Assembly (NCBI GenBank): GCA_025558095.1 | Contig: JAIVFI010000035.1 | Span: 310,001-374,000, forward strand | Direction: 5' to 3' | DNA: 64,000 nucleotides | DNA from: Hyaloraphidium curvatum | Taxonomy: Eukaryota; Monoblepharomycota; Hyaloraphidiomycetes; Hyaloraphidiales; Hyaloraphidiaceae | Shown here: positions 1 through 64,000 of the stretch, one piece after another | How the letters are laid out: each line of letters begins with the position of its first letter | Numbering within the stretch: the stretch's first letter is position 1 | Program-made: the position numbers and the translations under genes | Notes under the pieces: model-generated | Seen by the model: only the letters and a program-made list of their open reading frames with translations | Databases searched by the model: none | Told to the model about the DNA's origin: nothing

Positions 1-151
1 GAGCGCCGTGCCGGCGTGCGAGATCGCCTCCATCGCGTACTCGACCTGGTACAGCCGGCCTGCGCGCGCGTGAGCCGCGTCGGCCGCGGGCTGCGCGGCA
101 CCCACCTTCCGGCGAGAAGATCGTCGTCCGCGAGTCGTACCGACGCGCCAT
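1..151 (-). CDS. PSMA4: 20S proteasome alpha subunit, PSMA4/PRE9-like, N-terminus (partial)
   Basis: This is the N-terminal part of a 20S proteasome alpha-ring subunit; the rest runs off the left edge. Exon 1 (151..106) encodes MARRYDSRTTIFSPEG and exon 2 (59..1) continues RLYQVEYAMEAISHAGTAL. This is the alpha-subunit N-terminal signature (YDxRxTIFSPEGRLYQVEYA), and the AISHAGT continuation is closest to the alpha-3/PSMA4 type. The intron 60..105 (46 nt) has a GTGGGT donor and a GCAG acceptor and splits a glycine codon. The subunit would sit in the outer ring of the core particle and help gate it. The gene is divergent from GMP reductase, with 127 bp between start codons (152..278) that must hold both promoters. 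The assignment to PSMA4 rather than another alpha subunit rests on few residues. Confidence 0.85.
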   Translation of the reverse strand, partial: MARRYDSRTTIFSPEGGCRAARGRRGSRARRPAVPGRVRDGGDLARRHGA

Positions 152-278
152 GGCTGCGGCGGGACGCGGGACGGGAGGTCTCGAAGGGTGACCGCGTCTC
201 GCAAGCGGATGATGGGGCGGAGCCGTCGCGGACAAAACACCGTTCCCCGAGTTCGCGAGCAGGTCGTTTTGGGCCACG

Positions 279-1731
279 ATGCGTATCGAAACCGAAGTAA
301 AGGTGAGAACGAACTCGTCCGACCCCGCCCCGACGGCGCCGGGCGGCCGGGGAGGCTCCGCGGTGACTCCGTTGTCCCGGGTCTCTAATGTCCCCACTTC
401 GCCTTCGGCCAGCTCGACTTCAAGGATGTACTCATCCGGCCGAAGCGCTCGACATTAAAGAGCCGGGCAGAGGTGTCGCTGCAGCGGGAGTACCGTTTCA
501 GGAACTCGGGGCTCAACTGGGAAGGCGTGGGTGGCATCCCCCCGGCCGCTCTCGGTCCCGCTGACGGGGCCGACGCCGCAGATCCCGGTCATTGCCGCCA
601 ACATGGACACCACCGGCACGCTGGCGATGGCCGAGGTCCTGGCCCAGCACGACCTCCTGACCGCCATCGCCAAGCAGTACGAGGAGGACGACTTTGCCAA
701 GCTCAAGCCCGAGGTCGCCAAGCACGTGGCTATCAGCTCCGGGACCAGCGACTACGACTTTGAGCGCATGTCGCGCTGCGTCAGGGCCAACCCCGACGTG
801 CCCTTCCTGTGCCTGGACGTCGCCAACGGCTACTCGGAGCACTTTGTCGACTACGTCCGCAAGGTCAGGGAGACCTTCGAGGACAAGACCATCATCGCGG
901 GCAACGTCGTGACGGGCGAGATGTGCGAGGAGCTGCTGCTCAGCGGCGCGGACATTGTGAAGGTCGGGATCGGGCCGGGATCGGTTTGCACGACCAGGAT
1001 GAAGACCGGTGTCGGTTACCCGCAATTGTCCGCTGTCATCGAGTGCGCCGATGCCGCGCACGGGCTCAAGGGCCACATCATCTCGGACGGCGGCTGCACC
1101 GTTCCCGTGAGCTCAAATCCTCGGCAGGTAGCTTCGCCGGCCTCACACCTCACACCTTCCAGGGCGACGTCGCCAAGGCCTTTGGCGCCGGCGCGGACTT
1201 TGTCATGCTGGGCGGCATGCTGGCCGGCCACGACGAGAGCGGCGGCGAGCTCGTGGAAAAGGACGGCAAGCAGTACAAGCTCTTTTACGGGATGTCGAGC
1301 GAGACCGCCATGAACAAGTACGCGGGCGGCGTCGCTCAGTACCGCGCGGCCGAGGGTAAGACAGTCACGGTACCGTACCGCGGGCCCGTCGAGCGGACGG
1401 TGCAGGACATCTTGGGCGGCGTGAGGTCGGCGTGCACGTACGTCGGCGCGGCCAGCCTGAAGGAGCTCAGCAAGCGGACGACCTTCATCCGGGTCTCGCA
1501 GCAGGTTTGTCGCATCTTCCCATTGCTTGGACCTGTAGCTCACCTTGCCCCGTTCAGCTCAACCAGGTGTTCAGCGGCAGCGAGATCGCCCCCCCCGCCG
1601 CCCCGGACCGGCGGCCTTCGCAGATCAACGGCACCTCGCCCGGCCGCGATGCCAACCTGACGCACGACGACTCCTTGGGCCCGCCGCGGCACCAGAACGC
1701 CAACGGAAGGGCGAGCCCCCACCTGCCGTGA
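279..1731 (+). CDS. GMPR: GMP reductase (GuaC/GMPR), five exons
   Basis: NADPH-dependent GMP reductase converts GMP to IMP and ammonia in purine salvage. Exons are 279..302, 413..526, 582..1106, 1163..1504 and 1558..1731, giving 392 residues. The first exon encodes only eight residues (MRIETEVK) and joins in frame to [18 protein letters not shown], the family N-terminus. Other landmarks are [13 protein letters not shown], the catalytic loop [11 protein letters not shown] with its cysteine, the phosphate-binding stretch SDGGC, then [19 protein letters not shown] and the C-terminal [16 protein letters not shown]. Introns are 110, 55, 56 and 53 nt. The protein is about 45 residues longer than the human enzyme, because the last exon adds a proline- and arginine-rich tail without family similarity. 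The IMPDH alternative is unlikely: no CBS pair is present and the length fits GMPR. Confidence 0.93.
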
Positions 1732-1871
1732 TCGAAAAAGAACCGTGTCGCTGGCGACCTGTATCATAGACAAACGAAAAAGGACGCGTGCAGTGTGTAT
1801 TCTCTGCTTTCTGCAAATGCCATCGGATTTCATCCAGCAACTGCCACATCAACCCTCTACTTCAAATGCAT

Positions 1872-3770
1872 TCAGCCAAACAGCTTGAAAGCAGGGTCGG
1901 CGGGCACAGCGGCCTTTGGCGCGACCGCCACCGTGGCCTGCTGGTGCTTGGCCAGACCCCCGAAGAGGTTGGCAAACAGCTCGTTCTTGAGCCCGTCCTC
2001 CATGTCCGCCACCTCCCGCGGCGCCATGAAGTTGCGCAGCTTGTCCATCACGTGGTACCGGATCTTGCGGCCCTTGCTGGCCCGCGTGTCAACCTGTTTC
2101 TTTGTCGCCTTCTTCTTCCGGTCCTGGAGCTGCTTCAGCAGCAGGTGGTTCGAGGCCATCTGCATCGGGTCCATCGACGAGCTCGAGCCGCGCGAGTCGA
2201 TGAGCTCCTTCAGCAGGAGCGAGTAGAAGTCCGTGTCGTCAAAGATCTCTGTGTCCAGGTTGGCCAGGTGGGCATCCACCGCCGCCTTCTCCTCCGAGAC
2301 GGCGGCGTTCCGTTCCTTGGCATCCGGACGGCCCAGACTCCGCCCGTCCCCGGACCGCCAGAGCCGCGTCCGCTTGCGCAGCCTCTCCTTGTCGGCAAGG
2401 ATGTTGCGCACCTGGGCGCTGGCCGCCTGGTTCACGGCTTTGAACTTGGTGGCGACCGACTGGGCGCCACCGTGAGCCTTGGCCCACCACTTGTCCAGCG
2501 TCTGGTCGCGGTAACTTTCGAACAGCCGCTCCAACTCGTCCAGATCGTTCCACCTATCCTCGAGCGACTGGTTGGGATGGCTCTTCCGCTTCCTGTTGCT
2601 GGGAAGCTGGTCCGCCGGGAATCCGGGCGATTGCTCCAGGAGATGGAAGCGCAGGTTCATGAGGTCCGTAATGACGTGGGACAATTCGGAACGCATCTCG
2701 TGGAGATCATCTTGCGGGGTCGGGTGCGGCTCCGAAGAGGTTGCGGAAACGAAGCTGCTCAGCAGGTCGTGCGGGGGCAGCTGGTTGGCGCTGGTAAGTG
2801 CTGGCTGCAGCTTGATTCGAAGGTCAAGCAGCGATTCGAAGATGGCCTGAAGAACAGCGACACGTTAGAGAGACGAGAAAGTGCCCACGACGACGGAACG
2901 TACCAGCTGGGCCTTGACGTTCTGGCCCTTCTCAACATCGGCACGTGCACTGGCCGAGAGCCGCTTCATCAGCTCCTTCTCTTCTTCCTCCAGACGCCTG
3001 AGTTCAGAGTTCACATCGCCGCCTGCCGCCTTCGAAGACCGTTGTCCCTTCCTGCCGCGATGGTCCGCAGCCGTATCGGATTCATCCTCCGACTCGAGGT
3101 CTTCGCTATCAGATTCGTCGCGAGCTTCGCCTTTTGGCTTCCTCGAAGAGCCGTTGACAAGCTTCCTGGCGAGATCCCTCAGATCGATGCCCCCGTCTTC
3201 CTCGGAATCACTGGCAGCGGGACCTTCCTCCGCCTCGAAGTACTCCGTCTCCGTCCGAGAAAGAGGAGCGGACTCCCTACGCGCAACGGGTTCGTCGTCG
3301 TGATCCGGTCCGCTTTCCCCTGAGGAGCTTTCCTCGCCGGCGCTCGCTTCCGAGCCCTCCTGACCCGACCACTCCTCGGGCTCCTGTTCCGAATCCTCCT
3401 CTCCGTCACTTTCGCTCCCAGAGCCCTCCATGAGAGACTTGCGGTCCACGCGGCGGCCGACGTAGCGCTCATCTCCCAAATCCAGTTCGAGGTTCTTCCG
3501 TATCGCTCCCTCGCCCACCGAGACGTATCCTTTGCGGATCGCAGCTTCTTCGTCCATGCTATCCCGGTCAGAGTCGCTGCCAGGCGCGTCGCCACCGTTC
3601 ACGGCGTCGCCCGCCTCGTCGAGCATCGTAAAGACGCTCTTCCCCTTCCCCTTGGCGAGGAGGCCGTTGTCCAGGGCGGAGCCCGCCTCGGGGTCAAACT
3701 CTGTGCTTCGTACATCGCTCGTGATCTGCTTCAGGAAGCTGGCGAGGCTGCCTTTGGCCTTCGAGGTCAT
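1872..3770 (-). CDS. BFR2: BFR2/AATF (Che-1)-like 40S ribosome biogenesis factor
   Basis: Two exons, 3770..2904 and 2846..1872, with a 57-nt GTACGT intron, encode 613 residues. The N-terminal half is very acidic and serine-rich, with long Glu/Asp/Ser tracts. This is followed by a coiled stretch, an AATF leucine-zipper-like domain (RWNDLDELERLFESYRDQTLDKWW) and the C-terminal TRAUB domain with KQVDTRASKGRKIRYHV and KLRNFMAP. That order is diagnostic of the AATF/Bfr2 family. These are nucleolar proteins of the small-subunit processome needed for early 18S rRNA maturation. The protein ends in a short hydrophobic stretch before the stop. The gene lies tail-to-tail with GMP reductase, with 140 bp between stop codons. 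Confidence 0.9.
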
Positions 3771-4034
3771 GTTTTGGTTGTTTGCTCGCGGCGTCTATGC
3801 ATGATCGGATTTGCTGCTGCGCGGCCGCACCTCGTCGGGGGACGTCTCTAGCCATCCCGCGCGGAGCTTCCTCAAGCAGTAGATTGGAACGACGTCGTTC
3901 ATCGTGTTCTTTAGGAGGAGTTACTGGGAACCGCTGGTCGGCCGCGTCGGCCACGAACCTGGGGACCTCGAGCCGACTGTTACACAACCGACTTCTAGGG
4001 CTGGAGAACGGACACGCGGGACCGGCTACCTAAA

Positions 4035-5971
4035 ATGGCGGCGACGGAGAATGTGGAGAAGAAGAGTCTGATTCCTCCGGCTCTGTTGCGGTTCTATCCC
4101 GTGGGTGGCGGCCTCGTTCACGCACGACGCTCGGCTTACCTTACCTTACGGCTCCCCTTTGCCTCTCCCTCGATCGGGCGACCTCGTTCATGCACGGTGC
4201 TCGGCTTATCGTTCGGCTCCCCATTCCCTCTCCCTCGATTGGTCAGTATGCCGAGGACCAGGCCATTCGCATCGTTGCGATGAAGGGACGGCTGCGCGCA
4301 TGGAACGTCTGCGTAACGGAAGTCGCCAAAGCCTTTGAGCAGCTCGCGATGCTCGAGAAGGAAATAGGAATGGTCTACACCAACCTGGCGACGGTGCTCG
4401 TGCCTGACGAGAAGGAGATTGCGGGGAGCAGCGCCCTTGCGAGGGCTCGGGACGCGGCCTCGCGCATCGCAACCGAGTACGGCGAATTCCAGTCGGCCAT
4501 CGCGAACTCGGCTAGGCAGCTCGCATCGTTGAGGGACGCGCAGATATCGATGTCAAAGTCGTGGGCCTCGACCTGCGATCGGGCATTTCTCGCTGTTGAG
4601 AAGAGTCGGATAGCCACTGCGAATGCTGTTTTCGTGTTCGAGCGGGCTAAGGACAGGCTTCCCACCGGAATGGACCAGTGGCTCGTGGACCAGGTGCTCC
4701 GTAACGCGATAACCAAAGGCGTTGCCGCCGAGAACCAGTACCAAGGGGAAATGGCGGAGCTCGGCCAACGGATGGTGGACACCGAGGCGAAGCTCGTGGG
4801 GGACCTGCAAAAGGTGTTCAACGAGCATCACGCCTGGATGAAGACGCATTCTAGCAACGTCCTGCTCCACTACGGGACGCTGGGATCCTTCCTTGGCACC
4901 TTGACCCCCTTGGCTGCGTTCGAGGTGTTCAACAAGCGCCACGATGTTGCGAATTCTCCCGCTTGGAACACGGCGAGGACGATTCCCGACTTTCCCTTCA
5001 CGATACCCACCTCCAAGGTGATCAAGGAGGGGTTCGTGGGCCGGCCGGGCGGATTCTGGGGCAAGGGAAAGGATTCGTGGGCCGTGATTTCGGACAAGGG
5101 TTTCTTCCACGTCTTTGATCACGCGCGACCAAACTTGGTAACGCGCGCGATTGGATGGGCTGAGACGAAGAAGTTTGAGACGATGGACAAGCCCGACGCG
5201 GTCATCTCGATCAAACTCCGGAGACCGAAAGTCGACATCGGAATTCCGATGCCTGCGGAGCTTCTTGCAGCATCCGGCAACGCGACAGCAGCATTGGACA
5301 AGCAGCTTAAGCAGCAAGGGGAGGATCACGCTTTCGAAATCACGGTCCGAGGAGGCAGCGACTCTGAAGAGGCGACTGGCCCAGAAACCAAGTACACATT
5401 CAAAGCGGAAACCGAGGAGCAAATGGTGGACTGGATGGTTGCTATCAAGAAGGTCCTAGACCAGAGTGCCCGGCCGAGGCTCTTTGATTCCAGCTCGCCG
5501 TCGTCGTTAATGGTTCCTGGCAGTGGTGCTGCGAGCGCAGCGGGGACTGCTTCCACCAGCGCTGTTTCCAGTGCCAACGGGTCGCCTCGATCCGCCGGAT
5601 CTGCAAATCGGATCCCGGCGGAGAGCCTGCCGGGGTCGCCCAACGGAAAGGTGGACATCGACGAGGTTTTCGGGTCGATCGCGGGCCCCACGCGCAGCAA
5701 CATGGACAGCCCCACATCGAGTGCCAACCCCTGGCAGACCAAGCCGCCGAATCTCTTTGAAGATGAACTCACGGACGACTTTTTCGGGGACTCGCCGTCC
5801 TTTGGCGGAGGCGCAACTTCGAACTTTGAGGAGGTCGTGCCCCGATCGCCGCTTCTGGTCGGTTCCACTACAGCGGCGCCAAGCGCCGCAGCTGTTGCTG
5901 GGATCAACCAGGCTGCTTCGGACCTCTGGCAGGCGGACTTTGCATCGTTCCCGTCTCCGCCGGCGCGCTGA
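4035..5971 (+). CDS. BAR-like plus PH domain protein (Slm1/ACAP-type architecture)
   Basis: Exons 4035..4100 and 4247..5971 give 596 residues. Residues about 20-240 are helical and heptad-rich, without low complexity, as in a BAR/F-BAR dimer. About residues 290-440 form a pleckstrin homology domain: it begins with EGFVGRPGGFWGKGKDSWAV and ends with the C-terminal helix tryptophan in EEQMVDWMVAIKKVL. The rest is Ser/Pro/Ala-rich and ends in acidic patches with F and W residues (LFEDELTDDFFGD, SDLWQADF). Those patches resemble short endocytic adaptor-binding motifs, which is inference. Known proteins with this order (yeast Slm1/2, animal ACAP without the Ar1GAP part) bind phosphoinositides at curved plasma membrane. 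No ArfGAP zinc finger is seen. The start is chosen because exon 1 joins in phase 0 and starts a frame free of stops. Confidence 0.72.
4112..4246 (+). repeat. Imperfect ~68-bp tandem duplication inside an intron
   Basis: The 146-nt intron of the BAR-PH gene contains two head-to-tail copies, beginning at 4112 and 4182 with CCTCGTTCA. Each runs through CTCGGCTTA to CTCTCCCTCGAT. The second copy supplies the functional polypyrimidine tract and acceptor (TTGGTCAG, ending at 4246). This duplication explains why the intron is more than twice the local norm. Confidence 0.8.
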
Positions 5972-6159
5972 GTAGAGTGTGAGGTGTTTTTCGTGGATCC
6001 TGTACATTGGGTGTCGAAACTGAGACCTCAAATGATCTTCAAATGAGTTCTTGAGGGAATCGTGTCAAAGACGAAGTTACTCTTCGGGTCCTTTGGATCG
6101 GGAGTGGGATTGGGGCCGATGCGAGCGCTCTGACCCGCAATGGCGCTAAAGAGAGGCTG

Positions 6160-6561
6160 CTAGTACTTGCTGAGCAGCTCGACGACCTTTTTGTACTGAT
6201 TCGAGATGTTGATTTTCTGCTCGGCCAGGTGCCGGGGGCTCACGCCGGCCGGGGTGGTGACCGCAGGCGAGGCCCCAGCCTGCAGCAGGAGTTCGACCAC
6301 GTCGTAGTGTCCGTTGCCCGCGGCAAGATGCAATGCCGTCAGGTGCTCATGGTTCGGGGTCGACAGCAACCGCGAGGCCGCCGGAGAACGGAGGATCGCC
6401 GCCGCGAGAGAGACGTCGCCCAACTGAGCCGCAGTGTGGAGGGCAGTAGGCGGAGACTGCTTGCAGGGAGGCGGCGGCGCGGTGGCGGCAATGGTCGCGA
6501 GCGCGCGCTTTGCGGGGGAAGCGGTGCGGAGAAGAAGGGCCATGTTTGGACTGGGCGACAC
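6160..6561 (-). CDS. Small ankyrin-repeat protein
   Basis: Single exon of 133 residues. After a Ser/Ala/Arg-rich N-terminus (MSPSPNMALLLRTASPAKR) that could be a mitochondrial presequence or just disordered, two to three ankyrin repeats follow. They are marked by TALHTAAQLGDVSLAAAIL, LTALHLAAGNGHYDVVELLL and GVSPRHLAEQ. The last helix (KKVVELLSKY) caps the fold. Such proteins mediate protein-protein contacts, and no catalytic function can be inferred. It is convergent with the BAR-PH gene, with 188 bp between stops. A second in-frame ATG (MALLLR) is seven codons in and is an equally possible start. Confidence 0.8.
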   Translation of the reverse strand: MSPSPNMALLLRTASPAKRALATIAATAPPPPCKQSPPTALHTAAQLGDVSLAAAILRSPAASRLLSTPNHEHLTALHLAAGNGHYDVVELLLQAGASPAVTTPAGVSPRHLAEQKINISNQYKKVVELLSKY

Positions 6562-7129
6562 CGCGGGAGTCAGTCGAGCGGAGCCGTCCGCTGAGCGCAG
6601 ACGCTACCGACGTGAAGCAGAAGCACGATGAGGTGAGCGCAGCGGGCAGAACTGGGGCCAGAGCGTGGTGTCGGCACGGCGGAGCAGTCAGCTTTTGGGG
6701 ACCCTCCTTGTCGAGCTCCAAAAAGGAAGGAACTTCGCCTCCCAACAGGCACAGCAAGTGCCAGGCAAATCAGCAGCCCGCTCCACATGGCCACTACTGC
6801 TTGTTTGGCACCCACTTTGACCTAGTCAGCGACCGGATGGGAGCTTGGACGCCTTTGGCTCGGAAAAACTACGAGCCGGACCGTCCCCGCGCAAGAAGAG
6901 TCCAACGACTGCCATCCGAGCGCCGAATGAGCCCGCAAGTTAGCCGGCGCATGCCACGCATTCTCCGGCGATATAAGAGCATCCATCGTCCGTCTTTCGT
7001 GCAGCCAATTCGTCCCAATCCGGATTCCCGCGGGCTGGGCCCCGCCCACAGGCCGATCACCCCGGAATCCCAAGCCAACATCGGGCGAAGGGCCACCTGC
7101 CCGGCAGGCGGATGACGCGGAGCTGCACG
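6562..7129. other. Intergenic region, divergent promoters
   Basis: No credible coding sequence is seen here on either strand. The region separates the start of the ankyrin gene (leftward) from the start of the secreted DPBB gene (rightward). The only element I can point to is a TATA-like sequence at 6971-6979, listed separately. Confidence 0.6.
6971..6979 (+). promoter_or_regulatory. TATA-like element upstream of the DPBB gene
   Basis: ATATAAGAG stands out in an otherwise GC-rich spacer, about 150 bp upstream of the ATG at 7130. It is the right orientation and spacing for a core promoter of the secreted DPBB protein gene. This is recognition by sequence only. Confidence 0.4.
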
Positions 7130-7930
7130 ATGCGACTGGGATCTGCCTCCGACCGGCCCTCGGTTGGCCGAATGTGGCTGCTGGCGTTGCTGGCGGTCCT
7201 CTGGGGGACGGGCGCCGCGGCCGCCCCGGCGCCCGTCCTCGATACCCGCGGGGAGGCGCTCTCCGGTGCTCGGAACGATGCGGATCATCTCTCCAAACGG
7301 TCCTCGTCCCTTGATGGCCTCGGCATCGTGAGTATGTTCGAGGGGCGGCGGGACGGCAGCTGCCGACGCCGAGCATACAGCCGCTCCTGCCGGCGAGGCC
7401 ACACCTCATAGAATCTGCTAAACTGTCCCTCCTGGACCTCCAGCTCTACAATACCAAGGACCGGGAGGGATTCTGCCGGAATGGCGTCGTCCACAACCAT
7501 CAGCAAGTCTGCGCGCTGTCCCGCGAAGCATTCCTCTTTGTCAACGCTGAGGAGACGTCCGAGGACCTTTCGGCTTGTGGAAAGCGCGTCTGCATCGTCC
7601 ACGGGGAATCCGTTGTGGACTGCGTGGTCTCTGACGCGTGGGTTATCGTCGGCTGCAAGTACGGGTTCGAAGCGCTCATCGGGCCCTTCGGTATCCTCCA
7701 GATGCGACGGCTGTCGACCTACAGACATCAAGATCACCCCCGCCGTCTTCTCTCTCCTCGCGCCTGCGCACGCAGACCTCGCACTTTCGAGCATCCCCGT
7801 CTCCTGGCACTTTTGCGGTCCCGACGACGTATTGAGGACCGCACCGCCGGCTGACCCCGCATTTGGTGCCGACGCAACTCCCATGCCGATGCCAGCGGTT
7901 GATCTCGGCGCATTGGGCAGTGATGCGTGA
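7130..7930 (+). CDS. Secreted RlpA/expansin-like double-psi beta-barrel protein
   Basis: Exons 7130..7327, 7381..7690 and 7725..7930 give about 237 residues. A signal peptide is clear: arginine-containing start, then MWLLALLAVLWGTGAAAAPA. The mature part has the DPBB/barwin pattern of fungal cell-wall proteins. ACGKRVCIVHGESVVDCVV is followed by GCKYGF, then DIKITPAVFSLLA and PVSWHFCG, corresponding to the strand with GK, the D-C turn and the hydrophobic end of the barrel. Such proteins loosen or bind wall polysaccharide without hydrolysis. The first intron (53 nt, GTGAGT) is well supported. The second is only 34 nt but restores the frame exactly at the conserved Asp-Ile, so the join is plausible but should be confirmed by RNA. 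The catalytic-type Asp of true expansins is not clearly present. Confidence 0.7.
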
Positions 7931-8165
7931 AGAAGTCTGAAAAACCCTGCCCTTGGAGAGGACTGATCTGGTCTGAGCGAGCCGGGGCGTAGTGGTATCT
8001 GCTGTACATACTGTATACCTCCTGTTGTAATTGCAGTTTCGTTGTCGCTAGGCTTGACTCGCCGTGCCATACCAGGGGTTTGGGTTGCGGTCTCCATCGT
8101 CGAATCCACGTTGCTCCGTTCTCGTTCTCTCCACCGTCGCGGCTTTCGGGCTTCCCTGTGAAGTC

Positions 8166-8876
8166 ATGAGCGCTCTACGTGTGTTGCCCCGGAACTGCCT
8201 CCGGAACCCATGGACTGCCGTCGGCTGCGTCTCGTCGGCGACTGCGCGAAGGCTCCCGCCAAGAATCGTGCCCAAGATTGTTCCGCGGGGTAATCCGCAT
8301 CGCGGGTACTCGACCACGCCTTCGGACGCCGTCGAGATCGTGATTTGCGATCCGCGAGTGCTGTTCCCGCCTCATGGAGACCCTACGGATCCCGCAGTCG
8401 AAGACTCGGTCATTGGCCCCATAAAGGTTCCACGAGACGTCGTGTTAGGTCCTCCCGCTGAGGAATTGGACTCGTATCAGCCGATGAACTCTTTCTACTT
8501 CGGCGAGAGATCCGAGGAGGCAGGTTCGGCCTTTCGACGGACACTGCCTTAGCTAATCCTATTCCATCAGTTGTTCGAGTACGCTTTCCTCGGAAATCAC
8601 AACACGGCCACGGATTACACGTGCATCGCGGTCAAGGACCATCTGGCGGAGCTGAGGGAGTCGGGGCTGGACTGGGACGCTTTCCGCGAGGCCTGGAAGA
8701 GCGAGCGCGACACTGCCGGAGGACAGTACAGATTCTCCCGGTTTGCCAAGAGCCTTCCATTCCTCGGCAACCTCGAAAGCAGCTATGGGCTTGAGGGTGC
8801 CTCGGTCCACGTCCTCAGGCGGGGCGGGGAAGTCAGGGGCCTTCTCATAACCAGCATCCCCGGAGACGCCGACTGA
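8166..8876 (+). CDS. Uncharacterised protein with mitochondrial-type presequence
   Basis: I do not recognise this family. Two open segments in the same frame look like one gene. The first, 8166 to about 8523, begins MSALRVLPRNCLRNPW and is arginine-rich without acids up to RGYSTTPSDA, a good matrix-targeting presequence with an R-2 type cleavage site. It continues with VEIVICDPRVLFPP. The second, about 8571 to 8876, contains FEYAFLGNHNTATDYTCIAV and a charged helical part, and ends TSIPGDAD. An in-frame TAG at 8550 lies between them. AG at 8569-8570 is a good acceptor (CCATCAG), but the donor is unresolved: GTTCGG at 8524 would shift the frame, while GTGTTA at 8442 keeps it but removes about 27 conserved-looking codons. 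Possibly two genes. Confidence 0.45.
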
Positions 8877-9495
8877 TGATGGCCAGGCTCTATGCCGTTC
8901 GCAGATGGACATCTATGTTCTTGAGCATCAATTGGTTACACTGATGGAGAAACCCCCCCCCTCCCTCCCCCCTCCGTCCGGACCACTTCATTCGGTTAGA
9001 TCTTTCGTCAAATGGGATGATGGAAGAGCGAAGCGCCTCGAGCAAGCCTCGAGGCACGTTCTCGGTCTTTGCCGGCCCTCCGAGGGCCGAGCCCGAAGGA
9101 GAAAACGGGCAAACCCCCTCAGATATCTCGCACGCTATCCGCCATCCGACGCGGACTTCGTAGGCCATCCCGCCAACGAGGCAAAGGCCGACACCACGCC
9201 GCAGGCCACAGACTACGGCGCCGGTCGGGCCCTACCCCGTTGTTTGGTGTACGGGTGCGCCTTGCAAGTCGTTGCCGCACGGTCGTTCGGTGCCTCCTTC
9301 ATCAGCGAGGGTATAGTTATTTTAAGTTGTTGTAGTCATAAGGTTAATCTGCGCGGCGGAGGCGTCAGCTCTCGCCCAGGGCGCCGTGCAGACGGGAAGG
9401 CGAAACAGACCTTAAGACGTGAAGTTTGTTTGTTGTCGGCCGCACGGCTCTTGTACGGGGTAAGGGACTGCGCATCCTGGAGCTTCTTCAGGTGG
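8877..9495. other. Non-coding spacer with C-tract and two perfect hairpins
   Basis: No gene is recognised. A pyrimidine run sits at 8952-8978. Two hairpins follow close together: 9035-9042 pairs with 9048-9055 (8-bp stem, 5-nt loop), and 9073-9079 pairs with 9083-9089 (7-bp stem, 3-nt loop). They may mark the 3' end of the upstream transcript or a structured RNA. The downstream part would contain the promoter of the N2227 methyltransferase. Confidence 0.5.
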
Positions 9496-11038
9496 ATGCC
9501 TCCCGGGCACAGGCGGCAGAGCAAATCCCATTCGAAACCCCGGGAAACGCTCATTGGCCAGCGCAAATCCCGTTCGGAACCCCGGACAACGCTCGTCGGC
9601 CCCCTCCTGTGCGCGGCAGCGGCCTTGCTCCTCGCGATCGCCATGGCCCCGCGCGTGCTCGCCGACCTGCTGTCGATCGCTCGTGCCGCGATGCCTGGGG
9701 CGGTGGACGCGCCCGAAGGCGCCGACCCGCTCGCCGTGGCGGCTGCAATGGACGACCGCCCGTACAACGCGGCACCCCCGCCGACCGCGCGCGAGACGGC
9801 GTCGCTGGCGCGCAACGCGTCCACCCATCTCCGCGGGATCCTCCCCTCGTATTCCCGCGATCAGGCCCCGACGCCGTTCCTGCTCGCGGCGGACGACGTG
9901 CGGTGTCCGCCAAAGGTCAGGGAGAAGCTGCGGGTGCGGTCGGACGCCATCAACGCGGCAACGGAACGGAACCGCCTCTTCGTGTTCGAACTCATCGACA
10001 TGCTGGAAGGCCGCGAGTTTGCCCAGCCGGTGCCGGTCTCGCCGAGCTTTTTCCCCATGTCGAACTACGTGCCAACGACGGCGTCGGCAAGCTGCCAGCC
10101 CAGCAGCTACGACTCGATAGAGACGCTCATGGGCCATCTGTCGAGGGACTGGTCGACGGAGCACGACTTTACGGGGGCCAAAAGCTACGAAATCATGCTG
10201 CGCATGTTGGAGAAATACGTTCCCAAGGGCGGAAAGGTGCTGCTTCCGGGAGCCGGCCTCGGAAGGCTCGGGTTCGAGATCGCCAAGCGAGGTTTCCGGG
10301 TGGAGATGAACGAGTGGGTCCGCCGCGCTCTTGGAGGTGCTGAGCCTGACACCGCGGCCGTCCAGCTGCTCCCCCGTCATGGCTGCGATAGCGCACCTCA
10401 TGCTTTCGCACGTCCGGCATCCGCGGCATTGCCACCCGTTCCTGCACCGCTGGAAGAATCTCATCCACGGCGACGAGCGGGACCAGATGACCGTTTTTGA
10501 GGTGCCCATGGTGCCGCCGGGAACCGAGGCGGCGGAGCTGCGCGCCAAGGGTGCCGACATCCTTCCGATCGACATCACGCTCGGGGAGTTTGGGAAGCTC
10601 TACTCCGCGCCTCCGAACGACAGCCGGCTGCGTGCTGCAGGGAGCGGCTTCGATGCCGTCATTTCCTCCTTCTTCATCGACAAGGCCAACTCGGACACGT
10701 GGGGCGCGTTGCTGGAGATCGTTCTGCCGATCAAGCCCGGTGGCATCCTCATCAACGCTGGACCACTGGCCTGGAAAGGTTTGCTCTACGCGTGTTTTGG
10801 CGCTTTGCTTTGCTGACGTGACATTTTAGGCGACGCCAAGCCTATGCTCACGCTGGACGAGGTCCTGCTGTTCTGGGAGACGCACCCGAAGACTCGTTTG
10901 GAGCTCCTCGACCAGGAGAGCCTTCCGGTGGACTATTCCCGCCGCGAAGGCGCTTTGCTCTACACGGAGCGCTACATTTCGCCGATCATGGCGCTTCGAA
11001 AGACGGCGGGCATGGAAGAGAAGGAGGTCCGGCTGTGA
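9496..11038 (+). CDS. N2227-family (carnosine N-methyltransferase-like) protein
   Basis: Exons 9496..10313, 10366..10778 and 10830..11038 give 479 residues. The SAM-binding motif I is LLPGAGLGRLGFEIAKRGF. It is preceded by the family-specific stretch SRDWSTEHDFTGAKSYEIML and followed by MAAIAHLMLSHV. FEVPMVP, the long AVISSFFIDKANSD block and ILINAGPLAWKG complete the N2227 pattern seen in human CARNMT1 and yeast YNL092W. These enzymes methylate carnosine or related histidine compounds. The chosen start gives a basic N-terminus followed by a hydrophobic segment (LLCAAAALLLAIAMA), suggesting a signal anchor and lumenal orientation. That is unusual for this family; starting at the internal Met at 9644 would avoid it. 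The N-terminal 28 residues contain an exact-phase duplication (see repeat). Confidence 0.85.
9521..9604 (+). repeat. 42-bp tandem duplication in coding sequence
   Basis: Two copies start with GCAAATCCC at 9521 and 9563. The period is 42 bp, so the reading frame is kept and 14 residues are doubled in the basic N-terminus of the N2227 protein (KSHSKPRETLIGQ versus KSRSEPRTTLVG). The copies differ at several positions, so the event is not recent. Confidence 0.8.
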
Positions 11039-11442
11039 AGGCCGAAAGATACCCTGTAGACGCTCGCAACCAACCCAATCCAGCAGCATTGCGGCTCCGA
11101 TTCCGAACTTCCACGTGATTGGCTGTGCAAAGCAAGAAAGTGGCCTTGCTCGTGAGCGGAATGGACCCCTATCTGGGCCCCTGCGGCAAGATGCGGGCGG
11201 GTGTTGGGGGTCGTGCCGCCGAACGCCTAGCACACAGACCGCACAAATCTCTGGGCAAACTCCGAGCTCTGCGGGCAGAACTCGGCGCAAGCACATCTCC
11301 GCCCGCCCGAGCAGCGGAAAACAAGGCCATTCCGGGCCAGAAGTGGGATTCCGGGCGACCAGAGCCGCGCAACCGAACCCGGCAAACACGGCGCCTCATC
11401 AGTCGGCATCGCCCCCACGGAGGACCCCAACGCAGCTGCACG
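11039..11442. other. Intergenic spacer
   Basis: The frame of the next gene stays open through most of this stretch and could in principle extend its N-terminus upstream. However, the reading is low-complexity and lies before the signal peptide. No other feature is seen. Confidence 0.5.
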
Positions 11443-13068
11443 ATGTTGCAGGCCAGCGCCACGCAGCGCACGGCTCCCGATGCCGTCGCCCACCGGGCCG
11501 GCCCCGGTGGAAGCGCCACCCTGGGGGCAGCTCCTGATGCAGTCCTCCACCGGGCCGGAACAGGCCTCCGGGGGCGAGGGCTGCTGGCAGCGGCCGTTGC
11601 CGCCATTGCTGCGTGCTTGTCGGCGGCGACGGCGGCGAATGGTTTCCTCCTGGAATGCAACAGCCCGGACCAGATGCTGAACACGTACAGCGTCCCGTCG
11701 ACGTCCATGCGTGGGTTGTGCAAGCCACCGGCGTATCAGGAGTACGTTGCTTCGCTCAATGGCACGGGCGGAAGCGCCACGATGCCCCAGGAGCGCGATA
11801 TACCTCCCTCGTACAACTGGGGCTTTGAGCTTTTCGATTACTGGGAAGTTCCCGAGACTGCTGGACAGTCTGGCGCCTACCACGTGTTTCCCGACTCGCA
11901 CGTGCCCGCCGTGCCGCATCCCAACGGCGGGTGGGTCCTCTTCTGGGCCAATTCCGAGAACTGGAGGTCTCGGGGGTTTGGACCTGGCCCAGACCAGCAG
12001 CAATACTACGAGCCCTTCGGCATGATGTACGGCGGACGGACCTGGCGATGGGGCTATGATAACGGCGGAAAATGGTTCGTGCTTGGCCTGCGCTGTTGAT
12101 TGGGCAGTCGCTCATACACTCGTACAGGCTCATGTCGGTCTCGCCGCACCCGACGGACGGGAACCCTTGGCATTTGGTCGGATTCTACCATGCAGAAGAC
12201 GGTTTTTGGTAAGCACTGATCGCCCTGTCGCGTGAGGGATAGCTGACCGAGCATACGCATTGCTCAGGCCTTACCAGGGCGCCGGTGGCCCTGCATGGAA
12301 GACGATAGGCGTCACGCATTCGTGGGATGGTATGTCAGTTTCGCACCCTCTGAAAGCCCGGTCTCAACCTTCTTCAGCCGGGATGACATGGCATGACTAC
12401 GGCCCCATCATCACCAGCAACACGCCGAGGCCGGAGGACTCCCGACCGTACTTTGGCGGCGTCGGAAACTTGTGGGTGCCCGCGCATGTGCCATCGGTCG
12501 CGATGCTGACATGGTCTGTCAAGTAATGCCGCTTGGGATTCCGCCAACCAGAGGTGGCTGTTGCTGTTCTCGGAGTACTGGATCGGAGCCGCAATCAGCC
12601 ACGACCCGAACGGCATGCCCGAGACGTGGTTCAAGTGGAACGGCTACGACCAGGGCTTCTCCCAGCCGGGTTGGGGCGGCGTCTTCACGCCCTTGCCGGG
12701 TCTGGAAAGCGTCCCCGGCGGGAATCCGAGCATGAGCTGGAACGTCTATCTCAACAAGTGGCTCATTGTCTACGGCGCGTGAGTAGCAGCCTCTTGAAGT
12801 CCGAGAAAGTTTGCTAATGGATGGTGCCTCTTGCAGCTGGGACTACGGCCTCCACATCAGCGCCTCCTTCGATGGCGTCACCTGGGACCCGGTCCGGTAC
12901 CTGGTCGGCTCCGTGGACGGATCGAGGGCTTGGTACCCCACCCTGTCTTCCGAGTACGGACCATACCTCTCCTTCCAGCAGGTTTCGCTTTACCACGCGG
13001 ACAAATTCGAATACCCGGACCGGCGCAAGGTCATCAAGCGCCAGATTCGTCTGAACCGATACGACTGA
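11443..13068 (+). CDS. Secreted glycosidase-like (beta-propeller type) protein
   Basis: Six exons (11443..12074, 12128..12208, 12268..12329, 12378..12471, 12524..12778, 12837..13068) encode about 451 residues. The N-terminal 45 residues hold an internal duplication (APDAVAHRAG and APDAVLHRAG). A hydrophobic segment then follows (LLAAAVAAIAACLSAATA), probably a signal peptide or anchor. The mature part has recurring aromatic blades: WHLVGFYHAEDGFW, HSWDGMTWHDYGPI, WLLLFSEYWIGAAISHD, WLIVYGAWDYGLHISASFDG and TWDPVRYLVG. Repeated S/DG-x-TW units of this type are typical of propeller glycoside hydrolases and Asp-box-like sialidase folds. I cannot name the family. All five introns are 48-59 nt and join in phase, and the intron 12209..12267 falls in a Trp codon. 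The upstream start choice is uncertain. Confidence 0.6.
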
Positions 13069-13885
13069 GGGAGCCGGCCTCCCCCCATACTGACATACTG
13101 ACACGGGAACGATAGATGTAGACCCATCATATGGAAATCATATGGAAAGTGAATCGAGTGATCATCCAGGTTGACAGAAGGGTACATGAGGGTATCGAAG
13201 AGCAGTCCGCAAGCATGATCATCTACGTCAAATGACAAAGCAACAGCTGAGGTCCGCTCGCCCAACCATGAGGGCCACGCGGACAAGTTGCTGCTCGAGA
13301 AGCCCAACCAGAGGGCGAACCGGGCAACAAGACGTGTGCTAGCCCTGGTAACCCGACGAAGCCGGTCCGAAGGAAGCACAGAAGCAACTTCCAATGCCAT
13401 CCTCAGGCATCCTTGTTCGGCGTTTGAAGCTTCTGGAAGAAGGCACGGCCCTTCAACTGACAGGGGCCCGCCACGTCGTGGTCTAGCAGGTCCAACGGTC
13501 AGCGACGGAGGCTCAGATCCCGACGCCAGTGAGCTCTCTACCATTGCAGTAGCTGCAAACGGCCTTCTTCGCCGCCCGACGGCCCTCATCGTCGAGGAGG
13601 TCCGAGTCAAGGAGAGCGACGGTCGGAGAGTGCGACCGCGCCGGGGGCAAGCGCGGCGAGTCGGCCGCAGCCGACGTTGCGGAGGTCGGCGTCGCAGCAG
13701 AGCCGTCGACAGGGAGGGAAGCCGCGGCCATTTCTGTGCAAAGAAGGGGGGGGGGGTTGTTTTGGGTGGGGTTGTTTTTTCTCCTGCGGCGCGGCTGGCG
13801 GAAGCGCGCGGGGGGCGGGATGAGTCGGAGTTTCGCCGTCCCACTCTCTTCAAGAGTCGTCGGCGATATCCGTTACAATCTGTTT
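13069..13885. other. Long intergenic region with an 11-bp G run
   Basis: No confident gene is seen. There is a short direct repeat (CATATGGAAA, twice) near 13127-13145. A run of eleven G at 13746-13756 is followed by further G triplets, giving G-quadruplex potential on the + strand. A weak leftward candidate starts with an ATG at 13731 (72 residues, ending near AVCSYCNG before a possible GTAGAG donor at about 13545), but no downstream exon could be matched, so it is not called as a gene. Confidence 0.5.
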
Positions 13886-15779
13886 CTAAGTTTTCTTGCC
13901 CTTCTTTGCGCTCGAACCACCGAAAAAGTCCTCGATCGTCCTCTTCCTGCCGTTGGCGCTCTTGAGCGACGCCGGATCGGGCACCACCTCTTCGTCCGCC
14001 ATGTCCTCGCCTTCGCCGTTGTCTGCCTCTGCCACCACGTCCACAGTCCCGGCACTTGGGCTGGGGGGCTTCCAGCTCCCTGCAGGTGCCACGCCGTACT
14101 TCTTCTCCTTGTACGCCGCGGCGATCCCGTCAATGCACCGCTTGCTGGCCTCCTTGTGATCCACGATGGGATCGGGATAGCCTGCCTCGCGGATCCGCTT
14201 GCGTATGTCGGCAGGGGCCGTCCAAGGCTCGATCAGATGCTTTTCCGGCACCGCAGCCAGCTCCGGGACGAACTTGCGGATGTAGGCGTAGACCTCCGGC
14301 TTGTACTTTGCCGGGAACGCCGACGGGGAGTAAACGCGGAAGTACTGCGAGAAGTAGGCCGATGCCGAAAGCCAGAGCCAGTTGCCGACGTTGAGCGCCG
14401 GATCCGCATCCAAGAGCAGCTCCTCGAACACGTCCGCGCCGCGCTCCCAGGAGATGTAGAGGTCGCCTCGGGTCAAGAAGCACGCGACGCAGTGCCGCGC
14501 CAGGTGGTGGATCCAACCTTCGCGACGGAGCTGGCGCATGATCGCGTCGATCCAGGGGAATCCGGTGCGTCCGTTCGTCCACGCCTCCAAGTGCTCCATG
14601 GCCTTGCGGTCCTCAGCCGTCGGATTCGCCGGGAGTGAGGGGCCGGCGAGGCGCCATGGCACCTGCAAACACACCGGATTCGTGGCCATAAGGTTGTAGC
14701 CCGGCGTCGTTGCCGCGCAGTAGTAGAACTCCCGCCACAGCAGCTGGCCCCAGAGCGAGACCGGGGGCTGCGAATGGCCTTTTCCCGCTGGCGAAGAGTA
14801 GAGGGCGAGGAGGCGAGAGCGAAAGAGGCGCGCGGACAGCGAACCGAACTTGAGGTACGGCGAGAGAACGGTCGTGCTGGCGTTCGGGTGCATCATCGCA
14901 GGCGAAGTCTCGGGCTTCTCAAACTTGGCGGCGCGAGCGGTCTGGGCCAGGAAAGAGTCCAGACGTCGCAGAGCCTCGGTCTCGCCTCCAGGATGGGGCG
15001 ATCGCTGGTCTTCCGGGGGCAACCGCAGCTTGAGCTCCTCGGCCGTGGGCACCGAGAACGGGGATGCAGGACCGGCTGGCTCGACAAAGACGCTGTGCGA
15101 ATCCGGCGGCGATCCGGCGTTCCCAGTAGGTTCTGCGAGGGCGGAAGAGGGAAAAGAGAGCTGCTTGGCATCGTCGTCGGATATCGCCGGCATGCGCGTC
15201 GGGGCATCCAGCGGCGCGGAAGGTGCCGGCATCTTCTCGACCACCCCCTGGAACGCGCGGTAGGTGAGGGGCACCTTGCCCTTGTTGGCCTTGACGACGT
15301 CCTTCGGGTCCCAGAGCGTGTGGCCGAGGCACGAGACGGCTTCCACGCCGGCCGCGGAGCAGAGCGCGCGCACTTTGGCGTCCCGGAACTCGGCGTAGGG
15401 CTCCGTGTCGGCCTCGAAGAAGAGGTGCGTGGGCTTCCAGCGCGAAAACACGGCGGGAAAGAGCCGCAGCGGGTCCCCGCGGAGCACGAGCAGGCGCGAG
15501 CCCAGGCGGCGGAGGGACCTGTCCAGGTCCTCGAGCGTCTCGAGCAGGTGCACCCAACGGCGCACGCCGACGCGCATCACATTGGAGTAGACGAACTGCG
15601 GGTCGACTTCAGGCGCTGTCAGTGGCGGCGAATGGAGACGGACAACAGATCTCACGGCAGAAGATGGGCAGGACGCGCGGAGCGGCGGCTAGGGCCTTTG
15701 CCAGCGCCGGGTTGTCGTGCAGCCGCAGGCCCTTCCGGAACCAGACGATGGCTACCGTTGCCTTGCTCTCGCCGGCCAT
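13886..15779 (-). CDS. Cryptochrome/photolyase family protein, (6-4) photolyase-like
   Basis: Exons 15779..15656 and 15606..13886 (49-nt GTGAGA intron) give 614 residues. The N-terminal alpha/beta antenna domain starts with ATVAIVWFRKGLRLHDNPAL and VLPIFCLDPQF. The FAD-binding helical domain contains WGQLLWREFYYCAA, TGFPWIDAIMRQLRREGW and IHHLARHCVACFLTRGDLYI, with the double histidine expected of (6-4) photolyases. NVGNWLWLSASAYF follows. The protein ends with a lysine-rich tail (KKGKKT), probably nuclear. The enzyme would repair UV (6-4) photoproducts using blue light, or act as an animal-type cryptochrome; sequence alone does not settle which. An extra Pro/Ser-rich loop of about 70 residues separates the antenna and FAD domains. 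The gene is divergent from nothing close: 250 bp lie between its start and the stop of the GDPD gene. Confidence 0.9.
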
Positions 15780-16029
15780 GCTTGATCGAACTGCGGGGAC
15801 AGCTCGGCAAACTGTGCTGGGGATTCGGATCGGAAATCCCGCCCGGCGGGGATCATGTTCGCTGCGGCGGGAGAACGCCCGCCGAAAAGCATCACGCGGA
15901 ATCGTCAGCGCCACTTCCGATTCACCAGCGACAGATACTTTTCGACTACAATCAACTGGTTCCGCGGGCGGATGCACTTCCGAGCCGATTCTACACCTCA
16001 AGAGCCAAGATGCAGCGAATCAACCCGAA

Positions 16030-17196
16030 TCATCCAGCCAACAGCGCCGCCTCCTCCACCGGAGGACCCACCCCCAGCGCCTCCAGCTCCGCCACGATCT
16101 CCTTCTTCAGCGCGACCAGCAGCGCCGGCCGGTCGGTCAGCACGCAGCCGGCGCCCAGCCAATCGACGGCCCGCACGAGGCCGTGGCGGTCCTGGACCGT
16201 CCAGACCTGAGTCCGGTAGCCCCGGCGCTTCGCGCGGCGGGCAAAGCTAGGCGAGAATCCAAGGACGTTGGCCTGGATGCTGTAGCCGAAGACGTCGGAT
16301 TGATGCCGCGAATCGCGGCCTGCGGAGGAGTCGTCGCCCTTTTCGGAGCGAGAAACAAATGTCCGAGCAAAGCCCGCAGTCCGCTCAAACAGGGAGCCCA
16401 GGACGACGCCGTCGAAGAAGGAAAGGGAGCCAAAGTCGGGGGCAAACAGGCGCAGGGAGATCCTCCGGCACTCGGGCAGGATCCGGACGGCGGCCTCGTG
16501 GTAGTCGTCCCGCCAGCAGTTCAGGAGAACGCGCTCGAAGGGGTCCGGCGACGCGTGGGCGAGCGCAAAGGCCTGGAGGGCCTCCCGGATCCGGCGCATC
16601 GTCAGCTCGGGGTCGTTGCTCGAAGGTTTGAGGTCTGCAGGGAACAACGCTCAGCCCACAGGCATTCCGAAGGGAATATTCAATAGCGACGAACCAAAAT
16701 GGACCTCGGCGAGAGGAAAGTCGGCCAGCAGCTCAACGATCTCCTCCATCGTCGGCGGCGGGTCCCCCTCGCGAGCTGCCCCGCTGGCGTCGAGCTTCCG
16801 GACCTCCTCCAGCGTCAAATCGCGTAATCGACCCTTGGAACCCGTCGTCCGATCCACGGTCGAGTCGTGCATGGCCACCAGGCGGTCGTCCTTCGTCAGG
16901 CCCAAATCGCACTCTATCCCGTCCGCCCCGGATTCAAGGGCAAGCCGGTACGCCCTCAGCGTGTTCTCCGGCCCGATTGCCGCGCCCTCCGAGGGCTTGT
17001 TGGCCCCGCGGTGGGCGACGATGGCCAGGGCCTTCCACCGCTCGAGCCGCTCCTCCGGAGTGTCCGCAGACTGCCCCGGCGAGCCCGACAGGTGCAACCG
17101 CGTTCGGTACGCGGTCCAGGCGAACAACCCGGCGCTCACGGCGACCGCCGCGATGGCCGCCATTCCGTTTCCCGGTTTCCGGTCGTCAATCGTCAA
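16030..17196 (-). CDS. Membrane-anchored glycerophosphodiester phosphodiesterase
   Basis: Exons 17196..16695 and 16634..16030 give 368 residues. A single N-terminal transmembrane segment (MAAIAAVAVSAGLFAWTAY) is followed by the GDPD catalytic start AIVAHRGANKPSEG, in which His and Arg are catalytic. PENTLRAYRLALESGADGIECDLGLTKD (metal-binding Glu and Asp) and VAMHDSTVDRTT (second catalytic His) come next. The intron of 60 nt sits exactly at EVHFDLK, the conserved strand that normally reads I-DIK. The C-terminal half contains QVWTVQD, the typical W-T-V strand. The domain hydrolyses glycerophosphodiesters such as glycerophosphocholine to glycerol-3-phosphate and alcohol. The anchor resembles yeast Pgc1 and animal GDE1/4-type proteins. 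Confidence 0.9.
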
Positions 17197-17555
17197 GCGC
17201 AGTGATCGGCGGGCGGCTGCGCTCTTGCCGGACCCTTTCCGGTTTCCGCCCGCCCAGTCTCCTCGGAGGACAAGCGTGATGTGGATTGAGAGTGGAATTG
17301 CCTACAGAAGGAAGGTGGGCATTACAACAAGGTCGTTCATTGGTTTCCGTTCGCGGGACGGGGCGAAAACGGGCATCTGATTGCTCCAAGCCTGCGCCCA
17401 GATCCATCTCCAGCTCACGACCGACCAAGAACGCGACGACATCATGCTTGTATTGTTCAGAATGAAGAAGTTGCGCTCGGCGGGTATAGTCAGAGGGCGG
17501 AAAGACGAGCTCCGGTGCCTCGGAGAAGACAGCAAGGCATCCAGCCGATGATGGC
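17197..17555. other. Intergenic spacer between two leftward genes
   Basis: This is the 3' flank of the MCFD2-like gene and the promoter region of the GDPD gene. An open leftward reading through it is a shadow, and no motif is recognised. Confidence 0.5.
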
Positions 17556-18144
17556 CTAGTCGGCCTTGGCGTGGTACTCTGCAGGCGTGTTCAGATAAGC
17601 CGATGCCCGCTGCGCCCGCTGCCGGCCCACCTTGGCTGGCCAGGTACTCCTCCAGGCTGATCTTGCCGTCGCCGTCGCGGTCGTCCTCACGCAGGGTGTG
17701 GTCAACCATGTCGTCGACCTCCTGGACGGGGATACGCTGGTCCTCGGGCGCGTCGTAGTCGCTGAATGCTGTCCGCAGCTCGTGGCCGTCCAGGAAGCCG
17801 TCGTTGTTCAGATCCGTGACCTTTCGGCGGGCAGAAGAGCGGAGAGACACACGGAGCAGCGGGAGCGGAGGGGAAAGAATGAAAGCACGGCGAGAGAAAA
17901 TCAGACTCCGGCCGCCCAAGAAGCCCGATGGCATCACCTTGAAGAAGGCCAGGTCCGCGTCGTCCTCGTCCTTCAGCGTCACGTTCTCCGCGATGTGCTC
18001 CTTCGTGTGCTCCTTCTTGTGGCCCAGCGGGTCGAAGTTGGAGTGCTCGCCTTTCGGCTCAAAGTTCGCGAGCGCGGGGGCGGCGAGTGCGGCCAGGAGG
18101 AGGGCCAGGAGGAGGAGCGCGAGGCGCGAGGCTGGGGGGCCCAT
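17556..18144 (-). CDS. MCFD2-like EF-hand secretory pathway protein
   Basis: Exons 18144..17938, 17820..17631 and 17578..17556 give 139 residues. A signal peptide is clear (MGPPASRLALLLLALLLAAL, then APALA). The mature chain has two EF-hands: DLNNDGFLDGHE and DDRDGDGKISLEE, each with the acidic 12-residue Ca2+ loop. The layout (short acidic leader, FFK before the first loop, DDMVDHTLREDD before the second) matches MCFD2, the cargo-receptor partner of ERGIC-53 in ER-to-Golgi transport. The last exon is only 23 nt and changes the ending to EYHAKAD, which lacks an HDEL-type signal. The first intron (117 nt) is long for this region. A CREC-family calcium protein is the alternative. Confidence 0.75.
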
Positions 18145-18303
18145 GGCGCGGCGCGAGGGCAGCGGGATTCCCGCGAGCCGCTTTGCTAGAGCACGCTTCC
18201 CCGGACTGCTGGAAGTGTGACGCAGTCAGACGCGTTGTTGACACCGGCGCGTCGATCGGTGACCGTCGACGTGGCAAGTTCGAGCGGTCTCCGCCCAGCA
18301 CGG

Positions 18304-19305
18304 ATGGCGCGAATCGCGGCAATTGCCGCGCTCCTCGCGCTGTGCGTCGCGGGCGCCGCCGGCGACGTGACGTTCGACGACGCGTGCGACCGCCCGCGGT
18401 GCCGCGCCGGCCGCCCCGTCCGCAACCCCGCGCACACGCCGGCATTCAACGGCTGCGGCGTGCCGGGCTTCATGGTGGCGTCGCCGCAGTACGACATGAC
18501 GCGCTGCTGCAACGCGCACGACGTGTGCTACGACGACTGCGGAAACAGCCGCTCCAAGTGCGACGCCGACTTCCTCGCCTGCATGCAGAAGCTGTGCGAC
18601 GACGGCTGGGCTGGCAAGCAGCGCGAGGAGTGCAGGGGCACCGCGTCCGTGTTCCACATGGGCACCGCGCTCATGGGCTGCGCGGCGTACCAGGCCAGCC
18701 AGAGGAACGCGTGCCTGTGCCTCGAGACCGTCGGCGGCGACGGCGACGCCGAGGCCCCGGAGGACGACGACGCCGCGAAGGATGACCAGACGATCGCGCT
18801 CGAGTCGATCATGAAGGTTCTGAAGCCGGCCGACGCGGATTCGTGGGAGAACCGCGAGGAAGTCGACATGGACGCCGCTGCGGAAGGGGATTACCCGAGC
18901 GCGGACGGCGATCCGGACCTCGAAACCGGCGAGGAGCACGTGCACGGCACCCACACCCACGAGCCCCCGCGCGAACCCGTGGACGAGTTCGACTTTGTCC
19001 TCCAGCCGCCGCCGCCCCCGGACGGGCCCGACCCGGTCCCCGACTGGCCCAAAGTGAGCCTCGACGACCCGCCGAAGCCGCCGCCACCGCCGCCGTTGCC
19101 CATCGAGGAGGAGTACGACGGGCCGCTCAACTTTGCCGACGACGTGGAGCCGGACGGAGACGAACCCGAGGAAGGCTACGAGGAAGTCGAGATCGACTTC
19201 GGGCGACCCGGTGACTACCCGGACGGGGAGGGCGAAGAGGACGATGTGGACGAGGATCCGGAGGAGGACGACAGCTACGGCATCCCGGATCGCGAGGAGC
19301 TTTGA
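18304..19305 (+). CDS. Secreted group XII-like phospholipase A2 with acidic tail
   Basis: Single exon of about 333 residues. A signal peptide (MARIAAIAALLALCVAGAAG) precedes a cysteine-rich domain. The Ca2+/active-site pattern is FNGCGVPGFM then CCNAHDVCYDDCG, with the His-Asp catalytic pair. Conserved cysteines continue through CDADFLACM and CACLCLE-like positions. The spacing (CCNxHDxCYxxCGxSK) matches group XII PLA2. These enzymes release fatty acids from the sn-2 position, although some group XII members are catalytically weak. From about residue 145 on, the protein is low complexity: very acidic with proline runs and a HGTHTH patch. It ends in REEL, which resembles a KDEL-type ER retrieval signal, so the product may be ER-retained rather than exported. 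The ATG chosen begins the signal peptide. Confidence 0.82.
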   Translation: MARIAAIAALLALCVAGAAGDVTFDDACDRPRCRAGRPVRNPAHTPAFNGCGVPGFMVASPQYDMTRCCNAHDVCYDDCGNSRSKCDADFLACMQKLCDDGWAGKQREECRGTASVFHMGTALMGCAAYQASQRNACLCLETVGGDGDAEAPEDDDAAKDDQTIALESIMKVLKPADADSWENREEVDMDAAAEGDYPSADGDPDLETGEEHVHGTHTHEPPREPVDEFDFVLQPPPPPDGPDPVPDWPKVSLDDPPKPPPPPPLPIEEEYDGPLNFADDVEPDGDEPEEGYEEVEIDFGRPGDYPDGEGEEDDVDEDPEEDDSYGIPDREEL

Positions 19306-19477
19306 TATTGGCAACGATCGCATGTGGGGCAGAGCAGCTATTTGTCACGGGTGTACAGCGAGTAACCTAATGGTGGCTCATCGGAGGAAGCTAAATCCAA
19401 TGACAAGGAAAATGGCTACGTCATTGACAGGGCCAAAGACCGGAATCACTTGGTAGGCTTCCATAGGAGAGGCCTTT

Positions 19478-20570
19478 TCACTTTCCGACAACATAAAACG
19501 TGTAGAGGGTCTTTTGGCTGTAGGTTTGCCCCGCCTTGAGAATGACCTGGTTTCGCCAATCCGGGTAGTTGATCGCCGCCGGGTACTTGGACGTCTCGAG
19601 GCAGAATGCCGCTCGCGGCCCGTACGCCCCACCACCCTGCGTTTTCTTGGCGCGGTACGAAGGCTCGAGCTCGCTGGGCACGTAGAGCTGGAACCCCGGC
19701 GCGTCCGTCCGCATCTCCATCCTGATCCCCGTGCTCGGACACGTGGCCGTCGCGCAGGGCACCTCCAGCGACGGGTCCGCGACGAAAAAGTCGTCGAAAT
19801 TGCCCTCGTTGCGCGACCCGATCGGCGCCGCGCTGCGGAAGTCGTACGCGGGCTCAACGCCGATCGGCACCACCTCGCCCGAGGGGGCCCAGTCGAGCTT
19901 AGGGTCGCGGCGGAGCCAGGCCTTGACGCCCTCGGAGAAATGGAGCACTGTGCCGTCGACCGAGGGGTCCTCGAGGCCCGAGAGGTTGAAGTAGGCGTGG
20001 TTGGTCATGTTGACGATCGTGCTGGCGCCCTCCACGAGCTTGGCGCCGTACTCCATCGAAAGCGTGCCGTCGTCGGTGAGCGCGTACCGGGCCGTGGCAT
20101 GGACGGCGCCCGGGAACCCGCCCTCGCCGTCGGGCGAGGTGCGCGAGAAGGAGATCGACGATCGGTCCTGCGAGTCCACGGTCCTTCGGCGGCAAGTGAG
20201 TGGAACATTCCGCGGCCCATCGCAAAGCTACGCACCAGATCTTGCAGTCCCAGCCGGAATCCTTGCCCCCGTGGAGCGAGTTCTGCCCGAGGTCCTTGCG
20301 GAGCTCGTAGGTCTTTCCGTCCAACTCAAACTCCGCCCCCACGATCCGGTTCGCGATCCGGCCGACGGTGGCGCCAAAGTACGGGTACCCGGGTTTTGAT
20401 TTCGCGGCCACGTAGTCCTCCGGCGCGTCGTAACCGAGGACGACGTCGCGCTGGACCCCGTCGCGGTCCCTGACCACCAGGTTCGTCACGGTCGCGCCAA
20501 AGTCCGTGATGGTGACGCTGACGACGGGGCCCTTGCCCGTGGGAGGTCGGAGGACGTACGCCTTGGCCAT
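19478..20570 (-). CDS. GALM: Aldose 1-epimerase (galactose mutarotase)
   Basis: Exons 20570..20236 and 20183..19478 encode 346 residues, the usual length for the family. Hallmarks are ITDFGATVTNLVVRDRDG, GYPYFGATVGRIANRI (substrate Arg), LHGGKDSGWD with the catalytic-region His, MTNHAYFNLSG with the second His, and FCLETSKYPAAINYP with the catalytic Glu region. The enzyme interconverts alpha and beta anomers of hexoses for the Leloir pathway. The 52-nt intron (GTGCGT) splits a Trp codon at KIW. The protein has no epimerase (GAL10) fusion partner. It is head-to-tail with the OCRE/FHA/G-patch gene, with 82 bp between this start and that stop. Confidence 0.93.
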
Positions 20571-20652
20571 GGTCGCCGCTGCTGCGTGGAATGGGGCGGG
20601 GATTCGGCGTGGCGTGTTGGGGGACAGCGAGACCCTGGGGACCTCTGTTGAC

Positions 20653-21928
20653 TCAGGGCTTCGAATCGCTCCGATCGAGTTCCTGGTACCGTTCCCGGGC
20701 CTTCCTCCTCGCCACCTCCCGCCAATCCATTTCCTCGCCCGGATTGGCTGGAGAAGCGCCCGAAAAGCCCAGCCCGGTTGTGCCCCGGGTCCCGACCGCC
20801 TCAACAGGCTCGGTGAGGCCATCCCCTCGCTTTCCGAGGCCACCGCCGCCCGCGTAACCCATCTTCTGCAGAAGAGCGGCGCCCTTGCCTCCGACGGGCG
20901 TCGACAACGATGCGGCCGGCGCGGAGGGACCCCCGGGTTCGGTGCTCCGGCTTCCGCCTGCGTACGGTGTCCGATCGCGCCCGTGCAGCTGTCTCCGCCG
21001 TTTCGAGCGGTCGACGTAGCCGTCGGCCAGCGTCGGCCGCGGTGCGGTGTCGCCCAACAGGCGCTTCTTCAGGTCCCCCAGCTCTTCGCGGAATTCACGA
21101 TCGAGGCGAGCCCGTCGGCTGTCCTTCGGAGTCGAGGCTCGCTCCCGCTCCTCCAGTGGCACGCCTCGTGCTCCATCTGCGGGATCCGACGTCGTCTTGA
21201 GCTCCTTCCCAGCAACGAGCTTGCACTCTTCGCACACGTCCCAAGGAGGCGGGTGGAGGTGGACGTCGAACACGGAGGATCCGATCCTGAGCACGTCACC
21301 GTGCTTCAGCGGCCGGGGTTTGCTAGCAGTCTTTGCCGCGGACATCCTGTCGTCGTTCACAAAGGTGCCGTGCGTCGAGCCGACCTGGAAGCGAAAGAGG
21401 TCAATGAATAGCTGGTCCTCGAGCAAACAAGGCGACCGTCGAAACGGGCGCGAGGTTCACATCGACAATGTAGTATTGCGCCGGCTCCGGCTCGCGAGAA
21501 GCTTTCTCAGGAGCCCCGGTGCCCTCGGAACCTTCGAAGTCGACAAAGATTGTCGCATGAGACTTGGAGACCGGCATTTCCTTCAGCCGGAGACGGTTTC
21601 CGGCCGAAGAGCGATCGCGTCCAATGGTAACGCCGCTCCCGTCAACAACCAGGACCAAGCCGACGCCGATTCCAGGAGCCTGGCTTTCGCGGACGCGGAG
21701 TCGCAGCGTGACCCCGGGATCCGGCGGCAGAGGCACGACGGCCTCGGCAAGCGCGTCCCACGCGCAGTATTGTCCCGAGACGGTGTCGTATATCAATCCC
21801 GAGGCCGGGTCGTGGAGGAAGCGCGTGTGGGACGCGTCCTCGCCCGACATGCCAGGGTGAGAAGGTACGTCAGGCGCGCGCGTGCGGGGAATCCGGTGCA
21901 AACCCGGTGTGGGCTCGCGTGCTGCCAT
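20653..21928 (-). CDS. OCRE, FHA and G-patch domain protein (AGGF1-like)
   Basis: Exons 21928..21461 and 21384..20653 give 399 residues; starting at the next Met (21850) gives 373. Domain order is as follows. An OCRE motif (FLHDPASGLIYDTVSGQYCA) comes first. A split FHA domain follows (VTIGRDRSSAGNRL, SKSHATIFVD, then VGSTHGTFVND and HGDVLRIG). The C-terminal G-patch has KGAALLQKMGYAGGGGLGK. Animal AGGF1 and plant relatives share this order and associate with spliceosomes and RNA helicases. The 76-nt intron lies inside the FHA domain, and removing it restores the phosphothreonine-binding loop GSTHGT. The start is only 41 bp from that of the divergent Ca2+-ATPase gene, so promoters must overlap; the start at 21850 leaves more room and is the likelier one. 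Confidence 0.85.
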
Positions 21929-21969
21929 TGCGTTTCGCGGGGCGATGCGAACGGAGCCAGCGAGACACT

Positions 21970-24900
21970 ATGACTTCTAATGGCGCGGAAGCCAAGATCG
22001 CGGACCTGGAACGCGGGCCGCCCGTGGACGGAGACTGCGAAGGGCCGGAAATCGCCAACTTCGGCGTAACTCCGGAGGAGCTTCAGAGCCTCTTCGACCC
22101 GAAGGACGCCGAGGCACTGAGAAACTTGAGCGGGGGCTTCGGAATCTGCAAGGCGCTGGGCGTGGATCCCCATGTCGGGCTGCAGGAGCCGCCCCCGGAC
22201 CTCGAGGAACGAGTTCGCGTGTTCGGGGCGAACCGCCTTCCCGACACCCCCTCGCTGTCGTTCCTGGAGCTCATGTGGCTGGCGGCTCACGACAAGACGT
22301 TGATCATGCTGACCCTGGCCGCGTTGTTTTCCTTGGCTTTCGGTCTGTACGAGGTGGGCGGGCTCTCTTCCGCCGTGGACCGCGCTGACGGCCCGCAAGG
22401 ACCTGACCAGGGATCCGGAGGACCCGCCGATTCACTGGGTCGAGGGCACGGCCATCATCTCCACCGTTATCATCGTGACTCTGTTCAGCTCGCTGAATGA
22501 CTGGCAAAAGGAGCGGCAGTTCCGGAAGCTCAACGCCACAAAGGAAGCCCGGGACGTCATAGTCCTACGTTCCGGCGATCACAAGACCGTGTCGGTCTAC
22601 GACGTGGTTGTGGGCGACATTCTTTTCTTGGAGCCGGGTGACGTCGTCCCCGTGGACGGCATCCTGCTTGAGCTGTCGAACTTGCGCACGGACGAGAGCG
22701 CCGCGACGGGAGAGTCCGACCAGATCCGGAAGAACCTGGACGGCGACCCCTTTGTTTTGAGCGGTTCGAACGTGACCGACGGCACGGGCAAGTTTGTCGT
22801 CTGCTGCGTTGGCGAGCGGAGCTACAGCGGCACGACCATGATGGCTCTGCGGACCGACACGGGCCAGACGCCGCTGGAGGTCAAGCTTGATGGCCTGGCC
22901 GAAGATATCGCGAAGCTGGGGGCCATTGCTGCCTTTACCATGTTCGTGAGCGTGTCGGTCAAGTACGTCGTCACCACGATCCTGTCGGGCCGCGGCTTTG
23001 GGCCCGACTGCGAGACCCAGGAGTGCTCGGCGTCGGTTGTCCAAGCTTTCCTCGAGATTTTCATTTCCGCAATCGCGTATGTTCGCCCTCTGGCTGCCTT
23101 GCTCATGAAACCTGATTCTGCTGCGCAGGATCGTTGTGGTTGCCGTTCCCGAGGGCCTGCCACTTGCCGTCACTCTCGCGCTGGCCTACGGAACCATGAA
23201 GATGCTTCGTGACAATAATCTTGTTAGGGTGCTGTCGGCCTGCGAGACCATGGGCGGCGCAACGTGCATTTTGTCGGACAAGACAGGCACGCTCACACAG
23301 AACAGGATGACCGTTACCCGGGGCATTCTCGGCCGTGACCGGTCGTTCGCTGGGGACTCTGACATTGCGAAGCTCTTGGGCGATGATCCCCGAGCCGGCT
23401 CTGGCGAGCCGATTTCCACGACCGGGGCGGCGGATTCGTGGACTCCACTGGATCTCGTCCTGCTTCTTCAGGAGTCTGTTTCACTGAACAGCTCAGCATT
23501 TTCGAGGCCGGATCCGGAAGACTCGAGCGCACGCCAGGTCGTTGGCTCCAAGACGGAGACGGCCCTACTCGACTTTTGCACCAAGATCGGGGGGCCAAAC
23601 TCCGATTGGGAGAGGGTTCGCACCGCTCCTTGGGTGACGGTTGTGCACGTCTATCCGTTCTCGAGCTTATCAAAGTGCATGGCGACCGTCGTGAAGATCT
23701 CGGCCGGCGATGCGGGCATTGATAACGGATTCTACCGTGTTTACGTGAAAGGCGCATCGGAGATCGTCCTCGACTACTGCAGCACGATGCCGAGCTTTCC
23801 TCCTGATCCTCGGGGACGTGCGGTGCTGGGAGACATCACAAAAGGCCTGCAAGAGGAGATCAAGGTGGGATTGCAGACGTTGTTCGTGGATCTGTCGCAG
23901 CTGACTTTGAGCAATGAGACGAACGTCATCGACCGTTACGCCGGGGAAGCTTTGCGAACCATTTGCCTGGCTTATCGCGACATTTCGGCATCAGACTTTG
24001 ATCGCCTCACTTCAGGCCGGCTGCGCGACGTGGCAAAGGCCGGCCATGGCGATTCCGAGCCGGATCTCGAAGCGATCTTGAACACTTCGCCGGCCTTTGA
24101 GGAGTTCGTTCACAGCAAGAAGTTCACCATGCTTGGGATCGTCGGCATCGCGGATCCCCTCCGAGACGGGGTCGCCGACGCTGTCGCCCTGTGCAAGAAA
24201 GCCGGCGTGTCGGTCCGCATGGTAACCGGAGACAACCCCCTCACCGCCAAGTCCATAGCCGTCTCATGTGGGATCTACGAGGAGGGTGTCGGTATCGCAA
24301 TGGAGGGGAAGGACTTCCGGCTGAAGGCCGAGGCCGGCGAGGCGGATGATTTGCTGCCCAAGCTTCAGGTTCTCTCGCGCTCGTCGCCGCGGGACAAGCA
24401 ACTGCTTGTGAGCATGCTGCAGAAGCGTGGGGAGACGGTTGCAGTGACAGGAGATGGTACGAACGATGCTCCCGCGCTAAAGATGGTAGGCTCCTCGCTC
24501 CGTCGGTTTGCGCGTGACGCGGAAGAGTCTGATCACGACAAGGCGGACGTCGGATTCTCCATGGGCTTGTCTGGAACGGAGGTGGCCAAGGAGGCTTCGG
24601 CTATCGTCCTCATGGGTGCTGCTTGGCTTCTGTGAGATCCATCGAGGAGGTGCTGACCATATCCTTAGATGACAACTTTGCTTCGATCGTGCGAGCCATG
24701 ATGTGGGGTCGGGCAATCAACGACGCGGTCAAGAAGTTTCTTCAGTTTCAACTGACCGTCAACATCACCGCAACATTGCTTGCCTTCGTCTCCTCGCTCG
24801 CGGACGGCAATGAGCAGGTGAATAGGGCCTGCTGCCGATTTCGACCGTTTCTGATCCAGAGCTGGTTGTGGCAGAGCGTCCTAACTGCTGTGCAGCTGCT

Positions 24901-26325
24901 GTGGGTGAATGCAATCATGGACACCCTCGCTGGACTCGCGTTGGCTACCGAGGAACCCACGCTCGAAATCCTGGATCGCCCTCCGCAGGGAAAGGACTCA
25001 GCTTTGATCACCGAGAACAGTGAGTGCCGCGCAGGTAGCAAACGGAATTGCCACGCCTGACTCGTTGCACAGTGTGGAAGATGATATTCGTGCAAGCTAC
25101 TCTTCAAATCACTGTTTTCCTGGTGCTGCTGTTTTATGGGCCGTGGATGCTCGGGTGCGTCCTTGCCTTTCTCCGGACATGGCGCGTATGATGACGATAA
25201 GATTGCAGTCTTCAGTACCTGGCTGCCGCTGGCGGTATCACGCATGACCTTGATACGGTCCAACCACCGCCCGGTTTCCCCGGGACGCAGCCCGAGTTCT
25301 CGCAGCTGTGCTGGGACCAGAAGCGTCAGCTCCGCAGCGTCATCTTCAATGCCTTTATCTTCATGCAGCTTTCGAACGAACTCAATTGCCGCAGGCTGGA
25401 TAACAAACTCAACGTTTTCGCCAACCTGAGGCACAACCTCGCTTTTGTCTACGTCACTGTCTTTGTGCTCTGTGTCCAGCTGATCATGTGGGCTTGCCCC
25501 GCCGCAGGCGCAGTTTCTAGTTGACTGACCGGGCTCCGTCAGAATGTTCTTTGGTGGCGCCGTGTTCCGCGTCACGCGACTCTCCGAATTCGAGTGGGCT
25601 GTTTCCGTCGGCCTAGGTAGAGCTTCGAAGAGTTGCTCCGATGCGCATTGCTGATACTGATCTCGTCTTCCCGCACACCAGGCCTCCTTTCGCTACCGGC
25701 CGGGGTTCTCGCCAGGCTCGTCCCGAACGACGTCATCTTCTTTTGGAAACGTTGGCTTCCGGACAGCGGGATCGCGCAAGCGGCACTGGAACCACCTGTG
25801 GCCGAGCCGTCTCCCGGCGAAATGGGCGCGTCACCAACGGAAGCTCCGGTGACATCTTCAGGTGCTTCTCCATCCGAGGAGTCTCGGCCGTATGAAGTGT
25901 CGCTCTCGATCACACCGGTTCAGTCGACAGAGAGAAGCGCGACCCCTGTCCGCCCCTCTCGATCTCCGGAACCGCCGGACCACACCGGGCACCCTCCTTC
26001 ACGCCCTCGCTCCCCATATGGCTGGGATCGCTTGACATTCTACCGCCAACTCCGCGGAGGCCGCTTGCTGGTCGCGGATGCGTCCAGCATCGCGAGCTCC
26101 GGGCGCGCACCAAAGCGCGAGCTCTTTTACAAGAGCCCCGCTGTCCGGCGCTGGACGGTCGTCCAGGATGCGGTGATGAACAGGACGCTGAAGCGAAACC
26201 AACGACCAAGTGCCGACATGGACCGATTGCTGCCCGAGGCGCCGCAGACGCTGGAGCCGGAAGAGGATAACGGCCAAGGGCGCGCAGATTCCCCAGAAGT
26301 GTCGATTGATGCCAATGACATCTGA
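21970..26325 (+). CDS. PMC1: P2B-type Ca2+-transporting ATPase (PMC1-like), ten exons
   Basis: Exons 21970..22353, 22400..23076, 23129..24485, 24543..24615, 24669..24817, 24875..25019, 25073..25154, 25209..25487, 25543..25616 and 25682..26325 give 1287 residues. All ten joins keep frame and restore family motifs. Key sites are the actuator TGESD (residues DESAATGESD), the Ca2+-site PEGLP (VVAVPEGLPLAV), phosphorylation loop SDKTGTLTQN, nucleotide-domain KGASEIVLDYC and hinge GDGTNDAPAL. In the last membrane segments, VQLLWVNAIMDTLAGLALAT is canonical. SVIFNAFIFMQLSNELNCRRLDN is typical of plasma-membrane and vacuolar Ca2+ pumps. The last exon adds about 200 residues of cytosolic Ser/Pro-rich tail, possibly regulatory. 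The pump would expel cytosolic Ca2+ to the vacuole or outside. The gene ends 7 bp from the convergent channel gene. Confidence 0.93.
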
Positions 26326-26332
26326 ATCGGTC

Positions 26333-28756
26333 TCAACCCGGACCAAACCCATTCTGGTGAATCCACTCCAGGACCATTTCGTCGATATCGTCCCATTCTC
26401 CCTCTTTGAGCGGTGCGAGATGAAGCATGCTGGAGTTCGAAGACCACGCGGATCCAGGAGAGAGTGATTGGGAATGCAGCGGGGAAGAAAGGTTCGTCGC
26501 TGCCGATTGAGCCAGGGTGCCGCTTCCCAATGCGGTGCTGTGCTTTACGCCGGCGATTCCATGCGCCACACCGACGCCTCGCCGGCTCAGCCGCGGCCTC
26601 GGTTTGATTTTGGCACCCCGCTTGCACATCTGGAAGTACAGCCGCGTGTAAACGCGGACATAGATCTGGAAGACTTTCCAGGCAGTCCATTGCTTGACGA
26701 CGTCCTCCACCCAGGGCCGTTTTGCAATGGCGGCTTCCAGCGCCTCCCTCGGCAGCACGTGGGCCGTGACGAAGGTCAGGCACCGAGCGTCGCGCGCCGG
26801 ATTGACCTTGCGCATGCACTCGGTGCCGATCGTATCCCCACGCACGTAGACGGTTCCGTCGAGGCCGACGACCCCCTTTTGCAAGAAGTAAACTCCGTCG
26901 CATCCACCTGATTCCCACAGCAGCTGGTTCGGGGACCAGACGCGGATTCGAATTGCCGATGAGAGCTCTACGATCATGGAAAGGTCCGTCGCAACGAAGG
27001 GAGTGATGTACGGAAGCGAGGATATGAGGATCGCGAAGAGATCGATGGAAATGAGCGCCCTGGTCGAATCTGGGAGTGCTCGTAAGAGTGTGTCGAACCT
27101 GGAAGTGAGGCGCCACTCGTCAGGCTGGATCCGGAACCACCGCGATGCCAAAGCTCACTTTGCGATGTGCTCGACGCTTCGCCGCTCCTCCCAGAATCCA
27201 ACGACCTTGCTCCCGTACTTGTCCTTCCTGACTCCCAAGGTGCTCAACATGTCCGAGTACTTGCTGAGGTGGTGCTCATGTTCGAGCTGATCTCGCTGCT
27301 TGACCGAAGCCCGCGCAGTCAGGCTCGGTAGAAGGTACAAGACGACGCAAAGCGAGATCAGGCTCATTATCCCGGTGAGGACGTACTCGCGCTCCGCACG
27401 AGGGTACAGCAAGGGGTGTGCGGAGGGCGAGCTGAGCGCCACCGTGAGGGCGCCGTAGTGGAAACAGTACATGTACTTGAGCCACGTCGGCGTCGTCCGG
27501 AACTGCCAAGCCCATCCCGGATCCTCGTTCGGGTGAAAGTGTCCGTCGGACACAAACTTGTACGCGCAAGCAAACCAGTGAGACAGTATGAACAGCGTGA
27601 AGATGTACTGTTCCAGGAGAGGCAGGAGTCAAAATTCAGTGGATGAGGTGTACACGACCGAAGATACCTTGAACGCAGTGACAGCTCCGGAGCGGATCCA
27701 ATGCGGGCCCTCTTGTTCCAACTGCTTGATTTTCCGATTTGCGCGCAAGACCCTCAGAAGTTTGAGCAGCCTCGTCAGCCGCAGGACGCGCAGGAGGCGC
27801 AGGAACTCGAACGAGTCCTCTTGGTTCGGCACAAAGAAGACGATCAGCTCGAAAGGTATAGTCGACACGAGATCGACGAAGAACCAGGTGCGAATGTAGT
27901 GCATCGCGATCTTCTTGTGTGTGCGGATCACAGTGTCCGTGGAGGGATCGTGGTAGGCGGTGCAGAACTGGACCATGATGTCAAAGAGGAAGCAAAAGTC
28001 CACGACCCGATTGAGAAGAAATAGAACGTCGATGCCGTCTGACTGCAGGAATCTTTGGCGGAGATTGAGGCCCAGTCTACTGAGCAAGCCACCGGCAATG
28101 TCTACCCACGCGACTTCAAAGGGGGTCAAGATGCTCGTCCAAATCAGCAAAATAATGGTTATCATGTCCCATCGCATCACGAAAGGCGAGTGCGCATCGA
28201 GCAAAGGGAGCGATCCTACTTGGTCGGCCACCACGACGTACGGCTTCGGGATCCTGTGCGACACGAGGTGCGGGGGAAGTCCGATAAGCGACGTGTTGGG
28301 TCTCCATCGCACAATGCTGGTGGAGAAGTGTTCCGGTAAGCGTCACGGTGACCGAAGAGTGATTCCGGCCCGGATAGCCCACCCGTCCTTGACCGATTTC
28401 CGGACGGGGATGCGCATGAAGTCCTCGACCCCGTCCGTCCCGGTTTTCCTCGGGAAGGGTGTCTTAACGAAGCCTTCGTTGACCACGGGAAGAATGGAGG
28501 CTCCGCCGCCGTTTGCGTCCGAGACGACGACGTCGAGCACGCGAAGGACTTGGTGCACCACCCTGGAAGGCTTCAAGCATTCGGCGTGCCGAAACCATTG
28601 AGTCCAAGTCGATTTTAACTTGGACGGATGTTCTTTGGCCTCTTCCGGGTCGAAGGCGTCGTTTGGATCCGGGGCAAAGGGGTCGTAGGCGGCCGACGCG
28701 CGCTCCAGTGCTCTCGGCCCGGAACCCTGGGCGATGAGCCGGCGGAGGAAAGCCAT
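26333..28756 (-). CDS. CNG/HCN/EAG-superfamily cation channel with atypical pore
   Basis: Exons 28756..28383, 28316..27668, 27607..27159 and 27098..26333 give about 745 residues. The fold is six transmembrane segments: S1 WDMITIILLIWTSIL, a basic S4 (LRLLRVLRLTRLLKLLRVLR), then the pore loop and S6. After S6 come a C-linker and a cyclic-nucleotide-binding-like domain (SAIRIRVWSPNQLLW, DGVYFLQKGVV, VRGDTIGTE). The pore loop reads YMYCFHYGALTVALSSPSA, without TVGYGD or any GYG, so K+ selectivity cannot be assumed. The nucleotide pocket also departs from the usual G-E-(x)n-R-A cassette. The N-terminus is cytosolic and acidic. The first junction is uncertain: a donor at 28382 (66-nt intron) or at 28352 (36 nt) both keep the frame. 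The first ATG of the frame (28867) is possible but would abut the next gene. Confidence 0.78.
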
Positions 28757-28870
28757 GGCAAATATCCCGGGACAAGGCTTTTGCAATGTTTGGCAGGCTA
28801 TTGGATCCTCCTCCAGCCAGCCATCGCGCCAGAATTGTGGTCGGAAAGTGGGTGGAGGAACGAACAACCA

Positions 28871-29974
28871 TCACCTCCTCCAACGAAGCTCCCACACCTC
28901 ACGCCCCACCCCGGCAGCGACGTCTAGCACTTTTCTCGCGTCCATGCGGCCCCTACGTTCGACCTCCGCTAGGAAGTCCAGGAAGGTACCGGTCAAGCCA
29001 AAGTAGACGCGCTTGGCGGCGACAAGGGCTACACCGTCAGTTGCCAGCGACGCTTCAATGCAGTCCAGGAGAGATCCATGTGCTTGACGTCGATAAATTG
29101 TTTCGGACGTGAGCACCAGATCGTACGGCGGCGACAGAAGGGGAGCCAGACCCGCCCAGTCCCCTGACAACAGCCGTACGGTCCCGCCAGCACCCGCTTG
29201 AGCCAAGTCAAGCTCCACGTCTTCGTCGGAAGGTTCAGGGCCAAGGTTGAGGACGACATTGGGTGCGGTAACGAGCTGGAGAACGAGCTCGTTCTGCACA
29301 ATGGTCAATCCACCAAGCGACTTGGACACGGATCAATCGCACTCACATAGTCCTGCAGGTGCACGGTGGAAGCTACTTTAGTCAGGCAGTAGATGCCGGG
29401 AAGCGCGGAACCACAGCCGAGCTCCAGCACACGTTGCCCGCGCAGAGAGCTCTGCATGGCAGCCAAACACCTCAGCAGGTCGTGGGCGCATTCCCAGGTC
29501 TTCAAGCCTCCTTCGTACTAAGCTCGTCGCCAGAGCGAGTGTCAGACGATTCCGACGCGTGGACGGCAGAGCTTGCCAACAGACCTCTCCGGCGATCAGA
29601 TCGGTGCCTTCCACGACCGAGCGAGCAATGCTGGAGTAAGCGGCGAGGTCGTCCGCAAGCGCGACGGAGAACTTGACGTCGGAGAGGTCACGCTTCAGCA
29701 GCGTGAACGGGGCGAAAGCGTCCTCGCCTGCCACAGGCGAAATGCGGACCCGTTCCCACAGGACCCGTGCAGGCTCCAATGTGTCGACCAACAGCTCAGC
29801 AGCAGGAGCAGGTTTCGAAGGTCCTGGTTCGGCGTCCTCTCGCCGTCCAGCAAGATTGGAGCCGTCCGAAGTTCGAGCAGCGGGCTGCACTCCATTCCCC
29901 TCGGCGGAATCTGCGATCCCATCTGCCTCATCTTCGAGGTCCTGCTCGACGGCAAACGCGAATTTGAACGGCAT
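28871..29974 (-). CDS. HPM1: Protein-histidine N-methyltransferase, METTL18/HPM1-like
   Basis: Exons 29974..29585, 29517..29347 and 29293..28871 encode 327 residues. The N-terminus MPFKFAFAVE is characteristic of METTL18/Hpm1. YEGGLKTWECAHDLLRCLAA is the family-specific block before motif I, and RVLELGCGSALPGIYCLTK is the SAM-binding glycine loop. HLQDYNELVLQLVTAPNV provides the acidic ribose-binding position, and YDLVLTSETIYR is motif IV. Yeast Hpm1 methylates one histidine of ribosomal protein uL3. Introns of 67 and 53 nt both fall at conserved positions and join in phase 0. The gene is separated from the channel gene by 114 bp and is divergent from the aminotransferase by 178 bp. Confidence 0.9.
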
Positions 29975-30152
29975 TTCCCTCTGCAGCGCCCAGCAGGGAG
30001 CACGATTTGCTTGTTATCGATCGCGGAGTGGCCGTCCGATCGCGCCGACGGACGGAGCGGACGACCGCGCCAGCCGGACAAGCTTGAAAGAGCCGGTGTC
30101 TCCCGTCATACGGAAACGACTTGGGACCTCTCTAGCTCTCTAGTTACCACAC

Positions 30153-31764
30153 ATGGCAGCCACCCAAGTGGCCACGGAGACCTTCTCGCTGGTGGACGCT
30201 GCTCTGGCCGAGGCGAAGCAGGACTTCCAAAAGCGCAACCCGAAATCACTCGAGCACTATGAGTCCGAGGCGACACAGCGGGTTCCGGGGGGCGGTTCGC
30301 GTCTGACGCTCGTGCACCCCGTAAGTCCGGCGCTAGGTCGCGGGAGCTAGCGCGTCTGACCGTCTTGCAGCCCTATCCCCTGTTCGTCACCAAGGCCCGC
30401 GGCAACCGCCTTTGGGACCTGGACGGACACGAGTACCTCGGTGGGTAGATACGTCTGCGACGCTCAAGATTCGCTGCTAAGACGGCTTTGCGGTAGACCT
30501 CTTTGGGGACGCCACCGCCGGCATCTATGGGCATTCGCATCCCGTGATCCACCGAGCTCTCCAAGCGGCGATGGATGTTGGCCTGAACTTGGGCGGGCAC
30601 AATCTTTACGAGGCGAAATTCGCGCAGGAGGTGTGCAGGAGGTGGAACCTCGACCTTGTCCGCTTCACCAACTCCGGGTGCGTCTTTCAACTGGTGGATA
30701 TCTTCCGTCGCTGACAGCTTGCTGTAGCACCGAAGGAAACCTCATGGCGATCCAAAATGCGCGCATCGTGACTGGGCGCGACAAAGTCATGGTCTTTGAT
30801 GGGTGTTACCACGGCGGATGCTTCATCTTCCGCGGCGGACCCACCCCCATCTGCGCGCCCTTCGACTACTGCATCGGGCGGTTCAACGACGTGAACCACA
30901 CGCGGGAGCTTATCAGGCAGAACGCCAAGGATCTTGCCTGTGTGATCCTCGAGGTCATGCTCGGCGGCGGCGGGTGCATCCCCGCCTCCAAGGAGTTCAT
31001 ACACATGCTCCGGGAGGAGACGGAGCGCGAAGGGATCTGTCTGATCTTCGATGAAGTCATGACGAAGTGGGTGTGCCTCTTAAGGAGGTCTGGTTGCACC
31101 GCTGGGGTGCTCGCCGTCTTGCCTCGGCTTGAAGTTCGCTGACCGCGGCATTTGCAGCCGCCTGTCGCCTTCCGGGATCTCTACACTCTACGGTGTCATG
31201 CCCGACATCACCACTCTGGGCAAATCCATCGGCGGCGGCATGAGCTTCGGGGGATGGGGCGGCAAGGCCAAATACCTCTCTCGGTTCGATCCGAGGAGGG
31301 CAGACGCGCTTCCACACGCCGGCACCTTCAACAACAACTCCATCTCCATGACCGCAGGCTACTTCGGGATCACCGAGGCTTTCACCGAAGAAGCCTGCGT
31401 CGCCCTCAACGCCAAAGGGGACAGGCTGCGCGAGCGACTGAACGAAACTTGCCGGAAAGCCAGTGCCCCGCTCTTGTTCACCGGAATCGGCAGCATGCTC
31501 TGCGTTCACGCCACGATCTTGCCTACTCTCACTACCGTCGAACAGATGCGCACCCACACCTCGCAGGCTTTGCGTGAGCTCTTCTTCTTCGACATGCTGA
31601 CGGCCGGCATCTGGGGCTCCAAGACCGGAACGATCAACCTCTCGCTGCCCTTCAGCGATGCGGACGCGGACTTTTTCGTCTCGGCGGTCGCTGCCTGGAT
31701 CGACAAGAGGAAGCCGGTGTGGGACGAAGTCCGTCGCGAGCTTTCGGCAGCGGGCAAGCTTTAG
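30153..31764 (+). CDS. Class III PLP-dependent aminotransferase (GSA-aminomutase-like)
   Basis: Exons 30153..30320, 30371..30440, 30497..30677, 30728..31066 and 31158..31764 give 454 residues. The class III pattern is complete. RVPGGGSR is at the N-terminus, LWDLDGHEYLDLFGD and GIYGHSHPVIHRALQ follow, and VRFTNSGTEGNLMAIQNAR is the phosphate-binding Ser-Gly-Thr. DGCYHGG is the aromatic stacking position. GICLIFDEVMTNRLSPSG carries the cofactor Asp. TTLGKSIGGGMSFGGWGG holds the Schiff-base Lys. The closest overall layout is glutamate-1-semialdehyde 2,1-aminomutase. Fungi make heme by the ALA-synthase route, so this is more likely a GSA-AM-like transaminase of unknown substrate. All four introns are 50-91 nt. 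Confidence 0.88.
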
Positions 31765-31943
31765 TTGCAGAAGGATCGCTGCGAAGCATGAAATGTATTC
31801 GTTGGAGTCGGATTTGAAATCGATGTCGATGTTGAACGTATTTCGCCGAGTGAGGCGTCCACGAGCTGGCCGCCGACCTGGCCGCCGACGGCTCCCGGGT
31901 CATCACCGTCCGGCCGTCCGGAGAAAGACAGAAGGGGCCCGTG

Positions 31944-33347
31944 ATGGACCTCACGCGCCCCGCCACGTCCTTTTGGACGCGGCATCGCAACAAGTTCTTC
32001 ATCGCCGCGGGCGTCGTCTCGTCGGCGTACCTCGCAGGACAATGGGTCTCGGCCAAGCTGAGCGAGATGAACGAGCGCGCGGCCCTCGAGCGGACGGCAC
32101 GGGACAACCTGAAGAAGCGATTCGAGCAGAATCAGCAGGACTGCAGCTTCACGACGATGGCATTGCTGCCTGATTTGGGCGAGAGGTGCGCCTTCCCGGT
32201 CCCGCGCGTCGTCCTCCCCTGACACGATCCTCCGCCGCCGGCCACGCGCATCAGACTGCTGAGCGAGTTGAACGTGGAGGCCTTGACGGCCAGGCTGCAG
32301 CAGAAGCGTGCCCTTGCGCCGGCCGGAGAGTCTGCGGAGGGAGGCGATGGGCAAGCCGAAGCCCAGCAACCGGAGCTCGACAAGCGCGAGAAGCTGCGCC
32401 TCTGGAGCGAGCTCAAGACCATGGCCTTCACGAGGACCGCGTCTTCGGTCTATCTGGTCTCGCTGCTGTCGATGCTCACGCATCTGCAGCTGAATCTGCT
32501 GGGACGCTTCATCTACCTGGATTCGGTGGTGCAGATCGATTCTCAGACGACGACGCCGACCGTGTCGCTGGAACTGGACGGGGAAGCGAAGCCATCGCTG
32601 GATGCTCAGACGGAGCGGCAGTACCTCCTTTTCTCCGCGTACCTGCTCACCGAGGGCTGGCGCCGCCTGGTCGATCGCGTGAAGCACGCGGTGGAGGAAA
32701 CGGTCGGCAACGTGGATCTTCGCCAGCCCGTCACGTACGACGATCTCGTTACGTACGTGGAGAACATTCGCGCCAAGGTCGAGGTCGAAGAGGCACCCTC
32801 GCAAGAAGCTTTCGGACGCGGCGTGTCGGGGTCCTCGACCATCCCCAAGGGCCTCCCGCACTCGTTCGAGCAGTACTTGCTGCCCGAACCCGGCTCGTCC
32901 GAAGAGCTGGATGTGCTCCGCAACGCGTCGCACAACTCGGAGGAGAGCATCTCGCCCCAGTTGGCCGGCCTGCTCGAGACGTCGCACCGCCTCCTTGGCG
33001 CGAGGGATTTCCAGGCCGTTCTCCGCGGCGCATTGGACGACGGCTTCGAAATCCTGCTCAAGTCGCTCAAGTCACCGACCTTCTTCCCGCGCGAAGTCCC
33101 CGGTGCCCCGGCCCCGGCGCTTCGGGAAGTGCAGGATGGCGAAGCGGAGCCCGCCTCCGGTCCGACCGGGGAAGAACGTGGCCTGAGCCCCCCGATGGCT
33201 TCCATCCTGCCGCCGGTCACGAGGCAGGTGCACCAAGTCCTTCACTCGGGGCTGCCGAACGAGTACCTCCGAGCGATCGGGGAGAATGTGGGCGTGAAGG
33301 GCTGGAGCGCCGTTGTGTACGCGGGATTCTCGGGTGATTCGTTCTAA
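31944..33347 (+). CDS. PEX3: Peroxisomal biogenesis factor 3 (PEX3)
   Basis: Exons 31944..32185 and 32255..33347 give 444 residues. The N-terminus RHRNKFFIAAGVVSSAYLAG is the single membrane anchor with basic residues before it. It is followed by KKRFEQNQQDCSFTTMALLP, the most conserved PEX3 signature, and ELKTMAFTRTASSVYLVSLL and LQLNLLGRFIYLD. PEX3 is an integral peroxisomal membrane protein that docks the chaperone PEX19 for insertion of other membrane proteins. The intron is 69 nt with its acceptor at ATCAG. The Ser/Glu-rich middle (about residues 250-330) is a variable loop. Its stop is 53 bp from that of the convergent Zn2Cys6 gene. Confidence 0.92.
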
Positions 33348-33400
33348 CGCGACTAATACAAAAGCAAACTGCGGCAAAAAGAAGCTACATGCCCATTTGA

Positions 33401-35921
33401 TCACTGTCCGTCCCGCTTTTCGAACTCGGCCACAACTTCACGGCCGACGCCAAGGCCCACGGCATTCTCCTTCAACCTTTCGAGTTCCTCCGCCGTGGCT
33501 TCCTCGTACCCATAACCTGCCAGTTCCCCTGCAAGCTGTCGCAGAAGCTTCGCCACCATCTTCGCGTGCAGCCACGTAACACCCATCTCCTCCAAAACCG
33601 CGACGAGCGTCCGTACCCCGAGGCGAGCCCGATCGATGATTCCCCGAACGTTCGGATCCGTGCTGGTGTGGTCGCAGTTCCTCAGGCTCAGCAATTGGAC
33701 CAGTCCCGCCTGGAAGAACATCCACGGGGTGATCTGCGCCAGTTGCTCTGGTCCATCCTCCCACGGCGCCCGCGACCGGGAGACAAACAGGTCCGCGAGG
33801 CGCAGCACGCTGTCGGCGTGTTCCACGCACGTCAGAAAATGCGGAGAAGCGATCCAATCAACGTCCCGCGCCATCGACGAGAGCACGCGAGGGCGGTGAA
33901 GAACGATCTGCACCGTGTGGTAAAACGTGCTCATCATGACGTCGAAAATGGAGCTGACGTCCCTCCCGAAATGAATTTTGGGGAAGAAAATGCGCGTGAA
34001 CTGCAAAGTCTCCGGGGCCTGGACCTCGGAGCTCTTCATTTCGGGGGGCACCGCCTGCCACCAATCCTCGATTGCCTCCTCGAGAGCCTTTAGCTCCGCG
34101 GCGCATTCCGCACTGAAGGGGCTGATCCCTTTCAGAGCACAGCGTTGATGGAAGGACAGAACCCGCGCGAAAGCCTGAAAGAGCACGCAGCAATAGCCGA
34201 AAGGGTCGAGGTTTGCCGGAAACGCAATTTTGCCGGTCGGAGATAGGCGCTGCGCCCGCGTTAGACCCATCCACTCCAGTGCAACCTCGGCCGGTGTGTT
34301 CAGCTTAGTGAGGTCGGCGTCAACGAGAATGGCAGGGTAGGGCTCGATTTGGAACAGGCCCGGCCGCGGGCCCGCTTCGTCGGTGAACTCGAAGATCTGC
34401 TGGTCGCACGGCATGGAGACGCGACACTCCTCGTCCTGGATCATGCAGCTTCTGTCCGACGCAACGGCACCCTCTCTGTCGAGAATGTACGCGGTCCACC
34501 ACGCCCTCCGGCGCTCCTCCTTTTCCGCCCACGTCATGGGCGGGTCGTCGGGACCAAGAGTGGCCTTGAATTCTTCGGAATCCGGGTCCAAGTTCAACTT
34601 GATGTCCTGGGCGACGCGGATCATTATCCCAGCCTGAAGCCACTCTTGCGATCGGGGTGCGACCGTGACGACGAGGTGCAGGATCATGTGGATCAGACCC
34701 TGAACAGTGCTGAGAGACCCCCCCGATTCCAAAGTGGGATAGAGCAGCGCTTTTGCCTTCTGATAGAAGTAGTCGGGAGCCTGCAAATGCCCGAGATTAG
34801 GAGGCGGTCTGCGGGGCCCATGCGGGCACGACGCCGACACGTACGGCCGCGGGATCAATGGCTGGGTGCTTGGAAAAGCGACATGCCAAGCAGCACATGG
34901 CATAGAGGAGAAAGCGATCGTGCTCGGCAAGCGGCTTGGCCTTGAAGGACGCCGGGTGCAGAATCGGGAACCAGAGGAATCCGGGCGACGTCCAGTACGT
35001 GTTGTAGACGATGTCTTCCATGGCAGCTTCCGGCCCGACTTGGTCCCCGGAGGCGCCCGACTCGGACCCACCGGTGCCGACGCGTAAAGGCGGCGAAGCG
35101 GCCGACAAAGGCTCGGCGTCCGATCCGTCAAAGGTGTACGTGCCGGCGAGGGATACGTCGGGATCGGCCCCGAACGACGACGCACGATCCGAACCTGGAC
35201 CGCCGCCATCGACTGGGTCGAGAAAGTAGCTCATCCCGCCGTCGAGATCCAGGGCTGCCGAGGTAGGAAAAGGAAGCAGGGGTCCGGTGCCGAAGGAGCG
35301 CAGGACCTGTTCCGAGAGGAACTCGAAGCTTGCTCCCGGAACCGTCACGGGCATCGCAGCCTGAGGATTCAGCGGATCGATGATGACGGCAGGTGCGGCG
35401 GAGGTGGCCGACATCGCAGGAACTCCCAGGGTCCCCAGAGTTCCGCTGAAAGAGTAGCTGAGCGCCGGAGCAGCAGCGCCTCCAGACGGCCGCTGCATCG
35501 AAAAGAGCTCGAAATCGCCGCTGGTTTGCTGAGGGGCAGGCGCCGCCTGGCGAGGCAAGCGGAACACGGCAGGGTCCTGCGCCAGCATGCCGCTGAGCGC
35601 GGCCAGGTCCGCCACGGGAGCCGAGGGCCGGCGAGCAACGGCGGACTGGCGAGGGTAGGGCTCCGGCCTGTCGGTACCGCCCTTCTGAAGCATTTCCTCC
35701 AGCTGGCGGATGCGGGTGAGCAGCGCGGACGGCCGCCCTTTTGGGGGACCCCGCTTTCGCGTCGTGCGGGCATAGACGCACTCCTCGTTGGCGAGTATGC
35801 AAGGAGAGCAGCGGGGCTGGGCGTTGTCGCAGCGGGATTTGCGCTTCGCGCACGCGTCGCAAGCCCGCGAGGCTCGGACGCGGCGGGGACCGTCCCCTCG
35901 GTCGCCTTCGTCGCGGATCAT
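33401..35921 (-). CDS. Fungal Zn2Cys6 binuclear-cluster transcription factor
   Basis: Exons 35921..34845 and 34780..33401 give 818 residues (833 if started at 35966). The DNA-binding cluster near the N-terminus reads CDACAKRKSRCDN followed by CSPC and C after six residues, a canonical Zn2Cys6 finger. A basic linker and short coiled coil (LLTRIRQLEEMLQ) suggest dimer binding. The middle is a long Ser/Ala/Gly/Pro-rich activator-like region. The C-terminal half is the fungal-specific transcription factor domain, with KEERRRAWWTAYILDREGA and conserved helices to the end. The 64-nt intron with a perfect GTACGT donor joins SKHPAIDPAA to APDYFYQKAK. Target genes cannot be inferred. The family is nearly exclusive to fungi, which is the strongest taxonomic marker in the window. 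Confidence 0.93.
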
Positions 35922-36065
35922 GTCGCCCTCGACAGCAGATGCTGCGCTGGATTCCAAACGGCACAAAGCAAAGCAGGAGTCGGAAAGGACTGTTGGCGAG
36001 CCGCGAGTCTCCCAGCGGAAGAGGATGGCAGTCGGTGGTCGTGCGCCGCTGCACCCTTCCCCCTC

Positions 36066-36544
36066 TCACTCTCGAATGTCCGCGTGATCACACAAGGCCA
36101 CAATTCTGATTGTTTTAAAATAGCAAAGATCGGTTTCATCACTGACTACAGGAACTCTGGGGAGAGGTTGGAGGAGATGAACTTGGCTCAGCTTCTTTGT
36201 TACAGAGGAAACGAGCTCAATTGCTGCAGAGGCGTCATTCTCCGTCGCAACCGGTACCGTGGATACTAACCCATCATCATCAATCGCGAGCGAGGCAAAG
36301 ACGTGAACGCTCCGGCTGTTGGCGGTCGTCTGGGCCAGATTTCGAAGGACACTGGATCCACAACCCTGGGAGAGCAAAAGGAAAACAGAGCCTGAGATGT
36401 GGTTCCGGTGCAATAGATCTGACGGCTGCTGACCCCTGATCTCGGCACTCGATTCGACAGTTGCGAGGAAGTGGAATTGGGAGCGCCCGTTGCCGTAGAT
36501 CTCGCTCCGAGAGGGCCCGACGCCGGTTCGACGTGTCTTGCCAT
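36066..36544 (-). CDS. Possible Ragulator LAMTOR4-like (roadblock-type) small protein
   Basis: Tentative. A reading from about 36413 to 36066 gives SLAIDDDGLVSTVPVA, then TENDASAAIELVSSVTKK and later DLCYFKTIRIVALCDH. This resembles the LAMTOR4 core (an acidic turn before two beta strands, then E-N-D-x-x-A-A-x-x-I-x-E-L-V, and a final F-K-x-x strand). An acceptor-like tract (TTTTGCTCTCCCAG) precedes GGTTGTGG at about 36371. A leftward ATG at 36544 (MARHVEPASG) could be exon 1, but the donor is unresolved. The start would be 163 bp from the divergent Tudor-like gene, a normal spacing here. Roadblock proteins are too short and variable to be sure by eye. Confidence 0.35.
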
Positions 36545-36707
36545 GCCAACAGAACTAAAGAGAGATGGCGATAAAGATCCAAGCCGTGCCTGGACAGTAG
36601 GAGTCCGATGTGCCAGGGCCCAACACCGAGGCGCGGATCGCCGGCAGAAGTTCACAGGGCGGCTCATGCCGGTAGATCCGTATCGAGAATCCTTCTAGCA
36701 GCTGGGA

Positions 36708-38042
36708 ATGCTCAACTACGACGCGTATCGGGCCGCGATGGCGGCGTTTCGGCGGTTGAGTGAAGCGGTCTCGATCGAGCAGCAGCGCGTCGCGGCGTTC
36801 GTTCATTCTAGCTCCCCTCCGAATCCCACTCGCATTCCAGTCGCTGCTATCGATGACGAAGCGGAAGAACGGCGAAATGAGCAGTGCATCGGGCTCAACG
36901 GCACCTGCTGGAAGCCGGCCCCGTCGCGCGGCCGCTCCGGTTGACTACAACGAGTCGAAACGACCGTCGCGGAATGCGGGAACCCAAAGGACCACCACGA
37001 ACCGCGCGCTCCCAAAGAATCCGAAATCTTCTGACGGAGCTTCGAGCGATGAGCCGGACGAAACTCGGGATCCTCCGCCGCTGCCGAGGTCGCCCGAACG
37101 TCGGAAGGGGACGACTGTCACGAGCTCGTCCGGGCCGAAGGTCGGATTCGAGGACAGCGACGACGAGTTGCCGACCATCGAGCATCTGATTAGGAGCAGC
37201 CCGCTCTCGGTGACGAACGGGATCGGTGGCGTCGCGGTCTCGTCGCCCGTTCCGCACAGGATTCGGGGGTCGTCGCCCGTTGCGTTCTCCTACGATTCCG
37301 ACGATGATGACGCGCTGGCTCCAAGCTGCGGCGATGCCGTGCTGGCCCGATACAAGGGCTCTGTTGATAAGAGATACTACCCGGCCAGGATCACGAAAAT
37401 CGAAGGAAGCGGGAGGTTCACCGCGGAGTTCTGGGACGGGAGCGTGCGAAAGCTGGATCGCGGCGACTTTTTTCTCCCGAGGGACCAAAAATTCGCATCG
37501 TGCAAGGTAATCTCTTTTGGGGCTCTTTGGATACGACCACTGAGTGTGCCCGGATTCAGATCGGAGAGCTCCCCGACACTTTCTTGCACGACGAGGAGTA
37601 CGTCGACGAGGCGCTTTCCACCAAGGTTGCCGAGTACATTCCGGAACTTCTCAACGTGCTCCGCAATGGGTGCCACCGCCTTTCCCTTTTGCTGGCATCC
37701 AAGCAATCGCAGAACGCTCTGAAAGAGCTCCGCGCACTACAAACCTGCGGCGCGTTTTCGTCGGATCAGTGGGAGCTCATTGTGCGAGAGCTGCTCGCGG
37801 CCTTGGAGACGGAGCATCCCGACCCCGATTACAAGTCGTGGGAGCCGCGGGACAAGGACTTGCTCGTGCGCGCCGTGCTGCTTCCGGAGTTCTGCAAGCG
37901 CGATGTCATGGCTGTCACAAAGTGCAGCGAAGAAGAAGCCGAGGTGGCCATCATGGACTCGAAAACGCCGGCCAGCGTCGGGACCGGCACGGCCTGGGTC
38001 GAGCAACTTTTGGCGACGAGGACGCTCTATTCGTCTATGTGA
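36708..38042 (+). CDS. Tudor-like domain nuclear protein, function unknown
   Basis: Probable exons 36708..36800, 36841..37506 and 37560..38042 give 413 residues; starting instead at 36853 gives 378. After a helical start (MLNYDAYRAAMAAFRRLSEA) comes a long basic and Ser/Pro-rich region with acidic clusters. About residues 205-255 form a Tudor/SGF29-like barrel: GDAVLARYKGSVDKRYYPAR, then FTAEFWDGSVRKLDRGDFF. The C-terminal part is all-helical and unfamiliar: ALSTKVAEYIPELLNVLRNG and FCKRDVMAVTKCSEEEAEVA. Tudor-like barrels of this shape bind methylated histone tails. The context is not informative. The 40-nt first intron is short and the weakest part of the model, while the 53-nt second intron joins CK to IGELPD in phase. 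Confidence 0.6.
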
Positions 38043-38324
38043 ACGAGAGGTCAAAGTGGACACTGCATGTCCAGCTGTGCAGATGAGTCAAATCCAACAG
38101 TCCCAACAGACGGCGTCAGTGGCATGGTCATGCTTCGGAGCTCCTCCCGACCACCGGAACATGGGCGCTCGGGGCCAGGATCGGTGGCGTCTGCGATGCG
38201 ATTGGCGGCGTCCGCGAGGGGATCGGAGGTGTGCCGCGGCGGGCAAGCACTGTCGAGAAGGCGTCCTGCCAGTGTGTGCGAGCTCTGAGCGCCCCTGTAT
38301 AGCGCGTCAATCGAGATGGGAGCA

Positions 38325-40350
38325 TTAAGACCAATGATGCTCACTGGTGGCGTCTCCGAAGCGAGAAAGCCGACAAATCTCGCTGAGGCCAGGTAGGCCA
38401 TGCACGTCTGGTGGAAATGTAAGTGAGGATAATCCATGAAAAGGCAATTTGCGGGACCGACATCCGGAAGCCGTCACGATTATGGCTTTGTCCTTGATCA
38501 ACGCCTTGGCCTCAGATTCCACGTCAGCGAGTACGACGTCAGTCGAAGGGAGCACCTTGCGATGCTTGTGCTGGTGGTGATCGGCACCGAGGCTGGCGAA
38601 GGACGTGGTCGAATGCGTGCGCTCCAGACCACGATCGAGCGTCTGAAGCTTGTCTTCCGGTGACGTGTCGTGCACGGCGGCGAGCGTGCGGCAAAAGATC
38701 GGCGTGACTCCGTACAGCAACGCCATGCGAAAGACCGCGGCAGGAGAGCCCGTGGCGGCAATTATCGGCAAATTCGGCCTCGATTTTGATATGAGAGCCG
38801 CCATGTCACCCGTGGTGGTCAGCGTGAGAATCGCTTCAGCCTTGGCCTGGGCGCCGATCGACACGGCACCGTTCGCGATGGCGAAGCGGAAATCCTCAGG
38901 CACGATCGGTTCCGCAGTGTGTCCCCAACCGCTGGAAGGAACTGCATCCACTTGCATGCCTTGCCGATGGTATCTGACCTCCTTCTCCGCCGCGATGCAG
39001 ACGGTCGCCATCACTTGAACCGCAGCGACCGGATACGCGCCCACGGCAGCTTCACCCGACAGCATGATCGCATCGGCCCCGTCAAAAACTGCGTTGGCCA
39101 CGTCTGATACTTCGGCACGAGTGGGGACAGGTGCGTGGATCATGCTCTGCTAAAGCTGTGAGCAAGGACCGTAGACGGGCGCCTAGCCACTTGCCTCCAA
39201 CATCTGCGTCGCCACAATCACTGGTTTCGCCGCTTTGGAGCAAGTAGGGTTGGAATTACACTTTTCTTGGGCGACTTCGTCGTTAGCCTACCTTGGTGTG
39301 CCTTATCTATCAACAACTTTTGGCTTATTGGGACCGATTCGAGCGACAGCTCCACTCCAAGATCGCCTCGGGCCACCATGACGCCATCGGACGCTTCAAG
39401 AATGTGGTCGATGTCTTCCATTCCGCCGGGAGTCTCAATCTTTGAGATAATCATGGGTCTCCACGTCTCCAAGTTGATTCGGAGCAGCCCCGGACTGATT
39501 TCCAAGGTCAAGCTGTCCCCAGAATGATAGTCGTAATGGTCGCTGTCGGCCATCTCGACGGCGCGCAGTTTCTCCATGGCCTTCCTAAGATCCTCGACGT
39601 CCGAACGACGCTGCACGAAGGACATTGCAACAAAGTCCACGCGCCACTTCCAGCAAAACTCGAGATCCCTGAGGTCCTTGTCGGTCACGCAGGAAACGTC
39701 CAGCTTGATGTCGGGTACGTTGATCCCCTTCTTCGACTTGAGGCGCCACGAGTTCTTCATTTCGAGCACGAGCTCGTGGTCACTGATCTTCTCCACCACT
39801 TGCGCCCGCAGATTGCCGTCGTCAAAGAGCACACGTTGGCCCGCTTCCAGCTGGCGGCACACGGGCTCGATCGCGGTCACGATCCTCTCGGAATCCCCGT
39901 GATCCGTGGGATGGTACGCGAGCTTAATTCGCTGCCCGTCCGCGACGTCGATGTATCCCTCGCCGGCGAACGGAGAGGTCCGTATCTTTGGCCCGCACAA
40001 GTCTCCGAGGATGGAGACCGGGATCCCGAGGCTCGCGCTCGTCGCCCGAATGAGCTTAACGACAGGCTCCTGCTCGTACGGGTCGGCGATATGGGAGAAG
40101 TTGATGCGGAAGACGTTGACCCCGGCGAGTATCATCTCCTCGAGTCTCGGCAATCTGGAACAGCCACAGAGAAGGGGATTCGGGGCACACGGTGCCCAGA
40201 AGACGGGAACACGGTCAATGCGGCAGACGATAAGGTCGCGTCATCAGCGGCGCAGGGAAAATGAACCCGGGGCCACACGCACGACGCAGGACCCAGAGTA
40301 GCGACTATCTTGGTCCGTCTTTCAAGGCGGGAGCTCATTGAGGCCGCCAT
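38325..40350 (-). CDS. PYK1: Pyruvate kinase, with a GC-AG intron
   Basis: Exons 40350..40283, 40154..39292, 39232..39195 and 39146..38325 give 596 residues. The glycolytic enzyme makes pyruvate and ATP from PEP and ADP. Motifs are TKIVATLGPAS, GVNVFRINFSH, ILGDLCGPKIR, the active-site strand MIISKIETPGGMEDID, then VMVARGDLGVELSLE. KPVIVATQMLESMIHAPVPT is only formed by joining a 38-nt exon to the last exon across a 48-nt intron that begins GCAAGT, a textbook GC donor. TRAEVSDVANAVFDGADAIM follows and carries the catalytic Thr region. The C domain is longer than usual, and the final about 45 residues look non-family, so a further 3' intron is possible. The typical QKGP is replaced by LCGP, leaving the Lys-Gly pair intact. 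Confidence 0.92.
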
Positions 40351-40620
40351 TTGAATGGAGAGGCCGCCACGTTGACGTCGGATGCGATCCTTCTCGCTGG
40401 CACCGCTGTGACTCTACACCGGTGCGCGAACGGACACTGACCCTAACTTGTGTGGCGGAGGAGGAGGGAGGACGAGAGAAGACGAATGTGGCCTGGTGGA
40501 GGGAGGAGCGAGGACAGGAGCGACTTGGTTTGGGACTGAAGGCCCTATATTGAACAACCTAAACATCGATTCGCCCCGCCCGCCGCCAACTGCACGACTG
40601 TGCATCTGAGGCTTGCGACG

Positions 40621-41625
40621 ATGAAGAGCATCGTTGTTGGCAGCGGAGCGGTGGGCGCCTTCTACGGGTCGCGATTGCACGAGCCGCCCGTGTCTCTCGT
40701 CTCTTGTGTTCTCCGGAGTCATTTCGACGCCGTTCGAGAGCGCGGCGGCTTCAGGATCGAGACCCAGAAGTGGGGTTCGTACGAATTTAGCCCCGAGCAC
40801 CTGTTTCCGGGAACGACGGACGCGTCTTCCACCAAATGGGACTACGTACTCGTGGCGTGCAAAGTCCTGCCCGAGAAGCTGTCGGTTGCGGACCTGGTAG
40901 AGCCCGTCGTCACGCCGGGCCACACGACGCTCGTTCTACTGCAGAATGGGTTGGGCATCGAGCGCGACGTCGCGAGGAGGTTTCCGACCAACACCATCGT
41001 TTCCTGCTGCCTTTATGTGGGATGCACCACCATTTCGCCCGGCGTTGTGCGGCATTTCAACGTCGAGCGGATTGTCATGGGAGTCTACCGCGGCGAGGAC
41101 CTGCACGGCGCGTACACGGTTCCTGCGGATTCGGACGCCAAGATCGCCAGGCTGGCGGACCAGTGGAAGCGCTCCAACACAACCGTGGAGGTCATCCCCG
41201 ACATTTATCCCGCCCGACTGCACAAGAACGCTTGGAACGCGTGTTGGTCCGTGCTTTCAATCCTGAGCGGAGGCATGACGGCGGACGAGCTCGTCGAGGG
41301 CGAGATGCTCGTGCTCTCCCGGCAGATCCTCGAAGAAATCTTTGCGATCGGACACGGACTCCTCGGAGAACGGTTCCCGCCGCCCGGATCCTGGACGATC
41401 GACGAGTATCTCAACGTCACGAAGACCTTGGGACCGTACCGCCCGTCGATGCTCGTCGACTTTGAGGAAGGGCGCGACATGGAGGTCGATGTGATCAGCA
41501 CGGAGCTAGTCCGCATCGCCCGGGAGAAGGGCATCGCGTGTCCCAGGCTGGAGACGACAAATGTGCTCCTCCAGGCCGCAGTCAAAGCCCGCGATTCGAA
41601 ACAAAGACTTGTAAACGGCGAATGA
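40621..41625 (+). CDS. PAN5: 2-dehydropantoate 2-reductase (ketopantoate reductase)
   Basis: Single exon of 334 residues. MKSIVVGSGAVGAFYGSRL is the N-terminal NADPH-binding GxGxxG loop of the ApbA/PanE family. VLLQNGLGIERDVA contains the conserved QNG, and YPARLHKNAWNACWSVLSIL carries the catalytic Lys-Asn pair of the helical C-domain. SMLVDFEEGRDMEVDVIS is the conserved substrate-clamp region with the final Glu/Asp. The enzyme reduces ketopantoate to pantoate on the way to coenzyme A. It is intronless, unlike most neighbours, and divergent from pyruvate kinase across 270 bp (40351-40620). Confidence 0.9.
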   Translation: MKSIVVGSGAVGAFYGSRLHEPPVSLVSCVLRSHFDAVRERGGFRIETQKWGSYEFSPEHLFPGTTDASSTKWDYVLVACKVLPEKLSVADLVEPVVTPGHTTLVLLQNGLGIERDVARRFPTNTIVSCCLYVGCTTISPGVVRHFNVERIVMGVYRGEDLHGAYTVPADSDAKIARLADQWKRSNTTVEVIPDIYPARLHKNAWNACWSVLSILSGGMTADELVEGEMLVLSRQILEEIFAIGHGLLGERFPPPGSWTIDEYLNVTKTLGPYRPSMLVDFEEGRDMEVDVISTELVRIAREKGIACPRLETTNVLLQAAVKARDSKQRLVNGE

Positions 41626-41663
41626 ACATAATCAGACAATCCTCAGCTCATCTCCTCTCCCCT

Positions 41664-42055
41664 TCAAGAGCTTTCCTTCTTGAAGTATCCAGGGTATCGG
41701 GCCATCAAGTTCCCGCCCTGAGCCAGGACCCAGTCGCCGACCGAGAGGTACTGGTCGACCGCGTACTTGGCCGTCTCGTTCGGGATGTTCTCGGTGGCGA
41801 TTTCTGGCGCGGAAGAGGTGAGAGGGAGGTGGAGAGGCCGGCACGCTGGAACGCACTGTAGCCGCCCTTTTGCTTGACGCCGGCGAGGATCGCCGAGAAC
41901 GCAATCAGGTCAACGGTGAGAGGAATGATCTTCGTGGTGTTGAACCTGTGCACGCGGACCAGAGAGGGTCACCCAAGTGGAAGTTTCCGCGACAGGGTCA
42001 GATGACGTTCGCAGCGCGTCCTCGCGGCCCCGGCTGCCGGCTCCGCGACTCACAT
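41664..42055 (-). CDS. Small DUF1748-like fungal protein with split start codon
   Basis: Coding exons 42055..42054, 41945..41857 and 41803..41664 give 76 residues. The only way to start the frame is to join AT (before a GTGAGT donor at 42053) to the first G of exon 2, making ATG across a 108-nt intron. The product begins MFNTTKIIPLTVDLIAFSAI, with LAGVKQKGGY next, then DQYLSVGDWVLAQGGNL and a short polar tail. The Leu-Ala-Gly-Val-Lys motif and Y-L-x-V-G-x-W-V match the DUF1748 family, small mitochondrial proteins of fungi of unknown role. The second intron (53 nt, GTGCGT) is well supported. Confidence 0.75.
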
Positions 42056-42199
42056 CGCTTATGGAGAGTCGAAATGAGAGACGAGGGTCTTGATGGCCGA
42101 AGCAGACCGTTGGCAGCGAGGACGGGAAACGGCTCTTCGATCTTGCGTTGCGCGCTGGCGCTGCCGCGTCGATCATCAAGCCTGCGAACCTGCTGCGAA

Positions 42200-42699
42200 A
42201 TGGCCCCGCCGACGGTCGCGCTCCTGAAGCCCGATTTCGTCGCGAGAGGCGCATCAAATATGCGCCGCGTCATGCTTCTCCTGGAGACGGAGGGATTCGT
42301 CGTGTTGAAGGCCCATCGCGGGATCACATGGAACGCGGCGCAGGCGAGTTCTTTCTACACCCCACACAAGGGAAAATGGTACCTCGATCGTCTCGTCGTG
42401 GGTTGAATCGAGAACCATTGGACTTCCTTTGTCTGACGGATTCATCTCGCGGTGATTTCGGTCGTTGACAATATCATTCACGAACACGCTCAATCCTTCA
42501 GTCCAACATGTCGAGCGGACCTTTCCATGCTCTGCTCCTGGGCCGGAAGGACGCGGAGGACCCCGTGGCTGCCTGGAGATCCCTCTTGGCCAGCGAACTG
42601 AGGCCGCGCTACGGCATCTCGGACACCCGCAACTCGTTCCACGGGTCCAGCGACTACGACGAAGCAAAGCGGGAGGCGGCAATCATTTGGAAGGAGTAA
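42200..42699 (+). CDS. Nucleoside diphosphate kinase, NME6-like
   Basis: Exons 42200..42397 and 42502..42699 give 131 residues. The kinase moves the terminal phosphate between nucleoside tri- and diphosphates through a phosphohistidine. PTVALLKPDFVARG holds the conserved Lys of the NDK fold, FYTPHKGKWYLDRLV follows, and SNMSSGPFHALLLGRKDA is the Kpn-loop area. RPRYGISDTRNSFHGSSDYD contains the active-site His in N-x-x-H-G-S. The insertion before the active site (PVAAWRSLLASEL) and the short C-terminus are like NME6 rather than the housekeeping NME1/2 type. The intron (104 nt) starts GTGGGT. Length is below the usual 150, so part of the N-terminus may be missing. Confidence 0.85.
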
Positions 42700-42778
42700 C
42701 AGAGCGACGTTACTCAGCATTCGCTCCCGATCGGCTCGGAGGAAGGGTGATGGCGAAGCTACTCGTGACAGAGCTCTA

Positions 42779-44235
42779 TCATTCCTCGCGATCTGGCTCA
42801 GAATCAGTATCGACGTCCACGCCTTCCACGACTGTTGGCGGCGAATCGGGCGGAACGATGGCGTTCCGGAACTCCGCCCTCGCCTCTCTCGTGTGCTCTG
42901 GGGTGTGATCTGTCTCATCTTTGGGCAACCAGCTCGTCAACCCGTGAAAATCAGCGCGAAGCACATGGGAACCTACAGTCGATATGGACGAAGCAGCGCT
43001 CAATGTGCGGGAGCTCTTCGATCAGGTCTTGCAGACCTTGGGCGATGTCGTGGCTTTCCCGTACGCTCATGTCTCGCGGCAGCACAATGTCGATCTCGGC
43101 GATATAGAGGTTCCCAAGACTGTAGCTGCGGACCGTGTCCACGGCCTCGATCCGCTCGTCGAACGTGAGCGCCAAATAGGTCAGCAGGTTCAGGGCCTCT
43201 GGCTCCGCGGACGCGCCGACCAGCAGCACAATCTGCTCGTACGCCGTGCTTGCCCAGCTCTTTCGGGCAATGGAACGGGAGTGAGCGTGACTAACAGCGG
43301 CCAGGCAGGCGACTGACCTTCAAGATGAAGACCCCGACAAGCAGGCATCCGAGAGGATCCACCCAACCGGCAAGATACACGCCAGCAAGCGCCGTTGCCA
43401 GGCCGAAACCGTTGATAATGAGGTCGTTGCGATGATCTTGGGCAAGCGTCCGCGCGGAAAGGAACTCCGATAGCATGGAGCAATAGACCAGCAGCGCGGT
43501 TTTCGTGACCAACGCGCCGACGATGAAGGCAACAGCAAGAAGGTCCGTCTGCTTGGGTTCCTCCCCCGTCGACATGACGCCCTTTATACCCTCTACAATC
43601 AGCTGGATTGCAACCGTACTCATCAGGGTTGCGAAGACAATCGTCCCGAGAACCTCCAGCCGGGACTTTCCCGTTGGGTAACGTCGCCGATCGACGTGGC
43701 GGGCAGCGGTCCCCGTGGCGAGGAGCACCAAGCTGCTAATCAGGTCCATGAACGCATCCGCCATTGTAGCGAAAAGCGACAGCGATCCCGTGGCCAACGC
43801 GGCGTAGCCTTGACCGAGGAAAAGGAGCGCATTTGCCACGGTAGACGCGTAGACCGCGATCTTGACCCGCGTCTCCTTGCTCATTTCCTCCTTTTCCGGA
43901 TCCTCGAAGTCTTCCGAAGGAGGATTGAGAAACATCTCGATGAGATCGTTCTGGCGCCGGTAGAATGCGCGAACGTCCCTGTTCTTTAGTTGCGCGATGT
44001 CCTCCTCCGATTTGATCTTCGAACGGAGGTGTAGCGGATCGTCCGCGGGTGGGACGAACGGCTGCCGATGCAGCCGAGGCCCAACCGTGACCACGACATC
44101 GTCCGCGATTGCGGCATTGCGAGGATTCAAGGTAGCTGGGGATGCCGGGGTCGACGGAATCGCCTCGTAGGCCATCCTCTTCACGAAAGGGACCTTGGAC
44201 ACGAGCGTGTCCGGGGGGGGAGGGGACGACATCAC
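42779..44235 (-). CDS. Cation diffusion facilitator (Mn2+-type CDF transporter)
   Basis: Exons 44235..43318, 43259..42977 and 42918..42779 give 446 residues. After a long cytosolic N-terminus there are six membrane segments. The metal-site motifs are DAFMD in the second segment (FATMADAFMDLISSLVLL) and DHRND in the fifth (LAQDHRNDLIINGFG). That D-x-x-x-D / D-H-R-N-D pair is typical of manganese-type CDFs. The cytosolic C-terminal domain reads NLYIAEIDIVLPRDMSVRES and HIERCFVHIDYETDHTPEH, the canonical metal-binding end. The latter is formed only by the final 58-nt intron (42919..42976), which changes an apparent HIDC reading to HIDYE. It would load Mn2+ or Zn2+ into an organelle. Confidence 0.92.
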
Positions 44236-44352
44236 GAGTAATCGCGTCGGAGTCGCCGGCTTGTTTGCTCGCGCGCCGGCCTTGCTGCCAAGATTCTTTC
44301 TCGTTAGCGATCACCACTCGCCATTTAGACTCTGGTGCGCCTCGAATCGAAT

Positions 44353-45871
44353 CTAGTACTCCGTCTCCTTCATCTGACCTAGCGCCGCCTCGATCGCTGT
44401 CGTCGGGACCAAGCTCAGGCGCCGCTCCCGCTCGTCATCGAACTCTTCCGCAACAATGCCCATCAGCTCGTGCTTGGGCTGCCGTGTCAGAAGCATTTTC
44501 ATTCCCTCCTTGAGAGGGAGCCCTTCGAACAGCACGGAGTCTAGGTAACGTGTCAGCTCGCTGAACGCCAGCAACCGACCGCCGAACCTACACAAAGTCG
44601 TGATCATCGGGGCTGTGGGAGCACCAGGTGGTGAGAAATGATTACGGATTGGCTCGACCAGAACCCACCATCAACATCCAATCGCGCGACAAGGTCTTTC
44701 GCGGCCCGAGTCGTCTCCACACCCTCGGCCACGGATCCGAGCGACTTGATGATGTCCTCCAGCTTCTCTCCCTTGCCCAGCCTGAAGCCGACCGTAAAGT
44801 TCCGGCTTTTGTCACTGCAAAACTTGTTGGACGAGTCCGCAAGGTCACCGGCGTCAACCCACCTGCTGCACGTCAGCGACAAGTCGCCCACGCCAGAGAG
44901 ACCCGCAAACGTCAGCGGATCGGCACCGAGCTTCAAGCCGACCCGCGTGATTTCGGCCAAGCCGCGCGTGATGAGCATAGCCCTCGTGTTGCTCTGGAAC
45001 CCAAGGCCTGTTGCGGTTCCAGAACCAATAGCAACCACGTTCTTCAATGCCCCCGTGATCTCCACTCCGATGGTGTCCCTGGTCGTGTACACGCGGAAGT
45101 GGGGAGCGTGGAACAAGGTCTGACACCACACGGCCCGCTTGTAGTTCTCCGACGCCACGGAAACCGCGGTCGGAAAGCGTTGCACGACCTCGACGGCGAA
45201 GCTGGGGCCGCTCAGAAAGGTGGCGTTGCGTGCGTACTCTTCGCCGAGAACCTCCTTGACGATTTCGTTCGGCAACAGGCAGGTGCCGCCTTCAATGCCC
45301 TAAATGGAACAAAGGGGGTCAGAGGCAATCGAGACAGTGCCGGCGCCATGATTACCTTGTTGACAAAGATCAGCAGGTGCTCCGGTCGGATCTTGGGCTT
45401 CACGTCTGTGAGAACCTTCCTCATCACTTGTGTAGGTATTGACGATAGTATAACGGTTGCAGATGCCATCAGCTCGTCCGAAAGTTCAGTGGTGGCCTTC
45501 AAGTTGTCCGAAAGCAGGTACTGTCGCGGAAAGGCTTCAATCCAGGCCGACATCTAAGTGCGAGACTGCCCACGTCGCCGAGATACTTGGAATTGAGGTG
45601 CTTCTCGTTGATCGAGTCCACCACCGCACGATCTCGGCCCCACATGACCACCTCGTTTCCAAGGTCGGCAAGGTGATCCTGAGGTACGCGAATGAGCCAC
45701 AGGGTCCCCTTGGCTGCAGCACGGTCATCTCACAGCAAGGCATGTTCCAAAGTTGCCGTAGCCCAACACCACGACCTTCTCCTTTGCGCCCTGGTGGCTG
45801 TGGGGCACCGGGCGAGGAGCACGGGGCTTCGCACCTCCGGTCGAGGTTGCGGGACCGTCTTCGTCCGCCAT
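44353..45871 (-). CDS. NAD-dependent glycerol-3-phosphate dehydrogenase (GpsA type)
   Basis: Exons 45871..45734, 45678..45574, 45520..45356, 45299..44665 and 44560..44353 give 416 residues. The enzyme reduces dihydroxyacetone phosphate to glycerol-3-phosphate. Motifs are VVVLGYGNFGTCLADHLADL (dinucleotide loop), VINEKHLNSKYLGD-type text after splicing, SGPSFAVEVVQRFPTAV, and EITGALKNVVAIGSGTATGL with the catalytic Lys. RYLDSVLFEGLPLKEG is near the end. The domain plan is the bacterial/organellar GpsA type. The third intron (45521..45573) removes an internal Met that otherwise looks like a start, giving KYLGD then YLLSDNLKATTE. The last intron (104 nt, 44561..44664) is the least certain, though it keeps the frame. 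Confidence 0.85.
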
Positions 45872-46052
45872 CTCCGGCGACCGCTCAGATCGAGTCCCGA
45901 AAGCAACGATGCGCGGTGGAGATTGGCTCGAAGGCCGCGATTCAGGAAGATGGAGCGCGGGAGACGCGAGACCCTGACGCTTGATGTGCGGCGCCGCGCG
46001 CGCGCGCGCCTGCTGAAGTACACGCGCCCGCGACGCGTCGCTGCCGACCGGA
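45872..46052. promoter_or_regulatory. Shared divergent promoter with a (CG)7 tract
   Basis: Only 181 bp separate the start codons of the G3P dehydrogenase and PMT genes. The spacer holds a perfect alternating C-G run (45995-46009), which can adopt Z-DNA and may be nucleosome-excluding. No TATA element is seen. Confidence 0.5.
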
Positions 46053-49000
46053 ATGAGCGCGTCCGGGTCGGGCTTCCTGCGGCGACGCAGGGAGCTCCAG
46101 GACGCGATTCTCAGTCCGGTGGAGGACGACGACGACGAGGTGCCGAGCGACAGCCTCGATTCTCAGTCACAGGCTGAACGGTTCCCCGCGCAGATCATAA
46201 AGAAGCGGCAGAGATGGACCGCACACGAACGCACGTACTCGGACAAGATCATTGCCGGGGTCCTGACGGTCGTGGCCGCCGTTGTGAGGCTCCTCTACAT
46301 CAACCACCCCGTGGGTGCTGGACTTCGGGACTCCCTGCTTCAGTCGTTGACGCTACGTTTCGCGTCAAGAAACAAGTTGTATTCGATGAGGTCGGCAGTC
46401 AGCTCGTTCACGTTCGGGCGGGAGTAACCTCGAGCTGGCCCCGTGCGCTGCTCTTCCGCGGTGCGCTTCTAGGTTCATTTCGGAGGTTTCGCCAACCAGT
46501 ACCTCAAAGGGACCATGCACGTGGACGTGAGGATGTCAGCACCGGGTTATCATTACAGTCCGTTGACGCTTCTGGACAGGTCCACCCGCCCCTAGCCAAG
46601 CTGCTCATTACCTTGGCCGGGTACGCGCGCTTCCCCTTTCCTGAGCCGCTGGGACCGTTGACACCCCTTTCGGCTCTGAAGGTTGCTCGGAGGGTACCAC
46701 GGACAGTTCACTTTCAAGGAGATCGGGATGGACATACCGGACGACGTCCCATACGTCAGCATGCGCCTCCTGGGGGGCATCTGCGGGCTGCTGACGGTTC
46801 CGCTGGCGTTCTTGACGATGAGGGCGTCGGGTCACACTCCGTTGGCCTCGGTTTTGACGGCTGTCTTTGTGCTCTTTGGTGGGATTGCACCTTCCCCCGC
46901 TCAGGGGCTCTTCTGACGGTTGTGGCAGAGAACTCCCACATCACGCAATTCCGGCTGATCCTGCTGGTATGCTTCAGGTGCCTGGATTGTCTTTGCTCGG
47001 CCTGATTGGGACTCGTACGCTGCCAGGACGCCCCGCTGGTGTTCTTCACCGCCCTTTCGATCTACGCGTGGTGCCGCTTCTGGAGCTTCCGCGAGCACCC
47101 GTTCACAAAGTGGTGGTGGTACTGGCTGACGATCACGGGCCTGGGTCTGGGGGCTTCCGTCAGCAGCAAGTGGGTCGGTGGGTGTTCTTGGTGTCCCCAT
47201 TTGAAGGCACAGCTCATGCGGTACAAGGCCTGTTTGTCATTGCTATGATCGGCACTTCGACGGTCAAGGATCTGTGGATGAAGCTGACGGAGCCGACTAT
47301 ACCTCCCGTGGGTGAATTGGTCGGAGCGTTCCACCGGAAGCCAACCCGCACCGTACCAGGCTGTCTTCGCTCGGCATTTCCTCGCCCGAGCGCTTTGCCT
47401 GATTGCTCTGCCCATCACTTTCTACGTCTGCATGTTCGGAATCCACCTGCTCGTGTTGAGGAACGCCGGCAATGCGGCTGGGTTTGTCTCGCCCGAGCTC
47501 GCGGCGACGTTTGATGGCAACACAGTGGTGCGTTCCTCGGGCGCGGGCGTGGATGCTCCAAACCTTCACACTGCATGGGTCGCGCAGATCACGGAAACCA
47601 TGTCAGACGTTATGGTCGGCAGCAAGGTCTTCATCCGGCATGTCGGAACCACGGGCGGCTACCTGCACTCGCACGTCCAGACCTACCCCACCGGCTCCAA
47701 GCAGCAGCAGGTGACGCTGTACCCCTACGGCGACGAGAACAGCTGGTTCCTCGTGGGCCGGCCCCAGGGCGAGACGAGGCCGGCCCCGGACCGGATCCGC
47801 AGCGGCGACACGATCACCCTCCTTCACCTCCCCACCAAGCGGCGGCTCCACAGCCACGACCACCGCCCGCCCATGTCGGACCAGACGTACCAGAACGAGG
47901 TCTCGTGCTACGGCACCGAGACGACCAACGATCCCAACGACCACTGGGTCGTCGAGATCGTCAAGGGCGACCCCGAGGAGCCGCGCAGCTCAGACGAGGT
48001 CATGACCTTCCGCACCCTGTTCAGGCTGCGGCATCGGAACCGGGGTTGCCATCTCTTCAGCCACCCGGTGAAGCTGCCCAAGTGGGGCTTCGAGCAGCAG
48101 GAGGTGACGTGCGGGACGGGGGTGCTCAAGAGCAACACGGTCTGGCGGGTCGAGGCGAGCGAGCATCCCGAATGTGGGTCTCGGCCGTCCCGCGCCGGCT
48201 GCTGGTGCTGACTTGCCGGGATCTGCAGACATGAACGACACGTCGATGAAGGTCACGCTCAAGAGGCCCGGCTTCCTTGCCAAGGTCATGGAGCTGCAGA
48301 GCGTGATGTGGAACGTCAACTCGGGTTCGTGCCTCACAGGCGGACACCGTTCTAGCACTGACCGCTCGATGCAGGCCTGACGTCTACGCACCCGTTCGAC
48401 TCGCGGCCGAGCACGTGGCCCGTCCTTTCCCGCGGCATCAGCTTCTGGTCGGGCAAGGACAAGTACAAGGACATGCAGATCTATCTCATCGGGAACCCGG
48501 TGGTGTGGTTCGCGGGCGGCATCTCCATCGTCGTGGGGCTGGTCGCGCTGCTCGTCTGGACGGTGGCGTCGCGGAGATCGGGGGAGGCGCCGTGGGTCCT
48601 CGCCGACGGTGGGTTTGTGCAGCCGGGGCGCGCTCGGACTTGTCCCTGACAGTCGCCGCGGTCCAGGCGTCCCGTGGACCTACATGAGCTCCTTCATTTT
48701 CTTTGCCCAGGGCTGGGCGCTGCACTGGCTCCCGTTCTTCCTCATGAAGCGCCAGCTCTTCCTCCACCACTACCTCCCCGCCGAGTACGTCTCGATCCTC
48801 GCCTTCGGCGCCCTCTTCGACTTTTGCACCGAGCGCGCGCGCGCCGCCGTCTCGCTCGCCATGGACTCTGCCCGGCTCTCCCCCGGCGCGTGGCGCGCGC
48901 TGCGGTGGGCCTCGCTCCGCGCGGCCCCCCTGCTGGCGGCGGCGCTGGCCACGTGGGCGATGCTGGAGTACTGGCGGTACGCGCCCATCGCGTACGGGTT

Positions 49001-49076
49001 CAGGACGACGCCGGAGAGGTGCGCGGCGATGAGCAAGCTGAGGCCCACGTGGGACTGGAACTGCCCGGCGGCGTGA
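46053..49076 (+). CDS. PMT2: Dolichyl-phosphate-mannose protein O-mannosyltransferase
   Basis: Twelve exons (46053..46310, 46370..46390, 46473..46526, 46580..46620, 46682..46878, 46929..46966, 47027..47177, 47228..47307, 47360..48173, 48229..48324, 48375..48608, 48667..49076) give 797 residues. This multi-pass ER membrane enzyme transfers mannose from dolichol phosphate to Ser/Thr. KQVVFDEVHFGGF carries the catalytic Asp-Glu pair and comes from a 21-nt microexon plus exon 3. VHPPLAKLLITLAG, ENSHITQFRLILLDAPLVFF and SSKWVGLF follow. A lumenal block with MIR repeats comes next (GSKVFIRHVGTTGGYLHSH, GDTITLLHL). The C-terminus has SGKDKYKDMQIYLIGNPVVW and final membrane segments. Whether it is PMT1, 2 or 4 class is not settled; the symbol is provisional. 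Confidence 0.92.
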
Positions 49077-49350
49077 GGATGTAGAGGGGGGCTCGTGCAC
49101 GGTGGTGGACGGGTATCGATACCGATTAGACGATGTTGGGGTATCTTGGTCGAGGTACAGGGTATCGTCGAAAGGAGAAGGAGCGTTCTGTCGTCATCTC
49201 GAGGCGAAGGAGCGTTCAGTCATCGTCCTCGAAGGCGTCGGCCCCGTCTGCCGGCGTATCCGGCATGTTGCGCGCCGCCGTCGCGAACATTTTGATGATG
49301 CCCGAGACCTGCGGCGGCAGGTGAGGGGATAGAACGATTCGGCAGCGCGG

Positions 49351-50122
49351 TCAGCCCACCTCGATGTTCCTCGCGAGGTCGCTCGGCGTCCGCCCCTCCG
49401 CGTTCCGCGTCGTCAGCAGATTCAGCAGCGCATCCTTGCTCTGCTTCGCCGCCGCGTGCTCCAGCAGCAGCTCCGCGCACTTCGCCGAGCCGCCCCACGC
49501 GGCCGAGTGCAGCGGCGTGTCCCCCAGCTTGTTCTGCTGGTCCAGCACGGGGTCCTTGGCCAGCAGCATCGACACGCATTCTGCGTGGCCGGCGCGGCAG
49601 GCCCAGTGCAGGGGGACGTTGCTCGCCGAGTCCAGCTCGTTCACCGAGGCGCCGGCGGCGAGCAAATCGGCGAGGAAGGCGGTGTTGCCGCGCTTGGCGG
49701 CCTCGTGGACGGGGAAGTCGATCCGCTGGGTGTTGTCCCCCACGTACTGCGGGTTCAGGGGGCAAGACAGATCGGGTTGCCGGGTGCAGGGCACGAGACA
49801 GGTCGGGTTGCCGGGGTGGGGACGCGTCAGATGGGTTCCGGGGTCTGCGGCGTCGCGCGGGCCCACGTTTGCCGGCACCAGGCCCTTCCTCTCCCCAATC
49901 TGGCAGAGCCACCAGTCGTCGCTCTCCTTGCTCAGCACGCTGCGATGGCCGTGAGGCGCGTCCTCCGGGGCCGGCGGCGGAGGCCCACGTGATCACCTCC
50001 CCGGCGGAGAAGGAGAGCATTCGCTCATCGGTGGGCTCGTAGTCGTACATCGCGACCACGGACATGAGCGACGGCCGCCGCACTGGCCGCCGCGGCGGCG
50101 GGGGTCTCTTCGCGTCGGCCAT
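49351..50122 (-). CDS. SH3 plus ankyrin repeat protein (OSTF1-like)
   Basis: Exons 50122..49989, 49939..49867 and 49746..49351 give 200 residues. After a proline-rich start (MADAKRPPPPRRPVRRPSL) the SH3 domain reads VVAMYDYEPTDERMLSFSAG, then DDWWLCQIGERKGLVPANYV, formed by two in-phase introns of 49 and 120 nt. Three to four ankyrin repeats follow: DFPVHEAAKRGNTAFLADLL, NVPLHWACRAGHAECV and TPLHSAAWGGSAKCAELLLE. Osteoclast-stimulating factor 1 has the same order and binds signalling partners. The longer intron contains a short tandem repeat (CGGCAACCCGA then CGGCAACCCGATC). The gene is divergent from the transposase-Fanzor element, whose readable frame begins 61 bp away. Confidence 0.85.
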
Positions 50123-50183
50123 CGCACTCAGCGGAGCTGTGGGCGGGCAAGGGGTTTCCCAGAGTAGGACCGGGACAGAGTAG

Positions 50184-53100
50184 TTTCACACACAGCGGGA
50201 CGCGGTTCGGCTCAAGCAGACCGGCAAGCTTGGCCCGGACGAGATTGCTGCTGTACTCGCAATTCACCGAACGACGTATTTCCGTTGGATCCGCCGATGT
50301 GGGGCTCAGACCGTTCCGGACCATCCCCGCAAGGCCTTCCGCAAGGTGTCCGACGAAATGGTCCGGCACGTAGTTGACGAGGCCAAAGCTCGCGTCCGCG
50401 TGACGCAAAGGGAGCTCGCTGCTGACCTGGCGGAAAAGTTTGGCGTTTTGGTGTCGCAGCAGCATATCTCGCGGCTGCTGAAGGCCAACAGGGTCACGAG
50501 GAAGAAGCTCACCATTAAGAGCGCCGAAGCCCTGAAACAACCCGAGCGGCACCGCATGTTCCACGAGAGGGTCACTTCCTTTGATTTGGGGCGCCTAGGT
50601 GCCTTGGACGAGTCCTCATTCCAACTCAACGATCCGGGGCGCTTCGGCTACTCGGAGAAGGGGACTCCCGCCGTCGTATACCTGCCAGGGAACCGGGGCC
50701 CCAAGGTGACCCTTTGCCTCGCCATCTCACCCACTTCGCGACCCGGTAATCACACTGGAAACGTGATCTCGTACCAGATCTACAGCGGCAACATGAACAC
50801 CGAGAGGTTCTGTGCTTTTCTCAAGACTATTCGCGCCGGGGCTTGTGGGTCCGAGTCCCTGGGCGTTATCCTGGACAATGCGGGTTTCCACGGCTCTCCT
50901 CTGCGGGCAAGGAAGACCACGGACGGCACGGCAATAATAAAGAACCTCTCGGGCAAGTCGTTCCTTGCGGTCCAGGCCGTAGCAAAGGCCAACAATCTGA
51001 GCCTCATCTACCTGCGACCGAGATCGCCGGAATTTAACCCGACCGAGTACGTGTTTGCCACGATCAAGAACCTCGTGAGGCGGGACTGCCCCAGGACGGT
51101 GCCGGATCTCGTCCGGTCCATCGAGAGGGCCATTCAAATCGTCGGCCACGGCGATCTGATGGCGACGTTCCGGCACTGCTTGAAGCTAAGCGAGGCTGAG
51201 TTTGTGCGCATCGCGGAATCCGCGTCCGCCGGCAAATGTGTGGCGCGGAAGGTCACACTACAAGGTCAGATCTCTGCCTTTGCTTCTCCGGCTCCTCAGA
51301 CGTGCCCTTCCGCGATGGAGGGCGCAGCAGCGACCCAGACCGAAGCAAACGCGGCCGAGCGGCTCGCTGAAGAGGTGGACTGCCATGACGGTTGCGCATC
51401 GGGCATGCAGACCGCGCTGACTCACGACAACGCCCACTCCGAGCAGGCTCGCAACCTCGGCGTCGCCCACATCAACCCGCACCAAAAGCACACTTTGCTG
51501 ACCCTGAGGGAAGTTCTCCACGTCGATGGTTCGGCGAGGGAATTCTTTGGGCCGTGGAACGACTTCACGGACTCCGCTCAAAGGACCGCGGGCTTCGACG
51601 CTGCGGACGTCCTCGGGGGCCTCTCCAACCTCGGTGAAGCTCCTTTTGAGTTCATCTGTCAGCGGGTGGCATCGGGTCGGGGGTACAAGCTGGAGCGCGA
51701 GCTTTTCGTCGCGCGCCTCCGGAACATCGTCGCCCGGCGGCGCCGGGTCGCCCCCAGTCTGATCGGACCAGACGCACCGGCACCTCCCTTTTTCCGCCCC
51801 GCGGACGATGGCGCGGATCTGGGACCGCCGTCAGCCCCCGACGTCTCCATCTCCCAGCTGGATAACCTCGCCCGCTATGCCGACGTCCCACCGGAACTTA
51901 ACGTCTCGTTCAAGAAAGCCAGCCGCGCCGCGTTGAAACAGCTGTTTCCGCTCTCAGCCCTTGCAAACGACACCGTGCTGGACGAGAGGTTCGCCATCCT
52001 CCTATCGGGCCTTGTACGAAACGGTCGTGGACCAGAATGGCTACGTGCGCTCGCTGTTTCTCTCTGGGGACAGCTCGGCCCGGCCGGGAGGGCACGCATG
52101 GACAGCTTCGAAACATCCGAGACAGCACGTCGTGCTCTGCATTATGTTCACCAGCCCATTTCGAAGGTCTGTCGGTTGGAGTACCTCGAACGCGCGGCTT
52201 CGACCGAGTCTTTGCCAAGGAACCTTAGGCAGATACTGGAGGAAGCGTGCCGCACGCTGAAGGACCAGCAGGGCCGCTCGCTTTTTGATGCGTCGCCCGG
52301 CCTGGAGTACTTCCTTGCTTCGCTCTCCCTCCCGCAGCGATGCAAGATAGTCATGGCGGCGCGTTTGCCGGATAGTGTGGCGAGTCGCAATGCGGAAGGG
52401 CGCAAGAGATTCTTCGATTGGGCGGTGTGGAACCCGATGGCGGCCAACGAGGAGGCCCTCGCCATCGAGAATCCGGGTTCCGTTCCCGTGCTGGTGTGCA
52501 ATCTCCTGTCGAGCAGCCCCGCAATCCCAAACTGATTTTTGCCCCGGCAGCTGCTTTCGTTCCCGGGCCTTTTCCAGATGAGCCCGGGCGTACCTGGACT
52601 GGATGCAGAGGGCGATAAGCTGCTGGCAACCCTGTTCCTGAAGGCGGAGCAGCTCGGGTGGGAACACTCTTCCATGGTGACGCTGCGGCTGCTGGAGTCG
52701 GGGCCCAAGATGCGCGATTTTACCCTGGACTTGTGCGGTATGCCCGCGCTGGTGCGCGGTAGCAACCCCGAAGCACGGCAGGAGGCCGCGCGCACCGCGC
52801 TCGACGCCAAGCTCCACTTCCTCGCGGAATCCGTTGGACTGCTGGACTTCGGCCGTATCCAGAAGCGGGATTGTCCGCTCTGTTCCTTCAGTGTGCAGGT
52901 GGAAGGCGAAGTCCCGGCGAAGGCTGGGCGGCGGCGCAAGGTCGCGGCGTCGGGGATGGTGGCTGACGGAGCTGCGCGGGAGCGTGTCTATGACGCCGAG
53001 CTTCGGCTCCTCCACCACGTCAAGGGTGCGCACCTCACCTGCAGAGCGTGCCCGGGGAAGGGACATCAGTTCGACCTCGAGAGTGAGTTCCGGCAGCATG

Positions 53101-56100
53101 TCGAGGAGAACCACCGTGGGGCGTGAGTTGCACCGCGCTTTCCATGCATGCCTGGGACCGATGCGAAGCTGACCGCCGCCGCGGACAGTTTGGTCGCCCC
53201 AAGGAATCTCACCACGTCGTTCGGCCAGTTCATTGCCAACGCACACTACATTGTCCCGTTCGCGTCGACAAACCTCAAAGCCAACATTCCTACGGGCCTC
53301 GGCGGCTCGTCCTGCCCTTTCTGTTTCGCCGGTGGCGGGAGGCACCGGCAGGAGTGCTCTCCGAAGCGGCGGTGGGTCGCGCTCAACGGCTTCCTCGCAC
53401 TTGGCGACCCCCAGCACGAGCGATACAAGACGATGACGGAGCTGGCCGTCGAGTGGTTCCCGGCGGCCGAGGTGTGCCACCCATGGGCGCGGGGCCCGTA
53501 CGAGCAAGTCGGGCCCCTCATCACCAAGGCCTGCACCCTCGCCGCCATCTTGTTCAAGATCATCTGGACCAAGATCTTGTTGCAGATCCACAACAAAGAG
53601 CTCCCGGACCAAGACGGATCCGTCACGCAGGACATGCTCGCCAGCTTTCCCCCGTCTTACGTCGCAAAGATTGCCATCCACGCCGTGCTTGGTGCCGGCC
53701 AGATGTCCGCCGCTGTTGGAACCCGCCGCGCGGGAAAGCAGAAGTCGGCCGGGCTCGGTGCTGGGGCGAGATACTCGGGCCATTCGGGTGCGCCAGGAGT
53801 GGAGCAGCTTGTGGACGGCGGTCCGGACCTCGGAGCCAACGACGACGATCGAGACGAGGTGCTCGAGGACGTTGACTTCGAGGACGATGACGACGCGATG
53901 GCCGAGGACCAGGCCGGCGCCAAGATCTTGGCCGACTTCTTGCACGGCGAGCTGGATCAGATTGAGGACGAGGACTTGGTTACGGCTGAGGACACCCCCG
54001 ATCTCTCGCAGGTTGCTGATCAGGGCGCACCGTCCGTTCTCACCGTCGCGGAGCACAACGCAGCGGCAAAGCTTGTCCGCAAGGCGGCCGTTGCTGCGTT
54101 TGCAGAGGCGCGGGAACTTGTGGGCGAGACGTACGAAAAGCTCAGGCCGCTTTTCGTGCAGGGACCTTTGCTCCGCTATGCCGAGCAGGTCGCTTTCAAC
54201 CGAGCTCGAAGCGTGCCGCAGCGGCTGCTGACTGCGCTCAAGGTTCTCATCCGTCGCTTCCTACGCGGGGAGGTGAACGCGGGCGTCGGCCGGAGGCGGA
54301 TTGGCCCAATCCTCAGCTACGCTCTGGCAAAGCTCGGATATGGGGACGACGACTTCTCCAATTTCCCGTTCGAAAGCGCATTTGGCTGTGGTCTTGCCGA
54401 GGCCACGGAGCTCAGGGTCGGGCTGGGGAGGCTTTTCCGGCCGTTCAGAGGCTTGCAGCTGAACCGGATCGTTGACCTCCGGGATTCAAAACAGAAGCCG
54501 CCGGTGCCGGCAACCGTTTCGCAGCGGAGGGTTATCGCTCGGGTCCTGCAGGACAAGCAGGCGGGCAACCCCGTGGCGGCCGCGGTGCGAACCGTGAACC
54601 TGCCGAAGGGCAAGCCGCGCGGAAAGGTCGACGCGGAAACGGAGGCGGTGCGCAGCTACCTCCAGAACATTTGGGAGACGCTGCCGCGGGCCTCACCTGC
54701 GGAGAAGGCTGACTTGCGAAAGGTGGAGCTGCAGGAGCTGAGGGACTGGGTGGTTGCAAACCGTCTACAGCTTCGGAGCATCCCCTTCCGCTACCCGGCC
54801 GTGACCACGGCAACGATTCGGTCGACAGAGCAGAAACCCAAGTTCTGGGTCCCCGAGCACGCCGAGGACATGAACGAGGCGGCGGCGGCGGCATTGGTGG
54901 GGCAGAACCGGCCCCACTGGGAAAGCGAGAAGCTTCTGGTGGCGCGGATGAGCGAGTATGACCTCGACAAGTGTCGTTCATCCACGAACCCCGCGGACGA
55001 AGCCTTCGGCTTCCAGATGTGCTTCATCGCCCTGCACGAGCTCGAAAAGCAGGACGAGGCGCTGAAGAAGAGGGCCGCGTCCGCGGCTGCTGCACTGCCG
55101 GAACCTGGAACGGCGCGGAGGACGAGCACCGCCAGGGACCCCGATTCAACCCCAACTTTCCCAACCATTTCAACTGCTCCGGTCAAGGACAGGGAGGCTT
55201 CGAACAAGACCAGGAGGGCCCGCAACACGTGGCGGCCGCACCGCGTCGAGAAGCGGCATTACAGCAAGAATGGCTCCCCGAAGCGATGGCACGGGTTCGT
55301 CGTGAGCTTCCGTAAGCGCCGACCGCAGCCGGGGCCCGAGGGACTCGCCAAGAAGGAGACCATGGAGACGAAGCGGCGGGAGCGCAAGGCGGCCGCCGCC
55401 GCCGCGATGGCGGGGCTTGGCGCCGCCCAGACCGGCAAGGAAAAGGCAGCCTCGTGGGCGCGGCGGAAGCTTCGGGCTGCGGTCGCCGAAATCAGCTTGT
55501 CCCCCGTGACCGTCTACATCTCGGCCTCGGATCTGCCCGAGTTTTTGTCCAAGCTGGGCGTGGAGGTCGCGCCTGGCATCGACACCTCGCGCGTTGACTC
55601 GGACTACCTATTCGGCCACCTGCTCAACGGCGGCAACCAACTCGTCAACGAGGACCGGCTCTTCCGCCTCCGTCAGCAGGGCAAAGTCTCGGCAAGGGGC
55701 CATGCCGCCGCCACGCAGCCCATCTATCGTCGCACCGCGGACGTTCTGAGGTACTCCGGCGTCCGGGGCATCTATCATTGCGGCAGCACCCTGGGCATTC
55801 TTAACGAAGAAGTCTCCTTCGTGGAAAAGGTCTCGTTCCAGCAGTCGCAGCAGCAGGAGCGGCAAAACACGACACAGGACGTCGAGCCGCCAAAGCGCGC
55901 AGCGCATTCGCCAGCAGCCGCGCCGGCTCCTCCTGTTCAAACTCGGCCCACCGTCTCCGTTCCCGCCGCAGCTCATGTGCCCGCCGGTCTTGCTGCTTTC
56001 GAAGTGGATGTTTCGTTCCCTCGCGATGTTCCGATGGATCCCTACCCGCCGCTCTACACCGGTCCATGGCTGCCAAACGGCGATCCGGACCCGCCGTGCG

Positions 56101-58550
56101 ACATGGCTGTCTTCGATGGTGGGCATTTTGCTCAGTGACGCACGGGTTCGGAGGCTGATCGGATCCTCACTTTTCCAGGCCAGAATCGGATTTGGCATGG
56201 GGGCATGGTCTACTACCTGCAGGCGACGGCCCAAGGGGACGAATCGGTCCCGATGGATTGGGAGCCCTCTTATTGTGCCAGCAGCAACCTTAACTTCACC
56301 ACCATGCCTTCCGAGCCTCCGGCGGACTGCGGCATCCCCGCCGCGGTCCCGCCGGAACCCCCGCCCTTTTTCTCCTTCGTCGAACCACCAGCCTCGACTT
56401 CTCTCCCTGCCTCCATTCCCCCGGAACCGCCCCCGCATTGGGTGCACGACCCGTGCTCGTGCTGTCAAGATGCCGCCTGCAAGGCCGTGGACTGTGCGCC
56501 CAACGTGTTCGCGCCCCTGAGCTCGGGGCACAACGACCCTCCCTGCGCGACTGTCTCGCCCGGTGACTCGGTGCCCGAGACTTCTGTGCATCCATGCGCG
56601 GCCCTTCCTTTCCCCGACTTCTCGCCGCCACTTCCTTCCCCGTTCCTTTCTTGCTTCCCTCCCGAAGTCGTCGTTTGCGCGGTCGAACCGTCGCCGCCGA
56701 CGGTAACGGTCGAGGGCAAGTTCGCTGCCCCCGTACCTCCTCAGCTGGCCCCGACCCCGGTTCCGCTCCCGCCGCGTTCTGCCGAGCCGTTGCCGCGGCC
56801 CCCGGTCGACTTCAAGACTGGCATTCCCGTCTACTACCTCAGCCGCCCTGACCATGTGTCCGTGCTGGCACCCAATCTCCTGCACATGCCGACGCAGGCG
56901 GAAATGTTCGAGCGGGCCGAGCGCGGCGAGCCAGTGGAGGGCGGGGTCGTCGACGTGGATCCGAATCGCTGGTTTCTGGCTGTTGCCAACCGCCGCGTCG
57001 ACGTGCGGCTCGTTGCCAAGAGCCTGAACCCCGGGCCGAACGGACGCTACGACTTCGCCAACAGTCATCTGCCGGGGACAACGGAGCGCATCACCGTGAC
57101 CAATGCCGACGGCACCAAGTCGCACTACGTGCCGAAGCGGGCGAACCCGTCATAGGCCGACGGTTCCGTCAGCTTCGGGAGGATCGTCGGCTTCCACCTA
57201 GAGCACTCCTGCTCCGATACTAAGCGGATCGCAAGGTCTTTCGGTCCGTCGCCGCCTGCCGCTGGAGCGTGCAGACACCACCCGCTCTGGGAGCCCAAGA
57301 TCTCGGAGTTCAAGCCGCCGGCGCCCGATTCGCGCCCCAACGACGCTGCAAAGGCGGAGAAGCACGCTCGGCGCAACGTCGAACTGTTCCCGACCCCTGG
57401 CGGCTGCACGGACGAGTTTGGTGCCAAGCTGTGGGGCGAGGTCGCTGGTGCCGGCCGTGCGGGGACCCCGGCGCTGCCGGAGCTCATCCTCGGTGTTCCG
57501 GCCAAGCTCGACCGCCGCCTGTGCGGCTACGACAAGGCGGCCGCGCGTCTGAATGCCACCAAGCGGACCACCATGCTGGACGTCAACGATTGCGAGGGCA
57601 ACCCTGTGCAGAAGTCTCTCCACGATTTCGAGCGCGACCTGCCCTCTCAACGCACAACGAACAGTGCAGCCTTCTCGGACTACACGAGGGCGCTGCTGCC
57701 ACAACTCGACCGCATCCTGGACGTCTACTGTTCCGGAGAACGGAGGTGGGCAAGCCAATCCCTGTGGCAACGACTTCGCTCACGCATCCTGCAGCCTGGA
57801 TCGTGTGCGCACGATTCGCCGGCGCCGCGAGGTCCTCAGCTGGATCTGTCGCGACATGTGTCGCAACCCGTATTCGGGCAAGTACGATCCACAGACGACC
57901 ATCGCATACGGCGCCGCGCGATTCGGCCATGCGAGCAAGGGCGGCCCGGCCTCCCGGATCGTTCGCTTCAGGGCGGAGCTGGCCAAGGCCGGGATCATGG
58001 TCTTGGTCAACGAGTACCTCACGTCCCAAATGTGCAGCTGGTGCGGCAGCCGCCGTGATCATCCGACTCGCCTGACGTCCTTTCCAGCTGCAAGACCACC
58101 TATGTCGTCGGAATCCGGAACCCCGGCTCCAAGGGCGAGGTGCGCGGGGTGAAATACTGTCCCCTCTGCCGCCGCTTCTGGATGCGCGACGTGAACAGTG
58201 TGCACTCCATGGAGCACCTCTTCTGGTTCGGCCTCATCACCGGAGGGGAGCGCCCCTGGCCGTTCAGGCCGGACACCAGGAAGCCGAAGCCGCAGCCCAA
58301 GCTCCGAGCTGGGACTGGTGCAGCGCCGCGCAAGTCCGCGGGTGAGCGCGCTCGCATTCGCGACGGTCATCCCGAGCGTCATCCCGAGCTGATCCGGGAG
58401 CTCCAGGTGCCGCCACAGGCCGCAAGCGTACGGCCGCAAGCGCCGCGAATGGGTCGGTCAAGAAGCTCAAGCCGGCAAGCTGACCTGGCCGCGGAAACAG
58501 TTACAAGTTGGCGTGCCATGCACCGCGTGGGCGCCATTGCATTTGCTTGA
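50184..58550 (+). mobile_element. Tc1/mariner-type element carrying a Fanzor nuclease
   Basis: The whole 8.4-kb interval is occupied by one transposon-derived coding unit, inserted between an SH3-ankyrin gene and an MscL gene. It has a DDE transposase at the left and a Fanzor (TnpB-like) nuclease at the right. Published surveys describe Fanzor1 proteins inside several eukaryotic DNA-transposon families, including Mariner-type ones, so the pairing fits. I could not find terminal inverted repeats or a target-site duplication by eye in 50123-50183 or 58551-58691. The true element borders are therefore undefined, and the copy may be incomplete or fixed. Confidence 0.8.
50184..58550 (+). CDS. DDE transposase - Fanzor (RuvC) fusion-like protein, seven exons
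   Basis: Proposed exons 50184..52493, 52551..53122, 53189..56118, 56179..57095, 57156..57745, 57795..58040 and 58088..58550 form one frame of about 2675 residues. Numbering is from 50184. Residues about 1-105 hold two helix-turn-helix units (GPDEIAAVLAIHRTTYFRWI; TQRELAADLAEKFGVLVSQQ). The transposase triad is D142 (LDESS), D231 (LDNAGFHGS) and E288 (NPTEYVFATIK). The middle has C2H2-like fingers (RDCPLCSF; CRACPGKGHQ with H-x4-H; SCPFCFAGGGRH) and an acidic linker. The nuclease part has RuvC-I D2198 (VVDVDPNRWFLAV), RuvC-II E2513 (VLVNEYLTSQMC), a C-x2-C / C-x2-C zinc ribbon (second pair CPLC) and RuvC-III D2556 (FWMRDVNSVHS). All introns are 33-66 nt class with local donor types. There is no in-frame ATG before 50358, and a TAG lies at 50181. 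A two-gene model (second start 53148) is the alternative. Confidence 0.72.
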
Positions 58551-58691
58551 TCGAGGTGGAGTCCGTCAGGGACCGCCTTTTATTCGCAGGCTCGATGATG
58601 AACATTGCTGCTAGGCCGCAAAGGATTGCGGCACAGTGGGCACAGTAGCAGTTTCTGAGAGTGTCTAAGGCATCTGAGGCAGCTGGCCCGA
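58551..58691 (+). ncRNA. Candidate guide-RNA (omega/fRNA-like) region with perfect hairpin
   Basis: This 141-bp stretch directly after the Fanzor stop and before MscL holds a perfect 7-bp stem. GCCGCAA at 58615-58621 pairs with TTGCGGC at 58626-58632, with loop AGGA. CACAGT follows twice. Guide RNAs of TnpB and Fanzor are usually encoded at or just beyond the 3' end of the nuclease gene, so this is the first place to look. Assignment as RNA is inference, and a transcription terminator or promoter hairpin would look the same. Confidence 0.3.
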
Positions 58692-59803
58692 ATGTCTTCG
58701 ATCTCGATCGATCCGCCGCCGTCCGAGGGCGGCGACGCGCCTTCCGAGGCGGGCAGCGTGGAGGCGCTGGGCGCGCCCCCGCCCGGCCCGCGCCCGGCCG
58801 CGTCGCCCAACCCGTGGCTGTCGGACGACTCGCTCGCCAATGCATTCGCCGACGTGCGGCCCGCCGCGGGGCCGCCGCACGGCGCGTCGCAGTCGTCGAT
58901 CGCCTCGCTGCCGGCTGACCGGCCCGCGCCGTCGCCCGCCCCGTCGTCGGACTCGCTCGTCTCGTCGGCATCGCCCCCGCGGCTGGCAGTGCTGCCCGCC
59001 CGCGCGCGCCCGCGCAGCGTGTCGCGCTCGTCGATGGTGCCGGACGGCGACAGGAAGCCCGCGCGGCAGCCCAGCGACCACGCCGCTGCCGGCGCCTTCC
59101 CCATGCCGCGGCCCGCCCGCGCGCTGTTCGACTTTGTGCTTGGCCTGCTCGGCCGCAGCAGGTCGCCGGCCGAGCAGTCGCAGCTGATCGAGCAGTCGGT
59201 CAACGCGACGATCAAGGTCTGGAGCCAGTGGAGGCAGTTCAAGTCCTTCGTCAACCAGGGCCGCATCGTCGAGACCTCGATCGCCGTCGTCATTGGCGAC
59301 TCGTTCAAGGACGTCGTGCGCAGCTTCGTCAATGACGTCCTGCTCCCGCCGATACAGTGGTTCACCGGTAGCGCTCGCAGCTGCCCCTCTCGCGCCCCGT
59401 CCCTTGACGCCCCGTCGCAGGCGGCTCCTCCTTCTCCATGCACTTTGTCCTCCGCCGCGGCCGCACCCCCGGCAAACCCTACGTCACCCTCGAGGAGGCC
59501 CGCGCCGACGGCGCCCTCGTCTTTTCCCTCTACTCCTTCGCCGACAAGCTCTTCAACTTCTTCGTCGTCGGGGTGGCGGCCTACTACCTATTGCGGAGTG
59601 GGTACCCGAACCGGCATTGGCTCCGACATCCGCTGACAGACTCGCGGTCCGATCCAGGCTTCAAGTACTTTTTCCACCGCTACATCGAGCCCGAGACCAG
59701 GGACTGCCCGTATTGCTTCTCCAGCATACCCAAGAAGGCGACTCGGTGCGCGTCGTGCACGAGCGCCGTGGAGCCGCAGACGGTGTACTACCCGCGATAT
59801 TGA
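58692..59803 (+). CDS. MscL-type mechanosensitive channel with N-terminal extension and zinc ribbon
   Basis: Exons 58692..59367, 59421..59597 and 59658..59803 give 332 residues. The MscL core has KSFVNQGRIVETSIAVVIGD and SFKDVVRSFVNDVLLPPIQ, the first helix and pore-lining segment, and FNFFVVGVAAYYLL as the second helix. A disordered, Ser/Pro/Ala-rich extension of about 150 residues precedes it. The C-terminus adds a zinc ribbon (CPYC, then CASC) that is not part of bacterial MscL. The last intron (60 nt, GTGGGT) is in frame, so without RNA its removal is only probable. The channel opens under membrane tension. The protein is in the family found sporadically in fungi, and location in plasma or organelle membrane is unknown. 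Confidence 0.85.
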
Positions 59804-59833
59804 GCCCTCGAATACAAGGGTGGTTCCTCGGCG

Positions 59834-62076
59834 TCACATCTCGACCGCCCGCCTCGCCGCCTCCTGGCCCGCAGCCAGGCTCGCAAAGGCCCCGCCCCTG
59901 GCAATCAGCTCGTCGTACGTGCCCCGCTCCGCCACGCCGCCGTCCCGGACGAGCAGGATCTGGTCCGCGTTGCGGATCGTGGAAAGCCTGTGCGCGATCA
60001 CGAGCACCGTCCGTCCCCTCATGACACGTTCCAAAGCGACCTGGACCAGCCGTTCCGAAACGGGGTCGAGATTGGACGACGCCTCGTCGAGCACGAGGAT
60101 CTTCGGGTTCTTGAGGATTGCGCGAGCGATCGCGATCCGCTGCCGCTGGCCACCTTCCCATCAATGAGAGTGAGCACAGGCCGTCCCCACAGAATAACGG
60201 GCGACCCACCTGACAAATCGACGCCCCGTTCGCCAAGCTTGGTCTCCCACCTGTCCGGGAAGCCCTCGATGAACTCCAGGCAGTTCGCCGCCGCAGCCGC
60301 CTCGCGGACCTCTTCCTGCGTCGCATCCGGCCGTCCGTAGCGGATGTTCTCCTCGATCGAGCCCGCCCAGAGAGTTGGTTCTTGGGACACCACCGCGGCG
60401 ACGTCGGACCTGAACCAGGTCGGATCCAGCACGCGGAGATCGTAGCCGTCGACCTCGATCGACCCCGCTTCCGGGTCGTACAGGCGCAGCAGTAGCGACA
60501 GGATTGTCGATTTGCCGGATCCCGACGGTCCCGCGATGCCCGTCACGGTTCCGGGGGCGCAGTCGAAGCTAAGGTTGGAAAAGACGTGGCCGGAGCGAGT
60601 AGGGTAGGTAAACACGACGTTGCGGAAGGAAATGCGGCCGCCGAGAGACGGACGTAGGCCGTCGATGGAGGTGGTGCTCGTGAGTGCTGCAGATTGCCCA
60701 CCGGGGATTGGGAGGGATCCGATGGGTGGCGGCTCCCTGCTGTCCAAGATACCGAACACGCGGGTCGAAGCGCCCAAACCGCGCATGAGATCCGTATACA
60801 CTCCGCCAATGCCGACAAGGCTACCGCCGACGTACGCGGTGTAGAGGAGGAAAGAAGTGAGCTCTCCGACAGTGATGGCACCGGAATGCACCATGGACGA
60901 GCCAAAGTAGAGTACGGCCAGCACCGTGAAGTTGCCGCTCATGCCGGCCATCCCAAAGAACGTCGCAGAAGCCAAAGACTCCGTCTTGGCGAGGCGGAGC
61001 ACTTGGCCGATCCGGGCATTGAACCGGCCCTCTTCAGTCTTTTCGCGGCCAAAGAGCCTGACTGTCCGCAGGCTCGAAAGCTTTTCCTCCGCCTCCTCGA
61101 CGGCATGTGCGAGCGCTTCCTGCGTCCGCTTTGAAAGGCTCCTGACGAATCTCCCGTAGAGCCTCGCCGCGATCGCGAGCGGGGGCAGGACCGAAATCAT
61201 TATCAGGCACAGCTTCGGGGAGATCGTAAAGAGCAGCACAGTGCCAGCCACCGATGTCACCGTGCTGCGCAGGCCGTCCGAGACATTCTGCGTGACTGTC
61301 CGCGACATGATCGCAACATCCGTAGACAATCGGGAAACCAGTTCTCCGGTTCGCTCTTTGTCATGGTACGCAAGCGGCCGAGAAAGCAGGTCCGCGTAAA
61401 ACGTCGATCGAAGCCGCGCGACGATCCTGCTCCCGGCGAACTGGATGAGGAACACCCGGCCGGCGTTGGCAGCGGCTCCCAGCACAAAAACCCCGGCGAC
61501 GATGGGATAGAGGCCCGACAAGGTTGCGGGCAAGTCGACGCCAGGTGCCGAAACCACGTCCAGAGCCTTGCCCAGGCCCCACGGAATAGACATCGTGACT
61601 CCTGACGAGACAAAGAGCAGGGCGACGGCCCCCGCGATCATGCCCGCCTCGGGTCGGGCGAGGGACAGGATCCGCTTGAGCTCCTGGAGACCGCCTTTGG
61701 AGTCGTCCTTTGATTTGTCCGTCTTTGACACGCCTCTGGCGTTGTCGCTCGGCGCCTTAGCTGCCGAATCGTCGCCAGCGGTCGACGCCGGTTTCGGAGC
61801 ACGTCTCCGATCCGCTTCTGCCGGACCCACCCGATCTGGTCCACCCTTCTTCGAATCGCGGCAGACCGCAGCGCTTCGGAATGTTCTGGCTCCAATGGGT
61901 TGCCTCAAGTGGGAGTTGGGCGCTGCGATTGCACTCCCAGGGCGGAGGGGCGATGCGGAATCATGCACTCGCACGAGGCTCGGAAGGACCTCCTTCCGCA
62001 TGGAGCAGACAGAACGGAAGCTTCCTAATGGTGGCATAGCTGAGCGCACAGCCCGCAATGTACTGGCTGCGAGCAT
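59834..62076 (-). CDS. MDL1: Mitochondrial ABC half-transporter (MDL1/ABCB10-like)
   Basis: Exons 62076..60210 and 60153..59834 give 728 residues. A basic, Ser/Ala-rich N-terminus ([20 protein letters not shown]) suggests a mitochondrial presequence. A six-helix membrane domain follows, with [20 protein letters not shown] and [19 protein letters not shown] typical of Mdl1/Mdl2 and ABCB8/10. The nucleotide-binding domain has Walker [11 protein letters not shown]-loop [20 protein letters not shown], signature [10 protein letters not shown] formed across the 56-nt intron, Walker [13 protein letters not shown] and the switch IAHRLSTI. The protein would export peptides or related cargo from the matrix. 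Its stop is 30 bp from that of the convergent MscL gene. Confidence 0.93.
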
Positions 62077-62240
62077 CGCCGCTTCGTTCCAATGTTGAGT
62101 TGTTGATCACCGCGAACTCACGCCTTCGACTACACTACCGGAAGCGCGGACGATCGCCTGGTGCTGCGCCATAATCAGTCTATATCCAACAAGCATGTAC
62201 AGGGTGTCTTTGTGTGGTATCGCGGCTATCCTTCCAACTC

Positions 62241-64000
62241 TCACTCCTCGGAGGCACCCGCCCTCGGCGCAACGCCCGAGCGATCGGCGAGAGCATCCGC
62301 GTTCTCATTGGTCCACTCGCCCTCAGCAATCTCCTCGAATCGCGTGCCAGCACCTTTGGCGGGTGAGGACTTTTTGGAGGCGCGGCCCTTGCCCTTCTTC
62401 ACCGGCGACTTCGAATCCTTGCCGTCCGCGTCGCCGAAGCTGCGGTCCAAGAGCTTCTCGAGTTCCTCGTCCGTCAAGATCGATTCAGGCGCCGGCACCT
62501 CCTCGCCTTCCCCTTTCCCAAGATTGACGCTCTCTGCATCTGTTCCGTACAGCGCCTGTGCCAGATCATCCAGAGACAGATTTGCCCGCGTGAGCAAGCT
62601 CTTGGTTCCTGGGAGGGCCCGCATCGCGCCGCCCTGAATGACGAGCTTCTCGAGCTTGCGCTTCGAGCGCGCTTTCTCGATGATCTTGGCCTCCACCGTC
62701 CCCTCGGTGACGAGACGATACACCACCACCGGTTTGGTCTGGCCGATTCGGTGCGCACGGTCTTGTGCTTGCAGATCGGCTTGGGGGTTCTGGGCGGGGG
62801 CAAATGAGCTACGAACCACAGACTGTAGTGGGGACGCTGGAGCTCACCCAATCCGAGTCGTACAAAATAACCGTGTCCGCAGCGACGAGATTGATGCCCA
62901 GGCCACCGGCCCTGGTGCTGAGAAGAAAGATCCTAACATCCGGGTCGTTGTTGAAGGCGTCGATGGCGATTTTGCGGTCCTCCAGGCTGACACCGCCATC
63001 CAACCGCGAGCACTGCCAGCCCTTGTACTCCTGGAACCATTCCTCCAGGATGTAAAGCACATTGACCATTTGCGAAAAGATCAGGACCTGGTAATGCGGC
63101 GTTTCAGTCATCGTTTGCAAAGTGTGTGCCGGCCAAGGCTCACCTTGTGCCCCTGGGCAAAGAGGGCGGGAAGGAGGCGCTCCAACAGAAGCATTTTGCC
63201 GCTCTTGGTGACAATGTCCGGAAGCTTTTCCTTCTTCTTCCCACGCCCGTCCTGCAGCACGCGCCTAACGTTGCCAGCGAGCGACTCGTCCCCGCTGTCG
63301 TCCATGGTTGCGGTCTCGTCCTCGTCCTCCGTGCCCTGGAACAGATACGGATGGTTGCAGATCTTCCTGAGCTGCATGAGCAGGTTGTTGAGGCTCCCCC
63401 GCCCCCCCCGAGCCAGCATCTCCTTGTGCGCAACCTTGACGGCCAGCTTCATCGCCTCTTTCTTCTCTGCCGCCGCGGCCACGGCCCGGCCGATTGCAAA
63501 CTCGCTGCCCGTGTCGACGTCGTACCGTCCGGTGGCGGATAGGTTCATCGCAGCCGCGCGCTTAGGCCTCTCGCGGCGAACTGCATCGTCGCTGGCCCCG
63601 GAATCAGAAGCCGCGTCATCTTCGACATCGACGGTGGAAGCAGTGTCCGAGGCATCGTCTTTGCCAGGCGCTTTGGAGGTCTTGGCAAGGGCAGTGCGGA
63701 GAGCCTGCGATCCAGAGAGGGCGGCCTGGTAGAGCTTCCGCTGATACGGAACAAGCGGAGCAAAGAGAAGGTACTCTTTCTTCTTTGGCAGTGATGCTTC
63801 GACTAACGCGAAGGTCAGCTGCTTAGAGGAGGTTGGGCGACCGAGGGCCTACCATCCGACTTGACCCGGCGCAGGATGAACGGCCGCAGGATCGTGTGGA
63901 GGTGCGTGACAACCTTGTCCTTCTCCTCCTTGTTGATGATGCTCGCCTCGCCTCCTGCGTTCGAGAGATCCGACTCGAAGTCGAACCACGACTGGAACTC
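62241..64000 (-). CDS. SNF2-family chromatin remodeler, HELLS/DDM1/IRC5-like (partial)
   Basis: The C-terminal half of a large ATPase; the N-terminus lies beyond the right edge. Visible exons are 64000..63853, 63802..63144, 63087..62848 and 62789..62241, all joined in phase by introns of 49-58 nt. [20 protein letters not shown] and [20 protein letters not shown] mark the end of the first RecA lobe. [20 protein letters not shown] and [19 protein letters not shown] open the second. [20 protein letters not shown] and [20 protein letters not shown] are helicase motifs V and VI. This pattern is closest to the LSH/HELLS/DDM1 group, which remodels nucleosomes in DNA-methylation or repair contexts. 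The acidic and Lys-rich tail ends GASEE. Confidence 0.9.

Follow-up and report, generated by a model that had tools for sequence, protein, structure and literature searches.

Positions 50183 to 58664 of the 64,000-nt stretch of DNA analysed here (the window) are one copy, about 8.5 kb long, of a transposon family designated F1. The source genome is eukaryotic, small (31.9 Mb) and GC-rich, and a search of it for other copies, as proposed in a preliminary description of this region, showed F1 to be present as ten near-identical 8.46-kb copies with differing flanks, alongside a second family, F2, with five copies and a 2,623-aa frame. The F1 family appears to be recently mobile, with the whole unit moving. 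The F1 and F2 proteins have the same domain order and are 35-71% identical depending on the segment, and two older single-copy elements, F3 and F4, share the domain order of F1. When the genome was searched for short non-autonomous copies, using the left-end sequence and the 3' hairpin described below as queries, only the known copies were retrieved, and scans of viral contigs with nuclease and transposase profiles retrieved no relative.

At the left end of the window copy, the target-site dinucleotide TA (50181..50182, no strand) precedes the left terminal inverted repeat GTTTCACACACAG (50183..50195), which is common to all ten copies and which, like the features below unless otherwise stated, is given on the + strand. 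The right end, GTTTCTGAGAGTGT, lies at 58651..58664; intact copies end in GTGTAGC with the boundary between the final C and TA, and the AG before that C is seemingly missing in the window copy. When compared by eye, the terminal inverted repeats of F1 (GTTTCACACACAG and GCTACACTCTCAG) match at 9/13 positions and those of F2 (GTCGCACACAT and GCTACACACAT) at 8/11. The dinucleotide TA is found on both flanks of four of the ten F1 copies; in the other six it is on the right flank only, and the left flank reads TC. The F2 flanks have TA on the left in 3/5 copies and CA on the right.

Between 50184 and 58058, five consecutive open stretches of 783, 196, 1003, 338 and 300 codons lie in one frame, with in-frame stops at 52533 (TGA), 53124 (TGA), 56136 (TGA) and 57153 (TAG). 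The first three stops sit within introns (57, 66 and 60 nt) that F2 has at matching positions and in matching phases, and two further introns of 49 and 47 nt shift the frame and lead to the gene end at 58550. The preliminary description had proposed a single frame from 50184 with splice-bearing interruptions and coordinates extending to 58550, and both proposals are borne out, the former by the F2 introns and by seven intact F1 copies. Its statement that splicing removes every stop is correct for the first three and wrong for the TAG at 57153. The F1 gene has five introns of 47-66 nt and one 2,697-aa frame, which is read without stops through five GT..AG introns in the natural copy L009, is fully open in 7/10 copies, and has intact splice sites wherever these could be assessed among the ten. 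The predicted protein consists, in order, of an IS630/Tc1/mariner transposase, a long helical extension, C2H2/CCHC zinc fingers and a Fanzor1-like RuvC/zinc-ribbon nuclease.

Exon 1 (50201..52493) encodes an IS630-type transposase, with helix-turn-helix (HTH) and DDE_3 parts up to about 51210, followed by a C-terminal helical extension of about 430 aa. The assignment follows from matches to Pfam DDE_3 (5e-15; 55.9 bits against a cut-off of 28.6) and to the NCBIfam IS630 model NF033545 (1.1e-35; 123.5 bits against a curated cut-off of 100) and from the alignment to F2, and it agrees with the earlier reading of the left end as a Tc1/mariner/IS630 transposase. The DDE/DDD triad is present as LDES, LDNA and NPTE in F1 and as LDET, IDNA and NASE in F2, and an AlphaFold model of exon 1 (pLDDT 38) was too poor for a fold search. 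A 2A-like peptide considered at ENPGS, before intron 1, was dropped, as it is unconserved in F2 and has no final Pro. Intron 1 (52494..52550) carries the TGA at 52533 inside a branch-point-like CTGAT and corresponds in position and phase to an F2 intron of 59 nt, so that in F2 retention breaks the frame and splicing alone restores it. Exon 2 (52551..53122) encodes two zinc-finger-like CxxC...HxxxxH units, whose Cys and His residues are conserved in F2 and similar in F3; the Met in KMRD/PMRD of this exon, conserved between F1 and F2, is a possible internal start. The phase-2 intron 2 (53123..53188; GTGAGT...CTGAC...ACAG, containing the TGA at 53124) has an F2 intron in the same place. Exon 3 (53189..56118) encodes a CCHC knuckle and a long region, taken as the Fanzor N-terminal half, with 35-36% identity to F2 and dN<dS; a Pfam search of the long region gave no match. 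Introns 3 (56119..56178, containing the TGA at 56136), 4 (57746..57794) and 5 (58041..58087) each have an F2 intron of the same place and phase. A neighbouring host MscL-like gene has an intron of like style, 53 nt long.

The nuclease motifs lie in the last three exons, and the four-family alignment places a proline-rich stretch and RuvC-I (DPNR) in exon 4 (56179..57745) and RuvC-II, whose Fanzor-type Glu precedes the zinc ribbon by six residues (NEYLTSQMC), in exon 5 (57795..58040). Exon 6 (58088..58550) encodes the zinc ribbon, RuvC-III (RDVNS) and a basic tail, and ends in a TGA stop at 58548-58550. In F1-F4, the motif ExxxxxxC supplies the alternative RuvC-II Glu known from Fanzors (PMC10711439), which stands six residues ahead of the C4 zinc ribbon. 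All four families also conform to [TS][TS]xx-C4 zinc ribbon-x(5,50)-RD, with TSQMC in F1 and F2, SSQKC in F4 and SSANC in F3, and with the RD five residues past the last zinc-ribbon Cys. The RuvC-I Asp-Pro is likewise present in all four, as DPN rather than the DPG that is usual and near-universal in Fanzors (motif definition: PMC10711439), and the distance from RuvC-I to the zinc ribbon in F1, about 337-340 residues, lies outside the Fanzor1 D-X(125,275) spacing. The F4 nuclease scores 32.3 bits against PF07282 (cut-off 26.3), and its AlphaFold model (pLDDT 44) was too poor for a fold search; the best solved-structure matches of the nuclease were LaTranC and the mimivirus TnpB-like L79, and weakly the G. 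theta Fanzor1. The DDE, RuvC and zinc-ribbon residues are intact in the fused frame, the catalytic residues are retained in all four families, and the Fanzor claimed earlier for the right end is upheld as a Fanzor-like nuclease in the same spliced frame. Overlapping the gene end is a 37-nt block (58545..58581), 92% identical to F2 and confined to the 15 F1/F2 copies, which comprises a hairpin (GGTGGaGTCC-loop-GGACCGCC) followed by T4 and is a candidate guide-RNA scaffold or 3'-end signal.

We would like to note that the window copy, judged by its sequence, is defective and not a working copy. Through a copy-specific deletion of about 140 bp, with its junction at 50196..50200 (no strand), it lacks the 5' leader as well as the ATG that the nine other F1 copies keep, and the TAG at 57153..57155 is a substitution in the window copy only, the nine others reading TCC AAG there. 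With its start codon lost and a nonsense codon gained, the window copy would at most be moved by the products of other copies.

Our reading of the region, which we give a probability of roughly 70%, is that it holds one copy of a DNA transposon of the IS630/Tc1/mariner superfamily, and that this element has a single, spliced gene for one continuous protein of about 2,700 aa, with transposase (HTH + DDE), extension, zinc finger and Fanzor1-like parts. On the alignments, we take the fusion to be an ancient and conserved arrangement of the gene and not a chance frame, because F2-F4 share the domain order, all five F2 introns match those of F1 in position and phase, and dN<dS holds between F1 and F2 in every segment, the linker included (dN/dS about 0.17-0.5). 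The one-polypeptide architecture of transposase, fingers and Fanzor put forward in the preliminary description is accordingly found again in F2, down to intron positions and phases. It is unlikely that the region instead holds two adjacent genes of one transposon, one for a transposase and the other for a Fanzor that has a long N-terminal part, with a shared frame that is incidental or used by rare read-through. Such an arrangement has a precedent in the Mariner-Fanzor1 elements described by Bao and Jurka, and the conserved exon 2 Met is in keeping with it; we nevertheless disfavor it because the sole in-frame stops between the transposase and the nuclease sit in introns conserved in place and phase in F1 and F2, intron 1 being 59 nt in F2. 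The purifying selection on the linker also speaks against two genes, as does F4, in which the transposase is chained to the Fanzor in the same way via four consensus introns. Separate promoters, internal starts, intron retention or proteolysis could split the fusion product, and if intron 1 were retained, a transposase of about 785 aa would be made on its own, which might serve as a switch.

Insertions of both families lie at a fixed distance and in a fixed orientation from a target motif, AAGGGNNT at 34 bp for F1 and GCGTCGATC at 31 bp for F2. In the window, this fixed-offset motif of the left flanks of F1 copies reads AAGGGGTTTCCCAG and lies at 50149..50162 in the flanking host DNA, 34 bp upstream of the transposon. 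The sequence AAGGGGTTTCCCNG has only four genomic sites, two of which adjoin F1 copies, and GCGTCGATCAC, which looks like a host motif, has 79 against six for its reversed control. A matrix scan for the target motif found nothing above chance within F1 or F2 elements, the one strong F2 match being the flank itself, and the right flanks, the expected source of Fanzor guides, contain no match to it. An apparent match between the F1 motif and the element's own right end (GCAAAGGATTGCGG) was rejected as no better than chance in the matrix scan. Because the motif lies at a fixed distance but is not carried by the element DNA, a protein-directed target choice is suggested.

These observations bear on whether the DDE transposase and an RNA-guided nuclease, as parts of one chain in a natural eukaryotic enzyme, jointly choose the insertion site, programmed or specified by sequence and at a fixed distance, which we think quite unlikely. 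Improbable, too, is RNA-guided transposition as in CRISPR-associated transposons, in which the fused Fanzor and a guide RNA would pick the target and the fused transposase would insert at a fixed distance. Both activities do reside on one polypeptide, and the fixed distance and orientation in F1 and F2 are as this would predict; against it stand the matrix scan, the right flanks unlike the motif, the host-like character of GCGTCGATCAC, and the motif itself, which resembles a protein site in being short and degenerate. It is hardly credible that the long frame is decayed, or open by chance in a GC-rich genome, and yields no protein, for although the window copy has a TAG and no ATG, and long shadow frames do occur (such as one of 739 aa on the other strand, 52041-54260), the copy and family comparisons already contradict it with seven intact copies, dN<dS in each segment and catalytic residues retained in four families.

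If the element encodes a single transposase-Fanzor polypeptide, the transposase part would excise and insert the element, and the zinc fingers or the helical extension may help to select targets at a fixed distance from the motif. The Fanzor part, loaded with an RNA that stems from the element's right end, would cut empty donor or allelic sites, and repair after the cut would restore the element and keep its copy number, a retention role that we infer by comparison with TnpB. The fusion would then couple cut-and-paste movement to RNA-guided retention, and the earlier suggestion of a bifunctional cut-and-target enzyme is plausible. A recently mobile, covalent transposase-Fanzor that is kept across diverged families argues that both parts act in the same complex or step, and the fused family offers defined mutants and splice forms with which joint action can be tested. 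Should the fused finger region set the fixed-distance target, the protein would also be a natural site-directed DDE transposase.

The element resembles other IS630/Tc1/mariner elements in its HTH and DDE_3 fold family, its DDE residues, its short terminal inverted repeats and, in some copies, its TA target, and differs from them in its C-terminal fusion, which exceeds 2,000 aa, and in insertions linked to a motif 31-34 bp away. Insertion by CRISPR-associated transposons and Tn7 takes place at a set distance from a recognised target and in a set orientation. The elements described here insert in this way as well, but they have no Tns proteins, carry the nuclease and the transposase on one chain, and give no sign of RNA choosing the target. 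With SpuFz1 and GtFz1 (Saito et al. 2023, PMC10432273), the nuclease shares RuvC, the alternative Glu before the C4 zinc ribbon and the RD motif, and a guide RNA would be expected at the right end, where the candidate hairpin block lies; those systems have no transposase, and the present nuclease has a DPN RuvC-I and a longer distance from RuvC-I to the zinc ribbon. The role of Fanzor nucleases in their transposons is described as an open question (PMC10432273). The combination of transposase and Fanzor within a transposon is already known, though in the literature searched the two occur only as separate proteins. The Fanzor1-carrying Mariner elements PGv-1 and PUl-1 (Bao and Jurka 2013, PMC3627910) are similar in that each has a Mariner-like transposase and a Fanzor1-type protein, short terminal inverted repeats and TA targets, and in that transposase and 3' halves have been swapped between relatives; their two proteins are encoded separately, whereas here a single spliced frame of about 2,700 aa joins them through zinc fingers and a long linker.

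The frame put forward in the preliminary description, which proposed a transposase and a Fanzor nuclease joined in one frame at 50184-58550, is present: five same-frame open stretches span 50184-58058 of the window, broken by stops at 52533, 53124, 56136, and 57153. Its assignment of these stops to spliced introns failed for 57153, where the nine other copies of this transposon family (F1; window copy 50183-58664) read AAG, so that there is no intron, and held for the rest. In L009, a natural F1 copy, the frame opens with ATG CTT CTG AGC, 23 nt ahead of the position matching window 50201, crosses five introns of 57, 66, 60, 49, and 47 nt, and runs for 2,697 aa to the TGA of 58550 (window coordinates). 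In most introns a branch-point-like CTRAY lies ~14-35 nt ahead of the acceptor, and the intron at 59368-59420 of the adjoining host MscL-like gene is of the same kind. The whole frame is kept in seven of the ten F1 copies (L002-L007 and L009), with splice dinucleotides intact wherever the F1 sequence was readable. Judged from these sequences, transposase to Fanzor is one conserved spliced frame, from which a single polypeptide would be made in the cell.

In Pfam searches of the window, the left part matched the DDE_3 transposase and the right part, weakly, a TnpB-type zinc ribbon. The transposase, described beforehand as of IS630 type, scored 123.5 against NCBIfam IS630 (cut-off 100) and retains its DDE residues. 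Between F1 and a second family, F2, CxxC...HxxxxH and CxxC-H-C patterns are conserved in exon 2 and where exon 3 begins; patterns resembling these occur in F3, an older single-copy element. Catalytic residues are intact in several copies.

The proposed check for further copies, made at the DNA level in the source genome (55 contigs, 31.9 Mb), recovered ten near-identical F1 copies with differing flanks, nine of them full length; F2 has five copies. The left end is GTTTCACACACAG in all ten F1 copies and the right end is GAGAGTGTAGC followed by TA in nine; the excised locus L054 fell short of the right end, which was taken from L004. The whole unit is demonstrably mobile. Because the window copy carries the stop at 57153 and has lost ~140 bp immediately inside the left end, ATG included, its sequence marks it as a defective copy in a family that is otherwise intact. 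At the F1 5' junctions (L021-L030), TC instead of TA precedes the left end in six of ten, the right side having TA, and three TA-type copies have deletions of varying length just inside the left TIR. The element is flanked by an OSTF1-like gene (SH3 and ankyrin repeats; 49351-50123, reverse strand) and an MscL-like channel gene (59200-59803, forward strand, with a 53-nt intron), both assigned by eye.

F2 (one copy in L061) has the same order of parts as F1, and its frame encodes 2,623 aa via seven introns, five of which match F1 introns in alignment position and phase, the two found only in F2 having been picked from several candidates. Since F2 intron 1 is 59 nt long, its flanking exons lie in different frames and are joined by splicing alone. 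Comparing F1 with F2 by segment, with dS near saturation, dN was below dS throughout: 0.28 vs 1.66 in the transposase, 0.77 vs 1.62 in the extension, 0.72 vs 1.82 in the finger exon, about 0.70 vs 1.4 in exon 3, 0.61 vs 1.83 in exon 4, and 0.25 vs 1.28 in the RuvC/zinc ribbon.

The single-copy elements F3 and F4, both on contig C2, have transposase and Fanzor in F1-like order and orientation; in F4 four consensus introns link the transposase frame, itself frameshifted, to the Fanzor frame. The F3 (L066/L043/L041) and F4 (L067/L045/L040) transposases are ~92% identical, as against ~47% for the nuclease parts and ~30% for the middle, which suggests that elements have swapped their 5' and 3' halves. 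In F4, residues ~619-789 of a 1374-aa frame (L067:2313-6434, reverse strand), which lie between the fingers and RuvC, gave a weak OTU cysteine protease-like match (GDCLFESVS) at E 0.03, below cut-off; this stretch is degenerate in F3. Distant transposase and Fanzor-like zinc-ribbon matches, 17-23 kb apart and sharing the element's order and orientation, occur at C13:321476/344096, C15:359155/378582, and C23:314189/297272, possibly larger relatives or chance neighbours. Fanzor/TnpB-like zinc-ribbon matches at C14:724568-725122 (inside a 972-codon open frame) and C5:336026-336172 have no matching transposase nearby, and a further transposase family of ~45% identity (L036 and L037; C5:421650 and C23:314189) carries a long same-frame C-terminal extension, the L036 open frame being 822 aa.

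The motif AAGGGNNT, starting 34 bp ahead of the element, is common to the ten F1 left flanks, matching exactly in five and at all but one position in a further two; its column score of 62 exceeds the highest value, 38, among 2,000 random null sets, the motif having first been spotted by eye and the null being random window DNA, not promoters. Only four genomic sites carry AAGGGGTTTCCCNG, and at two of them an F1 element is inserted at this spacing. In F2, GCGTCGATC or GCGCCGATC starts 31 bp ahead of the element in the three copies with a junction TA, and at 16 and 28 bp in the two copies without it. In F1 as in F2, the insertion point keeps a fixed spacing and orientation relative to the motif (window 50149-50182; flanks L021-L030 and L031-L035). 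As GCGTCGATCAC is in excess genome-wide (79 sites, the reversed control having 6), it is possibly an element of host promoters, and target choice could run through a host protein. Scanning the F1 and F2 elements for either target motif found no copy above chance, which is evidence against an element-encoded guide.

At the right end, a 37-nt block (58545-58581) is 92% identical between F1 and F2, where adjacent DNA barely aligns, and folds in both as a hairpin whose stem is identical and whose loops differ, with a T run after it. It is confined in this genome to the 15 F1/F2 copies and overlaps the stop codon in F1. The block could be part of a candidate guide-RNA scaffold, or a 3'-end signal. 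In the mechanism we propose, the DDE part would carry out transposition, the Fanzor part would, by analogy with TnpB, preserve copies following excision through RNA-guided cutting, and the fused DNA-binding parts would select the target.

The preliminary identification of the right end as a Fanzor agrees with the nuclease residues: all four families have the RuvC-I Asp (DPNR), two CxxC pairs, RD, and a glutamate shifted to six residues ahead of the first zinc-ribbon Cys, and the F4 zinc ribbon exceeds the Pfam cut-off (32.3 vs 26.3). For the nuclease, the top solved-structure matches by profile search were LaTranC, the mimivirus TnpB-like L79, and, weakly (E 0.06), the Guillardia theta Fanzor1. 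A rearranged active site of this type has been described for Fanzors (PMC10711439), which however usually have DPG where the elements here have DPN, and the spacing in the nuclease is longer than the Bao and Jurka motif allows (PMC3627910). Because the literature searched, with Repbase and Jiang et al. 2023 (Sci Adv) outside its scope, has Mariner and Fanzor1 encoded side by side in an element as two distinct proteins (e.g., PMC3627910) and yielded no transposase-Fanzor fusion, we rate the one-frame fusion as a novel form of the known Mariner and Fanzor1 combination.

Follow-up and report, generated by a model that had tools for sequence, protein, structure and literature searches.

The 64,000-nucleotide stretch of DNA analyzed here (the window) carries what is best explained as a broken copy of a fungal DNA transposon, one that is young and multi-copy and whose single protein of approximately 2,690 residues would have an HTH-DDE N-terminal part and a RuvC C-terminal part; we give this reading a probability of roughly 0.6. 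In the gene model, an IS630-type DDE transposase is fused to a Fanzor-like RuvC nuclease. The capture of Fanzor1 by mariner elements, as separate proteins, is already known; the element differs from these in its fusion within one gene model.

The element, a member of a family designated A, occupies positions 50181-58667 (+ strand, 8487 bp), its boundaries being placed by the alignment of ten copies. The genome (31.9 Mb, 55 contigs) holds at least ten copies of family A and at least five of a second family, B; all fifteen counted copies were retrieved, and both counts are lower bounds. Across the shared stretch, identity of the A copies to the window copy is 99.7-99.9%, which indicates that family A moved recently. 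The order of the parts is the same in family B, and it is unchanged in two farther diverged elements, C and D. The parts of the window copy and its flanks are as follows.

50149..50160, + strand: core of the target motif, A-family type, in the host flank (-32 to -21 from the insertion; spacing holds in 8/10 A copies)
50179..50180, no strand: left 2-bp target-site duplication, AG, identical to 58668-58669
50181..58667, + strand: transposon copy, family A, 8487 bp (10 aligned copies)
50181..50195, + strand: left terminal repeat, from comparison with other copies
50202..52493, + strand: exon 1, HTH and DDE_3 transposase with conserved extension (PF13358, E 5.3e-15; conserved in B)
50607, 50874 and 51045, + strand: DDE triad in exon 1 (D, D and E, codons read)
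52494..52550, + strand: putative intron, 57 nt, phase 0, GT-AG, with B counterpart
52551..53122, + strand: exon 2, Cys/His-rich, zinc-finger-like by eye (36% identical to B; no Pfam match)
53123..53188, + strand: putative intron, 66 nt, GT-AG, frame kept
53189..56118, + strand: exon 3, long middle region (piecewise 33-42% identical to B)
56119..56178, + strand: putative intron, 60 nt, GT-AG (GTATGT at the homologous codon in B)
56179..57745, + strand: exon 4, Pro-rich linker, then RuvC-I
56958..56960, + strand: RuvC-I aspartate (DPN), invariant in 4/4 families
57153..57155, + strand: private in-frame exon stop, TAG (0/9 other copies; B intronless here)
57746..57794, + strand: putative intron, 49 nt, phase 2, with B counterpart
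57795..58040, + strand: exon 5, RuvC-II and first ribbon half (81% identical to B over 70 residues)
58012..58014, + strand: RuvC-II glutamate at the Ealt position, with six residues between it and the first ribbon Cys, invariant in 4/4 families
58033..58035, + strand: ribbon Cys 1, invariant
58041..58087, + strand: putative intron, 47 nt, phase 2 (B counterpart GTGAGT...CAG)
58088..58547, + strand: exon 6, second ribbon half, RuvC-III and basic tail (67% identical to B over 72 residues; B conservation stops at about 58295)
58089..58091, + strand: ribbon Cys 2, corrected position, matching the second CxxC Cys of B, C and D
58158..58169, + strand: ribbon Cys 3 and 4 (CPLC), invariant
58188..58190, + strand: RuvC-III aspartate, invariant
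58502..58581, + strand: structured 3′ RNA candidate, two stems then TTTT, common to A and B
58649..58667, + strand: right terminal repeat, two bases short here
58668..58669, no strand: right 2-bp target-site duplication, AG

The copy in the window is dead. An in-frame TAG at 57153-57155 falls within an exon, between RuvC-I and RuvC-II; all nine other A copies have a sense codon there, and family B reads through the homologous region without an intron. In addition, approximately 145 nt following the left terminal repeat, including the candidate start (the in-frame ATG of the sister copies being taken as such), have been swapped for 5 nt, and two bases are missing from the right end. Since the candidate start is missing and the exon contains a private stop, this locus should not make a whole nuclease, and the "catalytically competent nuclease" that a preliminary description had proposed for this copy has to be given up; competence may still be a property of the family, as conservation suggests. 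An assembly error might account for the TAG by itself, and is unlikely to explain the whole, given three separate lesions.

The element lies directly upstream of, and in the same orientation as, an MscL-like gene (PF01741, 58692-59633), and the window also encodes a fungal transcription-factor domain (PF04082). This domain, together with a negative search for the light-harvesting family PF00504, indicates a fungal genome.

Insertion sites, target motif and candidate 3′ RNA

The ends of the A elements read T[A/C]GTTTCACACACAG and CTGAGAGTGTAGCTA. Target-site duplications (TSDs) of 2 bp border nine of the ten A copies (AG, CG, AT, CC, AC, GC, CC, TG and TG) and three of the five B copies (CG, CT and CC), none of them being TA. 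An AAGGGRYTTCC-like sequence is common to the upstream flanks of the A copies: the core spans -32 to -21, weaker columns extend over -36 to -18, and all ten copies have a T at -25. Its best 12 columns carry 8.36 bits, compared with 5.85 for the best of 3000 random sets, and leave-one-out scoring gave P <= 0.0032 in eight of the ten copies, the two off-motif copies being L010 (P 0.12) and L012 (P 0.15).

Three of the five B copies have a GCGCGTCGATCAC-like sequence upstream at almost the distance seen in A, and in the other two it is shifted. This motif, drawn from five sites, is weaker: its best 12 columns carry 7.68 bits (best of 3000 random sets, 7.54), and the signal is reached by 5 of 3000 random sets with 8 columns and by none with 12 or 16. 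Two B copies, L019 (P 0.04) and L020 (P 0.15), fit poorly at the motif spacing, and both are without TSDs. The motifs of A and B differ in sequence but occupy about the same position. No signal comparable to the upstream motif was seen in the downstream flanks. The terminal repeats contain neither motif, the best scores there being 0.4 or less, and derivation of the target motif from them is unsupported.

These sites bear on the possibility that the nuclease acts in ordinary TnpB/Fanzor homing, whereby a guide from the right flank would direct recutting of the healed donor, repair would restore the transposon, and the target motif would be unrelated. Such a role is described for TnpB and suggested for Fanzors in the available part of one report (PMC10432273), and a structured RNA near the 3′ end of the element is consistent with it. 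Families A and B share an 80-nt stretch (58502-58581; local score 63, against 32 for the best of 1000 shuffles), which folds into two stems followed by TTTT; part of it coincides with the end of the A reading frame, which is unconserved, and this candidate RNA lies where a Fanzor reRNA would be expected. Rfam contained no match for it, and the short words that the 3′ region of element C has in common with it did not rise above shuffles. Homing, however, needs a TAM directly beside the target, and among the ten A copies the information at positions -7 to -1 does not exceed 0.36 bits. Moreover, the best match of a flank guide in the 15 copies covered 10 of 12 bases, a level that most of 60 shuffles also reached, so that guides taken from the right flanks are unsupported at the sensitivity used. 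We consider homing an unlikely, if still respectable, account of the element.

As to a possible guide carried within the element, GCAAAGGATTGCGGCA, near the 3′ end of A, scores 11.4 against the target motif (99th percentile in random stretches, 9.7); a coding site inside the A element outscores it (12.0), and family B has no internal match to its own target motif near the element ends. A perfect 7-bp hairpin at 58615-58632 (GCCGCAA-AGGA-TTGCGGC), noticed by eye, overlaps the site resembling the A target motif.

Target choice might instead be made by a host promoter factor, the motif being a promoter element, in the way that Ty3 uses TFIIIB for this purpose. An ATG opening at least 60 codons was present within 60 nt downstream of 10 of the 15 insertions (random rate 0.25, p 8e-4), but the control, left flanks read on the reverse strand, gave 7/15; the gene-start signal is therefore weak, and we do not lean on it. 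In the genome, the B pattern was found 79 times, with 48 expected from a Markov model and 6 for the reversed pattern, and 9 of 20 other B-pattern sites read were followed at 40-110 nt by their first ATG-led frame (random rate 0.26). The A pattern, in contrast, was found 45 times (66 expected; 49 for the reversed pattern), and such a frame followed 6 of the 20 A-pattern sites read. A general promoter motif is thus unsupported for A and possible for B, and a host factor as the agent of target choice seems to us rather improbable.

One A copy (right flank of L018; L043) seems to have landed in the leader of a further IS630-like transposase gene, which by eye is related to the C23 copy.

Gene model and the spliced RuvC region

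With its five GT-AG introns removed, the window model runs to 2,689 codons, of which one is a stop. Its long middle part has zinc-finger-like cysteines, and the zinc ribbon is split by the 47-nt intron. One A copy (L013) has an in-frame deletion of 171 bp in the Pro-rich linker before RuvC-I (window 56312-56482).

The element might alternatively encode two proteins: the transposase would end at the TGA at 52533, with the intron 52494-52550 retained, and the middle and Fanzor-like part would begin at another start, or alternative splicing would yield both forms. The transposase frame indeed runs open over 783 aa in the window and 808 in the sister copies, with its stop inside the proposed intron, and the known mariner-Fanzor elements encode separate proteins, at least as the accessible text describes them (PMC3627910). 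Against this, the same codon in family B carries an intron consistent with splicing, and coding conservation restarts at the acceptor. In family D, one frame extends from the middle part across RuvC and contains one stop, probably intronic; the join to the transposase lies outside that frame. We regard two proteins as distinctly unlikely. In a 1374-aa frame of family D (L042; C2:396600-406500), a weak match to an OTU-like cysteine protease (E 0.03, below the cut-off) falls midway along the giant protein.

The frame changes at 57746 and 58041 had been attributed in the preliminary description to introns, and this is also how we read them. Both introns (57746-57794, 49 nt; 58041-58087, 47 nt) are GT-AG and look real, because B has introns at the same codons and in the same phases, and coding identity stops and restarts at the splice points; all three introns aligned between A and B have B counterparts. 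The spliced A C-terminus matches Pfam TNB barely above the cut-off (26.4 bits against 26.3; E 7.8e-6), compared with 20 bits (E 7.8e-4) for the unspliced frame, and TNB is matched by 4/4 family members at E <= 0.1. The unspliced frame 1 reads CSWCGSRR, resembling CSDCHSRR of element C; the spliced ribbon was nevertheless kept, because B has the same intron and the downstream half is conserved. That there are no introns and that the frame changes reflect decay of a dead gene, as the private stop and absent candidate start of the window copy could suggest, is highly improbable, given that no copy carries an indel undoing the frame changes at the two introns, that the B introns are in the same phases, and that the spliced reading is under purifying selection (A versus B: dN 0.43, dS 1.40, dN/dS approximately 0.30 over 464 codons; C-termini 55% identical).

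The RuvC triad was found where it had been placed: D (GAT, 56958-56960), E (GAG, 58012-58014) and D (GAC, 58188-58190) follow in this order, with the C4 ribbon between the glutamate and the last aspartate. The ribbon cysteines at 58033, 58158 and 58167 are likewise present. The codon split by the intron (58039-58040/58088) does read Cys, as had been proposed, but it is not a ribbon ligand: it is a variable residue (x) within CxxC, Lys in B. The spliced ribbon region reads EYLTSQMCSCCKTTYVV in family A and EYLTSQMCSKCLTTYVV in family B, and from these readings ribbon Cys 2 is the codon 58089-58091. These seven positions (D, E, four C, D) do not vary among the four aligned families (A-D).

Class membership of the two domains

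The assignment of the triad and ribbon to a Fanzor-like nuclease stands. The segment EYLTSQMCSCC of spliced A conforms to ExxxxxxCxxC, with equal spacing in B, C and D; this alternative glutamate is a Fanzor feature as defined in the consulted part of one survey (PMC10711439). A PDB profile search pointed the same way: six of the 12 listed matches are of TnpB/Fanzor type, three of them under E 0.001, namely TnpB-like L79 (9b0l, 2e-4) and LaTranC (9jfo and 9jfq, 4.5e-4 and 5.6e-4). These best matches run across RuvC-II, the ribbon and RuvC-III, and are limited to approximately 50 residues of deposited chains of 478-575 residues. Weaker matches were Guillardia Fanzor1 (E 0.074) and two TnpB-type entries (0.23 and 0.39); the remaining six are unrelated proteins with E of 0.17 or more.

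Several features depart from published Fanzors. The RuvC-I motif is DPN in 4/4 families and not DPG, which the same survey, so far as its text was available, gives as near exclusive at this site in Fanzors (PMC10711439). From RuvC-I to RuvC-II there are 335 residues (D2192 to E2527, window model), outside the ranges found in the accessible portions of two papers: 125-275 for the distance to RuvC-II/ribbon (PMC3627910) and 120-160 in a search pattern (PMC10711439). The CxxC to CxxC spacing gives a mixed picture, being 22 in spliced A and B and 14 in C and D; that search pattern has 12-18 (PMC10711439, seen in part). No TAM-like conservation was detected at -7 to -1 in the ten A copies. Because DPG, the RuvC spacing and a TAM were looked for and not found, we call the nuclease Fanzor-like rather than a proven Fanzor. 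AlphaFold modelled the RuvC region of family D only poorly (pLDDT 46.6), and protein-database searches with exon 3 and with the four-family C-terminal alignment, in which the searchable lengths fell short of 2,700-residue proteins, returned no relative.

The transposase belongs to the Tc1/mariner/IS630 clan: PF13358 scores above its cut-off and HTH_32 just below, and D, D and E are present, although the TA duplication of the clan is absent from the A and B copies. Element C (L039) has PEFDPAGHV where A has PEFNPTEYV, and so seems to have lost the DDE glutamate; its RuvC triad is intact.

Relation to known systems and a proposed mechanism

Besides the TnpB-like L79 and LaTranC, three kinds of system are close to the element. 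Type V-K CRISPR-associated transposons combine a Cas12/TnpB-family protein with a DDE-type transposase, as separate proteins with an explicit guide RNA, and insert at a set distance from a recognised site. The element resembles them in both components and in set-distance insertion, and differs in having one gene model and an intact RuvC triad. The mariner elements PGv-1 and PUl-1 carry Fanzor1 as a separate protein and have TA TSDs, according to the part of the original description available (Bao and Jurka 2013, PMC3627910). Here too one DNA transposon has a Tc1/mariner/IS630-clan transposase and a TnpB-like protein, but in a single gene model, with varied 2-bp TSDs and a set spacing to a target motif. 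SpuFz1, a fungal Fanzor1 of 638 aa, has its RuvC metal site at D383, N385, E541 and D606, with a non-coding RNA at its locus and, as reported in the section consulted, no transposase found between the repeats of its elements (Saito 2023, PMC10432273). Our nuclease is likewise fungal and has Asn two residues after the RuvC-I Asp (DPN); unlike SpuFz1, it would form part of a protein of approximately 2,690 aa with a DDE transposase. Fanzors are described as stand-alone proteins in the accessible parts of three reports (PMC10432273, PMC11423790, PMC10711439), and no transposase-Fanzor fusion was found in the literature searched, which was covered by titles and the beginnings of abstracts and included few subscription papers.

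On the reading we prefer, splicing would yield a single polypeptide in which (i) the DDE domain would excise and insert the element, as suggested by the transposase family and the TSDs, (ii) a family-specific part of the protein would dock on the upstream motif, so that the DDE domain joins the element approximately 20 bp away, as the geometry of the motif suggests, and (iii) the RuvC domain would be an RNA-dependent nuclease kept for the benefit of the element, possibly cutting DNA with RNA made from the 3′ end of the element; homology and conservation point to this last role. As the reader of the motif, we lean slightly towards the Fanzor lobe or the zinc-finger region over a host factor. 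A more specific version, in which the RNA-loaded Fanzor lobe binds the family-specific site and the fused DDE domain inserts approximately 20 bp downstream, would make the element a eukaryotic, single-protein analogue of CRISPR-associated transposons, and we hold it to be quite improbable.

This element bears on the role that Fanzors play for their transposons. If transposase and Fanzor-like nuclease are one polypeptide, both activities act at the same DNA, and their link is directly testable. Insertion at a set distance, with a different motif in each family, also offers a eukaryotic DNA transposon with measurable target choice.

The genome also contains a second, more canonical Fanzor1-like gene. 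A search for such genes gave weak matches at five places (C31, C7, C2 twice and C34; E 0.25-0.33), of which the C31 locus was read (L041:1-3054; G000:C31:257500-262500); it encodes LDPGST and EDMTSQICAAC.
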